DNA of 64,000 bases from Luteibacter yeojuensis (lineage in GTDB: Bacteria > Pseudomonadota > Gammaproteobacteria > Xanthomonadales > Rhodanobacteraceae): the NCBI RefSeq assembly GCF_000964085.1, contig NZ_JZRB01000016.1, positions 1 through 64,000 of the forward strand, given 5' to 3'. Positions within the stretch are counted from its first letter, which is position 1; every line of letters begins with the position of its first letter. The notes beneath the pieces are model-generated. The model searched no databases. It saw only the letters and a program-made list of their open reading frames with translations, and had not been told where the DNA came from. Shown here in pieces: positions 1-64,000 of the stretch. The position numbers were made by a program, and so were the translations under genes.

Positions 1-48
1 TCCGCGATGAACCTTTTTTTTGCGTCAGGATGACGGAGGCGGCAAGGA

Positions 49-735
49 ATGCCGACAGCGATACTGATCGATGGCGCGTTTTTCATTAAGCGCTTTCGTC
101 GAATTGAACCGCAGAATCGTTGGAACGCAGCTCGTGCTGCGGAATGCGCACATCGCTGGGCGCTCGCGCACCTTGCCTCCGGCAAGGGCGCGCCTCGTCG
201 CGAGCTCTACCGCATCTTCTTCTACGACTGCCCACCACTTACGACAAAGCTCCACCATCCGCTGACGAAGCGGAGCGTCGACTTCTCGAAGTCCGAAGAA
301 GCTCAATTTCGAAACGAGCTTCACGCACACCTCCGTGTGAAGAGAAAGATGGCGCTTAGGCTCGGTCACCTGTCCAAGCAGGTCCGGTGGACTCTTACGC
401 CGGAGGCGATCGAGAAGCTTCTCAAGGAGAAGATGTCCTTTGACGAGCTGGCGCCAGAACACGTTGTACCCGGCGTTAGACAGAAAGGAGTCGACATGCG
501 GATCGGCATAGACGTCTCTGCGCTGGCCTTTAAACGGTGCGTTGACCAGATCGTCCTCATCGCAGGGGATGCCGACTTCGTGCCCGCCGCGAAGCAGGCG
601 CGACGGGAGGGGATCGACTTCGTGCTTGACCCACTCTGGGCGCATATCCCTGATGGCTTGCAGGAACATGTCGACGGGCTAAGGACGACATGCCCGCGGC
701 CCGCGGAGCGCGTGCTGCTTCCTGGCCCATGGTAG
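49..735 (+). CDS. NYN domain protein (LabA/DUF88-like)
   Basis: 228 aa. The N-terminus reads ILIDGAFF, the first conserved strand of NYN (PIN-like) domains with its acidic metal ligand. Near residues 165-190 it has QIVLIAGDADFVPAAKQA, the second acidic cluster typical of the LabA/DUF88 branch. In this family the acidic residues form a metal-dependent ribonuclease centre; the substrate here is unknown. A GGAGG sits about 9 nt before the ATG and supports the start. Base composition is visibly more AT-rich than the glycan locus downstream, which may mean transfer. The next gene is on the same strand after 59 bp but unrelated in function. The family call is firm; the biological role is unknown. 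Confidence 0.8.
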   Translation: MPTAILIDGAFFIKRFRRIEPQNRWNAARAAECAHRWALAHLASGKGAPRRELYRIFFYDCPPLTTKLHHPLTKRSVDFSKSEEAQFRNELHAHLRVKRKMALRLGHLSKQVRWTLTPEAIEKLLKEKMSFDELAPEHVVPGVRQKGVDMRIGIDVSALAFKRCVDQIVLIAGDADFVPAAKQARREGIDFVLDPLWAHIPDGLQEHVDGLRTTCPRPAERVLLPGPW

Positions 736-794
736 TCAGCCATGGAGCGGCGCTGATATCGTCCCCAGCCAGGTACTTGACTCGTCGGTGCGCC

Positions 795-1532
795 ATGAAC
801 ATCCACTTCATCATCCATGAGGCCTTTGAGGCGCCTGGCGCCTTCGAGGCCTGGGCACGCGATCGTGGCCAAACCGTCTCGCGCAGCCGCGTGTACGCGG
901 GCGAATCCCTGCCGGAAGGGGTCGGCGACATCGATCTACTCGTTGTGTTCGGGGGGCCGCAATCGCCCGCCACGACACTGGCCGAATGCCCGCACTTCGA
1001 CGCACGCGCCGAGATGGCCCTCATCAACCTGGCTATCGCCGCTGGCAAGGCCGTGGTGGGCGTTTGCCTGGGGGCCCAGTTGATCGGCGAGGCCCTTGGC
1101 GCATCGCATGCGCGTAGCCCGGAGCCCGAGATCGGCAGTTTTCCCATCGCGCTGACTCGCGATGGTCGCACCAACCCGAAGTTCGCCGCGTTGGGCGATG
1201 GCCTTGCCGTCGGCCACTGGCACGGTGACATGCCGGGCCTCACGCCGGGGGCCACCGTCATCGCGGTCAGCGAGGGCTGCCCACGGCAGATCGTCGAATA
1301 CACGCCCCTCGTCTACGGCTTCCAGTGCCACATGGAGTTCACGCGCGACGTTGTGGAGGGGCTTATCGCCGCGTCGACGGACGAACTGCGGCGCCTTGCC
1401 GGCCGCCCGTTCGTCCAGCCGCCGGATGTGCTGCGTGCAAGCAGCTACGGTGCCATGAACGAGGCACTCTTCGCCTTCCTCGATGCCTTGGTGAGCGACT
1501 ACATCGGCCACAAGACAGCCATTCCGGCCTAG
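795..1532 (+). CDS. Class I glutamine amidotransferase-like protein
   Basis: 245 aa from the ATG at 795. Earlier in-frame starts would only add an Arg/Ala-rich extension. The fold is that of GuaA-type GATase1 domains: nucleophile elbow VVGVCLGAQLIGEALGA with Cys91, and a downstream GFQCHMEFT carrying the His179/Glu181 pair of the catalytic triad. An early FGGPQSP loop matches the oxyanion region. Stand-alone proteins of this type are often annotated as GMP synthase-like, but no synthase domain is attached and no partner subunit lies nearby. Related proteins hydrolyse glutamine or gamma-glutamyl compounds. The substrate cannot be read from sequence. Confidence 0.85.
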   Translation: MNIHFIIHEAFEAPGAFEAWARDRGQTVSRSRVYAGESLPEGVGDIDLLVVFGGPQSPATTLAECPHFDARAEMALINLAIAAGKAVVGVCLGAQLIGEALGASHARSPEPEIGSFPIALTRDGRTNPKFAALGDGLAVGHWHGDMPGLTPGATVIAVSEGCPRQIVEYTPLVYGFQCHMEFTRDVVEGLIAASTDELRRLAGRPFVQPPDVLRASSYGAMNEALFAFLDALVSDYIGHKTAIPA

Positions 1533-1565
1533 CGGCGCGCTGCACCGGCCCTTGGGCCCTTGGGG

Positions 1566-1597
1566 GTGCATGCGATAGAGTGGCCCATCGCATGCAC
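1566..1597. repeat. Perfect 11-bp inverted repeat, 10-nt loop
   Basis: GTGCATGCGAT and ATCGCATGCAC flank a 10-nt spacer between the amidotransferase stop and the GH30 gene. No T-run follows, so it is not a canonical intrinsic terminator. It could be an operator or an mRNA hairpin just upstream of the strong ribosome-binding site at 1603. Confidence 0.6.
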
Positions 1598-1611
1598 TGC
1601 CCGGAGGACAC

Positions 1612-1644
1612 ATGTCGCAACACCAGAAGCCGGGTAAGCGGTAG
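1612..1644 (+). other. 10-codon reading frame with strong SD, in frame with GH30
   Basis: GGAGGA at 1603-1608 is followed by ATG at 1612 and ten codons (MSQHQKPGKR) ending in TAG. The frame is the same as GH30 at 1666, eighteen codons on, and it stays open after the TAG. It is either a short leader peptide coupled to GH30 or the original N-terminus now cut by an amber codon. Confidence 0.45.
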
Positions 1645-1665
1645 GCAGAAGGGTTAGCGCGCGCC

Positions 1666-3252
1666 ATGGGTCAAGAGCGGTTCGTACCTGGCAAGGCGGC
1701 CGTCGTCGCCATCGTCCTCCTTTGCCTGCTCACGGCGGCCACGTTCTACGCACCGCGTTTGCGCACGGTAACCGCCTCCGTCGAAACGGTGCCCGCCGCC
1801 TCGCCGCTGCGTCCCGTCGTCGAGATGTGGCTGAGTACCGCCAACCGGCGCCTCAAGATGGCGCCCCAGGACGACCTCGCCATCACGCGTGGCGGCAACG
1901 CGCCCGCCGACATCACCATCGACGTCACCGAGCGCTACCAGAGCATGGTGGGCTTCGGCGCGGCGATGACCGATTCCTCCGCGTGGCTGGTGCACAACCG
2001 CATGGATGCGGCACAGCGCCGTGCGCTGATGCAGGAGTTGTACGGGCCGCCGCCCAACCTCAACCTCAACATGATGCGGGTGACGATCGGCTCGTCCGAT
2101 TTCTCGCTCAACGTCTACACGCTCGACGACATCCCCTTCGGCCAGACCGATCCGCAACTGAAGTACTTCAACACGGCGCCGGTGATGGCCGACGTCGTGC
2201 CGTCGATCCAGCAGGCGCTGTCGATCAATCCCGGCCTGCTCATCATCGCGTCGCCTTGGACGGCACCCGCATGGATGAAGACCACGGGTAACCTCTACGG
2301 TGGCGAGCTGCTCGAGGAATTCGAAAGCGCGTACGCCGATTACCTCATCCACTTTGTCACGGCCTACCGCGCGCTGGGCATCCCGCTTTTCGCCATCACG
2401 CTGCAGAACGAGCCGCGCTTCCAGCCCATCAGCTACCCCGGCATGGGCATGCCCGCGGATACCCGCGCACGCATCATCGGCGACTACCTGGGCCCGCGCC
2501 TGGCGAAGCGTGCGCCCGGCACGCGTATCCTCGACTGGGACCATAACTGGAGCCACCCCGACGAGCCGCTCACGGTATTCGGCGACGCCAAGGCATCGCC
2601 CTATGTCGACGGCGTGGCGTGGCATTGCTACGAAGGCAGCCAGCACGAGCAGGGCCGCGTGCATCGCGCGTTCCCCGACAAGAACACCTACATCACCGAA
2701 TGCTCCGGCGGCGACTGGTCGCTCAACATGAACGGTGAATTGTTGTGGTCAGCACGCAACCTGCTTGTCACCGGCATCCGCCAGTGGGCGCGCGGCGTCG
2801 TCTACTGGAACCTCGCGCTCGATGAAAACCATGGCCCGCACTTTGGCGGCTGCGCGCTGTGCAAGGGCCTCGTCACCATTGATTCGTCGTCGGGCGACGT
2901 CACCCGCAACGACGAGTACTACGCCATCGAGCACTTCAGCCGCTTCGTGCTACCCGGCGCGTACCGGGTGAAGTCGAACGATACCGATGCGGAGAAGGGG
3001 CTCGCCAACGTGGCTTTCCAGAACCCCGACGGCTCCATGGCGCTGGTCGTGGTCAATATCCGCAAGGAGTCGCGGCACGTCGCCGTGGCCGAAGGCGAGC
3101 GGCACTTCGACTACCTCATGCCGCCTGAAAGCGTTGCCACGTTCAGCTGGAGCCAGGCCCCGGTCGGTGTGTGGATGCGACGCGCCCTGCAATGGCTCAA
3201 CCGGGGCGGTGCACCCGCCCCGGAGGCGTCGGCCCCCCCTCAAAGCCCCTGA
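1666..3252 (+). CDS. GH30 family glucosylceramidase / beta-1,6-glucanase-like hydrolase
   Basis: 528 aa, retaining clan A glycoside hydrolase. It has an N-terminal hydrophobic segment (about residues 9-28) for secretion or anchoring. A TIM barrel follows, with the acid/base Glu249 in ITLQNEP and the nucleophile Glu345 in TECSGG, then a C-terminal beta domain. VGFGAAMTDSSAW near residue 100 is typical of GH30. Family members cleave glucosylceramide, beta-1,6-glucan or related beta-glycosides; the exact substrate is not deducible. The ATG at 1666 has a weak AAGGG upstream, while a better SD/ATG at 1612 is in frame but interrupted by TAG. It lies 150 bp before the glk-GH20-TonB receptor run and shares its direction, so a role in the same glycan locus is likely. 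Confidence 0.9.
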   Translation: MGQERFVPGKAAVVAIVLLCLLTAATFYAPRLRTVTASVETVPAASPLRPVVEMWLSTANRRLKMAPQDDLAITRGGNAPADITIDVTERYQSMVGFGAAMTDSSAWLVHNRMDAAQRRALMQELYGPPPNLNLNMMRVTIGSSDFSLNVYTLDDIPFGQTDPQLKYFNTAPVMADVVPSIQQALSINPGLLIIASPWTAPAWMKTTGNLYGGELLEEFESAYADYLIHFVTAYRALGIPLFAITLQNEPRFQPISYPGMGMPADTRARIIGDYLGPRLAKRAPGTRILDWDHNWSHPDEPLTVFGDAKASPYVDGVAWHCYEGSQHEQGRVHRAFPDKNTYITECSGGDWSLNMNGELLWSARNLLVTGIRQWARGVVYWNLALDENHGPHFGGCALCKGLVTIDSSSGDVTRNDEYYAIEHFSRFVLPGAYRVKSNDTDAEKGLANVAFQNPDGSMALVVVNIRKESRHVAVAEGERHFDYLMPPESVATFSWSQAPVGVWMRRALQWLNRGGAPAPEASAPPQSP

Positions 3253-3295
3253 GCAGACCCGCCCACCCCCGCCCGGGCACCTGTTGCGCCACGAC

Positions 3296-3323
3296 TTGAC
3301 ACCGGTGTCAGTCCCGTTACACC
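3296..3323 (+). promoter_or_regulatory. Sigma70-like promoter overlapped by 14-bp palindromic operator
   Basis: TTGACA at 3296-3301 matches the -35 consensus; a weak TACACC lies 16 nt later. TGACACCGGTGTCA at 3297-3310 is a perfect palindrome with a central CG, the usual form of LacI-family operators, and covers the -35 box. Repression of the glk-led operon by a LacI protein is inferred. The LacI gene at 14168 inside this operon is the obvious candidate. Confidence 0.6.
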
Positions 3324-3402
3324 CTGATGTCGAATCCGGTGCGGGGGGCACCACGGATGACGCGTTCCACCCTTTGGTGCAAAGCGGTTGGGGAAATCGG
3401 GG

Positions 3403-4407
3403 ATGCAATTTCTTGCGGGCGATATCGGCGGCACGAACGGCCACGTCGCGCTCATGCGCGCCGCCGAAGGCGGCTCGGGCGCACTCGAGGTGCTGGCCTA
3501 CCGCGTGTACCCGTGTGCGGCGTTCCCGTCGCTCGCCGACCTGCTGAAGGCTTTCATCGATAGCGAGGTGCGCTCCCCCGTGTCGCACTGCGTCCTCGCG
3601 TGTGCCGGGCAGGTGCTGGGCGACGAGGTGCTGAACGACAACCTCGCGTGGCCCGTGCGCCTCGATGGCCTGCGCACCGCGCTCGGCCTGGACGAGGTCG
3701 CCCTGCTCAACGATTTCGAGGCGCTGGCCTATGCCATCGAGGGGCCGCTGGCCGCGAGCGGTCGGCACCTGTGTGGCCCCGCCACGCGCGGCCATGGCCC
3801 TTCGCTCGTCATCGGGCCGGGCACGGGGCTGGGCGCCGCGGCGCACGTGCCCGGGGCGCCCCACGCGGCCGTCCTCACCACCGAAGCCGGCCAGATGGAT
3901 TTCGCCCCCCACTCGCTGCGCGAGCGCGAGGTGCTGGCATGGCTGGCGCCCGCGGGTGGCTACGTGCCTGTCGAGCACATCGTCTCGGGCCCCGGCCTGC
4001 TCACCGTCTACGAGGCGCTGTGCGCCCTGGATGGCGACGTGCCGGCACTCGCCACGCCCAAGGCCGTGACGGCCGCCGCGGCCGCGCGCGCCGACCGCCA
4101 CGCCGTCGAGGCGGTCGAGCTGTTCTGCGCGGCGCTCGGTAGTTTCACAGGCAGTGTCGCCATGACTTACATGCCCACAGGTGGCATCTTCCTCGCCGGT
4201 GGCTTCTTGTCGTCCATTTTCGACATGCTGAAGCACAGCGCGTTCGAAGAGCGCTTCCTGCATGGCCGCAGCGTGCGCGCACTGCTCGCGCAGGTGCCGG
4301 TATGGGTGGCGGAGCACGGCGCCCATGGCGTACACGGCGCCGCCCGTTGGTATTTGCATCATCGCGCGACGCCCGGCGTCGCCACGCCAGAGGGCGCGGC
4401 CGCGTGA
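3403..4407 (+). CDS. glk: Glucokinase
   Basis: 334 aa from ATG 3403 (GGGG upstream); a TTG five codons earlier is less likely. It shows the Glk-family phosphate-binding start LAGDIGGTNGHVAL, a NDFEALAYA segment (sugar/catalytic loop region), a GPGTGLGAA ATP loop, and EAGQMDFAPHS, which contains the conserved EhG-like sugar ligand region. It phosphorylates glucose, and in some homologues glucosamine, at C6. Here it would trap monosaccharides released by the neighbouring GH30, GH20 and GH2 enzymes. Its stop overlaps a possible GTG start of the GH20 gene (GTGA at 4404), indicating translational coupling. Confidence 0.88.
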   Translation: MQFLAGDIGGTNGHVALMRAAEGGSGALEVLAYRVYPCAAFPSLADLLKAFIDSEVRSPVSHCVLACAGQVLGDEVLNDNLAWPVRLDGLRTALGLDEVALLNDFEALAYAIEGPLAASGRHLCGPATRGHGPSLVIGPGTGLGAAAHVPGAPHAAVLTTEAGQMDFAPHSLREREVLAWLAPAGGYVPVEHIVSGPGLLTVYEALCALDGDVPALATPKAVTAAAAARADRHAVEAVELFCAALGSFTGSVAMTYMPTGGIFLAGGFLSSIFDMLKHSAFEERFLHGRSVRALLAQVPVWVAEHGAHGVHGAARWYLHHRATPGVATPEGAAA

Positions 4408-4421
4408 GGGGCGTCTCGCCC

Positions 4422-6749
4422 ATGGCCTGGCTCCGCCGCATGGCGCTGGCATGCGCGGCCATGGCGGCGGCGGCCGTAACCACGGGCGCGATCGCCTCGG
4501 CGCCCGCTGCGTGGTCGCTGATGCCCATGCCCGCGGTAGCAACGCCTTCCGGCAAGAGTTCGTTGGTGGTCGACACGGGTGCAAGCGTGGCCGTGCGCGG
4601 TACCGACCCGGCGCTATCGGCCGTGGTCGATCGCTTCATGCAGCGTGTGGCCACCACGCGTGGCCTTGCCTTGCGCAAGGCTGCTGTTGGGGGCGCACCG
4701 GCCACGATCACGTTCGAGGTGAATCCCGACGCAGCGGTGGCGGGCGACGAAGGCTATGCCATCGCCATCGGCGAACACGGCATCGTCGTGACGGCGCGCT
4801 CCGCCCGCGGCGCTTTCTACGGTGGCGTGACCGTCTGGCAGCTTCTCACCCAGCCGGGCTGGACGAAGGGTGCCCCCGCGCGCGTGGCGTACGGCAGCAT
4901 CGAGGACCACCCACGCTTCGCATGGCGCGCGGTGTTGCTCGACTCGAGCCGCCACTACCAAAGCGCGGACGACATCAAGCGGCTCATCGACTGGATGTCG
5001 CTCGATAAGCTCAACGTCGTGGTGTGGCACATCACCGATGACCAGGGCTGGCGCCTGCCGGTGCCGAAGTACCCCGAACTGTCGACGAAGGGTGCGTGCC
5101 GCGAGCCCGTGGGTAACGACGCGCAGGTGTCGGGTGGCCGCGACAAGCCTTACTGCAAGGTCTACACGGCGGACGAAATCAAGGGCATCGTGCGCTACGC
5201 CGCCGAGCGCTACGTCGACGTCGTGCCCGAAATCGACCTGCCCGGGCATTCGCAGGCCACCATCGCGGCCTACCCCTGGCTCGGCGTGACCGGCAAGCGG
5301 CCAGCGGTATGGACCGCGTGGGGCGTGAGCCCGTGGCTGCTCAATCCGAACGCGAAGACGCTGACGTTCGTCAACGACGTAATGGACGAGGTGATGCGCC
5401 TGTTCCCGTCGCACTACGTTTCCATCGGCGGTGATGAAGCTGACAAACAGCAGTGGAACGCTTCCAAGGAAGTGAACGCGCAGATGAAGGCGCTGAAGCT
5501 CGCGAACATGGATGAGTTGCAAGGCTGGTTCATGCAGCAGGTGGCGGATTACCTCGTGAAGCATGGCCGCACCCCGGTGGGCTGGGACGACGAAGTCGAT
5601 GCCGGTGTCGCGCTGCCGCGCGGGCAGCTGGTGATGTCGTGGCATGGTGACCACGACGAGCGCGTGGCGCTTGCCTCACTTCGCCAAGGCCACGACGTGG
5701 TCATGACGCCCCAGGAATCGCTGTATTTCGACCACCGGCAGACCGGCCATCCGGATGAATGGGCCGGCCCACCACCCGAAGTCACGCTGCGCGAGGCGTA
5801 CGACACGCAACTCGTGCCCCCGGGCACGACCGCGGAAGAAGCGAAGCACATCGTCGGCGTGCAGGCCGGCCTGTGGGCCGAACAGCTGCTGACCTTCGCC
5901 CATACCCAGCATGCGACCTTCCCGCGCCTCGCCGCGCTGGCGGAACTGGGCTGGTCACCGGCGACGACGCACGATTGGGACGGCTTCATGGCGCGGCTGC
6001 CCGCGCAGGTCGCGCGCTATCGCGGGCTCGGTATCGGCATGGCTGATACGGCATTCGCACCGGCCTTCGAGCTGTCGCGTGCGGAAGGCCAAGGCTATCG
6101 CGTCACCATCGATAGCCAAGTGCCGGGCTTCGCCATCCGTTACACCACCGACGGCTCGGCACCCACGGCCACATCGCCGGCGTATACCCAGCCACTCACA
6201 CTGCCGGCGGGAACGACCGTGCGCGCCGCGACGTTCGCGGCCGACGGCACCGTGCTTGCGGACGCCCGTACGGTAACCGTCGATGACGCAACGCTGTGGC
6301 GCCGTGACAGCGCCGCACTGCGCACCTGCTCCGGTGAGCCGCCATCGCGCCTTGAGGGCGCAAAGCCGAAGGCGGGTAGCAGCGCGGTTTACGCCGTGGA
6401 AATTGGCAACGCCTGCTGGCTCTGGCCGGACGCGGCGGTGCAGGGCGCCACCCATGTCAGCGTAACGGCCGAGAAGCTGCCGTGGCGCTACGGCGATGAA
6501 TCCCGCGGTGCGGTGGTGCACGACAGCCACGGTGCCGCCGCCGGCTTCGAGATCCATGCGAACGGCTGCGATGGCCCGCGCGTTGCCGCGCTGCCGTTCG
6601 CGGCGGGCGCGTCGGCGTCCGGGTCGGTACACCTGGAGGCAACGCTTGCCGCGCCCATCGCGGCGGGCAAGCAAACGCTATGTGTTTTCGCAACGGGCGA
6701 CCCACGCAAGGGGCAGTGGGCGCTGGGGAAGGTTTCGTTTTCAAAGTAG
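4422..6749 (+). CDS. Beta-N-acetylhexosaminidase (GH20)
   Basis: 775 aa from ATG 4422, with AGGGG 10 nt upstream; a GTG at 4404 overlapping the glk stop is the alternative. It has a signal peptide (about residues 1-28), an N-terminal GH20b-like domain, and then a TIM barrel with HITDDQGWRLPVPKYP, VVPEIDLPGHSQA and SIGGDEADKQQW. The D338-E339 pair is the catalytic Asp-Glu of substrate-assisted GH20 enzymes. After residue about 540 comes a chitobiase C-terminal-like beta domain (YTTDGSAPTA) and a further beta-rich tail. It is predicted to remove terminal GlcNAc/GalNAc in the periplasm. Its position in the operon fits chitin or chitosan oligosaccharide use. Confidence 0.92.
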   Translation: MAWLRRMALACAAMAAAAVTTGAIASAPAAWSLMPMPAVATPSGKSSLVVDTGASVAVRGTDPALSAVVDRFMQRVATTRGLALRKAAVGGAPATITFEVNPDAAVAGDEGYAIAIGEHGIVVTARSARGAFYGGVTVWQLLTQPGWTKGAPARVAYGSIEDHPRFAWRAVLLDSSRHYQSADDIKRLIDWMSLDKLNVVVWHITDDQGWRLPVPKYPELSTKGACREPVGNDAQVSGGRDKPYCKVYTADEIKGIVRYAAERYVDVVPEIDLPGHSQATIAAYPWLGVTGKRPAVWTAWGVSPWLLNPNAKTLTFVNDVMDEVMRLFPSHYVSIGGDEADKQQWNASKEVNAQMKALKLANMDELQGWFMQQVADYLVKHGRTPVGWDDEVDAGVALPRGQLVMSWHGDHDERVALASLRQGHDVVMTPQESLYFDHRQTGHPDEWAGPPPEVTLREAYDTQLVPPGTTAEEAKHIVGVQAGLWAEQLLTFAHTQHATFPRLAALAELGWSPATTHDWDGFMARLPAQVARYRGLGIGMADTAFAPAFELSRAEGQGYRVTIDSQVPGFAIRYTTDGSAPTATSPAYTQPLTLPAGTTVRAATFAADGTVLADARTVTVDDATLWRRDSAALRTCSGEPPSRLEGAKPKAGSSAVYAVEIGNACWLWPDAAVQGATHVSVTAEKLPWRYGDESRGAVVHDSHGAAAGFEIHANGCDGPRVAALPFAAGASASGSVHLEATLAAPIAAGKQTLCVFATGDPRKGQWALGKVSFSK

Positions 6750-6751
6750 GG

Positions 6752-6771
6752 CGGTGCGCTGGGGCGCACCG
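6752..6771 (+). repeat. GC hairpin between GH20 and TonB receptor
   Basis: CGGTGCGC-TGGG-GCGCACCG, an 8-bp perfect stem starting 2 nt after the GH20 stop. No T-run follows. It may act as a processing or partial termination site, letting the receptor be expressed at a different level from glk-GH20. Confidence 0.5.
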
Positions 6772-6894
6772 GGGGTTGGGGCAAGCATGCATTGGCATCA
6801 CCACGGCGCGCGCCACGGGCGCGGCCGCGCATGCCGCGTTCCCGCAAAGAGAGGTCCATTCGTTCCGACAGGCACCAGTCAGAGGTAACGGCCC

Positions 6895-9800
6895 ATGTCC
6901 AGAGCACTTCGCAAGCATCCCTTGTCGTTCGCCATCACGGTAACCCTGCTGGCCGTCGCTTCGACGCAGGCGGGTGCCTCCACGTTCTTCGACGTGCAGC
7001 AGGACGGGCAACCGGCCCAGGCCACGACGACACAAGCCACCTCGCCCCCGCCCGCGGCGAAGAAGGGTGCTGGCAAGGAGGGGGAGGGCGACCAGGCGCA
7101 GAACGCCGTCGACCTCTCGGGCGTCACCGTCACCGGCGTGCGCGCATCGCAGATGAAGGCGATCGACGTGAAGCGCGATGCCGACAAGATCCAGGACAGC
7201 ATCACCGCCGAGAACATCGGCGCGCTGCCGGACACGACGATCACCGATTCACTCCAGCGCATCACGGGCGTGCAGATCAACCGCGATGCCGGCGTGGGCA
7301 CCTCGGTGGATGTGCGCGGCCTGCCCCAGGTCGGCACCATGCTGAACGGCGAAGTGTTCATCACGGCCGACCAGATCGATTCCCAGCAGCCCGATTTCAG
7401 CATGCTTCCCTCCACGCTGTTCCACGGCGCGGACGTGGTGAAGTCGGCCACCGCCGACGAGACCGACGCGGGCATCAGCGGCGCCATCGACCTGCACACC
7501 TACCGGCCGTGGGATCTTCCTTCCGGCTTCACGTACAGCTATTCGGCGAACGGCGAGCGGGGCTCGACGACGAAGCACACCGGCCCCGAGGCCAACGGCC
7601 TCTTCTCGTACAACGACAACGGGCGCTGGGGCTTCCTGCTCTCGGGTGATTACTCCGATACCCGGCGCATGAACTCCACCGAGGGCCTGGACTCGTACGG
7701 CGTGGTGCTCAACGGCGAAAACGCCGCCAGCGCCGGGGGCTACAACGGCTTCCTCACCCCGTGGAACGACGCGCCGATACCGTCGCAGATCGTGCAGAAC
7801 GCCGACGGCAGCGTCGACGTGAACGGCGATGGCAAGTCCAACGGCGTGTTCATGGGTAGCCAGAACTTCGCCATCAACCAGATCTTCACCGAGCGCAAGC
7901 GCAAGTCGGCCAATGCGTCGTTCCAGTTCGATATCGGCAGCGGCCTCAGCCTCACGGCCGATTATTTCTACTCGCAGCAGCACGAGTTCGACCGGAACGC
8001 CGGTATCCAGTTCAACTCCACGAACTGGCAGGGCGCGACGTACGTACCGCTGCAGTCCCACGATACCGGCCAGCCGGCACTGGGTTCGTACGGCACGCCG
8101 GAGCCAGGCTGGGAAGGCTCGAACATCTTCACCACGCAGGTGTACCAGAAGTGGCCGGGCGACGTGGAGTCGTACTCGCAGATGATCCGCAAGTTCTCCG
8201 ACGCGAAGAACCTGAACCTGCAGCTGGATTACGACGACGGTGGCCCCTTCACCGCAACGCTGCGTGGCATCCATGACACGGCGGCGCAGCACCTGCAGGA
8301 AACCGACGTCAACATTTCGGACTCCGATGGCGCGCTGTGGCCCAACGTGCTGGCGGATGGCGTGACCGAGGACCAGGTGCCGCCGGGCACGATGATCTAC
8401 CCCGCCGAACTGGGTGGCAACCGCGTGTTCAACGCCAACGGCATACCGCAGAACACGATACCCATCACGGCCGATTTCCGCGGCCGGTACCTCAAGATCA
8501 GCACGCCTGCCGAGCTCGCGGCGGCGTTCGCCGACCCCAACGCATGGACCATGAAGACGCTCGAATCCTCGGGTAACTACGACCGCAAGGTAGCCCTCAA
8601 CGCCTTGCGCTTCGATGGCAAGTTCGAGTTCAGCGACGGCTTCAAGCTCAAGTTCGGTGTACGCAACAGCATCCGCGATGCGAGCAACGAGGGCTGGACG
8701 TTCGAGGTGCCGGTGTACGCCGGCATGGGCGCCACCGACCCCAACGGGTGCCTGGTGCGCTATGTCGGTGCCGACGTGGTACTGAACAGTGGCTCGTGTA
8801 CGGCCGGCAACGAGCTGGGCTATTACCGTGGTGGCCCGCTGTCGGCCCTCGCGATGCCAAACACGGCCGCACCGTTGGCGAACAACTTCAAGGCGTATAA
8901 CAACCTGCTCGGCTCGGGCATCAACTTCTGGGCCATCGACCCGAATGCCATGAAGGACCCCGAGGCCTACTGGAAATCGCTATACCCCGATACGGTGCGC
9001 GTCGGCGAACCCGGCACGACCTGGGGCGTGCGGCTCAAGGAGCTCTCGGGCTACCTGCAGGGCGATTTCAACGGCATGATCGGCAACATGCCCTACAGCG
9101 GCAACGTTGGCGTGCGGCTTATCCGCAGCAAGCTGGACGTGACCCAGCACCTCAGTGGCGACCCGGGTGCCTACGGCGACGAGGCCGAGGACGTGGGCCG
9201 GGATATCACCAAGCGCTCGTACCAGGACGTGCTGCCGTCGGCCAACTTCGCACTGGACGTGACCGACAGCCTGAAGGTGCGCCTGGCCTATTCCAAGAAC
9301 ATGATGCCGCTGAACCTCAGCACATGGGCCGGTGGCCTGCAGCTGAACTACTCGCTCTCGGAAACGCCGGACGGCCCGCTCTACCGCGTGTCGAACGGTA
9401 CCTCGTCGGGCAACCCGCACCTCGACCCGTGGCGCTCCACCAACTTCGGCGCATCCGCGGAGTACTACATCAACCCCAGCAGCATGGTCAGCCTGGCGCT
9501 GTTCCGCATCAACGTGGATAGCTTCATCAAGAACGGCAGCGTCACGGATTGCACGCTGCCCGACGAGGATGGCGTGGTGCGCAACCACTGCATCGTCATC
9601 ACCCAGCCGGTGCAGGGCACGGGTAACAGCATCAAGGGCGCCGAGCTGGATTACCGCCAGGGCTTCACGTTCCTGCCGGGCATCCTCTCCAAGACCGGCA
9701 TGGAGGTCAACGCTACCTATGCGCCCAGCAACTCGGGCGAAAAGGACCTTGCCGGCAAGAAGATCCCGTTCCAGGATAACTCCACCGAATCGGGTAACTT

Positions 9801-10095
9801 CATCCTGTGGTACCAGGACGACCGCTTCCAGGCGCGCGTGGCGTACAACTACCGCTCCAAGCGCGCCGTGGAGGATAGCGTCGGCGGCATCACGGGCCTT
9901 GAGATGTACGAGGCGCCACAGAAGTACATCGATGCCTCCATCTCGTACAAGTTCGCCAAGCAGCTGGAAGTGTTCCTCAACGGCACGAACCTCACCAACG
10001 AGTACCAGCATTACTATCTGACCTGGAAAGACCAGCCCGGGCACTCGTCGTTCTCCGAGCGCATGTTCATGCTCGGCATCCGTGGCCAGTGGTAG
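6895..10095 (+). CDS. TonB-dependent receptor (large, carbohydrate type)
   Basis: 1066 aa outer-membrane transporter. It has a signal peptide (residues 1-28), a short Ala/Pro-rich linker, then a plug domain beginning near residue 75 with QDSITAENIGALPDTTITDSLQRITGVQI and VDVRGLP, typical of the large xanthomonad sugar receptors. The long beta-barrel ends in the aromatic residue Trp (GIRGQW) used for BAM insertion. GAGGT lies before ATG 6895. In these bacteria such receptors with adjacent glycosidases and permease form carbohydrate-utilisation loci. Amino-sugar oligosaccharides are the inferred cargo, from the GH20 and GH2 neighbours. Only 8 nt separate it from the permease. Confidence 0.93.
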   Translation: MSRALRKHPLSFAITVTLLAVASTQAGASTFFDVQQDGQPAQATTTQATSPPPAAKKGAGKEGEGDQAQNAVDLSGVTVTGVRASQMKAIDVKRDADKIQDSITAENIGALPDTTITDSLQRITGVQINRDAGVGTSVDVRGLPQVGTMLNGEVFITADQIDSQQPDFSMLPSTLFHGADVVKSATADETDAGISGAIDLHTYRPWDLPSGFTYSYSANGERGSTTKHTGPEANGLFSYNDNGRWGFLLSGDYSDTRRMNSTEGLDSYGVVLNGENAASAGGYNGFLTPWNDAPIPSQIVQNADGSVDVNGDGKSNGVFMGSQNFAINQIFTERKRKSANASFQFDIGSGLSLTADYFYSQQHEFDRNAGIQFNSTNWQGATYVPLQSHDTGQPALGSYGTPEPGWEGSNIFTTQVYQKWPGDVESYSQMIRKFSDAKNLNLQLDYDDGGPFTATLRGIHDTAAQHLQETDVNISDSDGALWPNVLADGVTEDQVPPGTMIYPAELGGNRVFNANGIPQNTIPITADFRGRYLKISTPAELAAAFADPNAWTMKTLESSGNYDRKVALNALRFDGKFEFSDGFKLKFGVRNSIRDASNEGWTFEVPVYAGMGATDPNGCLVRYVGADVVLNSGSCTAGNELGYYRGGPLSALAMPNTAAPLANNFKAYNNLLGSGINFWAIDPNAMKDPEAYWKSLYPDTVRVGEPGTTWGVRLKELSGYLQGDFNGMIGNMPYSGNVGVRLIRSKLDVTQHLSGDPGAYGDEAEDVGRDITKRSYQDVLPSANFALDVTDSLKVRLAYSKNMMPLNLSTWAGGLQLNYSLSETPDGPLYRVSNGTSSGNPHLDPWRSTNFGASAEYYINPSSMVSLALFRINVDSFIKNGSVTDCTLPDEDGVVRNHCIVITQPVQGTGNSIKGAELDYRQGFTFLPGILSKTGMEVNATYAPSNSGEKDLAGKKIPFQDNSTESGNFILWYQDDRFQARVAYNYRSKRAVEDSVGGITGLEMYEAPQKYIDASISYKFAKQLEVFLNGTNLTNEYQHYYLTWKDQPGHSSFSERMFMLGIRGQW

Positions 10096-10103
10096 GGGAA
10101 CCC

Positions 10104-11465
10104 ATGAGCGAGCGTAGTTTCCATCGGTCGATCGGTGTCTTCTCGGGCACCGCCATCAACATGACGCAGATGTGCGGCATCGGGCCATTCATCACCATCC
10201 CGTTGATGGTTGCGGCCATGGGCGGCCCGCAGGCCATCGTCGGGTGGGTCGTCGGTGCCCTGCTGGCGATGGCCGATGGCCTGGTGTGGGCGGAGCTGGG
10301 CGCGGCCATGCCCGGCTCCGGCGGCACCTACGTGTACCTGCGCAAGGCGTTCCAGCAGCGGACGGGCAAGCTCATGCCCTTCCTCTTCATCTGGACGATG
10401 CTGCTGGCCATCCCGTTGCTCATGTCCACGGGCATCATCGGCATGGTGGAGTACCTGCAGTTCTTCTTCCCGAACATGGGCTGGGGTACCACGCACGTCG
10501 TGGGCGTGGCAGCGACGGGGCTGGTCACCTGGATGCTTTACCGCCGGATCGAATCGGTGCGCGTCATCACCATCGCGCTGTGGGTGATCATGCTCGTGTC
10601 GATCATCGGCGTGGCGGCGGCCGGGTTCTCGCACTTCGATGCGAAGCTGGCATTCAACTTCCCGCCCGGGGCCTTTGGCTCGCGCTTCTTCGTCGGGCTC
10701 GGGGCCGGCCTCATCATCGGCGTCTACGATTACCTGGGCTACAACACCACGGCCTATATCGGCGATGAGCTGCGTGACCCGGGGCATACGATGCCGCGCA
10801 CCATCATCATCTCGATCATGGCCATGATGGTGGTGTATCTGCTGTTGAACATCAGCGTGCTGGGCGTGGCGCCGTGGCAGGAGATTGCCACGTCCAAGTC
10901 GGTCGCGTCGCTCGTGGTGGAGCGTAGCTGGGGCCATGCCGCGGCGGCGGTCATGACCACGCTGATCATCATCACGGCGCTGGCATCCGTATTCACGGGG
11001 TTGCTGGGTGGTTCACGCGTGCCCTTCGAGGCCGCACGGGACAAGGTATTCCTGTCGGCCTTCGGCCGCCTTCATGCGAAGGGTGGCTTCCCGCATGTCG
11101 CCTTGCTGACCATGGGCATCGTGACGGCCATCGGCACGTTCTTCGACCTCACCGAGGTCATCAACATGCTGCTGACCGCGACGATCCTGGTGCAGTCCAT
11201 AGCCCAGGTCGTGGCGCTCGTCGTGCTCCGCCGCCGGGAGCCGGGGTTGCCGCGGCCTTACAGGCAATGGCTTTACCCGGTGCCATGCATCATCGCGCTA
11301 GTGGGCTGGGTGTATGTCTACGTCTCCGCATCCACTCTGTCGCTGATGCTGTCGGGCGCATGGATCGCCGCCGGCCTCGTCGTTTTCGCACTCTGGGCCC
11401 GCGTCAATGCCGCATGGCCGTTCGCCCCCCTGGAAACCCGGCACGCCGCCGTGCGGGAGTCGTAG
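10104..11465 (+). CDS. APC-superfamily permease
   Basis: 453 aa. About 12 hydrophobic segments; the first contains GTAINMTQMCGIGPFITIPLM, the unwound helix-1 substrate motif typical of amino acid-polyamine-organocation transporters. AGGGGAA lies a few nt before ATG 10104, and the earlier in-frame GTG at 10089 is inside the receptor stop region. APC members carry amino acids and amines. Within this locus, transport of an amino sugar such as glucosamine or of a related cleavage product across the inner membrane is an inference from context. It is followed after 4 nt by the GH2 enzyme, so the two are surely cotranscribed. Confidence 0.85.
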   Translation: MSERSFHRSIGVFSGTAINMTQMCGIGPFITIPLMVAAMGGPQAIVGWVVGALLAMADGLVWAELGAAMPGSGGTYVYLRKAFQQRTGKLMPFLFIWTMLLAIPLLMSTGIIGMVEYLQFFFPNMGWGTTHVVGVAATGLVTWMLYRRIESVRVITIALWVIMLVSIIGVAAAGFSHFDAKLAFNFPPGAFGSRFFVGLGAGLIIGVYDYLGYNTTAYIGDELRDPGHTMPRTIIISIMAMMVVYLLLNISVLGVAPWQEIATSKSVASLVVERSWGHAAAAVMTTLIIITALASVFTGLLGGSRVPFEAARDKVFLSAFGRLHAKGGFPHVALLTMGIVTAIGTFFDLTEVINMLLTATILVQSIAQVVALVVLRRREPGLPRPYRQWLYPVPCIIALVGWVYVYVSASTLSLMLSGAWIAAGLVVFALWARVNAAWPFAPLETRHAAVRES

Positions 11466-11469
11466 CACC

Positions 11470-14157
11470 ATGCACACCACCCTCCGTTCTGCCGTCACCG
11501 CCGCCTTCGTGGCGTGCCTGGCCGTCGCCCCCGTCGCGATGGCCGCGACCACCTATGCCGATACACGCGTCGCCGCCGACGCGGGCACCGTTACGCCCAT
11601 CAGCCGCTGGCATATCCAGGATGTCGCCAAGGCGCCACAGGATGGCGCGGCCATTTCCGCCAGCGGCTTCGCCACGAAGGAGTGGTACCCGGTTACCGGC
11701 CGTGCGACGGTCATGGCGGGCCTGCTCGAGAACGACGTCTTCAAAGGCGACGTGTTCCACAGCGATAACCTCCGCGCCGTGCAGGTACCCGATGCGAGCG
11801 GCAACCTGTTCGTGACCCCATGGTGGTATCGCGCCGGCGTGGTGCTGCCGAAAGCGGGCGCGGGGCGACACACGTTGCTGCGCACGCACGGCATCATCGC
11901 CAGCGCCGACGTGTGGGTGAACGGCAAGCAGGTGGCCGACCATGCGGACGTTGCCGGGGCCTATCCCGTACGCGACATCGATATCACGCAGGCGGTACAC
12001 GGCGGTGCGAACGCCGTGGCGTTGAAGGTCTATCCCGGTGACCCGCGCATGGTCCTGTCCATCGGCTGGGTGGACTGGAACCCCACGCCGCCCGACAACA
12101 ACATGGGCCCGTGGCGCGGGGTGGATATCCTGCAGACCGGGCCCGTGGCGCTCAGCGCACCCCACGTGGCCACGACCCTTTCGGCGGATCTCAAGCAGGC
12201 CACGCTGGCCACGACGGTAACAGCCAGGAACCTGGATTCCGTGGCGCACGATGCGACGCTGTCCGGCACGGTCGCCGACAAACCCATCCAGCAGACCGTC
12301 CATCTCGGTTCCGGCGAAACGAAGGTGGTGTCGCTAGCGACCGGCGCATCGCCGTCGGTGGTACTGGATAACCCGAAGGTGTGGTGGCCCATCGGCATGG
12401 GTGGACACCCGCTCTACGACATGAAGGTGTCGGCGACCGTCGATGGCGCGACCTCGGACCGCGCGGCCACGACGTTCGGCGTGCGCCGCGTCGAGTCCGC
12501 GCTGACGCGCCAGGGCTACCGCCAGTTCACCATCAACGGCAAGCCGCTATTGATCCGTGGCGGTGGCTGGGCGCCCGACATGTTTCTCCGCGACGATCCC
12601 GCGCGTATGGAAGCCGAATTCAGTTACGTCGTGAACCTGGGCATCAACACGATCCGCAGCGAAGGCAAGCTGGAGAATGATCGCTTCTACGACCTCGCCG
12701 ACCGCAACGGCATCATGGTGCTGGCCGGCTGGGAATGTTGCGACAAGTGGGAGGCCGCCGCCAAGACCGGTGGCCTGCCGTGGAATGACGCGGACATGCG
12801 CGTGGCACAGGCATCGATGGAAAGCGAGGCGCGCCTGCTTCGCAACCACCCCTCGGTGATCGGCTTCTTCATCGGCAGCGACCACGCGCCGCCGCCCGCG
12901 CTGTCGAAGATGTACACCGATACGCTGCATGCCGAGGGCTGGACGCTGCCGATCATCTCGGCCGCGGTACCCGAAGGCACGCCCGAGGCCGGCCTTTCGG
13001 GTACGAAGATGGCGGGCCCGTACGACTGGATTCCGCCGTCGTACTGGTATGCCGACAAATTCGGTGCGGCCTTCGGGTTTGACTCTGAAGTCAGCGCCGG
13101 TGCCGTGATCCCGCGCCTCGAAGACGTGCAGCGCATGCTTTCGGTCCAGGAGCAGGAAGCCCTGTGGAAATACCCGGAAACGCGCCAGTTCCATGCATCG
13201 GCCGACTGGTCCACCTTCGCCGTGCTCACGCCGTTCGATACGGCGCTGGCGAAGCGCTACGGCGCACCCAAGGGCCTCGAGGACTACGTGGCGAAAGCCC
13301 AGCTCGATAACTACGACGGCGTGCGTGCGCAATTCGAAGCGTTCAATGCGCGCATGGGTGCGGCCAACCCGGCCACCGGCGTCATCTACTGGATGCTCAA
13401 CAACGCGTGGCCATCGCTGCACTGGCATCTCTACGACTACTACCTGAACCCGGCCGGCGCTTACTACGGTGCGAAGAAGGCGAACGAGCCGGTGCACATC
13501 CAGTACTCGTACGATTCGCGCGCCGTCATGGTGGTGAACCATACGCTGGAGGATCGCCACGGGTTGGTGGCTTCGCTAAAGGTCCGCAACCTCGACGGCA
13601 GCGTGCGCTTCGAGAAGCAGGTGGCAGGGATCGACCTGCAAGGCAACCACGCCCAGGCCGTGCTCGACCTGCCGGCGGTCACCGGGCTGTCGCCCGTCTA
13701 CTTCATCGAGCTCACCCTCGCGGGTGCCGACGGCAAGCAGGCCAGCCGCAACGTGTACTGGCTCTCCACGCGCCCCGACAAGCTGGATTGGGCGAAGTCG
13801 AACTGGTACCTCACGCCGCTGACGCAGTACGGCGACTTCACCGCCCTGGCCTCGCTACCCAGGGCCACCCACACGCTGCGGGTGTCGACGGCGCGCGAGG
13901 GTGACGAGGAGGTCGCCACCGTCACGCTCTCCGTACCTGCCTCGTCCCCGGCCGTCGCCGTGCAGGAACATCTTTCGATCCGTCGTGGCGCCAAGGGCGA
14001 CCTTGCGCTGCCCGTGAGGTGGACTGACAATGACGTGACGCTGTGGCCCGGCCAGTCGGTCGTACTCACGGCGCGCTACCCGGCGCAGGGCAACGCGGCC
14101 GCGGTGGTCGAGGTATCCGGTTGGAATACGGCAGCCACCCAGGGAACGAAGCATTGA
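11470..14157 (+). CDS. GH2 exo-beta-D-glucosaminidase-like hydrolase
   Basis: 895 aa from ATG 11470 with a signal peptide (residues 1-24). The order is sugar-binding jelly roll, Ig-like domain, TIM barrel (from about residue 330) and C-terminal Ig domains, as in GH2. The barrel has GWECCDKWE, the acid/base region FIGSDHAPP with Asp471, and the nucleophile region DSEVSAG with Glu540. Replacement of the usual Asn-Glu by Ser-Asp at the acid/base site marks the exochitosanase subfamily (CsxA type) rather than ordinary beta-galactosidases or mannosidases. It probably removes GlcN from the non-reducing end of chitosan oligosaccharides in the periplasm. Activity is inferred from this signature. Confidence 0.87.
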   Translation: MHTTLRSAVTAAFVACLAVAPVAMAATTYADTRVAADAGTVTPISRWHIQDVAKAPQDGAAISASGFATKEWYPVTGRATVMAGLLENDVFKGDVFHSDNLRAVQVPDASGNLFVTPWWYRAGVVLPKAGAGRHTLLRTHGIIASADVWVNGKQVADHADVAGAYPVRDIDITQAVHGGANAVALKVYPGDPRMVLSIGWVDWNPTPPDNNMGPWRGVDILQTGPVALSAPHVATTLSADLKQATLATTVTARNLDSVAHDATLSGTVADKPIQQTVHLGSGETKVVSLATGASPSVVLDNPKVWWPIGMGGHPLYDMKVSATVDGATSDRAATTFGVRRVESALTRQGYRQFTINGKPLLIRGGGWAPDMFLRDDPARMEAEFSYVVNLGINTIRSEGKLENDRFYDLADRNGIMVLAGWECCDKWEAAAKTGGLPWNDADMRVAQASMESEARLLRNHPSVIGFFIGSDHAPPPALSKMYTDTLHAEGWTLPIISAAVPEGTPEAGLSGTKMAGPYDWIPPSYWYADKFGAAFGFDSEVSAGAVIPRLEDVQRMLSVQEQEALWKYPETRQFHASADWSTFAVLTPFDTALAKRYGAPKGLEDYVAKAQLDNYDGVRAQFEAFNARMGAANPATGVIYWMLNNAWPSLHWHLYDYYLNPAGAYYGAKKANEPVHIQYSYDSRAVMVVNHTLEDRHGLVASLKVRNLDGSVRFEKQVAGIDLQGNHAQAVLDLPAVTGLSPVYFIELTLAGADGKQASRNVYWLSTRPDKLDWAKSNWYLTPLTQYGDFTALASLPRATHTLRVSTAREGDEEVATVTLSVPASSPAVAVQEHLSIRRGAKGDLALPVRWTDNDVTLWPGQSVVLTARYPAQGNAAAVVEVSGWNTAATQGTKH

Positions 14158-14167
14158 AGAGGCCTTC

Positions 14168-15178
14168 ATGTCGCGCGTGACCATCAACGATGTGGCTCGT
14201 GCGTCCGATACGTCGAAGAAGACCGTTTCCCGCGTGCTCAACCAGGAGCCGGGCGTGCGCAAGGAAGTGCGCGACCGCGTGCTGGCCGCTGTCGCCGAGC
14301 TGAAGTACCGGCCGCTGGCATCGGCGCGCAGCCTCGCATCCAATCGCTCCTTCATGATCGGCCTGCTGTACGACAACCTGTCGCCCAGTTACGTCATGGA
14401 AGTGCAGGCCGGCGTGCAGGAGGCCTGCGAGGCGCACCAGTACAGCATGATGGTGCAGCCGCTGGATTCCACGGCGGCGGATTTCATGGAGCGCGTGGAA
14501 GGCATCCTGTGGCGCCACCGCCCCGATGGCCTGGTCCTTACACCGCCCATTACCGACCACCCGGCCTTGCTCGCGCACCTGTGCGCCACGGGCACGCCAT
14601 TCACGTCCATCGCGCCGCGCAAGCCCAAGGGCATCGCGGGGGTGATCCTCCAGGAACGGGAAGCTGCCGCGGCGATGGTGGACCATCTCGTCGCGCTGGG
14701 GCACCGGCGCATCGCGCACATCATCGGCGACCCGAAACACGGCGCCGGCGTGTGGCGCCTCGCGGGCTTCCGCGATGGCCTGGAGCGTGCGGGCATCGAG
14801 GAGCGCGCCGAGTACATGGTGCAGGGCCGCTTCTCGTTCGAATCCGGCGTGAAGGCCGCGCGGCAGTTGCTACAGCTGAAGCAGCGGCCCACCGCGATCT
14901 TCGCGGCCGACGACGACATGGCCGTCGGCGCCATCTGGGCGGCCGCCGAAGCGGGCGTGTCAGTGCCTGGCGAGGTCTCCATCTGCGGCTTCGACGACAC
15001 CACCATCGCCACCCAGGTGTGGCCCCTGCTCACCACGGTGCACCAGCCCGTACGCGACATGGGCAAGCGGGCTACCGAAGAACTGCTGTTGGGGCTGCTC
15101 GGCAAGGGCGAGCCCCGCATGGTCGAAGTCGATTACCTGATGCGGTTGCGCGATTCCACCGCGCCCGCACCCCGATAG
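14168..15178 (+). CDS. LacI-family transcriptional regulator
   Basis: 336 aa. The N-terminal HTH reads VTINDVARASDTSKKTVSRVLN, followed by the hinge region and a periplasmic-binding-protein-like effector domain that ends with IATQVWPLLTTVHQP and MGKRATEELL. It lies in the middle of the glycan operon (10 nt after GH2, 12 nt before the sulfotransferase) instead of being divergent, so it is expected to be autoregulated with the operon. Its likely site is the CG-centred palindrome at 3297-3310. The inducer is probably a sugar from the pathway. Confidence 0.92.
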   Translation: MSRVTINDVARASDTSKKTVSRVLNQEPGVRKEVRDRVLAAVAELKYRPLASARSLASNRSFMIGLLYDNLSPSYVMEVQAGVQEACEAHQYSMMVQPLDSTAADFMERVEGILWRHRPDGLVLTPPITDHPALLAHLCATGTPFTSIAPRKPKGIAGVILQEREAAAAMVDHLVALGHRRIAHIIGDPKHGAGVWRLAGFRDGLERAGIEERAEYMVQGRFSFESGVKAARQLLQLKQRPTAIFAADDDMAVGAIWAAAEAGVSVPGEVSICGFDDTTIATQVWPLLTTVHQPVRDMGKRATEELLLGLLGKGEPRMVEVDYLMRLRDSTAPAPR

Positions 15179-15190
15179 AGGACGCACCGC

Positions 15191-16015
15191 ATGGCACCCC
15201 AGCGCCGGTTCCACTTCATTTCTGGCCTGCCGCGTGCGGGTACCACCTTGCTCGCCGCCATCCTCAACCAGAACCCGCGGTTCCGGGCGGGCATGACCAG
15301 CCCGGTGGCCGACATCATGGGTGTCGTCGTGGCCGAGGCCAGCACCAGGAACGATTTCGCCTTCGATGTCACCGACGAACAGCGCACGGCACTGCTGCGC
15401 GGCCTCGTCGAGAACTTTTACTCGGTGGATACCGAGACGGAAGTGATCTTCGACATGAGCCGCCTGTGGTGCAGCCGCATGGGCCTGCTCAACGCGCTGT
15501 TCCCGGGTGTGAAAGTGGTGGCCTGCGTCCGCCAGCTGGCCTGGGTGCTCGACAGCATGGAGCGGCTGGTGCAGAAGCAGCCCGTCAGCGTCAGCAAGGT
15601 GTTCCGCTACGACACCAACACCACGGTATATTCGCGCGTCGAGGCACTGACCGATCCACGCGGCATGGTGGGCTTCGCCTACCAGGCCACGAAGGAAGCC
15701 TTCTACGGCGAACATGCGCGTGACCACCTGTTGCTCCTCACATACGAGAGCCTCGTGCGCGCCCCGGAAGCCTCCGTCCGGGCGGTCTACGCGTTCCTTG
15801 GTGAACCCTGGTTCGAGCACGACTTCAACCACATCCAGTACAACGCCGATGAGTTCGACGCCCGCGTCGGCATGCCCGGCCTGCACACGGTTCGCGCGAA
15901 AGTCGAGGCCGTCGAGCGGCCGCCCGTGCTGCCGCGCGAGGTCTTCGGCCGCTTTGCCAATGAGGCGTTCTGGGCGGACCCGAAGAACAACGTCAATCAG
16001 GTCACCATCGTTTGA
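15191..16015 (+). CDS. PAPS-dependent sulfotransferase
   Basis: 274 aa, soluble. The N-terminal FISGLPRAGTTLLAAIL is the 5'-phosphosulfate-binding loop, and VVACVRQLAWVLDSMERLV near residues 110-128 gives the Arg/Ser of the 3'-phosphate-binding motif. FEHDFNHIQY lies near the C-terminus. The family moves sulfate from PAPS to a hydroxyl or amine of a carbohydrate, lipid or small molecule. The next gene makes PAPS and its ATG lies 2 nt past this stop, so donor and transferase are made together. The acceptor is unknown; an amino-sugar glycan is suggested by the locus. GAGGA precedes the ATG. Confidence 0.85.
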   Translation: MAPQRRFHFISGLPRAGTTLLAAILNQNPRFRAGMTSPVADIMGVVVAEASTRNDFAFDVTDEQRTALLRGLVENFYSVDTETEVIFDMSRLWCSRMGLLNALFPGVKVVACVRQLAWVLDSMERLVQKQPVSVSKVFRYDTNTTVYSRVEALTDPRGMVGFAYQATKEAFYGEHARDHLLLLTYESLVRAPEASVRAVYAFLGEPWFEHDFNHIQYNADEFDARVGMPGLHTVRAKVEAVERPPVLPREVFGRFANEAFWADPKNNVNQVTIV

Positions 16016-16017
16016 CC

Positions 16018-17724
16018 ATGCTGGTCGAGCCGCACGGTGGCGTGCTGAAGGATCTTTACCTGCCTGTCGACGAGGCCCATGACGCGCGCCGCGCATCGGG
16101 CACGCTACCTTCCGTGGTGCTCGACAATCGCCACCTGTGCGACCTCGAGTTGCTGCTCGATGGCGCGTTCTCGCCGCTTGAAGGCTTCATGGGCGAGGCG
16201 GACTACCGCGCGGTAGTAGACGGCATGCGGCTTGCCGATGGCGCGCTGTGGCCGATGCCCATCCCGCTGGATATCACCGAAGGAGCCGCCGCGCCGCTGA
16301 CAGCAGGGCAGGACGTCGTGCTGCGCGATGTGCAAGGCACGGCCCTGGCCATCCTCACGGTGGCTGACATCTACCGCCCAGACAAGGAACGTGAAGCCCT
16401 GCAGGTATACGGCACGTCGGATCGCCAGCACCCTGGCGTAGCGGATCTGTTCCGCCGTGGCGACGTCTACATCGGTGGCTGCCTTCGCGGCCTGCAGCGC
16501 CCGGCGCACCATGATTTTACCGACCTGCGTGCGTCGCCGCGCGAGATGCGCGAGTTGCTGATCAGCAGCGCATGGGACCGCGTCGTCGCTTTCCAGACGC
16601 GAAACCCGCTGCATCGGGCCCATGTGGAGCTGACGCGTCGCGCCATGGCCGCCGTGGATGGCAAGCTGCTCCTGCACCCTGTCGTCGGCCGTACGAAAGA
16701 AGGCGATATCGACATGTATACGCGGGTGCGCTGCTATCGCGCGCTGCTTGCGCAGTACCCGGAAGGTTCGGTGAAGCTGTCGGTGCTGCCATTGGCGATG
16801 CGCATGGCCGGCCCGCGCGAAGCGCTGTTGCACGCCATCATCCGCAAGAACTTCGGTGCCGGCTTCTTCATCGTGGGGCGCGACCATGCCGGGCCCGGCA
16901 AAGATGCCGCGGGCCAGCCGTTCTATGACCCACTGGCGGCGCAGAAGCTCGTGCAGGCCCATGCGTTTGAGCTGGGCATCACGGTATTGCCGTTCGCGCC
17001 CATGGTGTACTCGCCGTCGCGGGACGCCTATGTAGGCACCGACGAGCTGCGCGACGGCGAAGCCGTCAACGATGTCTCCGGCACGGAACTACGCAAGCAC
17101 CTGCGCGATGGCAGCCCAATCCCGCCATGGTTCACGTACCCCGAGGTGGAGGCCATCCTGCGGCAGCGCTTCCCGCGCACCGAAGGCAAGGGCTGCGCCA
17201 TCTTCTTCACCGGGCATTCGGGTGCGGGCAAGTCCACCATCGCGCAGGCGCTCATGGCGGCCATCCTCGAGCAGGCGGGGCGGCAGGTCAGCATGCTCGA
17301 CGGCGACGAGGTACGCAGGACCTTGTCGGCCGGGCTTGGCTTCTCGCGCGAGGACCGTTCCGCCAACATCCTGCGCATCGCCTATGTCGCCGCCGAGATC
17401 GTCCGCCACGGGGGCATCGCCATCTGCGCGCCGATCGCGCCGTACGCGCAGGATCGCGCCGCTGCGCGGGCGCTGGTGGAGGCCCATGGCCAGTTCATCG
17501 AAGTGCATGTCAGCACCCGCCTCGATGTGTGCGAGGCGCGCGACACCAAGGGCCTTTATGCACAGGCACGCGCGGGCGTGCTGAAGCAGTTCACGGGCAT
17601 CAGTGATCCGTACGAGGTGCCCGACGCGCCAGAGCTCCGGCTCGATGGTGGTGAAGGCACGCCGGCGTCGCTGGCCGCGCGCATCATGGACATCCTGAAG
17701 CAACGGCAGTTACTGTCCGGGTAA
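16018..17724 (+). CDS. Fused sulfate adenylyltransferase / APS kinase (PAPS synthetase)
   Basis: 568 aa from ATG 16018; a TTG two codons earlier overlaps the previous stop. The N-terminal ATP sulfurylase (Sat type, not CysD/CysN) has QTRNPLHRAH at 193-202 and GRDHAGPG. The C-terminal APS kinase starts near residue 390, with the Walker A GHSGAGKS at 399-406 and LDGDEVRRTL. Together they turn sulfate into APS and then PAPS. Bacterial assimilation usually uses CysDNC, so a Sat-APSK fusion next to a sulfotransferase suggests sulfation rather than cysteine synthesis. This domain order is known in some bacteria and in animals reversed. The call is firm; the purpose is inferred. Confidence 0.9.
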   Translation: MLVEPHGGVLKDLYLPVDEAHDARRASGTLPSVVLDNRHLCDLELLLDGAFSPLEGFMGEADYRAVVDGMRLADGALWPMPIPLDITEGAAAPLTAGQDVVLRDVQGTALAILTVADIYRPDKEREALQVYGTSDRQHPGVADLFRRGDVYIGGCLRGLQRPAHHDFTDLRASPREMRELLISSAWDRVVAFQTRNPLHRAHVELTRRAMAAVDGKLLLHPVVGRTKEGDIDMYTRVRCYRALLAQYPEGSVKLSVLPLAMRMAGPREALLHAIIRKNFGAGFFIVGRDHAGPGKDAAGQPFYDPLAAQKLVQAHAFELGITVLPFAPMVYSPSRDAYVGTDELRDGEAVNDVSGTELRKHLRDGSPIPPWFTYPEVEAILRQRFPRTEGKGCAIFFTGHSGAGKSTIAQALMAAILEQAGRQVSMLDGDEVRRTLSAGLGFSREDRSANILRIAYVAAEIVRHGGIAICAPIAPYAQDRAAARALVEAHGQFIEVHVSTRLDVCEARDTKGLYAQARAGVLKQFTGISDPYEVPDAPELRLDGGEGTPASLAARIMDILKQRQLLSG

Positions 17725-17746
17725 CCACAGCAGGGAGCGAAGTGCC

Positions 17747-18814
17747 ATGAAGCGTGCAACATCAAGGCTTGCCCTCATCAGTTGGCTCGCGTGGTGCGCC
17801 GCCGCCAGCGCCGCGGACGTTAAGCCGGGCACCTACTCGGGCACCCTGCAGGGCGCGGCGTACCGTATCGACATCCCCGACCACTGGAACGGCAGCCTCG
17901 TCATGCTGATGCATGGCTACCAGCCAGTCGGTGCGCCCTTGAAGACACCGATGGAAGCGGCGGACTCCACGCCCGTCTTCCTGAAGAAAGGCTACGCGGT
18001 GGCGCAGAGCCAGTACGCGTCGCAAGGCTGGGCCATGGCCGATGCCATCGCCGATAACGAACGGCTGCGCCAGTACTTCACCCACACCTACAAGCAGCCT
18101 GCCCAAACGTTTGCCTACGGCTTCTCGATGGGCGGCCTGGCCACGGCGGCAACGATCGAGCGCTATCCCAAGGCGTACAGCGGCGCGATGATCACCTGCG
18201 GCCTGACGGTTTCGACACCGGATTTCCTCGCGCGTGGCGCCGTTGAACCGCTCGTTGCCTTCGACGCCCTCATCCCGGGCGTGATTCCCGACCTCGCCGC
18301 ACCCGATTCCCCGCCAGCGGTCGACCCGGACACCATCGCCAAGGCGGTGCAGGCCCACCCCAGGGAAGCGGCGGTGCTCGCAAAGCGCCTCGAGGAGACG
18401 ACGGAAACGCTGCCGACCCTTGCGCTCTACTACATGGCGCTGCGGGAGATAGAGAAGCGCGCGGGTGGCATGCCGGTGGACAACCGCAAGACGCTCTACA
18501 AGGGCTATGGCGACGATGCCGGCCTCAATCAGAAAGCCCATCGCTACGCGGGCACGCCGGGTGCCATGGCCTACGTGGGCAAGAACGTCACGTTGACCGG
18601 CCACATCGCCACGCCCGTGGTCATGCAGTGGAACGCGTTCGACCCGACGATTCCCGCACGGTTCCATGGGGCGTATCCCGACCAGGTACAGGCCGCAGGC
18701 AACGGCAAGTGGTTAACCGTGCTGCCACCCTCGGGCGACGGCCACTGCAACTTCACGGATGAGGAGACGGCAACGGCCTTCGATACGCTGGTCCGGAAGG
18801 TCGCGGCGCACTGA
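17747..18814 (+). CDS. Secreted alpha/beta hydrolase
   Basis: 355 aa with a signal peptide cleaved near AASA-AD (residue 23). HGYQPVG near residue 56 is the oxyanion region, GFSMGG places the nucleophile at Ser127, and DGHCNFT near the C-terminus supplies the catalytic His. The family covers esterases and peptidase-like enzymes, and the substrate is not recognisable. It begins 22 nt after the PAPS synthetase with GGAGCG before the ATG, so it is likely the last gene of the glycan operon. Removal of an acyl or other ester group from the glycan is a possible role. Confidence 0.75.
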   Translation: MKRATSRLALISWLAWCAAASAADVKPGTYSGTLQGAAYRIDIPDHWNGSLVMLMHGYQPVGAPLKTPMEAADSTPVFLKKGYAVAQSQYASQGWAMADAIADNERLRQYFTHTYKQPAQTFAYGFSMGGLATAATIERYPKAYSGAMITCGLTVSTPDFLARGAVEPLVAFDALIPGVIPDLAAPDSPPAVDPDTIAKAVQAHPREAAVLAKRLEETTETLPTLALYYMALREIEKRAGGMPVDNRKTLYKGYGDDAGLNQKAHRYAGTPGAMAYVGKNVTLTGHIATPVVMQWNAFDPTIPARFHGAYPDQVQAAGNGKWLTVLPPSGDGHCNFTDEETATAFDTLVRKVAAH

Positions 18815-18816
18815 AG

Positions 18817-20382
18817 CTACTGGCGGCGCACGACGCTGCTCACGATCAGGCCATCATGGTCGAGCAGGAAGAAGACCTGCTCGGCGCCATTCTGGTGTTG
18901 CACGTCATAGGTATCCCAGCCGTAGTCCGTGACGCCGTTGAAGCGCCATGACTGCACGGGGCCGAGTTTTGCGAAGTAGCCCTCCTGCGACGCAAAGTTG
19001 TCCGGGTCATCCGGCGCGGTTCTCGGGCTGATGCCCTCCCGGCTGCCGGAATGGGCGAGCACGACACGAAGTGCGCGTTCACTGGCGGGGTAGGGCTTCT
19101 GCTCCCTGACCCGAGCGGCCAGGGCCTCCCGTATCCGCTGTGCCCTTGCCTCGCTGACGCGCGGCGCCGTCATGAAAGGCTGCTCGTGGACGCTGATGGC
19201 GGCACCGGCATTCGAGAACTTCAGCTTCGCATCGACATAAGGCACGAGGAACGTATCGTCGCTAAGGGTCGTCATGTCGATGATGCCCGCCGCTGAGAGC
19301 TGCCCGATGGGTTCGATGGAAAGCCCGTCGCCCTTGCGCCGCACCGTGATGGAAGAGGTATCACTGATCTCGTACGTGCCCACGTACGAGGCAAGCAGGC
19401 CGGGATCCACGTGGACCGCGGAACCGGTGGATGCTTTCGTCGCCTCGGGCGGCGTCACCTGCGCCGCGAACACCGCCATGCCCAGCGCGCCACTGACCAG
19501 CACGAATGCCGACGCGCGCGCCCACTTTCGTGGCCTCGCCAACATGATATGTATCCTTCGTTCGAGGAAGGTGGGCGACTCGGACATGGCCGTGATCGCA
19601 CCCACGTATTCCGACTGGTTCTGCCCGACCTGGATCAGCGTCTCGCAGTAGCCGCGAAGATCGCCGCCGCTACCCAGCACGCGGGCATCGCAATCTACTT
19701 CGATGGCACAGCGAAGCCGGTGGAACTGCCACCACAGCAGCGGGTTCCAGGGCATGGCGACCAGGAGCGTCATGGCGATGGCGACCAACAGCGGGTCGCG
19801 CGCTTCCAGGTGCGACTGCTCGTGCGCCATGACGTAACGCTGCTGTTCGGCAGGCTCGTCCATCACCCAGCCGGGCACGACCACGCGCGAATGGACAAGG
19901 CCGACGACGGCCGGGCCCACGTCCGGCGAGACGAGCACCGGGAGGCCGCACAGCGTGTCGCCGATCCAGTCGCGTTTCCGTCGATGGAACAAGGCCGTGG
20001 CGAAACCGAGGAACAGCACAAGGGTGAAGGAACTGGCCAGCCACAGATCGAGTGCCAGGCGGTTGGCGCGCATCGACGACGTGAAATGCGCGGCACCACT
20101 CCAGTCGATGACGCGCGCGGCGAGCGGCAACGACGTCACATCGCGTAGTGCCCATGACGCCGGTGCATGGGTCTCTCCGGCATGGGCTGCTGGCTGCAGG
20201 AAGGACGGGCGCGGCAATGACACGTTGGCCATCGCAAGGGGCACTACGACCGACGCCGCCAGCGAAAGCACCCACGGCCACCGCGTGGGCACCTGGCGCT
20301 GCCTCGCCGCCCGCTCGGCGATCCATGCAGCGCCGCTCAACGCCAGGGCGACAAGGGCGGCATAGACCATCCATGCGAGCAT
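18817..20382 (-). CDS. M56 family metallopeptidase (BlaR1-like sensor)
   Basis: 521 aa. Four hydrophobic segments surround a cytoplasmic zinc peptidase with H187-E-Q-S-H191 followed by EARDP, the M56/BlaR1 signature. The extracellular C-terminal half is not a penicillin-binding domain. It begins with SYVGTYEISD, a DUF3471-like beta region, and has further unassigned sequence, so the signal is probably not a beta-lactam. In the BlaR1/MecR1 paradigm the activated protease causes loss of the BlaI repressor, encoded just upstream (5-nt gap, AGGAG before ATG). No beta-lactamase gene lies nearby. The output genes are unknown; the pair may mainly control itself and distant targets. Confidence 0.85.
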   Translation of the reverse strand: MLAWMVYAALVALALSGAAWIAERAARQRQVPTRWPWVLSLAASVVVPLAMANVSLPRPSFLQPAAHAGETHAPASWALRDVTSLPLAARVIDWSGAAHFTSSMRANRLALDLWLASSFTLVLFLGFATALFHRRKRDWIGDTLCGLPVLVSPDVGPAVVGLVHSRVVVPGWVMDEPAEQQRYVMAHEQSHLEARDPLLVAIAMTLLVAMPWNPLLWWQFHRLRCAIEVDCDARVLGSGGDLRGYCETLIQVGQNQSEYVGAITAMSESPTFLERRIHIMLARPRKWARASAFVLVSGALGMAVFAAQVTPPEATKASTGSAVHVDPGLLASYVGTYEISDTSSITVRRKGDGLSIEPIGQLSAAGIIDMTTLSDDTFLVPYVDAKLKFSNAGAAISVHEQPFMTAPRVSEARAQRIREALAARVREQKPYPASERALRVVLAHSGSREGISPRTAPDDPDNFASQEGYFAKLGPVQSWRFNGVTDYGWDTYDVQHQNGAEQVFFLLDHDGLIVSSVVRRQ

Positions 20383-20387
20383 GCCTG

Positions 20388-20756
20388 CTACTCCTTGCCG
20401 GCTCGCTCGGCCAGCAGTTTGCGCATGCGGGCGATCTGCGCCGGCGTCAGCTTCTGGTCGGAGACCAGTTGCGTCATGAGCAGCTCGGTGGAGCCCTTGA
20501 ACAGCTTATCGGTGAGGTGCTGCAGCGCGTTCTTGCGCGCGGCCTGCTGCTTCACGCTCGCGAAATAGCGATGGCCGCGGCCTTCTTCCTCATACCCGAC
20601 ATAGCCCTTAGCCTGCAGCGTGCGCAGCACGGTCAGCACGGTGGTGTAGGCAAGCGTGTCGCTGAGGCGTTCGCGCACCTCGGCCACCAGCGACGGGCCG
20701 TGTTCCCACAGCACCTGCATGATGTCCGCTTCGCGGTCGGTGAGGGTGATTTTCAT
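20388..20756 (-). CDS. BlaI/MecI/CopY family repressor
   Basis: 122 aa from ATG 20756; the longer frame would cross the promoter. The N-terminal winged helix reads LTDREADIMQVLWEHGPSLVAEVRERL, followed by TTVLTVLRTLQAKGYV (recognition helix) and a C-terminal dimerisation helix region, as in BlaI. Members repress by binding dyads such as the one at 20777-20794 and are inactivated by the partner M56 protease. It forms a two-gene unit with the M56 gene. Length and motifs are typical of the family. Confidence 0.92.
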   Translation of the reverse strand: MKITLTDREADIMQVLWEHGPSLVAEVRERLSDTLAYTTVLTVLRTLQAKGYVGYEEEGRGHRYFASVKQQAARKNALQHLTDKLFKGSTELLMTQLVSDQKLTPAQIARMRKLLAERAGKE

Positions 20757-20776
20757 GGTGCCCGCGCCGCCTATGG

Positions 20777-20822
20777 CTACTAGAACGTTAGTAGATATAG
20801 GTGGCGCGTGCACGCTTGTCAA
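20777..20822 (-). promoter_or_regulatory. blaI promoter with dyad operator
   Basis: Read on the minus strand: TTGACA (20822-20817), 17-nt spacer, TATATC (20799-20794), then the perfect dyad CTACTA-N6-TAGTAG (20794-20777) over the expected start of transcription. The -35 box overlaps the end of the upstream radical SAM gene. The arrangement strongly suggests autorepression by the BlaI-like protein. Confidence 0.75.
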
Positions 20823-21664
20823 CGCCTTATGCGCTCAAGCAAGCCAGTCGCATAATCGCGTTGGATTGGCAGATCCTTCCGGTGTGCATATCCGATGTAA
20901 CAGTCGCAGCGGGCATTCGGGCAAGGCCGGGCGCCAAGGTACCGTTCGAAGCTTCCGTCGTAGAGGTTACCGAGCGGTGCGGCCACGAAATGGCACCGCG
21001 TGACCTCGCCATTGCCGTTGACCGATACAACGTCCTCGCCCGTGGCGCAGGGAGCACCCAGGCTCGGTGGCGGCTCCAGGTTGAGCAGGAAATGCGGATC
21101 CACTTGCTTAAGGCGCTCGACATCACCCTCGCTGTAATAGCCGGCCGGCCTCTCATCGTAGGCGTTCAGCCACATCGGAACGGACGCTGGTAGCGCGTCC
21201 CGTAGGGCATCGATCTCGTCCAGGTGTTCCTGCATGGCCACCATGCCCACGCTATGGCGTACGCCGCGTCGATGCAACTCCTGGCATCGTTTCACGAACG
21301 CGGTCCGCGACACCTGCCCGGGATGGTACGTGCACCACAATGCCAGGGTGTCGAGATTGGCTTCGTCAAGCCAGCGCGTGCCGACGCATAGGTTGGTCTG
21401 GATGGCCACCCTACGTAGGTGGCGCAGGTGGCTCAGGCTCACCATGGCGTCCCGGTAGTGGCGGCGCACCAGGCCCTCCCCCCAGGGGGTAAAGAGGATC
21501 GACAGCATTCTGGCCTGCCCGGCCGCCCAGTCGACGAAGCGACGGAGATCCCGCGCGTCGTGTTCCAACGCGGCCCGCGAGTCGTGGTGTTTGGCGAAAG
21601 GACAGTATGGGCAGTCGTAGTTGCAACTGCTCAAGCGGCCACGGTAGAGGATCGACAGGGGCAT
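20819..21664 (-). CDS. STM4011 family radical SAM protein
   Basis: 281 aa. C14-x3-C18-x2-C21 near the N-terminus (CNYDCPYCPF) binds the [4Fe-4S] cluster that cleaves S-adenosylmethionine. A C-terminal Cys-rich stretch (CHF, then CPNARCDCYIG) resembles the auxiliary-cluster region of SPASM-like enzymes. The product and substrate of the family are unknown. It is the last gene of a five-gene minus-strand set, 5 nt after the STM4012-like gene. Family naming rests on my recollection of the Salmonella STM4011-STM4015 grouping and on the matching gene order. Confidence 0.82.
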   Translation of the reverse strand: MPLSILYRGRLSSCNYDCPYCPFAKHHDSRAALEHDARDLRRFVDWAAGQARMLSILFTPWGEGLVRRHYRDAMVSLSHLRHLRRVAIQTNLCVGTRWLDEANLDTLALWCTYHPGQVSRTAFVKRCQELHRRGVRHSVGMVAMQEHLDEIDALRDALPASVPMWLNAYDERPAGYYSEGDVERLKQVDPHFLLNLEPPPSLGAPCATGEDVVSVNGNGEVTRCHFVAAPLGNLYDGSFERYLGARPCPNARCDCYIGYAHRKDLPIQRDYATGLLERIRR

Positions 21665-21669
21665 GCCGC

Positions 21670-23034
21670 TCAGCCTACGGCATAGGTGCGCATGCGCTCG
21701 GCCACGCGCGACGAGACCAGCCAGGGGCCTATCGTATCCGCACGGGCGAGGCCGTCCGCGTTAAGTGCGACCAGCGCATCCACCTGCGTGGCAAGGCGAA
21801 GGTCGAACAGCTCAAGCAACTGGGGGAAGTCGTCGAGGCACCCGGAGCCGAAGCGCGCCTGGTACCGCGCGAGGTCCAGCCCTGGCCGCACCAGCAAGGA
21901 CTGGATGACGTGGCGTCGCTTCTGCTCATCCTCATCCAGTGTCACGCCGTAATCGATCTGCGCGAACGAAGCCTCGTCGCGTTCGAGGTAGTGCGCAAGG
22001 ATATCGGCCACCGAACGGCGGCTGACCCCGTACTCGCTCGAGTAGTGCAGGCCGCGTGTGTACGAGCGCGCGCCGCAGCCGATGCCTACCATGCCGTCGC
22101 TCTGGCAGCAGTAGATCGGGCCGTCGGCGTCGGGGGCATCCGACGCCCGGAACATTCGCATGGAAACCTGTTCGTAGCCCGCAGCGAGCAGTCGGTCACG
22201 GCCGGCCTCGTAGAGCGCGAGGCGGTTGTCGACCGGCGTGGGCTGGATGGCGATCGTACGCTTGCCGCCTGCGTCCTTTGCGCCCATGCGGTCAAGGCCG
22301 GTAAGCGGCCGCACGTAGAGCGGATAAAGGTAGAGTTCCTCGGGCCGATACGCCAGCGCGCTTTCGATGGAGGCAAGGAAGCTGGCGACCGTCTGCCCTG
22401 CGATGCCGTAGATCAGGTCGAGGTTCAAGGTGGGGAACCCTGCGCCTCGTATGCACGCGATCGCTTCTTCGACGACTGAGCGCTGTTGCGGGCGCACCAG
22501 GGCGCGGACCTCGGCCTCGCTGAAGCTCTGGATGCCCATGCTGACGCGGTCGATGCCGGCGTCCCGGCACACCTTCATCTTCACTGCATCCACGGTCTCG
22601 GGTGATACCTCGATGCCCGCGGGAATGGCCCGCAACTCGATGCTCGCGTGCGCATGCACCATGTCGAACACGCGCTGCAGCTGTGATGCATCGAGGTACG
22701 TAGGCGTGCCTCCGCCAAGGGCGAAGCGCACGAAGCGATGGTCACCAAGCGCATCCGTCGTGGCCCGTAACTGGCGCTGCATCTGCACGACATAGGCGTC
22801 GACCTGTGCCTGTGCGGGGCGCGCCATCGCGAACAGGTTGCAGAAGCCGCAGCGGTAACTGCAAAACGGCACGTGCATGTACAGGAACAGTGCATCGCGC
22901 GGCTCGGCGCACCAGGCATCCGCAAGAGGCCGCCCTGGCGATATCGGCCGGTACGCAGACTTGTGCGGGTACGAATACGAGTATGCCTGGTAGGGTTCGA
23001 GCTTCAGCAGATCGGCTAGCGATGGTGTGCTCAT
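21670..23034 (-). CDS. STM4012 family radical SAM protein (HemN-like)
   Basis: 454 aa. C58-x3-C62-x2-C65 (CSYRCGFC) is the radical SAM motif in HemN/HemW-type context, followed by GGGTPTYLD and a GIEVSPETVD strand. The C-terminal HemN-like region includes GIGCGARSYT. HemN-like proteins act on porphyrins or, in other branches, methylate or transfer haem, but this branch is distinct and uncharacterised. Its ATG overlaps the stop of the sulfatase-fold gene by 4 nt (ATGA), so translation is coupled. Porphyrinogen oxidation should not be assumed. Confidence 0.85.
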   Translation of the reverse strand: MSTPSLADLLKLEPYQAYSYSYPHKSAYRPISPGRPLADAWCAEPRDALFLYMHVPFCSYRCGFCNLFAMARPAQAQVDAYVVQMQRQLRATTDALGDHRFVRFALGGGTPTYLDASQLQRVFDMVHAHASIELRAIPAGIEVSPETVDAVKMKVCRDAGIDRVSMGIQSFSEAEVRALVRPQQRSVVEEAIACIRGAGFPTLNLDLIYGIAGQTVASFLASIESALAYRPEELYLYPLYVRPLTGLDRMGAKDAGGKRTIAIQPTPVDNRLALYEAGRDRLLAAGYEQVSMRMFRASDAPDADGPIYCCQSDGMVGIGCGARSYTRGLHYSSEYGVSRRSVADILAHYLERDEASFAQIDYGVTLDEDEQKRRHVIQSLLVRPGLDLARYQARFGSGCLDDFPQLLELFDLRLATQVDALVALNADGLARADTIGPWLVSSRVAERMRTYAVG

Positions 23035-23846
23035 GGGCTCAGCAGGAAATGCGCATAGGGGACGGTCATCACGGTGTCGTGGGCATGCCGGTGGCCATGG
23101 AAGCCGTCCTCGCCGTATGCGGTGCCATGGTCCGAGAAGATAAGCACGAAGGCCGGGCCGCGTGCGCGCAACGACGAAAAGAGCGCGGCCAGCTCGCCAT
23201 CGACATATCTAAGCGCTGCGCAGTGGCTATCAAACCCATCCTCGGCACAGCCCGGGAGGTAGTGGCGATTGGGCTGGTGGATGGCCGAGACGTTGATGAA
23301 GAGGAAACATGGTTGCGATCCCGCCGATGCCAGCTGCTCGATGGCGCATGCCACCTGGCGCGCCGTCGAATCGACGGAGGCGACACCGAACCCGGGTCGC
23401 CAGTGGCTCTCGTCAAAAAGGGCAGGCAGCCGCGAACCCAACGCGTTGCGCTTGTTGAAGAAGCCGACGCCGCCGATGCAGATGGTGCGGTAACCGGCAT
23501 CGTGGAACCCGCCGACGATATCGGCGCGGTCGTGGAATACGTGCGTCCCGGGTACGATCGTCTCGCTGCCTTCGAAGTCGAGTGCGAACAGGCGTGGATG
23601 TGGGCCGGGGCAAGCAGGCGTAGGTAGGAACCCAGCGAAGAAGGCGGCATGGGCGGCGTACGTGAAACTACCGGGCGTGTGACGCCGCTCCCAGCCAGCG
23701 GCCGGCAGGTGGGCCGCCAGCGTCGGCAGTTCACCGCGCCCGAAGCATCGCTGCGCGGCATCGAAGCGCAGTGTGTCGAGCGTGATCATCACGATGTCGT
23801 GCTTACCGACGATCGCACGCATGTCGGGTATCGCGGTGTCATGCAT
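23031..23846 (-). CDS. STM4013/SEN3800 family protein (sulfatase/alkaline phosphatase fold)
   Basis: 271 aa, no signal peptide. IVMITLDTLRFDAA with Asp24 is the first metal-binding strand of the alkaline phosphatase superfamily. FTYAAHAAFFAGFLP is like the region after the nucleophile in sulfatase-type and phosphoglycerol-transferase proteins. IFSDHGTAYGEDGFHGHRHAHD supplies the second Asp-His metal ligands. No CxPSR sulfatase nucleophile is visible, so true sulfatase action is doubtful; phosphoryl or phosphonate transfer is an alternative. It overlaps the upstream ATP-grasp gene by 8 nt and the next gene by 4 nt. Confidence 0.8.
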   Translation of the reverse strand: MHDTAIPDMRAIVGKHDIVMITLDTLRFDAAQRCFGRGELPTLAAHLPAAGWERRHTPGSFTYAAHAAFFAGFLPTPACPGPHPRLFALDFEGSETIVPGTHVFHDRADIVGGFHDAGYRTICIGGVGFFNKRNALGSRLPALFDESHWRPGFGVASVDSTARQVACAIEQLASAGSQPCFLFINVSAIHQPNRHYLPGCAEDGFDSHCAALRYVDGELAALFSSLRARGPAFVLIFSDHGTAYGEDGFHGHRHAHDTVMTVPYAHFLLSP

Positions 23847-24942
23847 GGGCAGGTGCGTCCATCAGGGCCTGGTCGTCGTAGGTAGTGTGGCCCGCGTGGC
23901 GTAAGCCGGGGAGCAGGTCGCCGAAGCCGTTGGCCTCTAGCACCCAGCTGCGCCTGCCGCGCACGATGAGATCGAACCCGACCATGCGGCTGCGCGGGAA
24001 GCTCGCGGCGGCGGCCATCGCGGTGCATTCCAGGGTTTCGACGGCATCGGCGTCCAGCCACGACCCAAGCCGGCCGCGAGCGTTACCCAAGTGCAGGTTG
24101 GTGAGGGCACCGGTGCTTATGCGCGCCACCCGCTGCCTTGGCTGGCCATCCATTACCACCATGCGCACGTCGAAGCGGTGACGGCCATGCGTCCCCACCG
24201 CGGGTTTGGGGATCCAGCGCTCCAGGTAGGCGCCTTGTGCTGTGACGATGTCGATGAGCCGCGCGATCTCGTCGTGCCGCTCGTAGCGGCGCTGGCGGAG
24301 CGAATTGAAGATCCGCCAGTGGCCGCCGCCCTGGGCCAGTTCGGCGGAGCCATATGCCACCTCGCGACCGTCAGGGTGGCACGCATAGGCGAGCACGCCC
24401 GCCCCGGATGAACCGAAGCGCGCCTTGACGAAGACGCGATGGCAGCCCGCCGCCCGCATCCGTCCCCGCATGTCGTCGTACCCGTTGACCAAGCCGAACA
24501 GCGGCGGCACCGGCACGCCTGTGTTGGCGAGCTGCTGCTGGCATGCGAGCTTGTCGGCCATTTGGGCCAGGTCGGCAGGCGCATTGAAATAGCGCATGCC
24601 AGGCGGCAGAGTGGCGAGCAAGCCGGCGAAGCCCGCGTGCCAGAAATGCTGGTGCGCCAGTTCGCCGTGCATGGCGGGATGTGGCGCAGCGCCCGGGGCG
24701 CCCGATCGCTTCCAGCCATCCAGGACGAACTCGTGGTGCAAGGCGGGCGCCTCGCCCGGCGATTCCAGCTTGACCAGGGCGTCTGGCGCATCGGCCATGG
24801 CCGATGCCAGCCGCGTGGGGTCGGCCAGCAGGGTTTCATAGTCGAGTACCTGTGCACACGGCAGGCCGTGCGACAGAAGGGCCTGCTGGAATGCGATGAT
24901 GCGCCGGCTACCGCGCGGGCCTATCAGCAGCCACGCTGCCAT
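23839..24942 (-). CDS. STM4014 family ATP-grasp-like protein
   Basis: 367 aa. The centre has VFVKARFGSSGAGVLAYAC, the ATP-binding loop with Lys and the Gly-rich turn of ATP-grasp enzymes. The C-terminal part has MVGFDLIVRGRRSWVLEANGFGDLLPGL, matching the Mg-binding D...E-x-N segment. Enzymes of this fold join a carboxylate to an amine or thiol using ATP. Nothing in the sequence gives the substrates. It lies between the LRR gene (7-nt gap) and the sulfatase-fold gene (8-nt overlap), within a set whose other members are also uncharacterised. Confidence 0.8.
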   Translation of the reverse strand: MAAWLLIGPRGSRRIIAFQQALLSHGLPCAQVLDYETLLADPTRLASAMADAPDALVKLESPGEAPALHHEFVLDGWKRSGAPGAAPHPAMHGELAHQHFWHAGFAGLLATLPPGMRYFNAPADLAQMADKLACQQQLANTGVPVPPLFGLVNGYDDMRGRMRAAGCHRVFVKARFGSSGAGVLAYACHPDGREVAYGSAELAQGGGHWRIFNSLRQRRYERHDEIARLIDIVTAQGAYLERWIPKPAVGTHGRHRFDVRMVVMDGQPRQRVARISTGALTNLHLGNARGRLGSWLDADAVETLECTAMAAAASFPRSRMVGFDLIVRGRRSWVLEANGFGDLLPGLRHAGHTTYDDQALMDAPAHA

Positions 24943-24949
24943 CGTCGCG

Positions 24950-25861
24950 TTACTCGGACACCGCTACATAGCGATCGCCTTCATCTTCCGTCGTGGGCTC
25001 GTCGAGGACGACCGTGCACGGCAGCGCCGCCAGCTTCTGCTGCCACGCCTCGGAAATGTAGTGGTGGCTCAGGTCGATTCGCTGCAGGCGGCCGAGGTTC
25101 GGGCTTTCGCACAGCGCTTTCGCACCCACGTCGCCGATGGTGCCAAGCGAAAGGTCGAGCGTATCCAGCGAGCCGAGCCACGTTTCCCCGGCAAGCCACA
25201 CCGCGAGCTCGTCAGTGATGCTGGCATCGCGAAGGCCAAGGTGGCGCAGGCGACCGGGATCGATCGCCCCAAGCAGGCGCTGGTAGAGCGCGAGGTCACC
25301 GTCGAAGCCGTAATTGTCGTCGCCGAGCCAAAGTTCCAGCGTATGCAACGCTGGCAGCGTTGAAGCCGCGATGGCGTCGACGATGTCGCTTGGCAAGCCC
25401 CCGCATTCGATCGCCAGCTCCTGAAGGCCGGCGTGTTCGAATGGCTCAAGCCCGAGCTTGGACGAGCCGCGGACGCGCAGCGCCGCCAGGCCCGGGAACG
25501 CGTCCAGCAAGGCGTTGTAGGGAGCCTGGATGATCCAGGAGATCTCGCAATCCTCGAAGGTCATGTCGCCGACGAAGAGGGCCTTCAGGTTGGACAGCTC
25601 GCCGCGGCGGGCGATGAGGCCATCAAGGTAGCCCTCGGGGCCCTTGTCGTAGGCTTCCGACCAGACGCCGATGACCAGCGCTTCGACCGACGCTGGCGCC
25701 ACCTTGGAGAAGAAGTCCGCCAGCAACTCGGCCTGGCTTTCCTTGCTGTCGTATTCCTGCACCAGCCGGTAGACGACATCGCCGGCATCCGGCGCGCCGC
25801 CCATGGAGAAATCGACGACCTTCTTGCCGCGGTAAACCTGGGTATGTTCGCCAATGGTCAC
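24950..25861 (-). CDS. STM4015 family leucine-rich-repeat protein
   Basis: 303 aa, GTG start with AGGGA 6 nt upstream. After an N-terminal 90-residue region, residues about 95-290 show irregular repeats with LxxLxL spacing (for example LHTLELWLGDD, LRHLGLRDASIT, LDTLDLSLGTIG, LQRIDLSHHYIS), a ribonuclease-inhibitor-like leucine-rich repeat. No signal peptide or TM segment, so it is cytoplasmic. It is the first gene of the operon, 78 bp after the neighbouring DUF1080 gene. An LRR solenoid with two radical SAM proteins and an ATP-grasp protein could be a binding scaffold or the modified target; this is speculation. Confidence 0.8.
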   Translation of the reverse strand: MTIGEHTQVYRGKKVVDFSMGGAPDAGDVVYRLVQEYDSKESQAELLADFFSKVAPASVEALVIGVWSEAYDKGPEGYLDGLIARRGELSNLKALFVGDMTFEDCEISWIIQAPYNALLDAFPGLAALRVRGSSKLGLEPFEHAGLQELAIECGGLPSDIVDAIAASTLPALHTLELWLGDDNYGFDGDLALYQRLLGAIDPGRLRHLGLRDASITDELAVWLAGETWLGSLDTLDLSLGTIGDVGAKALCESPNLGRLQRIDLSHHYISEAWQQKLAALPCTVVLDEPTTEDEGDRYVAVSE

Positions 25862-25939
25862 GATGCGTCCCTGCGTAAATGGTGGCCTATCGTAGCCGAG
25901 CCTTTATTGCCGTTGCGTGATCCCGTGGGTGCGCATGCC

Positions 25940-26716
25940 TCAGCCCAGCGGCCGCACCCAGATATTGCGGAAGCTGATCGGCTGGGAATGGTCGCCGTGC
26001 GCCTGCAGCTTGATCGGCGCATCGGTATACGGCTTGTACTTGGGCTTGCCGATGTAGAAGGTTTCGCCGGTGAGCTCGGTGTGGTTCTGCACAAGCACGC
26101 CGTTGTGGAACAGCGTGACATAAGCCGGGGTCTTCACCGTGCCATCGGCCGCGAACACCGGCGCCGTCCAGATGATGTCGTAGGTCTGCCACTCGCCCGG
26201 GTGGCGGGCCGCGTTCACGAGGGGCGCGGCCTGCTTGTAGACGCTCGCGGCCTGCCCGTTGACGTAGGTCTTGTTCTCGAACGAATCCATGATCTGGATT
26301 TCGTAGCCTTCGTCGCCGGGGCCGGTAGAGGCAAGGAAGACGCCGCTGTTGCCGCGGCCCTGGCCCTCGCCCGTGATGTCCTTCGGAATCTGCCACTCCA
26401 GGTGCAGCTGGTAGCTCTTGAAGCGCTGCTTGGTCTGGATGTTGCCGGTCGTCTTGTCGACCGTGACGATGCCGTCGTGCACCTTCCAGCCCGCGGGGGA
26501 GTGGTCCTTCGACGCCTCCCAGCCGGCAAGGCTATGGCCGTCGAAGAGCACCACCGCATCGGAGGGTGGCGCGTTCTCCTTCGCGCCCGGCGTCACCACC
26601 TTGGGCACCGGCTCCCATTGCTCGGTGGCCTTGGGGTCGTCCTGCGCGGCAGCGTAGGAGGTGCCGGCGATGGCGAGGGCGGCAAGGGCGATCGTGGGGG
26701 CGGTGCGGCGCGTCAT
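25940..26716 (-). CDS. DUF1080 protein (3-keto-glycoside hydrolase/lyase-like)
   Basis: 258 aa from ATG 26716, chosen because AAGGA sits 6 nt upstream; an ATG two codons earlier overlaps that SD. It has a Sec signal peptide ending near SYA-AAQ. The body is a concanavalin-like beta-sandwich: VVLFDGHSLAGWE, YQLHLEWQIP, NSGVFLAS and FRNIWVRPL at the end are DUF1080 hallmarks. DUF1080 members have been linked to cleaving 3-keto-glucosides by hydrolysis or 1,2-elimination. The four upstream genes encode a dehydrogenase complex and two isomerase-fold proteins, which fits a periplasmic 3-keto-glycoside pathway. It is last in that operon, 20 nt after the TIM-barrel gene. Confidence 0.87.
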   Translation of the reverse strand: MTRRTAPTIALAALAIAGTSYAAAQDDPKATEQWEPVPKVVTPGAKENAPPSDAVVLFDGHSLAGWEASKDHSPAGWKVHDGIVTVDKTTGNIQTKQRFKSYQLHLEWQIPKDITGEGQGRGNSGVFLASTGPGDEGYEIQIMDSFENKTYVNGQAASVYKQAAPLVNAARHPGEWQTYDIIWTAPVFAADGTVKTPAYVTLFHNGVLVQNHTELTGETFYIGKPKYKPYTDAPIKLQAHGDHSQPISFRNIWVRPLG

Positions 26717-26736
26717 GGGCATTCCTTGGGAAGGGG

Positions 26737-27636
26737 TCAAACCGTGCAGATCTTGAAAGCCTCGGCGAACGACTCGAACGGATCGGGCCGCGAGGGCGAG
26801 AACTCGTGCGCGATGTAGCCCTGGTAGTTGAGGTCGGCGATGGCCTGGGCCACGGCGTGGTAGTTCAGTTCCTGCGTGCCGTTGATGTCGTGGCGCCCCG
26901 GCACGCCGCCGGTGTGGAAATGGCCGATCCACTGGATGTTGTCGCGGATGGTGCGGATCACGTCGCCTTCCATGATCTGCATGTGGTAGATGTCGTAGAG
27001 CAGCTTCACGTTGGGCGAGTTGAGGCCCTTCGTCACCGCCACGCCGAACGCCGTGTGGTCGCCCTGGTAGCCATGGTGGTCGACCTTGCTGTTCAGCAGC
27101 TCGAGACACAGCGTGATGCCGTTCTCCGCTGCGAGCGGCGCGACTTTCGACAGGCCTTCGATGCAGTTGGCAATGGCGCGCTGGTCGTCGATGCCGTCCT
27201 TGCGGTTGCCGAACATGGTGATGATGCTCTTGACGCCCGCGCGCTTGGCCAGCGGAATCGTCGTCTCGATTTCCTTGATCAGCTGGGCGTGGTTCGCCGG
27301 GTCGTTGAAACCGAACTCGATGAAGTTGTCACGCTTGGCCGGGTAACCCATCGACACGGCCATGCCGTGGTCCTGCACCACCGACCATTCATCGGCGTAG
27401 AGCAGGTCGACGCCCACGAAACCGAGGGCCTTCAGGCGCGTGCACAGTTCGGGCAACGGGGCTTTGGAGGTCCAGCGGCTTAGCGACTGCTTGAGCCGCC
27501 CGCCACCCACGGGGCCGGGCGGCGTGGCCTTGCCGGCGGCGGTGGTGCCGGCCGTGGCGATGAGGGGGGCGGCGCCCGCCACCGCGGCAGCGGCGGCGAG
27601 GCGGCCCAGCATGGTACGGCGGCCGATGTCGGTCAT
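26737..27636 (-). CDS. Tat-exported sugar isomerase/hydratase-fold protein (TIM barrel)
   Basis: 299 aa. The N-terminus GRRTMLG followed by an Ala-rich segment is a Tat signal. The mature protein has the xylose-isomerase-like AP2 barrel: GFVGVDLLYADEW, LCLELLNSKVDHHGYQGD (metal-binding Glu and His), LLYDIYHMQIMEGD and HFHTGGVPGRHDI are close to hydroxypyruvate isomerase (Hyi) proteins. Exported members near DUF1080 genes are candidates for hydrating or isomerising keto-sugar intermediates rather than acting on hydroxypyruvate. Its ATG overlaps the stop of the dehydrogenase small subunit (ATGA). Confidence 0.85.
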   Translation of the reverse strand: MTDIGRRTMLGRLAAAAAVAGAAPLIATAGTTAAGKATPPGPVGGGRLKQSLSRWTSKAPLPELCTRLKALGFVGVDLLYADEWSVVQDHGMAVSMGYPAKRDNFIEFGFNDPANHAQLIKEIETTIPLAKRAGVKSIITMFGNRKDGIDDQRAIANCIEGLSKVAPLAAENGITLCLELLNSKVDHHGYQGDHTAFGVAVTKGLNSPNVKLLYDIYHMQIMEGDVIRTIRDNIQWIGHFHTGGVPGRHDINGTQELNYHAVAQAIADLNYQGYIAHEFSPSRPDPFESFAEAFKICTV

Positions 27637-28223
27637 ATCTTCAGTTCAGCCTCGACGGCCCAGGCCTTGCCGTTACCCGCCTCCGACAGCGGGATATCGG
27701 CCTTCCACTGCGCCGGCACGGCGGCGTACTGCAGCACCTGCGTGCAGCCCGGCTGCGAGAGGAAAAAGCCCAGCATCGCGAGCTTCTTGCTCATCATGAC
27801 GAAATCCGCCGCGGGTGCCGGCTTGCCGCCCTTCGGCACGGCCAGCGCTTCCTTGTGCAGCTTGTCGACGAGCGCCTTGCGCTGCGCGTCGTTGAGCTGC
27901 ATGAACGGCTTGCCACCGGCCTTGTCGAACGCGGCCATGGCGTTGAGGTAACGGGTCTGGTCCACCTTGGCGTAGACGGCGCTGAACATCTGGTCGATGA
28001 ACAGCGGTACGCCCGCGTCCACGGCGCCCGGGGTATCGGTGCGCGGAATGACGATGTCGGATACCGTGCCTACCAGGCTGTACTGCGCCGGGTTGAAGAA
28101 CTGGGGCTTGGCGGCCGGCGCCTGCGACGCGGCGTGGGCGTCGAACACCGCGAGCAGCGACGGGCCCGCGATGGCGCCGACGGCCAGCGCGGACATGCTT
28201 TTCAACCATTCACGACGGTTCAT
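27633..28223 (-). CDS. GMC dehydrogenase small subunit (gluconate 2-dehydrogenase subunit 3 family)
   Basis: 196 aa. It has a Tat signal with NRREWLKS and a hydrophobic core ending in AHA. The body has FNPAQYSLVGTVSDIVIPRTDTPGAVDAGVPLFIDQM, the subunit-3 family core. Such subunits carry the Tat signal for the whole complex and the signal-less FAD subunit is exported with them. That matches the GMC gene 11 nt upstream, which lacks a signal peptide. The gmc stop sits inside the TGAGGA that serves as this gene's ribosome-binding site. No cytochrome c subunit gene is nearby, so the electron acceptor is open. Confidence 0.88.
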   Translation of the reverse strand: MNRREWLKSMSALAVGAIAGPSLLAVFDAHAASQAPAAKPQFFNPAQYSLVGTVSDIVIPRTDTPGAVDAGVPLFIDQMFSAVYAKVDQTRYLNAMAAFDKAGGKPFMQLNDAQRKALVDKLHKEALAVPKGGKPAPAADFVMMSKKLAMLGFFLSQPGCTQVLQYAAVPAQWKADIPLSEAGNGKAWAVEAELKI

Positions 28224-28234
28224 GGTCTGGGTCC

Positions 28235-29926
28235 TCAGATGTTGCCGCGCTTGAGTTCTTGGACGGCGTGGTCGGCCGCGCGTGCGGTCAGCGCCATGTA
28301 CGTCAGTGACGGGTTCTGGCAGGCGGACGACGCCATGGCCGAGCCATCGGTGATGTAGACGTTCTTGCAGGCATGCATCTGGTTGAAGCCGTTGAGCACC
28401 GAGGTCTTCGGGTCGCGGCCCATGCGCGCGGTGCCCATTTCATGGATGCCCGCGCCGACGTTGGCCTTCATGGTGAACGAGCCCACGTCGCGGTAGCCGG
28501 CGCCGGTGAGCATCTCCAGCGCATCGTCGATGATGGCCTTGCCCATCATGATCTCGTTTTCCTGGTGCGCGGCATCGAAGTTGAGCACGGGCATGCCGTA
28601 CTTGTCCTTGTGGTTGCGATCCAGCGTCACGAAGTTCTTGTGCGACGGCAGCATCTCGCCGAAGCCCATCATCGAGACATACCACGGGCCCGGCGCCTCG
28701 GCGGCCTTCTTCAGCTCGGCGCCCATCGCGTTTTCGTCCACGAGGCGCGTCCAGTCCTGGCGGCCCGCGCCGCCCTGGAAACCAAAGCCGCGCAGGTAGC
28801 GCTGCTTGTCGGTGCCGATGTTGCGGTAGCGGGGGATGTAGAAGCCGGTGGGGCGGCGGCCGGAGTAATAGCGGTCTTCATGGCCATCGACCATGGCGCG
28901 CGCGCCGGTGCCGAACAGGTGGTCCATGATGTTGTGGCCGAGCTCGCCGCTGTCGTTGCCGAAACCGTTGGGGAAGCGCGTCGACGTGGAGTTCAACAGG
29001 ATGTGCGTCGTGCCGAACGTCGACGCGTTCATGAAGATCACGCGCGCAAAGTATTCGGTCTGGTGGCCCGTCTCGGCATCGAGAACGCGCACGCCGGTGG
29101 CCTTGCCCTTGTTGTTGTCGTAGATCAGCTCATACACGATGGCGTTCGTCACCATCGTCATGTTGCCCGTGCGCTCGGCCGAGGGCAGCGTGGACGAGTT
29201 GCTGCTGAAGTAGCCACCGAACGGGCAGCCGCGCATGCACAGGTTGCGGTACTGGCAGGTGCCGCGCTGCGGGCTCTGGTCGTGCTTCAGCGGCGCGGAG
29301 AGGTTGGCGGTGCGGCCGATGATCAGCTTGCGCTTGAACTTGTCATCGAGCTTGCCCTGGAAATCCTTCTCGACGCAGTTGAGGTCCATGGGTGGCAGGA
29401 AATCGCCATCGGGCAGCTGGGCCAGGTGGTCGTTGTTGCCGCTGACGCCGATGAAGTGCTCGACGTAGTCGTACCACTTGGCGAGGTCGTTGTAGCGGAT
29501 GGGCCAGTCGACGCCCACGCCTTCCTTGCCGTTCGCCTCGAAATCCATCTCGCTGAAGCGGTAGCTCTGCCGGCCCCACATGAGCGAGCGGCCACCGACG
29601 TGATAGCCACGGAACCAGTCGAACGGCTTGGTTTCTTCGTACGGGTTGTCGATGTCGTCGACGAACCAGTGCTTGGTGGACTGGGTGATGCCGTAGAACG
29701 AGGGGCGGGTGTGCTTGGGCCACCGCGCGATGTCGGCCTGCGTGGGCTCGTCGCCGTAGGGCAGCTCCCACGGGTTCTTCATGGCGGTGGGGTAGTCGAG
29801 GTGCTTCACCATGGGGCCGCGATCGAGGACGAGCGTCTTCAGGCCCTTCTCAGTGAGTTCTTTGGCCGCCCAGCCACCGCTGACGCCGGTGCCGACGACG
29901 ATGGCGTCGAATGTGTTCTTTTCCAT
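28235..29926 (-). CDS. GMC family FAD oxidoreductase (glucoside 3-dehydrogenase-like)
   Basis: 563 aa. The N-terminal FAD-binding VVGTGVSGGWAAKELTEKG (GxGxxG) and LDRG strand are clear. GTCQYRNLCMRGCPFGGYF is a Cys-containing segment seen in membrane-linked sugar dehydrogenases. The C-terminal GAGIHEMGTARMGRDP and NVYITDGSAMASSACQNPSLTYMALTARAADH are GMC-C hallmarks with the catalytic His region. No signal peptide; export is expected together with the Tat subunit. The genomic company (subunit 3, DUF1080, TIM barrels) points to oxidation of sugars or glycosides at C3. It is 11 nt after the upstream TIM-barrel gene. Confidence 0.9.
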   Translation of the reverse strand: MEKNTFDAIVVGTGVSGGWAAKELTEKGLKTLVLDRGPMVKHLDYPTAMKNPWELPYGDEPTQADIARWPKHTRPSFYGITQSTKHWFVDDIDNPYEETKPFDWFRGYHVGGRSLMWGRQSYRFSEMDFEANGKEGVGVDWPIRYNDLAKWYDYVEHFIGVSGNNDHLAQLPDGDFLPPMDLNCVEKDFQGKLDDKFKRKLIIGRTANLSAPLKHDQSPQRGTCQYRNLCMRGCPFGGYFSSNSSTLPSAERTGNMTMVTNAIVYELIYDNNKGKATGVRVLDAETGHQTEYFARVIFMNASTFGTTHILLNSTSTRFPNGFGNDSGELGHNIMDHLFGTGARAMVDGHEDRYYSGRRPTGFYIPRYRNIGTDKQRYLRGFGFQGGAGRQDWTRLVDENAMGAELKKAAEAPGPWYVSMMGFGEMLPSHKNFVTLDRNHKDKYGMPVLNFDAAHQENEIMMGKAIIDDALEMLTGAGYRDVGSFTMKANVGAGIHEMGTARMGRDPKTSVLNGFNQMHACKNVYITDGSAMASSACQNPSLTYMALTARAADHAVQELKRGNI

Positions 29927-29937
29927 GCCGTTCCCTT

Positions 29938-30813
29938 CTAGCGCAGCGGGCGCAGGTAGTCGTAGTCGACGCGCGCGGCGTCAATGTCTTTCATGCGGGC
30001 GTACGGGCCTTCCTGCTCCACGAAGCAATGCTTCAGGCCGGAGGCATCGGCAGCCGCCATGATCGGTTTGTAATCGAGGGTGCCGCGGCCAAGCTCGGCG
30101 CCCGGGTAATCCTTCGAGCCGCCCGGGAGGAAATCCTTCGCGTGCATCAGCGGGATGCGGCCGGGGTTTGCCTTGAAGTAGTCCACGGGGTTCTTTCCAC
30201 CCGCGTGCACCCAGCCGCAATCCATTTCGAACTGCACCAGCGCGTGGTCTGTCTCCGCGAGCAGCACGTCGTAGAACACCTTGCCACCGCCCACGTCGGT
30301 GAACTCGGCATGGTGGTTGTGGTACGCGTACTGCAGGCCTGCCTTCTTCGCCTTCTCGCCGAGCTTGTTGGCGTACTCGGCCGTGCGCTTGGCGTCGTCG
30401 AGCGTGTAGCCCGGCTCGCCCGGTTTGTTGGCTTCCTTCTGCATGATGCCCGGCAGCATGCTGCTGACGATGTACTTCGCACCAAGCGTGTGGGCGGCGT
30501 CGATGCCGGCCTCGAAGCCCATGCTGTCGAAATGCATGCTGGGGCAGGCCAGGCCCGCGGTCTTCAGCTGGTCGCGCAGGGTGGCCGCGGTGCTGGTGAC
30601 GATGGCCTCGATCTCGCTGTAGCCGATCGCCTTGAGCGTCTTGAGCGTGCCGGCCGGGTCGGCCTTGTAGGCGTCGAGCACCATGTAGAGCTGGATGCCC
30701 ATGGTCTTTGCCGGGGCGGTGGCGGCGAGGATCTTGCCCGGCGCGCCGAGGCCAAGCCCCAGGGCCGTGCCACACAGTGCGGAACGGCCAAGGAATTGCC
30801 TGCGAGTCAACAT
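29938..30813 (-). CDS. Tat-exported sugar phosphate isomerase/epimerase-like protein
   Basis: 291 aa from ATG 30813, chosen for the GGAGA 7 nt upstream and the Tat motif TRRQFLG at the start. AP2-type TIM barrel: IQLYMVLDAYKADPAGTLKTL, YSEIEAI, YAYHNHHAEF (metal-binding His), FEMDCGWVHAGG and MHAKDFLPG. It resembles the secreted isomerase-fold proteins found with GMC and Gfo/Idh enzymes in soil bacteria. It is the first gene of the five-gene minus-strand operon and faces the LacI gene across a 316-bp region with two operator-like dyads. The exact reaction is unknown. Confidence 0.85.
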   Translation of the reverse strand: MLTRRQFLGRSALCGTALGLGLGAPGKILAATAPAKTMGIQLYMVLDAYKADPAGTLKTLKAIGYSEIEAIVTSTAATLRDQLKTAGLACPSMHFDSMGFEAGIDAAHTLGAKYIVSSMLPGIMQKEANKPGEPGYTLDDAKRTAEYANKLGEKAKKAGLQYAYHNHHAEFTDVGGGKVFYDVLLAETDHALVQFEMDCGWVHAGGKNPVDYFKANPGRIPLMHAKDFLPGGSKDYPGAELGRGTLDYKPIMAAADASGLKHCFVEQEGPYARMKDIDAARVDYDYLRPLR

Positions 30814-30936
30814 GATGGGGTCTCCTGGAAGGTGCCGACGGGTGCCATGCGGAGAATCATCGGTCGGCTTTCCTGGCGCTTGTCGGTATCGACTGGCTTG
30901 CCATGTTCTTCCCCCGGCGGGCGTGCCGCCATCGAA

Positions 30937-30952
30937 ATGTATTCGATTACAT
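30937..30952. promoter_or_regulatory. Operator-like dyad 1
   Basis: ATGTATTCGATTACAT: ATGTA arms around a central TCGA, with one mismatched pair. It lies 124 bp before the start of the TIM-barrel gene, placed to control the minus-strand operon. Confidence 0.5.
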
Positions 30953-31036
30953 GATTTTTCGGGCGTGCACGGGTGCTGCGCGCCGCGGACATGCCAAGAT
31001 GTGTAGCAGATGGGTGAAGAGGCCTGCAACGGTTTT

Positions 31037-31052
31037 ATGTAATCCATTACAT
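31037..31052. promoter_or_regulatory. Operator-like dyad 2
   Basis: ATGTAATCCATTACAT: arms ATGTAA/TTACAT around TCCA. It lies 78 bp before the GTG of the LacI gene, suited to autoregulation. It shares 14 of 16 positions with dyad 1. Confidence 0.5.
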
Positions 31053-31129
31053 TGCGTTGCAGCATACTCAGGGCGTCGCGGGCAGCTACCATCCACGACG
31101 CCCCGGGCGGGCAAAGGGATACAAAGCGC

Positions 31130-32206
31130 GTGGCTAAAGACAAAAAGCGTCACGATCGAAAGGATGCCGAGGCCGCGCGCAGTGATGTTGCGCCGCAGCC
31201 CGCGCGCGTGCACACGGTGAAGGAAATCGCCGCCATCGCAAAAGTTTCAGTCGCAACTGTTTCCCGGGCATTGCAGCGGCCGGAGATCGTCAGCCCCGAA
31301 ACCCGCGAGCGCATCCAGGAAGTGGTGAAGCGTTTTGGCTACACGCCCAATGCCATGGCGCGCAACCTGCGCACCGCGCGGACGCGGCTCATCGTCGCCT
31401 TGCTCCCGGATATCACCAACCCGTTCTTCTCCGAAGTGATCCGTGGCATCGAGCAGGTCGCCTACGAGAACGGCTATTCCGTGCTGCTTGGCGAGACGCA
31501 GAGCAACCTCGTCCGCGAGCAGGCCTACGCCGACATGGTGGCCGCACGGCAGGCCGACGGCATCATCACCATGTTCCATCGCGTGCCCGCCATCCCCATG
31601 GGTGGCCGGCTGCCGCTGGTCAACGCCTGCGAGTACGTGAAGGACAGCGGCATTTCGAGCGTGTATGTCGACAACGTGGCGGCCGCCGCCACGGCCATCG
31701 ACTACCTCGTCGGACTGGGCCATCGCGATATCGCGTTTCTTGCCGGGCCGTCGTCGAGCCCGATCTGCGAGGACCGCGAAGCGGGCTACCACCTTGCGTT
31801 GAAGCGCGCTGGCATTCCGCTTGATGCGGCGCTCACTGTCGTCGGCGATTTTTCGATCGAAGCGGGCGAACGTGCCGTCGAGTCGCTGCTCGCGCAAGGC
31901 AAGTCGTTCAGCGCCTTGTTCTGCTCCAGCGATGAAATGGCCATGGGTGCCATGCGGGCGCTGACGTCCCGTGGGCTGCGCATCCCGGACGATGTCTCGG
32001 TCATCGGTTTCGACGACATCCGCTTTTCACGGTACACATCGCCGCCGCTGACCACCATGGCCCAACCTAAAAATGCGTTGGGGCGCGAGGCCATGACCAT
32101 GATGATCGAACTGCTCGCCGACCCTGAGGAGCCGCCGCGCAAGCGCGTGCTGGCCGCCGAACTGGTGGTGCGTGGCTCCACGGCGCCGCCGAAGGCGCTG
32201 CGGTAA
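31130..32206 (+). CDS. LacI-family transcriptional regulator
   Basis: 358 aa from GTG 31130 (AAAGGG about 10 nt upstream). A Lys/Arg-rich extension of about 30 residues precedes the HTH, which reads VKEIAAIAKVSVATVSRALQ. The effector domain follows with DITNPFFSEVIRGIE and ends with FDDIRFSRYTSPPLTTMAQP, a standard LacI C-terminal part. It is divergent from the sugar-oxidation operon, so it probably represses that operon and itself through the two 16-bp dyads. The inducer is likely a sugar or a keto-sugar. Confidence 0.9.
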   Translation: MAKDKKRHDRKDAEAARSDVAPQPARVHTVKEIAAIAKVSVATVSRALQRPEIVSPETRERIQEVVKRFGYTPNAMARNLRTARTRLIVALLPDITNPFFSEVIRGIEQVAYENGYSVLLGETQSNLVREQAYADMVAARQADGIITMFHRVPAIPMGGRLPLVNACEYVKDSGISSVYVDNVAAAATAIDYLVGLGHRDIAFLAGPSSSPICEDREAGYHLALKRAGIPLDAALTVVGDFSIEAGERAVESLLAQGKSFSALFCSSDEMAMGAMRALTSRGLRIPDDVSVIGFDDIRFSRYTSPPLTTMAQPKNALGREAMTMMIELLADPEEPPRKRVLAAELVVRGSTAPPKALR

Positions 32207-32214
32207 GCGATGGC

Positions 32215-32454
32215 CTAACGCCGCTGGCCCGCGCCGTGCGGTGGTTTGCGCAGGGGATCGAGTAAGCCTTTCAGGCCGTTGTGGTCAAGTTCCAGCGCAA
32301 GGGCCAGCAAGGTTCCCAAGTGGCCGCTCGGGAAGCCTTTGCGTGCATACCACGCGAGATAGGCGCCCGGCAGGTCGGCGATAAGCCGGCCCTGGTACTT
32401 GCCATACGGCATGGGCATCGTCACGAGGCTCTTCAGGTCGTCGGGTTTGAACAC
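32215..32454 (-). CDS. DUF3820 family protein
   Basis: 79 aa, GTG start. The conserved core MPYGKYQGRLIADLPGAYLAWYARKGFP is the DUF3820 signature (small proteins once listed as putative quorum-sensing-regulated virulence factors). The fold resembles a small nucleic-acid-binding module in some annotations, but function is unknown. It is tail-to-tail with the LacI gene (8-nt gap) and not obviously part of the sugar locus. Confidence 0.85.
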   Translation of the reverse strand: MFKPDDLKSLVTMPMPYGKYQGRLIADLPGAYLAWYARKGFPSGHLGTLLALALELDHNGLKGLLDPLRKPPHGAGQRR

Positions 32455-32552
32455 GGTGCCTCAGGATGCGGGATCGAACAAAAACGCATGCCGCGCGGGT
32501 GCGCGGCCGCGACCATGGCCCGGCTCGGGAACGAGATGAGGTACTTGGCCAT
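32433..32552 (-). pseudogene. Possible remnant of a YciI-like protein
   Basis: A 39-codon frame starts at 32552 with AAGG 7 nt upstream and reads MAKYLISFPSRAMV, like the first strand of YciI-type proteins (KYLISFPS-A-MV). It then runs into unrelated sequence and stops inside the start of the DUF3820 gene. A decayed N-terminal fragment is the simplest reading. It may equally be a chance frame. Confidence 0.3.
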
Positions 32553-32570
32553 GGTCGTTGCCTTGCGTGC

Positions 32571-34154
32571 CTAGGAGAGCGACCAGCCCGTGCGGTAATC
32601 GCGCCGCAGGAACTGGTTTGCCTCGTCGATGTTGGTGACGCGCATGTTCGCAGCGTCGTACTCGATGCGGTGCCCCGTACGCAGGGAGACGATGCCTAGC
32701 AGCATCACCTCCGTCAGCTGCGCGGCGTACTCGAACGGCGAGGTGGTCTTGCCCTTGCCCTTGCAGGCATTCGCCCAGTTCATTTCGTGCGACGTGGTGA
32801 TGCGCTCGTACTTCTTCGGCGGCGTGCCGACCGAATCATGGAGCGATTGCGGCAGCAGGCGCGGGTTGTCGCCGTAGGTTTCGTGCACCAGCTTGCCCTT
32901 GTCACCGATGTAGAGCGTTCCGCCATCGTGCATCTGGCCCGCGCCGAGCGCCTCGAGGTCTGGCGGCAGCAGGTTGCCGTCGTACCAGGTAAGCCGTACC
33001 GGCGGCTTGTTGCCGCGCGCGGCAAAGTCGTAGTAGGTCATCGTGCCCAGCGGGTACGATTCCTTGTTGTACGGCGTCGAGACCGTTTCCACGGACGTCG
33101 GGAAGCCGAGGTCCAGCGACCAGAACGGCGAATCGATGAGGTGGGCGCCCATGTCGCCGAGCGCGCCCGCGCCCCAGTCGGTCCAGCCACGCCAGTTGAA
33201 CGGGTGGTAGAGCGGGTGGTACTCGACGACCGGGCCCGGGCCAAGGAACAGGTCCCATTCGAGGCCCTGCGGCTTGGGGTAATTGCCGGCCATGGCATTC
33301 GCCAGGCGCGCCATCACGGCGTCCATGTCCCAGCTGGTGGCGGCCGGGGCCGCGACGGGCTGCGGGCGCGGTATGCCCTGCGGCCAGTAGCCCAGCGGCC
33401 GGTTCGTCCAGGAATGCACTTCGCGCACCTCGCCGATGGCACCCGCGTCGATGTACTCGCGGATGAGTCGCGTGTCGTCGGTGGAATGCCCCTGGTTGCC
33501 CATCTGCGTGACGATCTTCGGGTTTTCCCTGGCCTTGCGAGCCATTTCGCGGGCTTCGAAAACCGACCAGGTGAGCGGCTTCTGCACGTAAACATGCTTG
33601 CCAAGCGCCATGGCCGCGCTGGCAATCACCGCATGCAGGTGGTCCGGCGTGGCGATGACCACCGCGTCGATATCCTTCTGCTGCTCGAGCATCTGGCGGT
33701 AATCGGTGTAACGCTTGATCGAATCGTACTTCTTGGCGAGCAGCTTCAGCTGGTCAACCTTGTCCTTCAGCTCCTTGCGCTTCGCCGCCGTGGGAGCGCT
33801 GTCGACCTTGGCCTTGGCCTGCGCGATGCCGTCGAACATCTTGCGGAAGTTTTTATCCGTATAGGCCCAATCGACATCACACAGGGCCACGATGTTCTCG
33901 CTGGCCAGCGCGCGGATATTGTTCGCGCCCATGCCGCCCACGCCGACGCCGGCGATGTTGAGGCGGTCGCTCGGCGCCGTATGGCCCTGGCCGCCGAGCA
34001 CGTGGCGGGGCACGATCAGCAGCCCCGTCGCGGCGATGGCGCTGCCGGCCAGGAAGTTGCGGCGGGTGAGGGTGATGCCCACGTTCGAATCGCTGGCCGC
34101 AGCCGCGGCGGGTGGGGGCAGGGTGGTGTTATCGACCTTCGTTTCGTCCGACAT
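32571..34154 (-). CDS. Tat-exported Gfo/Idh/MocA family oxidoreductase
   Basis: 527 aa. A 28-residue Ala/Pro-rich lead precedes a Tat signal (TLTRRNFLAGS). The Rossmann domain begins LNIAGVGVGGMGANNIRAL with DVDWAY, and DAVVIATPDHLHAVIASAAMALGKHVYVQKPLTWS contains the conserved EKP-like region, here QKP. The C-terminal alpha/beta domain has GALGDMGAHLIDSPFWSL with the catalytic-type His. These exported NAD(P)-fold proteins with Tat signals keep a bound cofactor and act on sugars. It lies downstream of the LacI gene on the opposite strand and probably joins the same 3-keto-sugar pathway. Confidence 0.88.
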   Translation of the reverse strand: MSDETKVDNTTLPPPAAAAASDSNVGITLTRRNFLAGSAIAATGLLIVPRHVLGGQGHTAPSDRLNIAGVGVGGMGANNIRALASENIVALCDVDWAYTDKNFRKMFDGIAQAKAKVDSAPTAAKRKELKDKVDQLKLLAKKYDSIKRYTDYRQMLEQQKDIDAVVIATPDHLHAVIASAAMALGKHVYVQKPLTWSVFEAREMARKARENPKIVTQMGNQGHSTDDTRLIREYIDAGAIGEVREVHSWTNRPLGYWPQGIPRPQPVAAPAATSWDMDAVMARLANAMAGNYPKPQGLEWDLFLGPGPVVEYHPLYHPFNWRGWTDWGAGALGDMGAHLIDSPFWSLDLGFPTSVETVSTPYNKESYPLGTMTYYDFAARGNKPPVRLTWYDGNLLPPDLEALGAGQMHDGGTLYIGDKGKLVHETYGDNPRLLPQSLHDSVGTPPKKYERITTSHEMNWANACKGKGKTTSPFEYAAQLTEVMLLGIVSLRTGHRIEYDAANMRVTNIDEANQFLRRDYRTGWSLS

Positions 34155-34359
34155 GCGCGCTGTAGTCTCCGGCTTGGTACCAGGAAGCGGCCGGGACGAG
34201 GCCCCGGTTGCGGTGGTGAAGCTGGAGTTAATTAGCGTAGATCGGGGGAGGATTCAACAAGAAGCGGCCCGCTCAACCGGGCCCCGACGAATTGGGAGCG
34301 AATGAAACTAATTCTCCTGGCAGCGCAATGGCGGCGTTAGTGCCTTTGTCTTCGGGCAC

Positions 34360-34755
34360 TTACTTGCCCCGATCTTCCAGCAAGGCCGCGCGAGTAGCCG
34401 TCTGGTCGAGTTGGCATTGGTTTGAATCAAGCAGGCTCGCGGTCCCACCGTTCTTGTCGGGTGCGCACGTCATGTCGCGCTGGGAAATCCATGCGCGCTC
34501 TTCGTCCCGAAGAGAAGTGGCCTGGCCAACGGGAAGCATCTTACGCAAACGCTGGTACGCCGCGTTCAGGCGTTTGTCCTGGTATGCATGCTCGGTACCG
34601 ATGCAATTATTGAGCGCCACGGTCACGCCGCGAGCGGTTTTGATGCAAGCGTGATAGGACATCCGCAAAGGCACCTTAGACACTGGTGTGTCCTGAGCGA
34701 AGGCCCCTGCAATGGCGGCGAGAAGGAGTCCTATCCCAACAGTCCAGGTGGTCAT
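34360..34755 (-). CDS. DUF1311 / LprI-like small exported protein
   Basis: 131 aa from ATG 34755, giving a clean signal peptide (MTTWTVGIGLLLAAIAGAFA); an ATG 5 codons earlier is possible. The mature part has NNCIGTEHAYQDKRLNAAYQRL, then LRDEERAWISQRDMTC and a C-terminal Cys, the spaced Cys/Trp pattern of the DUF1311 (lysozyme inhibitor LprI N-terminal) family. Some members inhibit lysozyme; that role is not proven here. The locus is moderately AT-rich and its neighbours are unrelated. Confidence 0.75.
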   Translation of the reverse strand: MTTWTVGIGLLLAAIAGAFAQDTPVSKVPLRMSYHACIKTARGVTVALNNCIGTEHAYQDKRLNAAYQRLRKMLPVGQATSLRDEERAWISQRDMTCAPDKNGGTASLLDSNQCQLDQTATRAALLEDRGK

Positions 34756-34897
34756 AGAGCAAGCATCCATGTAAGGGTGCGCCGCGTCGACGCGTGATCG
34801 AGAGGATACCTCGCAGATCACGCGCGTAGCCAACCTACTGGCACCGTCGGATGCCATGTAATATGACATCGCCTCTATCGCATGACGAACCCGCTCC

Positions 34898-35989
34898 ATG
34901 GCCAAGAAAGACCTCGCTGCCAGCGATAAGCCGGTCGTCCAGAGCGAGCGGCCGGTGTCGCGTTCGCAAGAGTCCTTCAATGCGCTTGTGGACAAGATCA
35001 ACAAGCGCCGGGCCACGCTGGCGGAATGGGAGGCCTATGGCGTCGAGTTCGAACGGCGGTATGCCGGCGAATACATCCCGCTGCGGCGAACCCTGGACGA
35101 CGTGCAGACAAAACTGATCCTTGGCCTCGACCAGTCGTACGACATGAAGGGGCTCACCAAGGGCGAGAGGCGAATGATCGGAGACCTCATCGTCCACCTG
35201 GCCGAGCAGGTGCTCGAATCGGTCGATGATTCCGTCGTCGCGGAGATCCATGAGCGCTACCGGCCGATGGAAGGCCGAGACGACGCAGGAGTGAAGGCTG
35301 AGCCGAAGGGCGACGTCGAAGAGGTGGTCAGCTTCGAGATGCCACAGGACGTGGACATCGATTCGCCCGATGACCTGATGGCACATATCCAGGCGCAGCT
35401 CGATGAACAAGAGCGGCGTGCGAACCAACAGCGCCAGGCGCGTGAAGCCTCCCGTGCCACGCGTAAGAAGGCGTCGGCAAAGGAAGCTGCCGCAGAGCGT
35501 GCGCGCGCCAAAGAAGCCGAAGCGCACCTATCGCTTCGCGAGGTCTACCGTAAGCTGGCGAGCGCCCTGCACCCCGATCGTGAGGCTGATCCCACGGAGC
35601 GCACCCGGAAGGCAGCGCTCATGCAGCGAGTGAACGCGGCCTACGCGAGCCGGAGCCTGCTCGACCTGCTGGAAATCCAGCTTGAGATTGAGCAAATCGA
35701 CCAGGCGGCCATGGAAAGCGTGAGCACCGAGCGGCTCAAGCGCTGGAACACGGTCCTCAAGGAACAGTTGGAAGGGCTGGAGCAGGAGCTGGCCGAGGTG
35801 GATCACGGATTCCAGGTGCGTTGCGGCCTCACGCCGCGCAGCTCGTCATCGCCCAAGGTCATAAAGCGGACGTTGAACGCCCACATCGACAACCTGCGCG
35901 ACTACGTGCGGATGTTCGAAGACGACATCCGTATCGTCAGCGATATCCAACGCCTCAAGCCTTGGCTAAGAGAGATGAAGCCACGCTAA
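34898..35989 (+). CDS. J-domain-like protein with coiled coils
   Basis: 363 aa, soluble. Residues about 160-210 form a charged Ala/Arg/Lys-rich helix. Residues about 211-260 hold a J-like region (LREVYRKLASALHPDREAD, with the HPD tripeptide at 225-227) that in DnaJ proteins stimulates DnaK. Long helices flank it (ELEQELAEVDHGF, DNLRDYVRMFEDDIR). It lacks the Gly/Phe and zinc-finger parts of DnaJ, so it is a specialised J-protein with an unknown client. Its stop overlaps the tail of the convergent DUF3617 gene by 4 nt. Confidence 0.7.
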   Translation: MAKKDLAASDKPVVQSERPVSRSQESFNALVDKINKRRATLAEWEAYGVEFERRYAGEYIPLRRTLDDVQTKLILGLDQSYDMKGLTKGERRMIGDLIVHLAEQVLESVDDSVVAEIHERYRPMEGRDDAGVKAEPKGDVEEVVSFEMPQDVDIDSPDDLMAHIQAQLDEQERRANQQRQAREASRATRKKASAKEAAAERARAKEAEAHLSLREVYRKLASALHPDREADPTERTRKAALMQRVNAAYASRSLLDLLEIQLEIEQIDQAAMESVSTERLKRWNTVLKEQLEGLEQELAEVDHGFQVRCGLTPRSSSSPKVIKRTLNAHIDNLRDYVRMFEDDIRIVSDIQRLKPWLREMKPR

Positions 35990-36432
35990 TCCTGCGGACT
36001 GGTGCAGGCAGCATAACGAGCGCCTTCCACCTGCGTAATCTCGCCACGGCCTTCGACCGTGACACTACCCGTGTAGTGCTTGGCGCTATCGAAATCCACG
36101 TGCGCCGATGCTGGCGATGCTCCCTTGCAGGTGAGCTTCCACGCCAGCGAGGTGCTCCGGCGTTGCTGGTCCGTGGCGGTGCACTCACCCTCCGCAGGCG
36201 TCCAAGCGGCGAACGTGGTCCACGGGTCGGCGCCTTCATCGACACAATGCCAATGCACTTCCGGCTTACCTGCCTTGCCGTTGATCACGTGCCGGACAAG
36301 GATCTTCCACAACCCCGGCATGGCGCCGAAGTCGCCGGGATCGGCCTGGACCGGTGTGGCGGCAGCCAAGGCGAGGGCACACACCGCGGTTACCCGAATC
36401 CCTGTTTTGAGCAGCGAAACCTTCATCATCAT
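35986..36432 (-). CDS. DUF3617 family exported protein
   Basis: 148 aa with a signal peptide ending at VQA-DPG. The mature protein begins with the GLWKILVRH strand that marks DUF3617 (GLWEI-like), contains two Cys pairs (HCVDEG, GECTA, TCKG, ACTS), and ends with GRGEITQVEGARYAACTSPQD. The family is of unknown function and common in proteobacterial periplasms. Three successive ATG codons open the frame; the first has AAGGGG a few nt upstream. Confidence 0.75.
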   Translation of the reverse strand: MMMKVSLLKTGIRVTAVCALALAAATPVQADPGDFGAMPGLWKILVRHVINGKAGKPEVHWHCVDEGADPWTTFAAWTPAEGECTATDQQRRSTSLAWKLTCKGASPASAHVDFDSAKHYTGSVTVEGRGEITQVEGARYAACTSPQD

Positions 36433-36450
36433 TTGACCCCTTGCAACACG

Positions 36451-36478
36451 AAAACCCTGCCCGCTTTCGCGGGCAGGG
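36451..36478 (-). terminator. Intrinsic terminator of the phosphoesterase gene
   Basis: Read on the minus strand: a 10-bp GC stem (CCCTGCCCGC/GCGGGCAGGG) with a GAAA loop, followed by TTTT. It lies 26 bp past the phosphoesterase stop and before the DUF3617 gene. Confidence 0.85.
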
Positions 36479-36503
36479 TCGGCATCGATAGAACGGTGAT
36501 CGG

Positions 36504-38540
36504 TCAGTCGGCGATCGCAGCAGCGTCGCTGACATCTTTCTTCGTGAAGTTGAACATATCCATGAGGTTGCCGATGGCTGGCGCATTCACCGGCACGTAC
36601 GGGTGCTCCTTGAACGACACCGGGTTCGGCAGGTTGTCGCGGCTGCGGCCGGAGATCTGATCCTTCAGGTTCCAGTTGGCCTCGACGAATTTATCGAACG
36701 AGACATGGTCGTAGTACGTGTGCACGACCTTGCCGCCGAGGGAGTACTTCGACACGACCAGCAGCGGTATGCGCGTGCCGTCACCGAAGAAGTCGATCGG
36801 CTGGATGTAGCCCGAGTCGTAGTAACCGCCACCTTCGTCGAAGGTCACCATGATCACGGTGTCGTCCCACACCTTCGGGTTGGCCTCGGCCATTTCGACG
36901 ATCTTGCGCACATAGCCTTCGAACAGATCCAGCTTCGACGACGCCGGGTGGCCATCGAGGATGCCGTCCGGCTTGGCGATGGAAACGGCCGGCAGCGTGT
37001 TGTTCTGGATGTCGTTGTACAGGTCGTTGATGTCCTGGTTCTTGGCGCGCAGGTCCGGGTTGGTCATGACCTGGGTGGAGTAAAGGAAGGGATCGCAGAT
37101 GTTGCAGAAGGTGCCGGCTTCGCCGTCTTCCTTGCCACCACCGAAACCTTCGCCGTAGTACTTCCACGACACCTTGTGCTTCTCCAGCAGCAGCGCCAGG
37201 TTTTCCTGCGTCGTCGGCGGGATGGTGAACTGGTCGGGGCCCAGCGGTGCCGGCGTGCCGTCGCCCATGTAACCTGGGTTGTAGTTGTTCACCAGGTAGA
37301 AGGCCCTGGCCTTGCAGTCCGTGCCCTTGAACGAAAGGTAGGGCAGCGAGCGCAGGTAGTTCTTGATCTCCTTGACGCCCGGCTGGCTTTCATCAGCGCA
37401 CTCGACATACGAACCGCCACCGTAGCCATCCTGCACCCACCAGTTATTGGTGCCGAACTGCGCATCCGGGTTCTCGATCTGGTTTTCGGGCGGGGTGGCC
37501 GGGTTGCCATTGGCGTCGGCGTAGTAGATCAGGGTGCCGTAGCCCAGCATGATGTGGTTGGCACCCGTGCCACCCATCACCGACTGGTGGAAGTTGTCAC
37601 TCAGCGCATACTTCTGGGCCAGCTTCTTGAAGTAAGGCGCATCGCCCTGGGCCATGTTCAGGAACTGCATGGCGGTCGAGCCTTCACCGGTGGTCTGGTC
37701 GTTGAAGTTCGCTGGCAGCGGGGCGCCGTTGTTACCCGCGCCCATGGTGGTCTCGACCCAGGGGAACAGATCGTTACGGCAGCCACTGGGGTTTTCGGCC
37801 GTCGCGGCCTTGGTGCTGCAGTCGAGCTGCTGCCACATCTGGAAGAAACGATGCACGGGGCTGTTGGCGTAGGCGTCGTAGCTGATCGACGCATGCATAT
37901 CCACCGGCGCGTTGGGTAGCTTGGCGGGGAAACGGGTGTCGACGACGCCGTTGGGCAAGCCCGTGCCACCGGCAGCGAGCATGTCGTAGGTGCCCTCCGG
38001 CAGGGCCGGTTCAAGCGCCTGTGCCTGCGCCGCGGAAGCGAAGGGCGCGGCGGTGGGTGCGCCGCCGGTGTTCATCTGCGGAAGGGTCTTATACTTGCCC
38101 GCCTTCTTCGGCGACATGTCGTACTTGCCGGTGCTCGAGGCCATGAACTGCGTGGCAAGGTCCACGTTCGGGCCCGGCGTGCCGTCGGCATTGACGATGC
38201 CCTTGGACAGCAGGTTATCCACCGATTGGCCCTTTGGCGCGGTGTACGTGCCAAACACGTGGTCGAACGTGCGGTTTTCGCCGATCAGCAGGATCACGTG
38301 CTTGATCGGGGTGACGGTGTTATCGCTGTTGTCCTGGCCGCGGGGCGGCTTGCGCAAGACGACGATGCCGCCGGGAAGCCCAGCCTGGTTCTTGAAAGGT
38401 GCCGCGGGCACGTTGCTGCGGAACTGAGCATCGTGGTCGGGCGGAGTGGTGTCCTGCGCGCTGACGACGCCGGCGAGGCCGACGGAAAGCGCACCAAGCA
38501 ACAGCGGCGTAAGCCGCGTGCGGCGCAACCAAATAACCAT
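36504..38540 (-). CDS. Phospholipase C / AcpA-type phosphoesterase
   Basis: 678 aa from ATG 38540 (GGGAGA 8 nt upstream). It has a signal peptide ending at VSA-QD. IKHVILLIGENRTFDHVFGTY is the metal- and nucleophile-bearing start of the phosphoesterase family that includes bacterial non-haemolytic phospholipases C and Francisella AcpA. TVIMVTFDEGGGYYDSG and YYDHVSFDKFVEANWNL supply further ligands. It is predicted to be secreted and to hydrolyse phospholipids or phosphomonoesters. It lacks the C-terminal DUF756 domains of classical PlcN/PlcH and is closer to the acid-phosphatase branch. Single-gene unit with its own terminator. Confidence 0.88.
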   Translation of the reverse strand: MVIWLRRTRLTPLLLGALSVGLAGVVSAQDTTPPDHDAQFRSNVPAAPFKNQAGLPGGIVVLRKPPRGQDNSDNTVTPIKHVILLIGENRTFDHVFGTYTAPKGQSVDNLLSKGIVNADGTPGPNVDLATQFMASSTGKYDMSPKKAGKYKTLPQMNTGGAPTAAPFASAAQAQALEPALPEGTYDMLAAGGTGLPNGVVDTRFPAKLPNAPVDMHASISYDAYANSPVHRFFQMWQQLDCSTKAATAENPSGCRNDLFPWVETTMGAGNNGAPLPANFNDQTTGEGSTAMQFLNMAQGDAPYFKKLAQKYALSDNFHQSVMGGTGANHIMLGYGTLIYYADANGNPATPPENQIENPDAQFGTNNWWVQDGYGGGSYVECADESQPGVKEIKNYLRSLPYLSFKGTDCKARAFYLVNNYNPGYMGDGTPAPLGPDQFTIPPTTQENLALLLEKHKVSWKYYGEGFGGGKEDGEAGTFCNICDPFLYSTQVMTNPDLRAKNQDINDLYNDIQNNTLPAVSIAKPDGILDGHPASSKLDLFEGYVRKIVEMAEANPKVWDDTVIMVTFDEGGGYYDSGYIQPIDFFGDGTRIPLLVVSKYSLGGKVVHTYYDHVSFDKFVEANWNLKDQISGRSRDNLPNPVSFKEHPYVPVNAPAIGNLMDMFNFTKKDVSDAAAIAD

Positions 38541-38721
38541 TTGCGATTTCTCCCTACTGGAAGTCTTCCCCCTGGTGCTTATCGACTTAGGTTGTGGTTG
38601 GCCCGTCGACCGCCGTGAGCATCTGCCCCGCATATGACGAATCGTTGGCATGGCGGCGACAATGCGCGAGTGCGTGATGACGTTACTGTTTCAACGCAAG
38701 ATGTTGCGAACAATCGTTATT

Positions 38722-40365
38722 TCAAACGAGTTCGTAGGGGCGCATCATCTCGTTGTCCTCGTGTTCGAGGTAATGGCAATGCCAGACGTATTTGCCTGGC
38801 TCACCGTCGAAGCGCGTGATGATGCGAGTGACCATGCCGGGGTCGCAACGCACGGTGTCTTTCCAGCCGGCCTCGTGTGCTGCCGGTGGTATCGATGGCC
38901 CGGTGAACACGAGTTCCTTGCGGGCGTTCCACGCGTAAAGATCGAACGGGCGGCGCTCGACCACCTGGAAGCAAACAAGGTGCAGGTGGATCGGGTGCGC
39001 GTCGCCCGTCACGTTGACGAACGTCCAGGTTTCCACCGTACCCTTCTTCGGCCTTTCGCTGATGGGGTCGCTCCACATCTTTCCGTCGAGCAGCATCGTC
39101 ATCGGGTTGCCACCCGAATCGTCCTGCTCGCCCAGGGCAAGCACGCGATCTTGCACCGCCGTGGAAGGGTCCATGCGCTGGACCGGCCGCAACGTGGCCG
39201 GCACGACCGAGGTGTCCGGGCGGCCCTTGGCGCGAACGCGGAACTCGACGATGCCGTCGGCCTGGTGGCGTAGCTGCACCGACTGGCCTGCGTACGCGCT
39301 GAAATCGACGATCACCTCGGCACGCTCTGCCGGGTAGAGTTCGATGTTCAGGCGATCGGTGGGCGCTGCCAGCAGCCCTTGGTCGCTGCCGATCTGCTGG
39401 AACGGCTTGCCATGTGACAGCGAAAGGTTGAAGAAGCTGGTGTTCGCCACGTTGGTCAGCCGCAAGCGATAGCGGCGCGGCTCCACGTCGAGGTACGGGT
39501 ACAGCTTGCCGTTGCACAGCACCGCGTCCCCGCGGCACTCGGGCACCCAGGGCGCCTCCGGGTCGTCCGACACCGGGTAATAGAGCTTGCCGCTCCTGGC
39601 GAGCAAGCGGTCGTAGAGCATTAGCGGGATATCGAATTCGCCCGAGGGCAGCCCCAGGGCCTTCTCGTCGTCGTCGTGCACATGGAAGCTGCCGAACAGG
39701 CCGGCGTAGATATTCAGCCGGGTGATGCCCATGGCGTGGTCGTGATACCACAGGGTAGTGGCGTCCTGGTCGCCCGGATAAAGGGCGGTCAGTGATTTCC
39801 CCGGCACGTACCAGTCTTCAGGCCATCCGTCGTTCGGCGCGGAGACGCGCGCACCGTGCACATGGGTAATGGTGCGGACCTCGGGTTTGGACTTCTCCGC
39901 GCCGTGGATGCCATGGTCGATAGGCAGGAAATGCCGGGTGGGAAGCTCGTTCGCCCATTCCACCAGGACTGGCTCGCCACGGCGCGTCACGATCGTGGGG
40001 CCCGGCGTGGAGCCTGCGTAGCCCCATTGCGGTGTCGGCGGCAGATCCCGATGTACCTTGGCGCTGAAGGCCTGCATCGGCATGCGGTAGAACGGCAGCG
40101 GCCGGCTTCCGAAAGCGGCGTGGGTACGCGTGCCCGTGGGCAGGGCGATTTTTGGCACCGGCAAGGCGTCGACGAACTTCGCCATCGTCACCGGGTTCAC
40201 CAGCGGCACGTTCGGCGCGGCCAGTCCCGGCATGGCCATGCGTTGCTTCATCGGCATGGCCATCGGCATATCCATGGCCTGGGCAATGCGCAGTGTGTCG
40301 ACGAAGACGCAGGCGCCGGCGAATCCGCCGGCTACGCCCAGGAAACGGCGTCGGGAGTAGTCCAT
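38722..40365 (-). CDS. Tat-exported multicopper oxidase (CotA-like)
   Basis: 547 aa from ATG 40365, giving the Tat motif SRRRFLG. It has three cupredoxin domains. Copper ligands: RHFLPIDHGIHG, LWYHDHAMGITRLN, HPIHLHLVCFQV, and the C-terminal HCHYLEHEDNEMM with the type 1 Cys and axial Met. The HDHAMGITRLN form is close to CotA laccase/bilirubin oxidase. A Met-rich stretch right after the signal (MDMPMAMPMKQRMAMPG) could collect copper. It is likely a periplasmic oxidase of phenols, bilirubin-like pigments or cuprous copper. No copper-transport gene is adjacent. Confidence 0.9.
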   Translation of the reverse strand: MDYSRRRFLGVAGGFAGACVFVDTLRIAQAMDMPMAMPMKQRMAMPGLAAPNVPLVNPVTMAKFVDALPVPKIALPTGTRTHAAFGSRPLPFYRMPMQAFSAKVHRDLPPTPQWGYAGSTPGPTIVTRRGEPVLVEWANELPTRHFLPIDHGIHGAEKSKPEVRTITHVHGARVSAPNDGWPEDWYVPGKSLTALYPGDQDATTLWYHDHAMGITRLNIYAGLFGSFHVHDDDEKALGLPSGEFDIPLMLYDRLLARSGKLYYPVSDDPEAPWVPECRGDAVLCNGKLYPYLDVEPRRYRLRLTNVANTSFFNLSLSHGKPFQQIGSDQGLLAAPTDRLNIELYPAERAEVIVDFSAYAGQSVQLRHQADGIVEFRVRAKGRPDTSVVPATLRPVQRMDPSTAVQDRVLALGEQDDSGGNPMTMLLDGKMWSDPISERPKKGTVETWTFVNVTGDAHPIHLHLVCFQVVERRPFDLYAWNARKELVFTGPSIPPAAHEAGWKDTVRCDPGMVTRIITRFDGEPGKYVWHCHYLEHEDNEMMRPYELV

Positions 40366-40509
40366 GGTGAGCCAGCGTCGGTTGCCTGTCGAGCAAACGA
40401 ACGTAGGTCGCGCGAATGACAAAGATATTTCAGCGCCGTCGCTGGCGGAAGCGGTGACGAGTCGTGGTTTTCGACCATGCGCCGTCCGTGGCGGCGATCG
40501 CGACGCCGG

Positions 40510-41001
40510 TCAGTTGATGAACAAGAGCATGGCGTCGCCCCTGCTTACCGCTTCCTTGTAGAAGTTCACCATGTGCACAAAATAGTCGAAGACGTAAGTG
40601 CGGCCGTCGTCGGCGTCACGCGACCAGACCTGTGGGTAGATGTCCTGCTCGTCCATAGCCTGGGCATCGAAACGTGCGTGGAAATCCGCGTCGGATACCT
40701 TGGACAAGGCATCGGCAACGTCGGTCACTTGATGTGCCAGGAGAAAACGTGCCGGACCGTATCCGATGTCTTCCCCAATCTCCGTACCACCGAGTACAGA
40801 CATACCCAGTGCACCTGACCCCTCCCAGGCTGACCCATTCAGTACGAAATGAATAGCGTGCCATGCCTTGTCCACATCCAATTGTCTGGCCGGACCATCG
40901 CCGGCGTCGGGATAGAGGAAGGCGGAAATCTCGCCCGGGCTTTCCTGAAGTCGCTTCAGGGTGACTTCATCGACGGCAACAAAATTACCAATCATCGACA
41001 T
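40510..41001 (-). CDS. DUF1877 (YfbM-like) protein
   Basis: 163 aa from ATG 41001 with GGGAGAA about 5 nt upstream. Typical start MIGNFVAVDEVTLKRLQESP, then LDVDKAWHAIHFVLNG and a Tyr-rich ending, VFDYFVHMVNFYKEAV. DUF1877 proteins are small, cytoplasmic and of unknown function; they are often found scattered among accessory genes. Base composition is somewhat AT-rich. No functional link to the multicopper oxidase or the tRNA is visible. Confidence 0.8.
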   Translation of the reverse strand: MSMIGNFVAVDEVTLKRLQESPGEISAFLYPDAGDGPARQLDVDKAWHAIHFVLNGSAWEGSGALGMSVLGGTEIGEDIGYGPARFLLAHQVTDVADALSKVSDADFHARFDAQAMDEQDIYPQVWSRDADDGRTYVFDYFVHMVNFYKEAVSRGDAMLLFIN

Positions 41002-41137
41002 GCATTTCTCCCTTGCGTCGTTGCGTAGTCCCACACGGTAAGGACTGACATTGCCTTCATTGCCTGACACCCCCGGGGCGCCCGATGGGTAATTCAGGTC
41101 TTGCTGGTTAGCTTGATGCCTGCTGGATCAGGGATAT

Positions 41138-41213
<76 letters not shown>

Positions 41214-41296
41214 CCTGCGGGACGGGGGAGTTTACCCATGCACCGGGCAGCCGGTCACCTTCTTGAGGTAAACTTGCGGTTTTTTAGCGACTTAGC

Positions 41297-42025
41297 ATGG
41301 CGCAAGCCCACCCACGAGCCGCTGTCCGGGGATCCACCTTCGTGCGCCTGCTGGCGCGGATGGCCGAGGTTGATGCCGGGCAGCCTGGCGGTTACCTGCC
41401 TGACCGGCTGAGCCAGTGGCTCAGCTGGACGCAGTCGATCGCCCTCTCGTCGGCGCTGGACGGTGCCGTGGCGCCGTTGGCGGATCTTCCCGGGGCGCGT
41501 GAGACGCCCACCAGCGCCTTGCTGGACGGCGCCCGGGCCGCCCTCGTCGAGGCGGTGACCGACCCGCAAGGCTGGGCCAGGGCCCGTTCCCGCGCCATCG
41601 CCCGTGCCGGCGGCGTCGAGGGCTCGCCCGTGGTCCGCGTGGAGTACTCCGCCCTCCGCGAGCGCTATCTCATGATACAACGCTCCATCCAGGGCACCAC
41701 CGGCAAGCTGCGCGGCGAGCTTCGCGACCACCTCGCGGCCGCCTCGCCCGAGCTGGCCCGCCTGGCCGAGGTCGATGCCGTGATGGAGGGCGCGCTCAGC
41801 CCCCGCGAGCAGCGCCTGCTGGGTGGCGTGCCCGCCCTGCTCGAGGGCCGCTTCGACAAGGCGCGCCGTGCCGCCGAAGACCATGCCAGCGCGGATACCG
41901 CGTGGCTCGATGTCTTTATCCGCGAGATGCAGGATGTCCTCCTCGCCGAGATCGACGTACGTTTCCAACCGCTCGAAGGCCTCATCGAGGCCCTTCGCAG
42001 CCCACTTCTGGTAAGTCATGCGTAG
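41297..42025 (+). CDS. DUF3348 protein (motor cluster component)
   Basis: 242 aa, soluble, mostly helical, no signal peptide. The start FVRLLARMAEVDAG and the middle RVEYSALRERYLMIQRSIQG are DUF3348 features. In other beta- and gammaproteobacteria DUF3348 genes also precede DUF802 genes. Here its stop overlaps the DUF802 start by 8 nt, so the products are made together. Function is unknown; a cytoplasmic partner of the membrane complex is likely. The ATG has no good SD and the upstream leader is short, with the tRNA divergent from it. Confidence 0.8.
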   Translation: MAQAHPRAAVRGSTFVRLLARMAEVDAGQPGGYLPDRLSQWLSWTQSIALSSALDGAVAPLADLPGARETPTSALLDGARAALVEAVTDPQGWARARSRAIARAGGVEGSPVVRVEYSALRERYLMIQRSIQGTTGKLRGELRDHLAAASPELARLAEVDAVMEGALSPREQRLLGGVPALLEGRFDKARRAAEDHASADTAWLDVFIREMQDVLLAEIDVRFQPLEGLIEALRSPLLVSHA

Positions 42026-44204
42026 AAACATCCTCCCCTTCGCCGTGTTCGCCGCGGGCCTCGCCATCGTGTGCTGGGTCGGCTTCGGCTATGTCGGCTC
42101 GAACCCGCTGGGCGCGCTCGTGGCCTTGCTCATCGGCATCGGTTACATCGCGGGCGCCGTGGAGCTGTTCCGCTACCGCCAGGCCACGGCCACGCTGGAT
42201 GCCGCGACCGCCGAGCTCTCGTCCACGCCAGCGAGCCTGGGCGGCTGGCTCGACCACCTGCACCCGAGCCTGCGCCATGCGGTGCGCCTGCGCGTGGAGG
42301 GTGAGCGCAGCGCGCTGCCGTCGCCGTCGCTCACGCCGTACCTCGTCGGCCTGCTGGTGCTGCTCGGCATGCTCGGCACGCTGCTGGGCATGATGGCGAC
42401 GCTGCGTGGCACCGGCATCGCGCTTGAAAGCGCCACCGACCTGCAGTCCATCCGCGGTTCGCTCGCCGCACCCGTGAAGGGCCTTGGCTTCGCGTTCGGC
42501 ACCTCCATCGCCGGTGTCGCCACCTCCGCCATGCTGGGCCTGCTCTCGGCGCTGGCGCGTCGCGAACGCACGCACGCGGTGCAGCAGCTCGACCTGAAGG
42601 CCGCCACCACGCTGCGCGTGTTCTCGCAGGCGCATCAGCGCGATGAATCCTTCCGCCTGCTGCAGCAGCAAACGGAGCTGATGCCCACGCTCATCGATCG
42701 CCTGCAGTCGATGATGAGCGCCATCGAACAGCAGAACGCGGCCACCGGCCAGCGCCACGCCGATAGCCAGGATGCTTTCCACAGCAAGGCCGAGGCCACG
42801 TTCGCGCGCCTCGCGTCGTCGGTGGAGCAGTCGCTGAAGGATGGCGTCGCCGATAGCGCACGCGCGGCCAGCGCCGCGCTGCAGCCCATCTTCGAAACCA
42901 CCATGGCGGGTATCGCGCGCGAAACCGCCACGCTGCACGCGAGCATCAACACGGCCGTCGAGCGCCAGCTGGAAGGCTTGTCGTCCGGCTTCGCTACGAC
43001 ATCGGCGAATGTCACGACGGCATGGAACGATGCGATCGCCAGCCAGCGCGCGGCGAACGAAGCGCAGGCCGATGCGTTGCGCACCGCCCACGAGGCGCAG
43101 GCGACGGACCTGCGCACGGCGCTTGATGCCTTTACCAGCGGCTTCGACAAGCGCGCGGGCGCCATGGTCGATGACGTGGGCGCTCGCCTCGATGCCTCGG
43201 CCTCGGCCACGCATGACGCATGGGCGCGCGCACTTGAGAGCCAGGCCACGGCGAACGACGCGTTGGCGGCACGCCATGAGCAGGCCATGGCCACCGCCTC
43301 GGAAGCCTTCGCCACGCAGGCTGCCGCGCTGGTCAGCACGATGCACAAGGCGCAGGCCGACCTCCAGGCCACGCTCACCTCGCGCGATGCCGAACGCCTC
43401 GCCGCCTGGACCGACGCCCTCGAGGCCATGTCGGCGTCGCTGGCGCAGCAGTGGAAGCAATCCGGTGACGAGGCCGCCGTGCTGTGGAAGCAGGCGGGTG
43501 ACGATGCCGTGGCCCAGTGGAAGCGGGCGGGCGAGGACACCGTTGCCCAGCAGGCCGCCATCCGCGAATCGCTGGCGCAGGCCGCGAACGACATCACCAC
43601 GCAGTCGCAGGCGCATGCCAGCGCCACCATCGCCGAAATCTCGCGCCTTGTCGACGCAGCGTCCGAGGCGCCCAAGGCGGCCGCCGATGTTGTCGCCGAA
43701 CTGCGCCAGAAGCTTTCCGACAGCATGGTCCGCGATACCGCGACGCTGGAGGAGCGCAGCCGCCTGCTCGAAACGGTCGAGACACTGCTCAGTGCCGTGA
43801 ACCACGCATCGACGGAGCAGCGCGCTGCCATCGATGGCCTCGTCAGCACCTCGGCCGAGCTGCTCGATCGCGTCGGTTCCCGCTTCGTCGCCCACGTGGA
43901 AGGCGAGACCGGCAAGCTCGAAGGCGTGGCCGAACGCATCACCGGTAGCGCCGACAACGTGGCCAGCCTCGGCGAAGCCTTCGGCGGCGCGGTGCAGGCC
44001 TTCGGCCAGTCGAACGAAGCACTGCTTGCGCGCCTGCAGGAGATCGGCGAGGCACTCGACCGCTCGCTGGCGCGCAGCGACGAGCAGCTGGCGTACTACG
44101 TCGCGCAGGCGCGCGAGGTGGTCGACCTGAGCGTGCTGTCGCAGAAGCAGATTCTTGAAGACATGCAGCAGCTTGCCGCGAAGAAGGGCGGGGCGAAGGC
44201 ATGA
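42018..44204 (+). CDS. DUF802 protein, MotA/ExbB-like membrane core with long helical tail
   Basis: 728 aa. Four TM helices at about 5-25, 30-52, 106-129 and 152-180. The third has LGMLGTLLGMMATLRGTG and the fourth VKGLGFAFGTSIAGVATSAMLGLLSAL, matching in order and character the two pore helices of MotA/TolQ/ExbB/ZorA (GxxGTxxG and small-residue T/S-rich helix). Then come over 500 residues of Ala-rich heptad-like helix with many Asp/Glu/Gln, resembling the long cytoplasmic tail of ZorA. The next gene gives the MotB-like partner. Predicted role: stator-type, ion-driven rotary subunit. The family is named but uncharacterised; the motor assignment is mine from motif order. Confidence 0.82.
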   Translation: MRRNILPFAVFAAGLAIVCWVGFGYVGSNPLGALVALLIGIGYIAGAVELFRYRQATATLDAATAELSSTPASLGGWLDHLHPSLRHAVRLRVEGERSALPSPSLTPYLVGLLVLLGMLGTLLGMMATLRGTGIALESATDLQSIRGSLAAPVKGLGFAFGTSIAGVATSAMLGLLSALARRERTHAVQQLDLKAATTLRVFSQAHQRDESFRLLQQQTELMPTLIDRLQSMMSAIEQQNAATGQRHADSQDAFHSKAEATFARLASSVEQSLKDGVADSARAASAALQPIFETTMAGIARETATLHASINTAVERQLEGLSSGFATTSANVTTAWNDAIASQRAANEAQADALRTAHEAQATDLRTALDAFTSGFDKRAGAMVDDVGARLDASASATHDAWARALESQATANDALAARHEQAMATASEAFATQAAALVSTMHKAQADLQATLTSRDAERLAAWTDALEAMSASLAQQWKQSGDEAAVLWKQAGDDAVAQWKRAGEDTVAQQAAIRESLAQAANDITTQSQAHASATIAEISRLVDAASEAPKAAADVVAELRQKLSDSMVRDTATLEERSRLLETVETLLSAVNHASTEQRAAIDGLVSTSAELLDRVGSRFVAHVEGETGKLEGVAERITGSADNVASLGEAFGGAVQAFGQSNEALLARLQEIGEALDRSLARSDEQLAYYVAQAREVVDLSVLSQKQILEDMQQLAAKKGGAKA

Positions 44205-44857
44205 GCAACGAGCTCGATGTCGACGGCGAATCGAACGCGCCCATCTGGGCGGCGTTCGGCGACCTGATGTCGGTGCTGCTTGGCGCCTTCGTGCTCATCC
44301 TCGTTGGCGTCATCGGCATGCAGCTGCAGCTGACAAACAAGCTGGAGCAGGAAACGAAGCAGCGCCAGGAAGAGCAGCAGCGCCGCATCTCGCTGGAGCG
44401 GGCGCTCGCCGCACCGCTCGCTTCGGGCCGCGTCACGCTGGTGAACGGCCGCATTGGCATCAGCGGCAACGTGCTCTTCGCGCTCAACTCCGACCAGCTT
44501 CAGCCCGAGGGCCGTGATCTGCTGAAGAGCCTCGCCGGCCCGCTGACGAATTACCTGAAGTCGCGCGAAGAGATCCTCATGGTCAGCGGGTTCACCGACG
44601 ACCAGGCCGTGCACGAAGGTAATCGCCGCTTTGCGGACAACCTGGAACTCTCAGCCGAGCGCTCGCTGACGGTCACGCGTGCGCTGATCGCGGAAGGCGT
44701 GCCACGCTCTTCGATCTTCTCCGCCGCCTTCGGCGCCGAGCAGCCGGTGAGCTCCAATGCCGATGAGGCCGGCCGCGCAAAGAATCGCCGCGTGGAGATC
44801 GCGCCGATCCCGAAGCCAACGGCCACGGCTGCGGACGCGAAGGCCCATGGCCCGTAG
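44201..44857 (+). CDS. OmpA-family MotB/ZorB-like protein
   Basis: 218 aa. One TM helix (about 22-42) in WAAFGDLMSVLLGAFVLILVG, with Asp21 at the spot where MotB, ExbD and ZorB carry their ion-binding Asp. A charged coiled coil (KLEQETKQRQEEQQRR) follows, then a C-terminal OmpA-like peptidoglycan-binding domain (SGFTDDQ, LSAERSLTVTRALI, AKNRRVEI). It overlaps the DUF802 stop by 4 nt (ATGA). The expected role is the wall-anchored inner ring of a DUF802-based motor. The start codon fits a short cytoplasmic N-terminus of about 20 residues. Confidence 0.88.
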   Translation: MSNELDVDGESNAPIWAAFGDLMSVLLGAFVLILVGVIGMQLQLTNKLEQETKQRQEEQQRRISLERALAAPLASGRVTLVNGRIGISGNVLFALNSDQLQPEGRDLLKSLAGPLTNYLKSREEILMVSGFTDDQAVHEGNRRFADNLELSAERSLTVTRALIAEGVPRSSIFSAAFGAEQPVSSNADEAGRAKNRRVEIAPIPKPTATAADAKAHGP

Positions 44858-45257
44858 CGCCGCCAGCCCTCTAGGTGAGCTGCTCGACCACCTGACGAAG
44901 CAGCATAGCCCGGCCGTCGATCTCGACGCCGAGCTGTCGCGCGTGCGCAAGCTATGGGACGCCACGCGCACCCGCAGCCAGCTGCAGCAAGCCGAGCTTC
45001 ATCTACCTGAGAAAGAGAGCACGGGCCCGCTGAATTCCGCGGCGCTTGTCCATCGCGCGATGGAACTCATGCGCGAACTTTCGCCCGGCTACCTGCAGCA
45101 CTTCCTGTCGTACGTCGATGATCTTTCGTGGATGGAACGGCTGAGTGTCGCCGCGGCGACGCCTGAGAAGGAAGCGCCGCGACCGGCGACGATCGGTACG
45201 AAGAAGCCTAAGGCGAAGCCGAGGGCTCGCAAGAAGCAAGACGCCCCATCTAACTGA
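44847..45257 (+). CDS. DUF2894 protein (motor cluster component)
   Basis: 136 aa from ATG 44847, which overlaps the OmpA stop by 11 nt. Helical protein: LGELLDHLTKQHS, then LDAELSRVRKLWDATRTRSQLQQAELHLPE, and LSPGYLQHFLSYVDDLSWMERL, with a basic tail (KKPKAKPRARKKQ). DUF2894 genes are typical last members of the DUF3348-DUF802-OmpA set. No TM segment; function unknown. The basic tail could bind nucleic acid or acidic lipid. Its end overlaps the convergent Abi gene by 8 nt. Confidence 0.78.
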   Translation: MARSAASPLGELLDHLTKQHSPAVDLDAELSRVRKLWDATRTRSQLQQAELHLPEKESTGPLNSAALVHRAMELMRELSPGYLQHFLSYVDDLSWMERLSVAAATPEKEAPRPATIGTKKPKAKPRARKKQDAPSN

Positions 45258-45891
45258 CCTTGTCTGCCCACAGTGAGGGCAGCGCGTCCAAGTCGTCCAG
45301 CCAATTCGCGAGCTGCGGATCGATCCACTGTATGGCTTGCCGCCCAAGGCTGTGCTGGTCGACCAGGGGAGGCGCAAGCCAAAGCAGGGGCTCGTGATGA
45401 AACACCCGGTTCCTCAGCAGCCGCATCTGGTTAAGCGCGCTGGATACCTCGTGTCTTTTGCGCATGGCCTTCGGGCAATGTGGAAACACCAGGCGAAGAT
45501 CCTTCCAAAGATCGTCCTGAAGCCTTGCGTTGAAGAGTGTCGCCCAGAATCCGAAGGTGAGCTCAGCCACGATCTTGTCTGGCGAAGCGTGCTCTCCGCG
45601 CCGCCGTAGTTTCTCGCGGGCCGCGGCAATATCCTTGAGCTGCGACGCATAGGCCGGGTTGCCGATCCAGCCGCTCCACCAATCGGCTGTGCCATATTTT
45701 TCAGTGAGCCGGCCAGTAATACCGTTGCGAAGGGCGATCTCCAGAACCTGCAGCACAGGCATCAGCGCACCGGCAATGAGCAAATTCGCACGGTAGTCGT
45801 CGCTGGCAAGAGTGCGGCAACCACCCCGTTGCATGCAGTAGCGCGCCATGCGTGCGGCCGAGAAGTGTTTTTCAAGTTTTTCCCAATCCAT
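45250..45891 (-). CDS. Abi-like (Abi_2) HEPN-type protein
   Basis: 213 aa. VLQVLEIALRNGITGRL and LTFGFWATLF are typical of Abi_2/AbiD-AbiF proteins, and LLRNRVFHHEP gives R160-x4-H165, the HEPN ribonuclease motif. Members cause abortive infection by RNA cleavage in some systems. AAGGTGG lies 6-7 nt before ATG. The gene is more AT-rich than its neighbours, which suggests acquisition. It converges on the motor operon (8-nt overlap of the tails), so it is not cotranscribed with it. A defence role is inferred from family only. Confidence 0.8.
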   Translation of the reverse strand: MDWEKLEKHFSAARMARYCMQRGGCRTLASDDYRANLLIAGALMPVLQVLEIALRNGITGRLTEKYGTADWWSGWIGNPAYASQLKDIAAAREKLRRRGEHASPDKIVAELTFGFWATLFNARLQDDLWKDLRLVFPHCPKAMRKRHEVSSALNQMRLLRNRVFHHEPLLWLAPPLVDQHSLGRQAIQWIDPQLANWLDDLDALPSLWADKVS

Positions 45892-45894
45892 GTG

Positions 45895-45922
45895 TTGCCA
45901 CCTTCCACCTGATCGTTATACT
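45895..45922 (+). promoter_or_regulatory. Sigma70 promoter for predicted small RNA
   Basis: TTGCCA (45895-45900), 16-nt spacer, TATACT (45917-45922). No protein start follows; a terminator lies about 90 nt on. The -10 overlaps a TATAAC on the other strand that could serve the Abi gene. Confidence 0.55.
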
Positions 45923-45928
45923 GGCACC

Positions 45929-46020
45929 GCAGCCCTAGAGCTTCCTCTCCCAGCCACCCTTACTGGTGACGAAACTAGGTTTGGCAGTACGAAACCCGCC
46001 GAAAGGCGGGTTTTCTGTTT
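45929..46020 (+). ncRNA. Predicted ~90-nt small RNA
   Basis: Lies between a good promoter (45895-45922) and a terminator (45992-46014 plus T-rich tail) with no credible reading frame. It contains the pyrimidine-rich stretch CTTCCTCTCCC and CCACCCTT, possible anti-Shine-Dalgarno seeds, and CCTAG...CTAGG arms able to close a stem. The identity is unknown; expression is not shown. Confidence 0.5.
45992..46014 (+). terminator. Intrinsic terminator (small RNA)
   Basis: AAACCCGCC-GAAA-GGCGGGTTT followed by TCTGTTTT: stable 9-bp stem with a GNRA loop and T-rich tail on the plus strand. Confidence 0.8.
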
Positions 46021-46113
46021 TAGCGATGTCTGGCTGCGATTTCTGTAAGGCGGCGGCGATCCCTACGTAAGTTTTTTCCGGCACGGTGTGTGAGAGATCG
46101 CCGAGGCACGGCC

Positions 46114-46142
46114 AAAAAAACGCCCGCTTGCGCGGGCGTTTT
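46114..46142 (-). terminator. Intrinsic terminator of rpoD
   Basis: CGCCCGC-TTGC-GCGGGCG stem. On the minus strand it is followed by seven T. It lies 25 bp after the rpoD stop and could also act in the plus direction, where TTTT follows. Confidence 0.85.
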
Positions 46143-46166
46143 CGTTCCACCGGTGTTACCCAAACA

Positions 46167-48035
<1,869 letters not shown>

Positions 48036-48065
48036 GCCGACCGCCGCGGGTTACAGGAACCGATC

Positions 48066-48094
48066 AGTATAGTCATTTGATGATTTTTTGACCA
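48066..48094 (-). promoter_or_regulatory. Likely rpoD promoter
   Basis: Minus strand TGGTCA (48094-48089), 17-nt spacer, TATACT (48071-48066), about 30 bp before the rpoD ATG. The -10 is strong and the -35 matches 4 of 6. Confidence 0.5.
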
Positions 48095-48192
48095 GTTTTC
48101 AAGTGGATTGCTCCCATCCGAGGGACGCAAGAATCGCGCCAGAAAGCCTTTGGGGCCGGGCGTTTGCGTCGGGATGGGCATGGTAAGGGCCC

Positions 48193-48636
48193 TCAGCGCA
48201 CCTCCAGGCGGAAAGTGACCGGGCCATCGTTGATCAGGTGAACCTTCATATGGGCACCAAAGCGCCCGGTTTCCACCCCCGGGGGGTGGGCGTCGCGGGC
48301 GAGCGCCACCAGGTGGTCGAACCAGCGCCGTGCCTCGTCGGGGGCCGCGGCCGTGGTGAAGCTGGGGCGCATGCCCTTGCGGGTATCGGCCGCCAGGGTG
48401 AACTGGCTGACCAGCAGCAGGCCGCCACCGGTCTCGGCCAGGCCCAAGTTCATCTTGCCCTCCGCATCGGAAAACACCCGGTACCCCAGCAACCGCTCGA
48501 GCATGCGCCGGCACTGTGCATCGCCATCGCCCGGTTCCACGGCCACGAGCGCCAGCAGGCCGGCGCCAATGGCACCCACCGTTTCCCCGTCGACATCGAC
48601 GCGCGCGGATTCGACACGCTGGAGGAGTGAAATCAT
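48193..48636 (-). CDS. dtd: D-aminoacyl-tRNA deacylase
   Basis: 147 aa, full length. [18 protein letters not shown] start, [17 protein letters not shown] (the SQFTL active-site motif), and a C-terminal NDGPVTF in place of the usual NxGPVT, both needed for cross-subunit recognition in Dtd. It removes D-amino acids and glycine wrongly attached to tRNA in the cytosol. It lies between rpoD and a divergent lipid A acyltransferase-like gene. Confidence 0.95.
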
Positions 48637-48691
48637 GGAGGCTGTAGCGGCTGGGGACGCGGTAGCTTAAGGGAGAAGCTAACATTCGGGC

Positions 48692-49597
48692 ATGCGCCCC
48701 GATATCTACCTGCTCTACCTCTTCCTCCGCCTCGTCAGCCTGCTGCCGCTCCGCACCGTCCACGCCATCGGCGCGTGGCTTGGCCGGCGCTCGTTGCGTT
48801 CGAATTCCCGTAGTGCGCGCTACACCGCCACCAACCTGCGCCTGACCAAGCCCGGCCTCGCCGACGCCGAGCGGGCCGACCTGCTGCGCCGGACCATGGA
48901 AGAGGAGGGCAAGGGCGCCACCGAGATCGCCGCCATCTGGGGTGGCGGCTCCGACAAGGCCCTCGGCCTGGTGCGCGAGGTGGTGGGCGGGGCGTTGTTC
49001 GAGGCCGCGCTTGCCTCGGGCAAGGGCGTGATCATCGCTGCGCCGCACCTTGGCTGCTGGGAATTGCTCAACTACTGGCTGTGCAGCAAGACGCCCATGG
49101 CCATCCTCTACCGGCCCCCGCGCATCCATGCCATCGAGGCCCTGCTGCGCAAGGTCCGCGGCAAGCTGGCGCCGGAGCAGGTGCGCGCGGAGGGCGCCGG
49201 CGTGCGCACGCTGTTCAAGCGCCTGGGGGCGGGCGGCACGGTGGGCATCCTGCCCGACCAGAAGCCTCGCGAGGGCGAGGGCGAGTTCGCGCCGTTCTTT
49301 GGCGTGGATGCGCTAACGATGGTGCTGTTGCCGCGCCTCGCGTCGCGCACGGGCGCCACGGTGCTGTTCAGCTTCGCCGAGCGCCTGCCGGAGGGGCAGG
49401 GCTTCCGCATCCATGTGCTGCCCGCGCCCGAGGGCATCGCCGATGCCGATACGAAGGTGGCCTGCGCGGCGCTGAACCGCGGGGTGGAACAATGCGTGGC
49501 CATCGCCTACCCGCAGTACCAGTGGCACTACAAGCGGTTCACGGCGCACGACCGCCCCGACCCTTACAAAGCTAGCCCTTCCGCGACAGCCGGTTGA
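48692..49597 (+). CDS. LpxL/HtrB-like lipid A acyltransferase
   Basis: 301 aa. One N-terminal hydrophobic segment (YLLYLFLRLVSLLPL). IIAAPHLGCWELLNYW holds the HX4E catalytic motif of lysophospholipid/lipid A acyltransferases, followed by VGILPDQKPREGEGEFAPFFG, the conserved later block. It transfers a secondary acyl chain to lipid A precursor at the inner face of the inner membrane. The exact position (LpxL or LpxM) cannot be decided. Its 3' end overlaps the convergent TPR gene by 26 nt. Confidence 0.9.
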   Translation: MRPDIYLLYLFLRLVSLLPLRTVHAIGAWLGRRSLRSNSRSARYTATNLRLTKPGLADAERADLLRRTMEEEGKGATEIAAIWGGGSDKALGLVREVVGGALFEAALASGKGVIIAAPHLGCWELLNYWLCSKTPMAILYRPPRIHAIEALLRKVRGKLAPEQVRAEGAGVRTLFKRLGAGGTVGILPDQKPREGEGEFAPFFGVDALTMVLLPRLASRTGATVLFSFAERLPEGQGFRIHVLPAPEGIADADTKVACAALNRGVEQCVAIAYPQYQWHYKRFTAHDRPDPYKASPSATAG

Positions 49598-49895
49598 GGA
49601 ACACTGCCATCTCCTTGCCCGCCTGGACATCGCCGCGGGCCGTGGCCGCATCGATGCCCTGGCGCCACGCCTCAGCGGCGCTGGCTTCGTCATCCTGCGC
49701 CAGCAAGGCCTTGCCCAGCAGCTTCCACGCGGCCGAGTAGGCCGGGTCGAACCCAAGCGCCTCGCGGAACGACTCGGCGGCGTCCGCGTATTGACCGTCG
49801 CTTAGCAGCGCGTTGCCGATCGAGAAGCGCAGCAAGGCGCCATCGCGCACACCGCCCACCTGGGCACGCAGGCGCTCGACGAGGGGATCGGTCAT
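49572..49895 (-). CDS. Small tetratricopeptide-repeat protein
   Basis: 107 aa from ATG 49895, which overlaps the upstream glycosyltransferase stop (ATGA). About two and a half TPR units: LLRFSIGNALLSDGQYADAAESFREALGFDP, then YSAAWKLLGKALLAQDDEASAAEAW and a partial third. No signal peptide. TPR proteins of this size act as adaptors. Coupling to the ArnT-like gene suggests cotranscription more than shared function. Confidence 0.85.
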   Translation of the reverse strand: MTDPLVERLRAQVGGVRDGALLRFSIGNALLSDGQYADAAESFREALGFDPAYSAAWKLLGKALLAQDDEASAAEAWRQGIDAATARGDVQAGKEMAVFLNRLSRKG

Positions 49896-51832
49896 CGCGC
49901 GGCGCCGCGGGTTCGCCAGTAATCCAGCGGGTAGAGCTGCGTGGGCGTGGCCGGCTCGACCGGCACCCGGCCTGCCTGCAGTGCGCTTAGCGTGGCGGCA
50001 TCCCAGATCATCAGCCACCCGGTGCGCGAGGGCTGGATGAGGCGGGCGAAGCGGTACGCCTCCGCGGGCGGGTGCTTGGCATACGACACGATGAGGCCGT
50101 CGGGGTGGTGCCGGGCGAAGTCGTCGAGGCTGTCGCCGTCGTGCACCACGTCGTCATCGTCGTCGTCGCTTGGTGCCGCCATGCCGGGCTGGAGCTTGAT
50201 CTTGGCGATGGGGTGCATGAGCCGGCCGGCGAAGTGGTACTGGCCGTTGTACGAGACGCCGAGGTTGCCGATGGGGTGCCCGGCGGCATCGGCCTGCGAC
50301 AGGTACAGCGAGGCAGGCGTGAGGTCGTAGCGATACCACAGGCCCAGCGTGAACAGGGCATTGAGCGCCACGGTGCCGATGAGCCCCGCGAAGGCCAGGC
50401 GGCGCATCTCGCCGCGGCCGCGCAATAGCAGCAACGCACCCAGCACGATGAAGACGACGCCAAAGAACCGGGCGTACGGCGCCATGCCCGTCAGCCAGAT
50501 GTTGTCAGGGAAACGGGTGGGCACCACCGCCGGCATGATGAACAGCGCGATGGCGAGCAGGAACGCGCCCAGCGACAGCGGCCACGTGCCGAGCGCCCAG
50601 TGGTTGGCGAGGCCGGAGTGGCGCTCGCGCAGGTCGGCCACGCAGGCGGCCGCCAGCATGGTGACGCCGCCCAGTTCCGGGAGCACGTAATAGAGCTGCT
50701 TGCCGGTGATCAGCGAGAACACCAGGAAGGTGGGTAGCAGCCAGCACAACAGGAACCGCAGGCCGGGCTCCAGCGGCTGGCGCAGCAGGGCGATGAACAG
50801 CGGCACCAGCAGCACGATGACGAGCAGCTTGTCGACGATGGGCGGCAGGTGTGCCAGCCCCGATGCAAGCAGCAGGACAAGGGCCACGACCGTGCAGCCG
50901 ATGGCAGCCGGCATGCCCGTGTTCCACGGCTTGCGGAACAGCGTGGTGGGTACGGCCACGAGGCCGCGCAGCCACCCGCTGAGCGGGAAGATGATGACGG
51001 GGAGGAAGAGCAGGTAGTACCAGGCCGGGCGGGCGTGGTTCTGCAGATCCTGCGCGTGCGTCTCGACGACGCGGCCAGCCGTCTGCGTGAAGAACAGGCG
51101 CTGGCGGTAGGCCTCGCCACCGGCCTCGCCGGCGGGGATGGCCCAGGCCAGCAGGATGGCGAAGCCAATGAGCAGGCCCAGCACGCCCATGCCATACCAG
51201 CGCGCCTTGTTTTGGCGTGCCCAGTCATTCCACAGGGGGCCGAGCACGAAGGGGAACGCCACGTGCAGCAACATCACCGGGCCCTTGGTGAGCAGGCCGG
51301 CACCGACGAGCAGGCCGAACAACCACCAGCGCGGCGCGGGCCGCGTGGCCGTCGGCGTGAGGCACAGCAATGCGCCCAGCACCCATGTGCAGAGCAGCAC
51401 CTCGTACATGATCTGCAAGCCGAACAGGAACGCGTAGGCGAATGCCATCAGCAGCCAGGGCGTGGCCTTCGCCACCCACGGGCGTGACGGGAACAGGCGG
51501 CTCGCGAGCAGCGACGCGAGCACGAGCTGGGTACCGCCGAAGACCACCTCGAGGATGCGTGGCCAGATATCGCTGACGCCGAACACAGCCCAGCCGGCGT
51601 GGATCATCCAGAACAGCAGCGGCACTTTCTCGCTGTAGGGCTCGCCATTGATGTGCGGCACGAGCCAATGGTGGTGTGCCCACATCTCCCAGGCCACGGC
51701 CAGCGTGCGGGTGGAGAACATGGGCATCGGGCCGTGCGAGAAAATGGCCAGCAAGGCCATGGCCGCCCACAGTGGCAGCCAGGGCCACAGGGCTCGCAGG
51801 TGTTCCGATCGGGTATAGGCGCGGTTGGACAA
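49892..51832 (-). CDS. ArnT-like membrane glycosyltransferase (PMT/GT83-type)
   Basis: 646 aa if started at TTG 51832. No ATG or GTG lies in frame before Met94 of the longer frame, so the start is uncertain. About 12 TM helices. The first loop reads WEMWAHHHWLVPHINGEPYSEKVPLLFWMI, the periplasmic loop type of ArnT (RYAEIAREM-like acidic site, here as an AWEMW variant) that uses undecaprenyl-phosphate sugars. Homologues add sugars such as 4-amino-arabinose to lipid A or other glycans. The C-terminal periplasmic part has a run of six Asp. The sugar and acceptor are unknown. Confidence 0.78.
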   Translation of the reverse strand: MSNRAYTRSEHLRALWPWLPLWAAMALLAIFSHGPMPMFSTRTLAVAWEMWAHHHWLVPHINGEPYSEKVPLLFWMIHAGWAVFGVSDIWPRILEVVFGGTQLVLASLLASRLFPSRPWVAKATPWLLMAFAYAFLFGLQIMYEVLLCTWVLGALLCLTPTATRPAPRWWLFGLLVGAGLLTKGPVMLLHVAFPFVLGPLWNDWARQNKARWYGMGVLGLLIGFAILLAWAIPAGEAGGEAYRQRLFFTQTAGRVVETHAQDLQNHARPAWYYLLFLPVIIFPLSGWLRGLVAVPTTLFRKPWNTGMPAAIGCTVVALVLLLASGLAHLPPIVDKLLVIVLLVPLFIALLRQPLEPGLRFLLCWLLPTFLVFSLITGKQLYYVLPELGGVTMLAAACVADLRERHSGLANHWALGTWPLSLGAFLLAIALFIMPAVVPTRFPDNIWLTGMAPYARFFGVVFIVLGALLLLRGRGEMRRLAFAGLIGTVALNALFTLGLWYRYDLTPASLYLSQADAAGHPIGNLGVSYNGQYHFAGRLMHPIAKIKLQPGMAAPSDDDDDDVVHDGDSLDDFARHHPDGLIVSYAKHPPAEAYRFARLIQPSRTGWLMIWDAATLSALQAGRVPVEPATPTQLYPLDYWRTRGAAR

Positions 51833-51935
51833 GGGCGTCGGTACCGTTAAGGGATCATGAATTCTAAACGCATGGCGTGGCCATTGGCTGACTAACCATG
51901 TACCGCTACCCCTGTCGCGGCCTTGTCGAGACGCC

Positions 51936-52922
51936 TCAGGCCAGGCCGTCCAGGGCCTGGCGCAGCCGCGCGGCGAAGCCCGCCTGGTTGCGTTCGTACC
52001 ATGCGCGGGCCGCCGTGCCGAGCTGCTCGAGGGTGGCATCGTCCATGGCTACCGCGGTGGTGACGGCCGCTTCAAGGGCGGCCTCGTCGAAGGCCCAGAG
52101 GCTGGAAGCGTTCAGGCTGCCGTTTTCGCGTGCCGCCACCAACAGGCCATGGCCGGGCCGTACCAGCTCATTCATCGGGGCGGCATCGGTGGCCAGCACC
52201 ACCGCCCCGCAGCTCATGGCCTCGACGATGTAGTGGCCCCAGCCTTCGGCCTCCGAGAGGCAGACGTGGAACGCATGGGCGTTCTGCAAGCGGCGGATCG
52301 CTTCGATGTCGTCGATATAAGCGATGCGGTGGTCGAGGTTGGCAGGGGTGGTGCCCCCAGGCGTGGCTGTCGACGGTGATTGCAGCACGTGCAGCACCGG
52401 CCACTCGGGGTGGCGGCGCCAGGCGGCCAGTAGCCGCTCGGTGCCCTTCATGCGGCTGGCGCCGGCGAGATGCAGGAACGCGCGGTCGCGGGGGATGCCG
52501 TCACGCCGGCAGTCGATGCTCTGGAAGCCGATGACCCGCACCGGCAAACCCTGTGCGGCGAACGTGTCGCGTGCCACCTCGGTCTTGCAGAAGATGGCGT
52601 CGAAGCGGTGCAGCCGCTTGCGGTCGCGCCGCGACAACCACTCGGGGTTGGGCACCAGCGCGTTGCGCCGCGCCAGCCCGAGGTACGCGGGGTGCACGTG
52701 TTCGAGGGTGATGCCCAGGTCATATCGGCGCGGCCCACGGCCGCGCAGCCAGCCGAGCAGCATGCGGGCCCGGATGCCCCAGGCGCGCCAGGGCAGGCCG
52801 CGGCTTTTGCGCGGCACCGGGGTGACATCCACCTGGTGGCCAAGGTCGACGAGGGCATCGCGCAGCAACGTGATGTCGTGCGTGAGGCCGCGCCCATTGT
52901 CCCAGGCGATGAGGTGGATCAT
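51936..52922 (-). CDS. Glycosyltransferase (GT4-like)
   Basis: 328 aa from ATG 52922 (a GTG two codons earlier is possible). GT-B fold: N-terminal IAWDNGRGLTHDITLLRDAL; the C-terminal domain has FLHLAGASRMKGTERLLAAW and FHVCLSEAEGWGHYIVEAMSCGAVVLATDAAPMNELV, the E-x7-E nucleotide-sugar motif of GT4. Cytoplasmic, no signal. It is the gene after the O-antigen-ligase-like gene (9-nt gap), consistent with LPS or capsule sugar assembly. Donor sugar unknown. Confidence 0.85.
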   Translation of the reverse strand: MIHLIAWDNGRGLTHDITLLRDALVDLGHQVDVTPVPRKSRGLPWRAWGIRARMLLGWLRGRGPRRYDLGITLEHVHPAYLGLARRNALVPNPEWLSRRDRKRLHRFDAIFCKTEVARDTFAAQGLPVRVIGFQSIDCRRDGIPRDRAFLHLAGASRMKGTERLLAAWRRHPEWPVLHVLQSPSTATPGGTTPANLDHRIAYIDDIEAIRRLQNAHAFHVCLSEAEGWGHYIVEAMSCGAVVLATDAAPMNELVRPGHGLLVAARENGSLNASSLWAFDEAALEAAVTTAVAMDDATLEQLGTAARAWYERNQAGFAARLRQALDGLA

Positions 52923-52931
52923 GGCCACGGT

Positions 52932-54185
52932 TCAGCGCGCCTTGCGGGTGGCGCGCTGGCCGAGCATGCGGCCGACATACACCGCGAGCCCCAGCACGAG
53001 GAAGAAGTACAGCGAGTGCGGCATGGCGCGGTAGAAGACGTTGTCGGTGAGGCCGCACAGCGTATACATGCCCGCCACCGCAAGGCCTGCGCACGCCGGC
53101 ATCGCCACGCCGTTGTCGCGGTGCATGGCGTGGCGGCCGAAGAACCACAGCGTGGAACCGAACATCAGCAGCAAGAGCGCCAGCCCGGGCAGGCCGCCGG
53201 TGACCGCCCACTCCAGGTACTCGCTGTGCGGGTGGTCGTAGCGTTCGATCGAATCCGCGGCCTTGCCCTCGGCGATGCGGGTGCGCGCATACGTGCCGAA
53301 CTGGTTGAGGCCCACGCCCGTCATCGGGTGCTCGCCCACCGCCATGCCGGCGTTGCGCCACATCTCCAGCCGCTCGCGGACCGCACCCGTGGTGTCCTGC
53401 TCGCTGTAGGTGGAGACCTCCTGCGACACCGCGGCGAAGCGTTCGGCCACTTCGCCGTGGAAGGCCGTCGTGGCCACGCCGATGGCGACCGCGCCGGCGA
53501 CAAGCACGCCAGCCGCCTGGCGCCAGCGCCGCGTGCGCCGTGCCTGGATCACCACGAGCAGGACGAAGACGGGGATGCAGGACAGGAGGGGGCCGCGGCT
53601 CTGGGTCAGCAGCGCGCCGTAGACGCCGAGGATGGCGAAGACACCATGCAGCACGCGCTCGCCGCGCGGCAGCTCGAGGCGCAGGGCCTGGAGGGTGGCG
53701 ATGAGCGAGAGCACCAGGATGAACATGCCGAACTCGATGGCGCCCCACAGGCCGTTGTTCACGCCGTAGACGCGATCAATGCCTTCGACGTAGTGCTGCT
53801 CGATGCAGATCAGGCCCAGCACGGCCGCCGAGGCGCTGAAGCCGATGCGCAGCACGATGGGGCGCAGCGGCGCGGAGAAGCTGACGGCGATGAGCAGGAA
53901 CGCAAGGATGTGCGACATGACGTCGAACTCCTTGAGCGAAATGCCGTGCGCCAGCGTGTTGGCCAGCCAGAACAGGAATGCCGCGATGGTGGGCACCAGG
54001 ACGGGGGCTGCGCGGCGGACCGCATCGCGGGCGTCGGCGCGCGTGGCAAGCAGCCAGACACCCATGAGCAGCAACAAGGCGGCGGGCACCGCCTTGGCCT
54101 TCACCGGCAGCGCGAACGACAGCGGCATGACGGCGATGAGCAGCGAAAGGATCCATGGCTGCCATGCGTTGTGTTTTTCTTGCAC
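52932..54185 (-). CDS. O-antigen ligase family membrane protein
   Basis: 417 aa from GTG 54185 (AGGTG upstream). About 11 TM helices. The large periplasmic loop between later helices holds MTGVGLNQFGTYA and DHPHSEYLEWAVTGGLPGL, the PF04932 (WaaL/Wzy) signature with the conserved His. Members join O-antigen to lipid A core or polymerise polysaccharide; sequence alone does not separate ligase from polymerase. It is divergent from the GT4 gene at 54287 with a 101-bp shared control region. Confidence 0.88.
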   Translation of the reverse strand: MQEKHNAWQPWILSLLIAVMPLSFALPVKAKAVPAALLLLMGVWLLATRADARDAVRRAAPVLVPTIAAFLFWLANTLAHGISLKEFDVMSHILAFLLIAVSFSAPLRPIVLRIGFSASAAVLGLICIEQHYVEGIDRVYGVNNGLWGAIEFGMFILVLSLIATLQALRLELPRGERVLHGVFAILGVYGALLTQSRGPLLSCIPVFVLLVVIQARRTRRWRQAAGVLVAGAVAIGVATTAFHGEVAERFAAVSQEVSTYSEQDTTGAVRERLEMWRNAGMAVGEHPMTGVGLNQFGTYARTRIAEGKAADSIERYDHPHSEYLEWAVTGGLPGLALLLLMFGSTLWFFGRHAMHRDNGVAMPACAGLAVAGMYTLCGLTDNVFYRAMPHSLYFFLVLGLAVYVGRMLGQRATRKAR

Positions 54186-54286
54186 TAGGCACCTGAGGTG
54201 AAGGAATCGCGGCCCGGGAACGTACGCTGGGCATGGTACTTTAACGGATCGCGGATGCCGCAATTCAGCTAAGGCAAGCGTCGGGC

Positions 54287-55414
54287 ATGAGGCTCCTGTT
54301 CACGAATTTCCACGCCGGGGACGGCGGTGGGCACACCACGTACGTGGCCGCGCTCGCGCGCGGGCTGGCGCCGCGGCACCAGGTGGCGGTGGCGGCGCCG
54401 CCCGGCAGCCGGCTCAACCGCGAGGCACGCGCCATCGAGGGCGTGGCCGTGATCGACCAGCCCTTCCCCAACGGCCTGGGCAAGCTCGCGGCGCGGGGCC
54501 GGGCGCTGCGCCATCTGCGGGCGTGGCTGCGGGCCCATGAGGTCGATATCGTCCATGTGAACGGCTCGGCCGACCACCGCCTGGCCATGGCGGCCGTGCG
54601 CGGGCTGCGCCGGCGCCCCGCCATCGTGCTGACCAAGCACAACTCCAAGCCCATGACAGGCCCCGGCCACGCGTGGCGTGCAAGGTTCGGCACCGACATG
54701 GCCATCGCGGTGTGCGAGTACGTGCGCCGGCAACTACAGGCCTCGCCCTACGCACGCTGCCGCCTCGCCACCGTGTTCAACGGCGTCGATATCCACCGCT
54801 TCGCGCCCGGCGCCGCCGCTGCCGATGGGCGGCCTGCCTGGCTGGCGCCGGCGGACGAGGGCGCGGCGCTGCTCGTGGGCAGCAACGCCGGCACGGCCCG
54901 CTACAAGGGCTGGATGGACCTTGTTGAAGGCCTCGCGCTGCTGCCGCCGGATGAACGCGGCCGGTTCCGTGTCGTGCTGGCTGGCGGCCTGCCCGGTGCC
55001 GACGACCTTGCCCGCATCGAGGCCCTCGGACTGGCGCAGGCGGTGCATTTCACCGGCCGCCTGGACGATGTGCGGCCCATGGTGGCAGCGCTGGATGCCG
55101 GCTTCGTGCTGTCGTGGGATGTCGAAACCATCTCGTTCGCATGCCGCGAGATGATGGCGATGGGTAAGCCGGTGCTGGTAAGCGACTACGCCGGCTTGCC
55201 TGAAAACATCCGTGCCGGCGTCGATGGCTGGGTCGTGCCCGCGCGCCAGCCCGAGGCCATCGCCCAGGCGTTGCGCGGGCTGTGGCAAAACCGCGCCGCC
55301 CTGCCGGCGATGGGGGCTGCCGCGCGCGGCCATGCCGAGGAGCGATTCGGCCTCGAGCACTTCGTCGAGGCGACGGAGAACGCCTACGCCGGGCTTCTTT
55401 CGAGCAGGGCGTAG
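54287..55414 (+). CDS. Glycosyltransferase family 4 protein
   Basis: 375 aa. The start FTNFHAGDGGGHTTYVAALARGL is the glycine-rich acceptor-side loop of GT4 enzymes. DIVHVNGSADHRL and VFNGVDIHRFAPG follow, and the C-terminal domain has LVGSNAGTARYKGWMDLVEGL and CREMMAMGKPVLVSDYAGLPENI with the E-x7-E-like region. It is probably part of the LPS/glycan group with the two minus-strand transferases. Its end overlaps the convergent rsmB by 31 nt. Confidence 0.87.
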   Translation: MRLLFTNFHAGDGGGHTTYVAALARGLAPRHQVAVAAPPGSRLNREARAIEGVAVIDQPFPNGLGKLAARGRALRHLRAWLRAHEVDIVHVNGSADHRLAMAAVRGLRRRPAIVLTKHNSKPMTGPGHAWRARFGTDMAIAVCEYVRRQLQASPYARCRLATVFNGVDIHRFAPGAAAADGRPAWLAPADEGAALLVGSNAGTARYKGWMDLVEGLALLPPDERGRFRVVLAGGLPGADDLARIEALGLAQAVHFTGRLDDVRPMVAALDAGFVLSWDVETISFACREMMAMGKPVLVSDYAGLPENIRAGVDGWVVPARQPEAIAQALRGLWQNRAALPAMGAAARGHAEERFGLEHFVEATENAYAGLLSSRA

Positions 55415-56694
55415 TACATGCCATCGAGGTCGCCGTCGCCGGGCAGCACCTGCCAGCCGACTTGGGCCGGCTGGCCCACGGGCAACGTGATCGGAACGGC
55501 CACCGCATCGTCGCGGCCTTCGAGGAAAGCCGCCACCACGCCTTCGTTCTCGCGGCGCAACAGCGAACAGGTGACATAGAGCAGGCGCCCCCCGGGCGCC
55601 AGCGTCGCCCAGCACGCGGCGAGGATCCGCGCCTGCTGCGCCACCAGGGCATCGATGTCGGTGGCCCGGCGGTGCAGGCGCACGTCCGGCCGCCGACGGA
55701 TCACCCCGGTGGCCGAGCACGGTGCATCGATCATGATCCGGTCGAACGGCGTGCCATCCCACCAGGCCGCGGGCGCGCCCGCATCGCCGACCACCACCTC
55801 GGCCTGCAGGCCAAGGCGTTCAAGGTTCTGGCGAATGCGGCTGGCGCGGTGGGCTTCGTATTCCACCGCAAGCAGGGCCACGTCGGCGCGCTCGGCCACG
55901 TGGCAGGCCTTGCCACCCGGGGCCGCGCATGCGTCGAGGACGCGCTGGCCGCGGGCCACGCCGAGCAGGTCGGCCGGCACCTGGGCCGCGCCATCCTGGA
56001 CAGCGAAATGGCCCTCGGTGAAACCCGGCAGCCGCGTGACGTCGGTGCTATGCGGCAGCACCAGCGCATCCTCGAGCCACGCATGTGGCGCGACATCCTG
56101 CCCGGCCACCGTGAGTGCCGCCGCCACGGCATCGCGCGTGGCACGGCGGCGGTTCACGCGCAGCATCAGCGGTGGCTCCTGGTTCGCGGCGGCCAGGACG
56201 GCATCGGCCTGCGCCGGCCAGTCGTGGGCGATCGCGTCCGCGAGCCACGCCGGGTGCGCGTGCCGGGTGGCGGGGAGGGCATCCAGCGCGGCGTTCAGTG
56301 CCTCGCGCTCGCGCTGCCACCGTCGCAGCACGGCGTTGACCAGGCCGGCAAGGCGCGGGCGGCGCAGCTCGCGCGCCGCCTCCACGGTAGCGGCGACCGC
56401 GGCATAGCCGGGCAGCTCCAGGGTCTCTAGTTGCACGAGGCCGGTGACCAGCAAGGCATGAATGACTGGTTCGCTGCGGCGTATGGGTTTGTCGAGCAGC
56501 CGGTCGAGCGCCGCGTCGAATCGGGGCCACCAGCGGGCCCCGTCGTTGAGCAGCGCGGTGAGCAGGGCACGATCACGCGAATCGGGCAGCCTCGGCAGTG
56601 CGCGATCGGCTACCTCGCGGAGTGAGTGCCCGGAGAGCGCGATGCTGGCCAGCGCCTCGGCGGCCAGCGCGCGCACGGACGGGGCCTTGCTCAC
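55384..56694 (-). CDS. rsmB: 16S rRNA (cytosine967-C5)-methyltransferase
   Basis: 436 aa from GTG 56694, which overlaps the fmt stop (GTGA). The N-terminal NusB-like domain has [23 protein letters not shown]. The Rossmann methyltransferase domain has [17 protein letters not shown] (SAM loop), [15 protein letters not shown] (Cys for product release) and [10 protein letters not shown] (nucleophile Cys region). It methylates C967 in 16S rRNA. Order def-fmt-rsmB is the usual one. Confidence 0.95.
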
Positions 56695-57635
56695 GCCGAC
56701 GCCTGCTTCAGCTCCGGCCGCGCGTTGAGGTAATCCGCGGCGCCGATGCGGCGGCCGCCGGCGCGCTGTACGGCGGTCAGGCGCAGGGCGCCCGTGCCGC
56801 AGGCGATATCGATGCCCTGGCGCGTCGCGGCAAGCACCGTGCCGGGTATGGCGCCGGGCTTGCCTTCGATGGCAACCGCCGCCCACACGCGCAGGTGCTC
56901 GCCGGCCACGTCGCCCTCGGCCACGGGCCACGGATCGAAGGCGCGAACCTTCCGCTCCAGCGCGATGGCGGGCTGGCTGAAATCGAGGCGGGCCTCGGCC
57001 TTGTCGAGCTTATGGGCGTACTCGACACCCTCGGCGGCCTGCACGCGGGCGGCAAGCGTTTCGCCCGCGAGGACCCGGCGCAGGCCCTCGGCGAGTGCGT
57101 CGGCACCCAGCGTGGCGAGGCGGTCGTGCAGGCTGCCACCGGTATCGTCGCCCGCGATGGGCGTGCGGCGCTCGATAAGCACCGGGCCCGTGTCGAGGCC
57201 GGCCTCCATCTGCATCAGATCGACGCCGCTTTCGGTATCGCCGGCGAGGATGGCGCGCTGGATCGGCGCGGCGCCTCGCCAGCGCGGCAGTAGCGATGCA
57301 TGCACGTTCCAGCACCCAAGGCGCGGGATGGCAAGCACCTTGCGCGGCAGGATGAGCCCGTAGGCCACCACCACCATGAGATCGGGCGCATACGCGGCAA
57401 GGCGGGCGCGGTCGGCCTCGGCCTTGAACGATCCGGGCTGCTCGACGGGCACGCCGGCCGCCAGCGCGGCTTCCTTCACCGGGCTGGCCGCGAGCTTGCG
57501 GCCGCGGCCGGCAGGGCGATCAGGCTGGGTATAGGCGGCGACCACGTCGGCCCCGGCGGCACGGCAGGCCTCGAAGCAGGGAACCGCGAATCCGGGCGTG
57601 CCGGCGAACACCACGCGCAAAGGGGAAGCCGCCAT
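56691..57635 (-). CDS. fmt: Methionyl-tRNA formyltransferase
   Basis: 314 aa, full length. [17 protein letters not shown] start; [21 protein letters not shown] contains the Asn-His and SLLPxxRG formyl-folate binding motif; [17 protein letters not shown] gives the catalytic Asp region. The C-terminal OB-like tRNA domain follows. It formylates initiator Met-tRNA. It is 3 nt after def and overlaps rsmB. Confidence 0.97.
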
Positions 57636-57638
57636 GGA

Positions 57639-58142
57639 TCAGGCGCTGGCCTTGCGCTGTTTTTCCATCCGCTTCAGCAGCATGCCGCGCTTGAGCGGCG
57701 ACAGGTAGTCGACGAACACCTTGCCGGCCAGGTGGTCCATCTCGTGCTGGATGCACACGGCGAGCGGGCCCTCGGCCTCGACGATGATCTCGTTGCCGTC
57801 GACGTCATGGGCCTTCACCTTGACCTTGAGGGCGCGGGTGACGTCGGCATAGATGCCCGGGAACGACAGGCAGCCTTCCTGGTAAACCTGCTGGCCGTCC
57901 TTTTCGAGGATTTCCGCGTTGATGAGGGCGAGTGGCTCGTTGCGGTCTTCGCTCATGTCGGCCACGAGGACCCGCTTGTGCACGTTGACCTGCGTGGCGG
58001 CCAGGCCCACGCCGTTGGCGGCGTACATCGTCTCGTACATATCGGCCAGGAACTGCTTCAGCTCGGCGTCGAACACGGTGACGGGGGCGGCGACGGTACG
58101 CAGGCGCGGATCGGGGAACTCGAGGATGGTGAGGATGGACAC
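57639..58142 (-). CDS. def: Peptide deformylase
   Basis: 167 aa. All three motifs are seen: GVGLAATQV (I), EGCLSFPGI (II, metal Cys) and [17 protein letters not shown] (III, HExxH). It removes formyl from new proteins. First gene of the def-fmt-rsmB operon and divergent from the LysM gene over 208 bp. Confidence 0.97.
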
Positions 58143-58289
58143 GGTGTCACCTTAAGCGGTTGCGGGGCGGCGGGGGCGCGCCATGCCCGGAAAATTGCGG
58201 GCAAGTCGGCGAAAACCAAGCGCTTCTACCCTGTACGATGCCGCCATATTCTACGCTCACGCCGAGGGCCCGGCGAGCGTGGCGACATA

Positions 58290-58317
58290 TTGTGCCCATT
58301 AACGATTCGGTTACACT
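58290..58317 (+). promoter_or_regulatory. Likely promoter of the LysM gene
   Basis: TTGTGC (58290-58295), 16-nt spacer, TACACT (58312-58317), 33 bp before the ATG. GGAAGGGGG serves as ribosome-binding site. Confidence 0.45.
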
Positions 58318-58350
58318 CGCGACAGCAACGGGGAAGGGGGAAAACCCGCC

Positions 58351-59505
58351 ATGATCAAGAAGTTCGCCATGCTGCTCGGCGGCATGTTTTTCACCGTGGC
58401 CGTTTACGCCGCGGCGGCCCAGCTGCGCCCGAACGCGCCCGATACCTACACGGTGCGCAAAGGCGACACCCTTTGGGATATCTCGGCGAAGTTCCTCCGC
58501 AAGCCGTGGCTATGGCCCGAGATCTGGCAGGCCAACCCCCAGGTCCGCAACCCGCACCTCATCTACCCTGGCGATGTGCTGAACCTCAGCATGTTCGGTG
58601 GCGGCCCGCGCATTGGCCTCCAGCCGCGCGTTCGTAGCGAGGGCGAGCCGGTCACGGCCATCCCGCTGTCCGAGCTGCGCATGTTCCTCAAGGATATGCG
58701 GGTCATGGACGCCGACGCCGTCGAAAGCGCCCCGTACGTGGTCGGCTTCGAGGACGCCCAGCTGCGCGGCACCCCTGGCAACAAGGTGTACGCCCGCGAC
58801 CTCGACTCGGCCCAGCCCGGCCAGCGCTGGGCCATCGTCCGCCCCACGCATCGCTTCCGCGACCACGGCGACGACCCGGGCAACACCGATATGGTGAACA
58901 ACCCGGGCCACGGCGGCTTCGTGGCCGATTCGCTCGACAGCGATGTCTCCATGGCGCCGAGCCCCTGGCGCGAAGACACCCGCCACGACACGCACAACGG
59001 CAAGGGCAGCGATGCCGGTGTTGAGGTATCGGTCATCGGCACCGCCGAGGTGCTCACCACCAACGGCGATATTTCCAGCCTGGTGGTCGTCGATTCGACC
59101 ATGGAAATCCGCAAGGGCGACCGCTTCATGCCGGTCGACGACAAGCCGTACGACCCGTATTTCTACCCGCATGCGCCGAAGGCCCTGCCGGCCGATCCCC
59201 GCGTCGCGGGCATCAACGATGCGTCGTACGGCGTCGGCAGCCGCCAGGTCGTGTCGCTCTCGGTGGGCAGTGCCGATGGCGTCGACAACGGCACCACGTT
59301 CCAGGTCATGAGCCGGGGCGAGAAGATCGCCGACGAGGTCAGCGGCAACTACAACCGCCGCAGCACGTCGCGCAGCGCGCAGCTGCCGGATGAGTACGGT
59401 GGCCACGTCATGGTTTTCAAGACCTTCGACCACGTCAGCTACGCGCTGGTGATGGACGCGCTACGCCCCGTGCGCCCCGGCGACAAGCTGGTGATGCCGG
59501 AGTAA
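58351..59505 (+). CDS. LysM-domain exported protein
   Basis: 384 aa. Signal peptide (residues 1-23), then one LysM domain: DTYTVRKGDTLWDISAKFLRKPWLWPEIWQAN up to LIYPGDVLNL, a peptidoglycan-binding motif. The long C-terminal part (residues 80-384) is conserved next to dprA in xanthomonads as I recall, but has no named catalytic residues. It is likely a periplasmic wall-binding protein. Conserved context LysM-dprA-topA-tsaC, with an intrinsic terminator right after it. Confidence 0.9.
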   Translation: MIKKFAMLLGGMFFTVAVYAAAAQLRPNAPDTYTVRKGDTLWDISAKFLRKPWLWPEIWQANPQVRNPHLIYPGDVLNLSMFGGGPRIGLQPRVRSEGEPVTAIPLSELRMFLKDMRVMDADAVESAPYVVGFEDAQLRGTPGNKVYARDLDSAQPGQRWAIVRPTHRFRDHGDDPGNTDMVNNPGHGGFVADSLDSDVSMAPSPWREDTRHDTHNGKGSDAGVEVSVIGTAEVLTTNGDISSLVVVDSTMEIRKGDRFMPVDDKPYDPYFYPHAPKALPADPRVAGINDASYGVGSRQVVSLSVGSADGVDNGTTFQVMSRGEKIADEVSGNYNRRSTSRSAQLPDEYGGHVMVFKTFDHVSYALVMDALRPVRPGDKLVMPE

Positions 59506-59531
59506 GCACGGCCCACGGCCATGCTTACGCG

Positions 59532-59558
59532 AAAGGGAGGCTTCGGCCTCCCTTTTTT
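59532..59558 (+). terminator. Intrinsic terminator after the LysM gene
   Basis: AAAGGGAGGC-TTCG-GCCTCCCTTT with a following T-run: UUCG tetraloop, 10-bp stem. Confidence 0.9.
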
Positions 59559-59621
59559 GTCTGCGCAGGCCTACACGACGGCGCGGGCACGCGCCGGTGC
59601 GCACCCCCCTAGACTGTCGGC

Positions 59622-60761
59622 ATGAACGACTCCGACCTCCGCGACTGGCTCATCCTCATCCGCGCGCCCGGCCAGGGCGCACGCCGCATCCGCGAGGGGC
59701 TGGTGCTGCGCGGGGGTGTCGGCGGGTACATGGCGTGGCTGCGCTCGCACGGGGAGCGCCTGCCGGCGGAGACGCGCGCGTGGCTGGCCGCACCCGACGA
59801 GGCCGCCCTCGCCCGTGACACGGCCTGGCTGCAGGGCGCGAACCACCGGCTGCTGCTGTGCACCGACGAGGATTACCCGCCCCAGCTCGAAGCCATCGCG
59901 GACGCCCCCGCCGCGCTGTTCGTCGCGGGCGACGCCGCCCTTCTCCTGCGGCCCCAGGTGGGCATCGTGGGCGCCAGGAAGGCCCAGGCGCCGGCGCTGG
60001 CCACCACGCGCCGTTTCGCGGCCGAGCTGGCCGCTGGCGGCCTGCTCGTCACCAGCGGCCTGGCCGACGGCGTCGATGGCGTTGCCCACGCCGGCGCGCT
60101 CGATGCGGGCGAGCCCACCGTCGCGGTCATTGGCACCGGCCCCGACCTGGTCTACCCCAGCAAGCACCGGGCGCTGGCGCACCGCATCGCCGAACAGGGT
60201 GCCATCGTCAGCGAATTCGCGCCCGGGACGCCCTCATGTGCTCAGAATTTCCCCATGCGCAATCGCATCATCGCCGGGCTCAGCCTTGGCGTGCTGGTGG
60301 TCGAGGCCGGGCTGCGCTCGGGGTCGCTCATCACGGCCCGCTATGCGGGTGAGCAGGGGCGCGAGGTCTTCGCCTTGCCAGGGTCCATACACAATCCGCT
60401 TGCCGAGGGCTGCCATGCCCTCATCGCCGAGGGCGCGCAGCTGGTCCAGCGCAGCGACGAGATCCTGGCTGCGCTGGGGCCCGCCGCCGTGGAGCTGGGT
60501 GCCGAGCTGCGTGCGCGGCTGGCCGGTCCCGGGCCCGCCGTGCCGGTGGCGAAACGGCCCGCCGGGCCGTTCGATTGGCGCCAGGATGACGAATATCGCC
60601 GCCTGATCGACGCCATGGGTTACGATCCCGTCCTTTTGGATGCCCTCGTGGGCGGCACCGGGCTAGCCCCCGGCGCCCTGTCATCCATGCTGCTGATGCT
60701 GGAACTGGAGGGCGAGGTCGCGGTCCTTCCCGGGAACCGTTACCAGCGCGTGGTTCGGTAG
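59622..60761 (+). CDS. dprA: DNA-processing protein DprA
   Basis: 379 aa. N-terminal SAM-like region; Rossmann domain with VGIVGARKAQAPALATTRRF, TSGLADGVDGVAHAGAL, VAVIGTGPDLVYPSKH and NFPMRNRIIAGLSLGVLVVEAGLRSGSL, the DprA hallmarks for ssDNA and RecA loading. A C-terminal winged-helix-like end (RRLIDAMGYDPVLLDALVGGTGLAPGALSSML) follows. It protects incoming single-stranded DNA in natural transformation. The next gene is topA after 96 bp. Confidence 0.95.
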   Translation: MNDSDLRDWLILIRAPGQGARRIREGLVLRGGVGGYMAWLRSHGERLPAETRAWLAAPDEAALARDTAWLQGANHRLLLCTDEDYPPQLEAIADAPAALFVAGDAALLLRPQVGIVGARKAQAPALATTRRFAAELAAGGLLVTSGLADGVDGVAHAGALDAGEPTVAVIGTGPDLVYPSKHRALAHRIAEQGAIVSEFAPGTPSCAQNFPMRNRIIAGLSLGVLVVEAGLRSGSLITARYAGEQGREVFALPGSIHNPLAEGCHALIAEGAQLVQRSDEILAALGPAAVELGAELRARLAGPGPAVPVAKRPAGPFDWRQDDEYRRLIDAMGYDPVLLDALVGGTGLAPGALSSMLLMLELEGEVAVLPGNRYQRVVR

Positions 60762-60857
60762 CCGGTGCTTGACAGCCGTCACGGCGGTGTGTTTCCAACT
60801 AAATATATACATACGCCCGGGCCCACTGGCCCAGGCGGCCTCTGGAATCCGTAACGC

Positions 60858-63395
60858 ATGGCAAAGAACCTCCTCATCGTCGAATCGCCGGCCAAGGCCA
60901 AGACGATCAACAAGTACCTGGGCGCCGATTTCCAGGTGCTGGCGTCGTACGGTCACGTCCGTGACCTGCGGCCCAAGGAGGGTGCCGTCGACCCAGAGCA
61001 TGGCTTCGCCATGGCCTACGAGGTCATCGACCGCAACGAGAAGCACGTCGACGCGATCGCCAAGGCGGCCAGCAAGGCCAGCGCCATCTACCTCGCGACC
61101 GACTTGGACCGCGAAGGCGAGGCCATCTCCTGGCACATCAGCGAGATCCTGAAAGAGCGCGGCCTGCTCGAGGGCAAGAATGTCCAGCGCGTGGTCTTCA
61201 GCGAGATCACGCCGAAGGCCATCAAGGAGGCCGTCGCCAACCCGCGCAAGCTCTCGCACGACCTGGTCGATGCCCAGCAGGCCCGCCGCGCCCTCGATTA
61301 CCTCGTGGGTTTCAACCTTTCGCCGGTGCTGTGGCGCAAGGTGCAGCGTGGCCTCTCCGCCGGGCGCGTGCAGTCGCCCGCCCTGCGCATGATCGTCGAG
61401 CGCGAGCTCGAGATCGAAGCGTTCCGGGCTCGCGAGTACTGGACCATCGCCGCCAACCTCACGCACGCCGAAGGCGCCTTCGACGCGCGCCTGGTGAAGC
61501 TGGACGGCAAGAAATTCGAACAGTTCGACCTCACCAACGAGGCCGACGCGCACAAGGCGCGCAGCGCGCTCGAGAAGGCCGCCGCCGGCCAGTTCACCGT
61601 TGGCGATGTCACCAGCCGCGAGCGCAAACGCCGCCCGGCGCCGCCGTTCACCACGTCCACGCTGCAGCAGGAGGCCGCCCGCAAGCTCGGCTTCTCCACC
61701 AGCCGCACCATGCGCGTGGCCCAGGGCCTTTACGAGGGCGTCTCGCTCGGCAGCGAGGGCAACGTCGGCCTCATCACCTACATGCGTACCGATTCTGTGG
61801 CCCTGTCGGACGATGCCGTGGCCGAGCTGCGCGACCTCATCGGGCGCGAATACGGCAAGGGCGCGCTGCCTGACGCCGTCCAGGTCTACAAGTCGAAGGC
61901 GAAGAACGCCCAGGAAGCGCACGAGGCCGTGCGCCCCACCTCGGCCATGCGCCTGCCGCGCAGCGTGGCGTCGTTCCTCAACGACGACCAGCGCAAGCTC
62001 TACGAGCTGATCTGGAAGCGCACGGTCGCCTGCCAGATGCTCCACGCCACCATGAATACCGTCTCGGTCGAGTTCCCCGTGGGTGAGTCGGCGTTCCGCG
62101 CCACCGGTACCACCATCGTCGACCCGGGCTTCCTTGCCGTGTACGAGGAGGGCAAGGACCAGAAAAACGAGGACGACGACGAGAACCGCCGCCTGCCGCG
62201 CCTCGCCACGGGCGATCGCGTGCCCGTCGCCGCCATCGTCGCCGACCAGCACTTCACCGAGCCGCCGCCGCGTTACTCCGAGGCCAGCCTGGTGAAGGCG
62301 CTCGAGGAATACGGCATCGGGCGCCCCTCCACGTACGCCAGCATCATCCAGGTGCTGATCAGCCGCGAGTACGTCATGCTCGACAGCCGCCGCTTCCGCC
62401 CCACCGACGTGGGCCGCGCGGTCAGCCAGTTCCTGTCGGGCCACTTCACGCAATATGTCGATTACGACTTCACCGCGCGCCTCGAGGACGAGCTCGATGC
62501 GGTGAGCCGCGGCGAGGAGCAGTGGGTGCCCCTGCTCGAGCGCTTCTGGCAGCCGTTCAAGACCCTGGTCGATGACAAGACCGAGAGCGTCGACCGCAGC
62601 GAAGCCACCGGCGCGCGCGAACTCGGCGACGACCCGAAGACCGGCAAGCCCGTGTCCGTCCGCCTCGGCCGCTATGGCGCCTACGCGCAGATCGGCACCA
62701 AGGACGACGAAGCCAAGCCCACGTACGCCAGCCTGCGCCCCGGCCAGAGCATGCACACCATCACGCTTGAAGAAGCCATGGAGCTCTTCAAGCTGCCGCG
62801 CAACCTCGGCCAGTCCGAGGCGGGCGAGGATGTCACCGTCGGCATCGGCCGCTTCGGGCCGTTCGTGAAGCAGGGCAGCACCTACGCCTCGCTCAAGCCC
62901 GAGGACGATCCGTACACCATCGAGCTGCCGCGCGCGCTGCAGCTCGTGCAGGAAAAGCTCGAGGCCATCGCCAACCGCACCATCCTCGATTTCGGCAACG
63001 GCATCCAGGTGCTCAATGGCCGCTATGGCCCGTACATCACCGACGGCGAGAAGAACGCACGCATCCCGAAGGATCGCGAGCCGAAGACCCTCACCGAAGC
63101 CGAATGCGTTGAGCTGCTCGCCGCGGCGCCGGTGAAGAAGCCGCGCGGTGGCAAGGCGGCGAAGAAGGCCGCGACGAAGAAGGCCGCGGTGAAGAAAGAG
63201 CCCGCCGCGAAGAAGGCGGCGGTGAAGAAGGCTGCCACCAAGAAAACGGCCACCAAGAAAGCGGCGACGAAGAAGGCCACCGCAAAGACATCCGCGACGA
63301 AGAAGGCGGCCACGACGAAGGCGGCGGCCAAGAAGGCCCCGGCGAAGAAAGCGGCCACGAAGAAGGCCGTGGCCAAGAAGACCCCGGCGGCCTGA
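60858..63395 (+). CDS. topA: DNA topoisomerase I with Lys/Ala-repeat tail
   Basis: 845 aa. The N-terminal Toprim domain starts with LLIVESPAKAKTINKYLG and has DLDREGEAISWH (DxDxxGE). Active site GLITYMRTDSVALSDDA with the catalytic Tyr. The C-terminal part has Toprim-C repeats (GRFGPFVKQGSTYASL, GRYGPYITDG) instead of Cys4 zinc ribbons. The last about 75 residues are repeats of KKAATKK type. It relaxes negative supercoils. The basic tail probably adds nonspecific DNA binding, as in some actinobacteria and xanthomonads. Confidence 0.97.
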   Translation: MAKNLLIVESPAKAKTINKYLGADFQVLASYGHVRDLRPKEGAVDPEHGFAMAYEVIDRNEKHVDAIAKAASKASAIYLATDLDREGEAISWHISEILKERGLLEGKNVQRVVFSEITPKAIKEAVANPRKLSHDLVDAQQARRALDYLVGFNLSPVLWRKVQRGLSAGRVQSPALRMIVERELEIEAFRAREYWTIAANLTHAEGAFDARLVKLDGKKFEQFDLTNEADAHKARSALEKAAAGQFTVGDVTSRERKRRPAPPFTTSTLQQEAARKLGFSTSRTMRVAQGLYEGVSLGSEGNVGLITYMRTDSVALSDDAVAELRDLIGREYGKGALPDAVQVYKSKAKNAQEAHEAVRPTSAMRLPRSVASFLNDDQRKLYELIWKRTVACQMLHATMNTVSVEFPVGESAFRATGTTIVDPGFLAVYEEGKDQKNEDDDENRRLPRLATGDRVPVAAIVADQHFTEPPPRYSEASLVKALEEYGIGRPSTYASIIQVLISREYVMLDSRRFRPTDVGRAVSQFLSGHFTQYVDYDFTARLEDELDAVSRGEEQWVPLLERFWQPFKTLVDDKTESVDRSEATGARELGDDPKTGKPVSVRLGRYGAYAQIGTKDDEAKPTYASLRPGQSMHTITLEEAMELFKLPRNLGQSEAGEDVTVGIGRFGPFVKQGSTYASLKPEDDPYTIELPRALQLVQEKLEAIANRTILDFGNGIQVLNGRYGPYITDGEKNARIPKDREPKTLTEAECVELLAAAPVKKPRGGKAAKKAATKKAAVKKEPAAKKAAVKKAATKKTATKKAATKKATAKTSATKKAATTKAAAKKAPAKKAATKKAVAKKTPAA
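63150..63390 (+). repeat. Degenerate AAG/GCG-rich codon repeat (topA tail)
   Basis: Imperfect repeats encoding Lys-Lys-Ala units in frame in topA, without constant spacers. It is a low-complexity coding repeat liable to length variation, not a CRISPR. Confidence 0.85.
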
Positions 63396-63396
63396 C

Positions 63397-63966
63397 GTGC
63401 ATCGGTTCGGGTTGCCCGACGTGGATGCCGCCGCCACGCTCCTGCGCGGCGGCGGCGTGCTCGCATACCCCACGGAGGCCGTCTACGGCCTCGGCTGCGA
63501 CCCGCACGATCGCGACGCCTTCGAGCGCCTGTTCGCCCTGAAGGAGCGCCCCGCCACGCAGGGCGTGCTGCTCATCGCGGCGGCGTTCGCCCAGGTGGAG
63601 CCGTACATCGACCGCGCCGCGGTGCCCGATACCGTCATGGAGCAGGTGCACGCCACATGGCCCGGCCCCAACACCTGGGTGTTCCCGCGCAGCGCGCGCG
63701 TGCCCGACTGGGTCGCCGGCGCGCACGCGGGCATCGCCCTGCGCGTGTCGGCGCACCCGCCCGTCGTCGCCCTGTGCCGGGCGTTCGGCGCGCCGCTGGT
63801 CTCCACCAGCGCCAACCCCCACGGGCAGCCGCCGGCGCGTGACGTGGGAACGCTGGCGCACTACTTCGGCGAGCGCCTCGAGGGAGCGCTCGAGGCACCG
63901 CTGGGTGGCCTCGACCGGCCCACCATCATCCGCGACGCCCTTACCGGCGCTATCATCCGCGCCTGA
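63397..63966 (+). CDS. tsaC: L-threonylcarbamoyladenylate synthase (TsaC)
   Basis: 189 aa, GTG start 1 nt after the topA stop. YPTEAVYGLGCDP, LKERPATQGVLLIA, WPGPNTWVFPRS and the SANPHGQPP loop are Sua5/YciO/TsaC motifs for ATP, bicarbonate and threonine. Length fits the short TsaC form without the Sua5 domain. It makes the precursor for t6A37 in tRNAs that read ANN codons. Coupled to topA. Confidence 0.93.
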   Translation: MHRFGLPDVDAAATLLRGGGVLAYPTEAVYGLGCDPHDRDAFERLFALKERPATQGVLLIAAAFAQVEPYIDRAAVPDTVMEQVHATWPGPNTWVFPRSARVPDWVAGAHAGIALRVSAHPPVVALCRAFGAPLVSTSANPHGQPPARDVGTLAHYFGERLEGALEAPLGGLDRPTIIRDALTGAIIRA

Positions 63967-63982
63967 GGAAGGGGGGAACACC

Positions 63983-64000
63983 GTGGCGACTGTCCATGAA
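63983..64000 (+). CDS. Start of a gene cut by the window edge
   Basis: GTG at 63983 with GGAAGGGGGG 7-8 nt upstream starts six codons (MATVHE) that run off the window. The strong SD suggests a real start, 16 nt after tsaC and likely in the same operon. The product cannot be identified. Confidence 0.4.

What the first reader, a model, noticed from the sequence alone, without database searches (positions are those of the whole stretch)
41297..45257. Four-gene DUF3348-DUF802-OmpA-DUF2894 operon looks like an undescribed ion-driven (ZorAB/MotAB-like) motor
Seen: the DUF802 protein has four TM helices. Helices 3-4 carry the GxxGTxxG and small/Thr-rich pattern of MotA/ExbB/TolQ/ZorA, and a helical Ala-rich tail of over 500 residues follows. 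The overlapping next gene has one TM helix with Asp21 at the MotB/ExbD/ZorB ion-site position, then an OmpA wall-binding domain. All four genes overlap (8, 4 and 11 nt). Known: Mot, Exb, Tol, Gld and Zor complexes share this 5:2 design. Inference: this is a separate motor class with two soluble partners (DUF3348, DUF2894), no flagellar or TonB link and no ZorC/ZorD effectors in the window.
Basis: partly seen in the sequence, partly recalled or inferred. Interest (0 to 1): 0.88.

Follow-up and report, generated by a model that had tools for sequence, protein, structure and literature searches.

The report
Type III Zorya phage-defence motor operon
Four overlapping genes encode a membrane motor of a kind already known to protect bacteria from viruses (Zorya type III); what looks less familiar is how stably it is inherited in this genus and how its long cytoplasmic rod changes length only in whole helical turns.

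Summary
In detail: four overlapping genes at 41297-45257 encode DUF3348, a MotA-like protein with a tail of over 500 residues, a MotB/OmpA-like protein with Asp21, and DUF2894. The claim of an undescribed motor class is wrong. This is Zorya type III, named in 2021 and shown to protect E. coli against phages (PMC8565338). PADLOC type III models match all four proteins (ZorA3 1091 bits, ZorB3 379 bits). Asp21 is present in 92 of 92 ZorB sequences. Most likely mechanism: a wall-anchored ZorA5B2 ion motor whose cytoplasmic rod drives or recruits the two small helical partners; the stoichiometry and the partners' role are inferred. Three results go beyond the passages I read. (1) Stable inheritance: 20 of 23 Luteibacter genomes carry DUF3348, convergent with rpoD and within 60 kb in 18 of 18 examined; 148 of 220 Burkholderiaceae, against 14 of 220 for the Zorya I marker. 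(2) The ZorA rod varies by tandem duplication, and 20 of 20 distinct repeat-unit lengths are near-integer helical turns. (3) The rod ends in a conserved tip, and no fifth gene recurs beside the cassette.

The parts
41297..42025 (+). DUF3348 protein, 242 aa (ZorG in PADLOC-DB; called ZorF in the text of PMC8565338 and PMC11890865); predicted all-helical
   Evidence: Pfam PF11828 E 1.2e-67; PADLOC PDLC00658 E 5.9e-75; AlphaFold2 pLDDT 83.8, helices only
42018..44204 (+). ZorA3, 728 aa: four TM helices plus a cytoplasmic helical rod
   Evidence: PADLOC PDLC00650 1091 bits; hydropathy scan; A3 profile hits 8vvn_C
42342..42545 (+). ZorA TM3-TM4 ion-path region (residues 109-176) with the invariant GxxGTxxG motif
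   Evidence: Pfam MotA_ExbB 15.7 bits, below its 22.9 cut-off
42588..44051 (+). ZorA helical rod (residues ~191-678), hydrophobic period 3.64 residues per turn, holding the DUF802 repeats
43449..43550 (+). 33-nt (11-residue) tandem repeats inside the rod
44052..44153 (+). Conserved ZorA C-terminal tip (residues 679-712, around RSDEQLAYYVAQAREV at 686), proposed docking site for the partners
   Evidence: most positions at 90% or more identity in 182 ZorA sequences; position checked
44201..44857 (+). ZorB3, 218 aa: one TM helix with Asp21, OmpA-type peptidoglycan-binding domain
   Evidence: PADLOC PDLC00651 379 bits; NCBIfam PRK09040 378 bits; OmpA E 6.1e-17; D21 in 92 of 92
44847..45257 (+). 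DUF2894 protein, 136 aa (ZorF in PADLOC-DB; called ZorG in the papers' text)
   Evidence: Pfam PF11445 E 5.7e-26; PADLOC PDLC00652 E 9.5e-37

Best explanation
It is a Zorya type III anti-phage system. SHOWN HERE: gene content, family membership, the invariant ion-site Asp, and a phase-regular helical ZorA tail with a conserved tip. SHOWN BY OTHERS: anti-phage activity of the same gene set from Stenotrophomonas nitritireducens in E. coli; ZorA5B2 stoichiometry, peptidoglycan binding, need for ion flow and for the ZorA rod in Zorya I and II. INFERRED: ZorA3 and ZorB3 form the same 5:2 motor. Damage to or pressure on the wall during phage infection lets ZorB clamp to peptidoglycan. Ion flow past Asp21 then turns ZorA, and five C-terminal helices act as a rigid rod that carries the movement to a conserved tip. 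DUF3348 and DUF2894, small helical proteins without a recognisable enzyme fold, bind the rod or its tip. They either gate the motor, so that the ion leak itself harms the infected cell, or recruit a host enzyme that lies outside the cassette.
For: PADLOC type III models hit all four genes. Payne 2021 reports the same cassette with reduced efficiency of plaquing (passages). The ZorA profile hits 8vvn_C, E 1.4e-5, and PMC11890865 gives 8VVN as Zorya I ZorAB; ZorB alone hits 8qyd_F, E 9.6e-5, and 8vvn_B, E 0.0034. D21 is in 92 of 92; in the solved complexes the ion-site Asp is D24 (type I) and D21 (type II). Rod: median period 3.64 per turn (IQR 3.635-3.645) in 183 ZorAs; distinct repeat-unit lengths in phase, 20 of 20 after one sequence was dropped. 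Tip conserved in 182 ZorAs and not seen in the last 70 residues of two Zorya I ZorAs. Besides the four genes, no ORF family within 3 kb occurs in more than 13 of the 80 named loci (15 at a looser coverage limit).
Against: Anti-phage activity of this Luteibacter copy is untested. The partners' role is a guess: DUF3348 has no PDB fold match at E <= 0.001 and the DUF2894 model is poor (pLDDT 66.4, pTM 0.31). The near-universal, positionally stable presence in Luteibacter is unusual for a defence system. In infected B. cenocepacia only the first one or two genes of the Zorya III operon changed significantly (PMC12584637, one passage read).
Confidence: 0.8

Rival explanations
1. Zorya III is primarily a core envelope or wall-damage response motor of these Proteobacteria, and phage protection in E. 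coli is one consequence of sensing cell-wall damage.
For: DUF3348 present in 20 of 23 Luteibacter and 148 of 220 Burkholderiaceae genomes, against 14 of 220 for the Zorya I marker in a draw of the same size and centre. Convergent with rpoD and 4.9-59.9 kb away in 18 of 18 Luteibacter examined. ZorB and DUF3348 distances track rpoD distances (Mantel r 0.75 and 0.80, p 0.0001; ZorA 1-190 only 0.46, p 0.0002; n 18). ZorB matches in 0 of 50,697 phage records (E <= 1e-20) and 27 of 72,556 plasmid records (E <= 1e-30).
Against: The cloned S. nitritireducens system protects E. coli against phages (PMC8565338). DUF3348 is not found in 126 of 197 genomes of the window's own family draw, so it is not essential. 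The rpoD linkage is not kept across the family. Rod length and DUF3348 vary more than ZorB, which could reflect an arms race.
Confidence: 0.25
2. A separate, undescribed ion-motor class unrelated to Zorya.
For: No ZorC, ZorD or ZorE found beside it; two partners of unknown fold.
Against: Type III PADLOC models match at up to 1091 bits; published as Zorya III.
Confidence: 0.03
3. An ordinary flagellar, Exb/Tol or gliding stator cassette.
For: Weak Pfam MotA_ExbB (E 0.013) and MotB_plug (E 0.25) matches.
Against: Both are below the Pfam cut-offs; the best models are ZorA3 and ZorB3; DUF3348 and DUF2894 accompany the pair in 195 of 198 loci.
Confidence: 0.02

Closest known systems
Zorya type III (ZorA3-ZorB3-DUF3348-DUF2894), e.g. 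Stenotrophomonas nitritireducens DSM 12575 (PMC8565338)
   Same: Same four gene families; PADLOC type III models match all four genes.
   Different: No difference in kind found. DUF2894 is short here (136 aa; the best PADLOC model has 242 positions) and, with the start codons my script chose, overlaps zorB in 11 of 18 Luteibacter loci (window and L104-L120).
Zorya types I and II (8VVN, 8VVI; PMC11890865)
   Same: ZorA/ZorB motor with ion-site Asp, OmpA-type domain and helical ZorA rod; two type I ZorAs have nearly the same rod period (3.635).
   Different: No ZorC/ZorD or ZorE found beside it; has DUF3348 and DUF2894; the rod ends in a tip motif absent from the last 70 residues of the two type I ZorAs compared; ZorA length varies twofold, whereas component size is said to be well conserved within each family for types I and II.
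Flagellar MotAB, ExbBD, TolQR, GldLM
   Same: Inferred 5:2 architecture and ion-site Asp position.
   Different: Sequence match to MotA_ExbB is below the curated cut-off; long rod and two extra partner genes.

Membership tests
Zorya (all types) | ZorA: MotA/ExbB-like TM core plus long cytoplasmic helical tail | tested here: met
Zorya (all types) | ZorB: one TM helix with ion-site Asp plus OmpA-type peptidoglycan-binding domain | tested here: met
Zorya type III | DUF3348 and DUF2894 genes flanking zorAB | tested here: met
   195 of 198 loci
Zorya type III | Protects against phages | not testable with these tools
   shown by others for the S. nitritireducens system (PMC8565338), not for this copy
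Zorya (all types) | 5:2 ZorA:ZorB assembly | not testable with these tools
   no multimer prediction available; inferred from types I and II
Zorya type I | ZorC (EH_Signature) and ZorD present | tested here: not met
   no PF15611 match in the own genome (its 14 control genomes did not ring, but the model rings in 14 of 220 genomes, and two of those loci are ZorA1-ZorB1-ZorC1 by PADLOC); no ZorC or ZorD among the 14 window proteins scanned with PADLOC; rest of the genome not searched for ZorD
Zorya type II | ZorE HNH nickase present | tested here: not met
   none among the 14 window proteins scanned with PADLOC; rest of the genome not searched for ZorE
MotA_ExbB (Pfam PF01618) | Score above curated cut-off | tested here: not met
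   15.7 against 22.9 bits

The most novel reading that the evidence does not exclude
Zorya III is not a mobile nuclease-delivery defence but a vertically inherited, near-core wall-sensing motor. Its ZorA rod works as a torque- or twist-transmitting shaft: its length is free to change, but helical phase is under selection because the motor end and the conserved tip must stay in rotational register. DUF3348 and DUF2894 are the parts driven at the tip.
Probability: 0.3. Interest if true: 0.68.

Novelty: new member of a known kind. Interest (0 to 1): 0.38.

Why it matters
The cassette is known, but how Zorya III works is not. The 2025 paper suggests that all subtypes sense through ZorAB and recruit a nuclease-like complex, and type III has no such gene regularly attached. 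The phase-locked rod suggests a direct test that separates 'ruler', 'flexible tether' and 'rigid shaft' models of Zorya rods: insert in-phase and out-of-phase segments of similar length. The near-universal presence in one genus asks whether some 'defence systems' are really general wall-damage responders.

Tried and rejected
Rejected: a new motor class. Rejected on further data: my own first inference that the cassette hops within Luteibacter. One search showed only 4 of 17 relatives with rpoD inside the fetched 19 kb, but whole-genome coordinates put all 18 examined within 60 kb of rpoD and convergent. Outside Luteibacter the linkage is mixed: where both lie on one contig the distance runs from about 26 kb to over 1 Mb, so I do not claim it for the family.

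Rod phase test. One search (183 ZorAs) gave out-of-phase lags (23-28 and 30 at 60% identity, 23-26 at 70%, none at 80%). They vanished when L049 was dropped; its ZorA runs into undetermined bases (X) and ends in another frame. L132 (ZorA frame of 222 aa) was dropped by the 500-aa limit. The pairwise-indel test is less clean: 30 of 48 distinct indel lengths lie within 0.5 residue of a whole turn, and 18 do not. Distinct lags are not all independent (29/58/87, 40/80, 51/102), so the p-values are optimistic. Duplication at pre-existing direct repeats was tested as a rival cause: it raises the in-phase share only from 0.28 to 0.31.

Led nowhere: PDB fold search of DUF3348 (148 matches at E <= 10, 50 listed, none at E <= 0.001). 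The DUF2894 model was too weak to search. The 2025 Nature paper on Zorya structure, whose DOI I recalled, is not held. One search printed only flanking families found in two or more genera; one search repeated it without that filter.
Full report
WHAT IS THERE. Four co-oriented overlapping ORFs lie at 41297-42025, 42018-44204, 44201-44857 and 44847-45257. Pfam names them DUF3348 (E 1.2e-67), DUF802 repeats in the tail (E 1.9e-13) with a sub-threshold MotA_ExbB match (15.7 bits, cut-off 22.9), OmpA (E 6.1e-17) and DUF2894 (E 5.7e-26). PADLOC-DB 2.0.0 matches all four to type III Zorya models: ZorG3 E 5.9e-75, ZorA3 1091 bits, ZorB3 379 bits, ZorF3 E 9.5e-37.

WHAT IS ALREADY KNOWN. Payne et al. 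2021 (PMC8565338; I read passages) found 6,401 such cassettes, named them Zorya type III, cloned the Stenotrophomonas nitritireducens system into E. [quoted passage not shown] PMC11890865 (2025; I read passages, the first of two parts of one Results section, and the Discussion) solved Zorya I and II ZorA5B2. [quoted passage not shown] it calls the spread of the three subtypes typical of anti-phage systems. I saw no type III structure in the parts I read. Full-text searches in the held library: 'DUF802' 1 paper, 'DUF3348' 2, 'DUF2894' 2, 'Zorya type III' 2, 'Zorya III' 2. Naming clash: both papers' text calls DUF3348 ZorF and DUF2894 ZorG, while PADLOC-DB calls DUF3348 ZorG and DUF2894 ZorF.

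MOTOR FEATURES. ZorB Asp21 is identical in 92 of 92 unique sequences, with W16, F19, G20, L22 and M23 also identical in all. ZorA has four hydrophobic segments, and G117, G120, T121, G124, F160, G161, T162 and S163 are invariant in the 18 aligned. A profile of those 18 finds the Zorya I ZorA chain 8vvn_C at E 1.4e-5. The 5:2 stoichiometry remains an inference.

FOUR GENES AND NO REGULAR FIFTH. Among ORFs of 100 codons or more within 3 kb of the cassette in the 80 named loci, no other family occurs in more than 13 loci at 60% alignment coverage, or 15 at 40% (L081 and L101 have less than 3 kb on the left). I did not identify what those recurring ORFs are. DUF3348 is predicted all-helical with good confidence (pLDDT 83.8, pTM 0.79) and matches no PDB fold at E <= 0.001. 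DUF2894 is helical at low confidence (pLDDT 66.4). The invariant residues of DUF2894 (W37, GPLNS 60-64, V68, R70, SP 79-80, D91; 21 rows) and DUF3348 (24 rows) do not suggest a nuclease motif to me. This sits poorly with the 2025 suggestion that all subtypes recruit a nuclease-like complex, unless the nuclease is a host enzyme.

THE ROD CHANGES LENGTH IN WHOLE TURNS. Among unique ZorAs longer than 500 aa, length runs from 602 to 1229 aa, while ZorB is 212-236 aa in the 97 complete loci. Much of the extra length is tandem duplication, for example 4.5 copies of a 393-nt unit in L084; the window's own rod has 33-nt repeats at 43449-43550. The hydrophobic period of the rod is 3.64 residues per turn (median; IQR 3.635-3.645; 183 ZorAs), computed from hydrophobic positions and not from repeat lengths. 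I first saw the period and the first five unit lengths in the same call (34), then tested on the larger set. After dropping L049, the distinct unit lengths are 20 at 60% local identity (82 of 182 proteins), 18 at 70% (63) and 14 at 80% (43); all lie within 0.5 residue of a whole number of turns. A random integer from 15 to 149 does so with probability 0.28, and duplication at existing direct repeats would give 0.31. Controls in the same loci: 8 of 31 distinct DUF3348 indel lengths and 7 of 26 DUF2894 lengths are in phase, as expected by chance; pairwise ZorA rod indels give 30 of 48. Before L049 was dropped, out-of-phase lags were present. Shared ancestry and arithmetically related lengths mean the formal p-values overstate the evidence. 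The effect nevertheless fits a rod that must keep its faces in register while its length is free.

THE TIP. Residues 679-712 of ZorA are far more conserved than the rod before them: around RSDEQLAYYVAQAREV (from residue 686) most positions are at 90% or more in 182 ZorAs. The last 70 residues of two Zorya I ZorAs, identified by PADLOC, lack this motif, while their rod period is 3.635. A type III docking site for DUF3348 and/or DUF2894 is my inference, and two type I sequences are a small comparison.

DISTRIBUTION. DUF3348 is found in 20 of 23 Luteibacter genomes (20 of 22 of those at least 90% complete), 71 of 197 of the window's family, 81 of 217 in the family around G286, 148 of 220 in the family around G522, 62 of 220 in the family around G573, one of them below the cut-off, and 20 of 398 of the phylum, one below the cut-off. 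The Zorya I marker ZorC (EH_Signature) is found in 14 of 220 around G522. In Luteibacter I examined 18 of the 20 carriers (not G1221 and G1223): all have the cassette 4.9 to 59.9 kb from rpoD and convergent with it, and its distances follow rpoD distances (Mantel r: ZorB 0.754, ZorA 1-190 0.461, DUF3348 0.802; p 0.0001-0.0002). ZorB matches 27 of 72,556 plasmid records at E <= 1e-30, the 20 listed all being replicons of 588,872 bases or more, and 0 of 50,697 phage records at E <= 1e-20. In Luteibacter this is a long-settled chromosomal cassette rather than a freely moving island. Against a wider core role, it is missing from many genomes of its own family, the rpoD linkage is not kept there, and it has a published anti-phage effect.

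MECHANISM. Most likely: a wall-anchored ion-driven ZorA5B2 motor that, on wall perturbation by phage, turns or twists a rigid ZorA rod and thereby engages DUF3348 and DUF2894 at the tip. The output step is unknown; an ion leak or recruitment of a host enzyme are the two options I would test first.

VERDICT. A good observation of a system that is already described. The additional regularities (phase-locked rod, tip motif, stable inheritance in the genus, no regular fifth gene) are computational, and I did not find them in the passages I read; I have not seen the supplements or the 2025 Nature structure paper.

Noticed in passing
45250-45891 (-): Convergent gene overlapping the cassette's end by 8 nt matches PADLOC PD-T4-5 (E 1.4e-12) but no Pfam family: a possible second defence gene.
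   Followed up: partly
45258-46166, between the cassette and rpoD; L105, L110, L116: The slot between Zorya III and rpoD holds different genes in close relatives: the PD-T4-5-like gene here, a NYN-domain gene in L105, AraC-type and glyoxalase-type genes in L110 (Pfam) and near-identical ORFs in L116: a small exchange hotspot.
   Followed up: partly
1819-3143 and 41297-45257: DNA homologous to window 1819-3143 (ORF 1666-3252) lies within the fetched ~19 kb around Zorya III in seven other Luteibacter genomes (L104, L108, L111, L112, L113, L117, L118), suggesting a rearrangement of the rpoD region.
   Followed up: no
L057: Record titled Bacillus subtilis carries a Zorya III cassette 77% identical in ZorB, in the range of the Stenotrophomonas records: probably a mislabelled or contaminated assembly.
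   Followed up: no
G733 (L242): A genome of the G522 family (genus g78) that is not among the 148 with DUF3348 carries a Zorya I locus: possible replacement of type III by type I.
   Followed up: no
L132: ZorA frame is only 222 aa, so the rod is lost or out of frame, while all four genes are still detected.
   Followed up: no
40510-41070 (-): DUF1877 gene directly upstream of the cassette (E 5.4e-45); close relative L105 has only about 240 nt between the multicopper oxidase region and the cassette.
   Followed up: no
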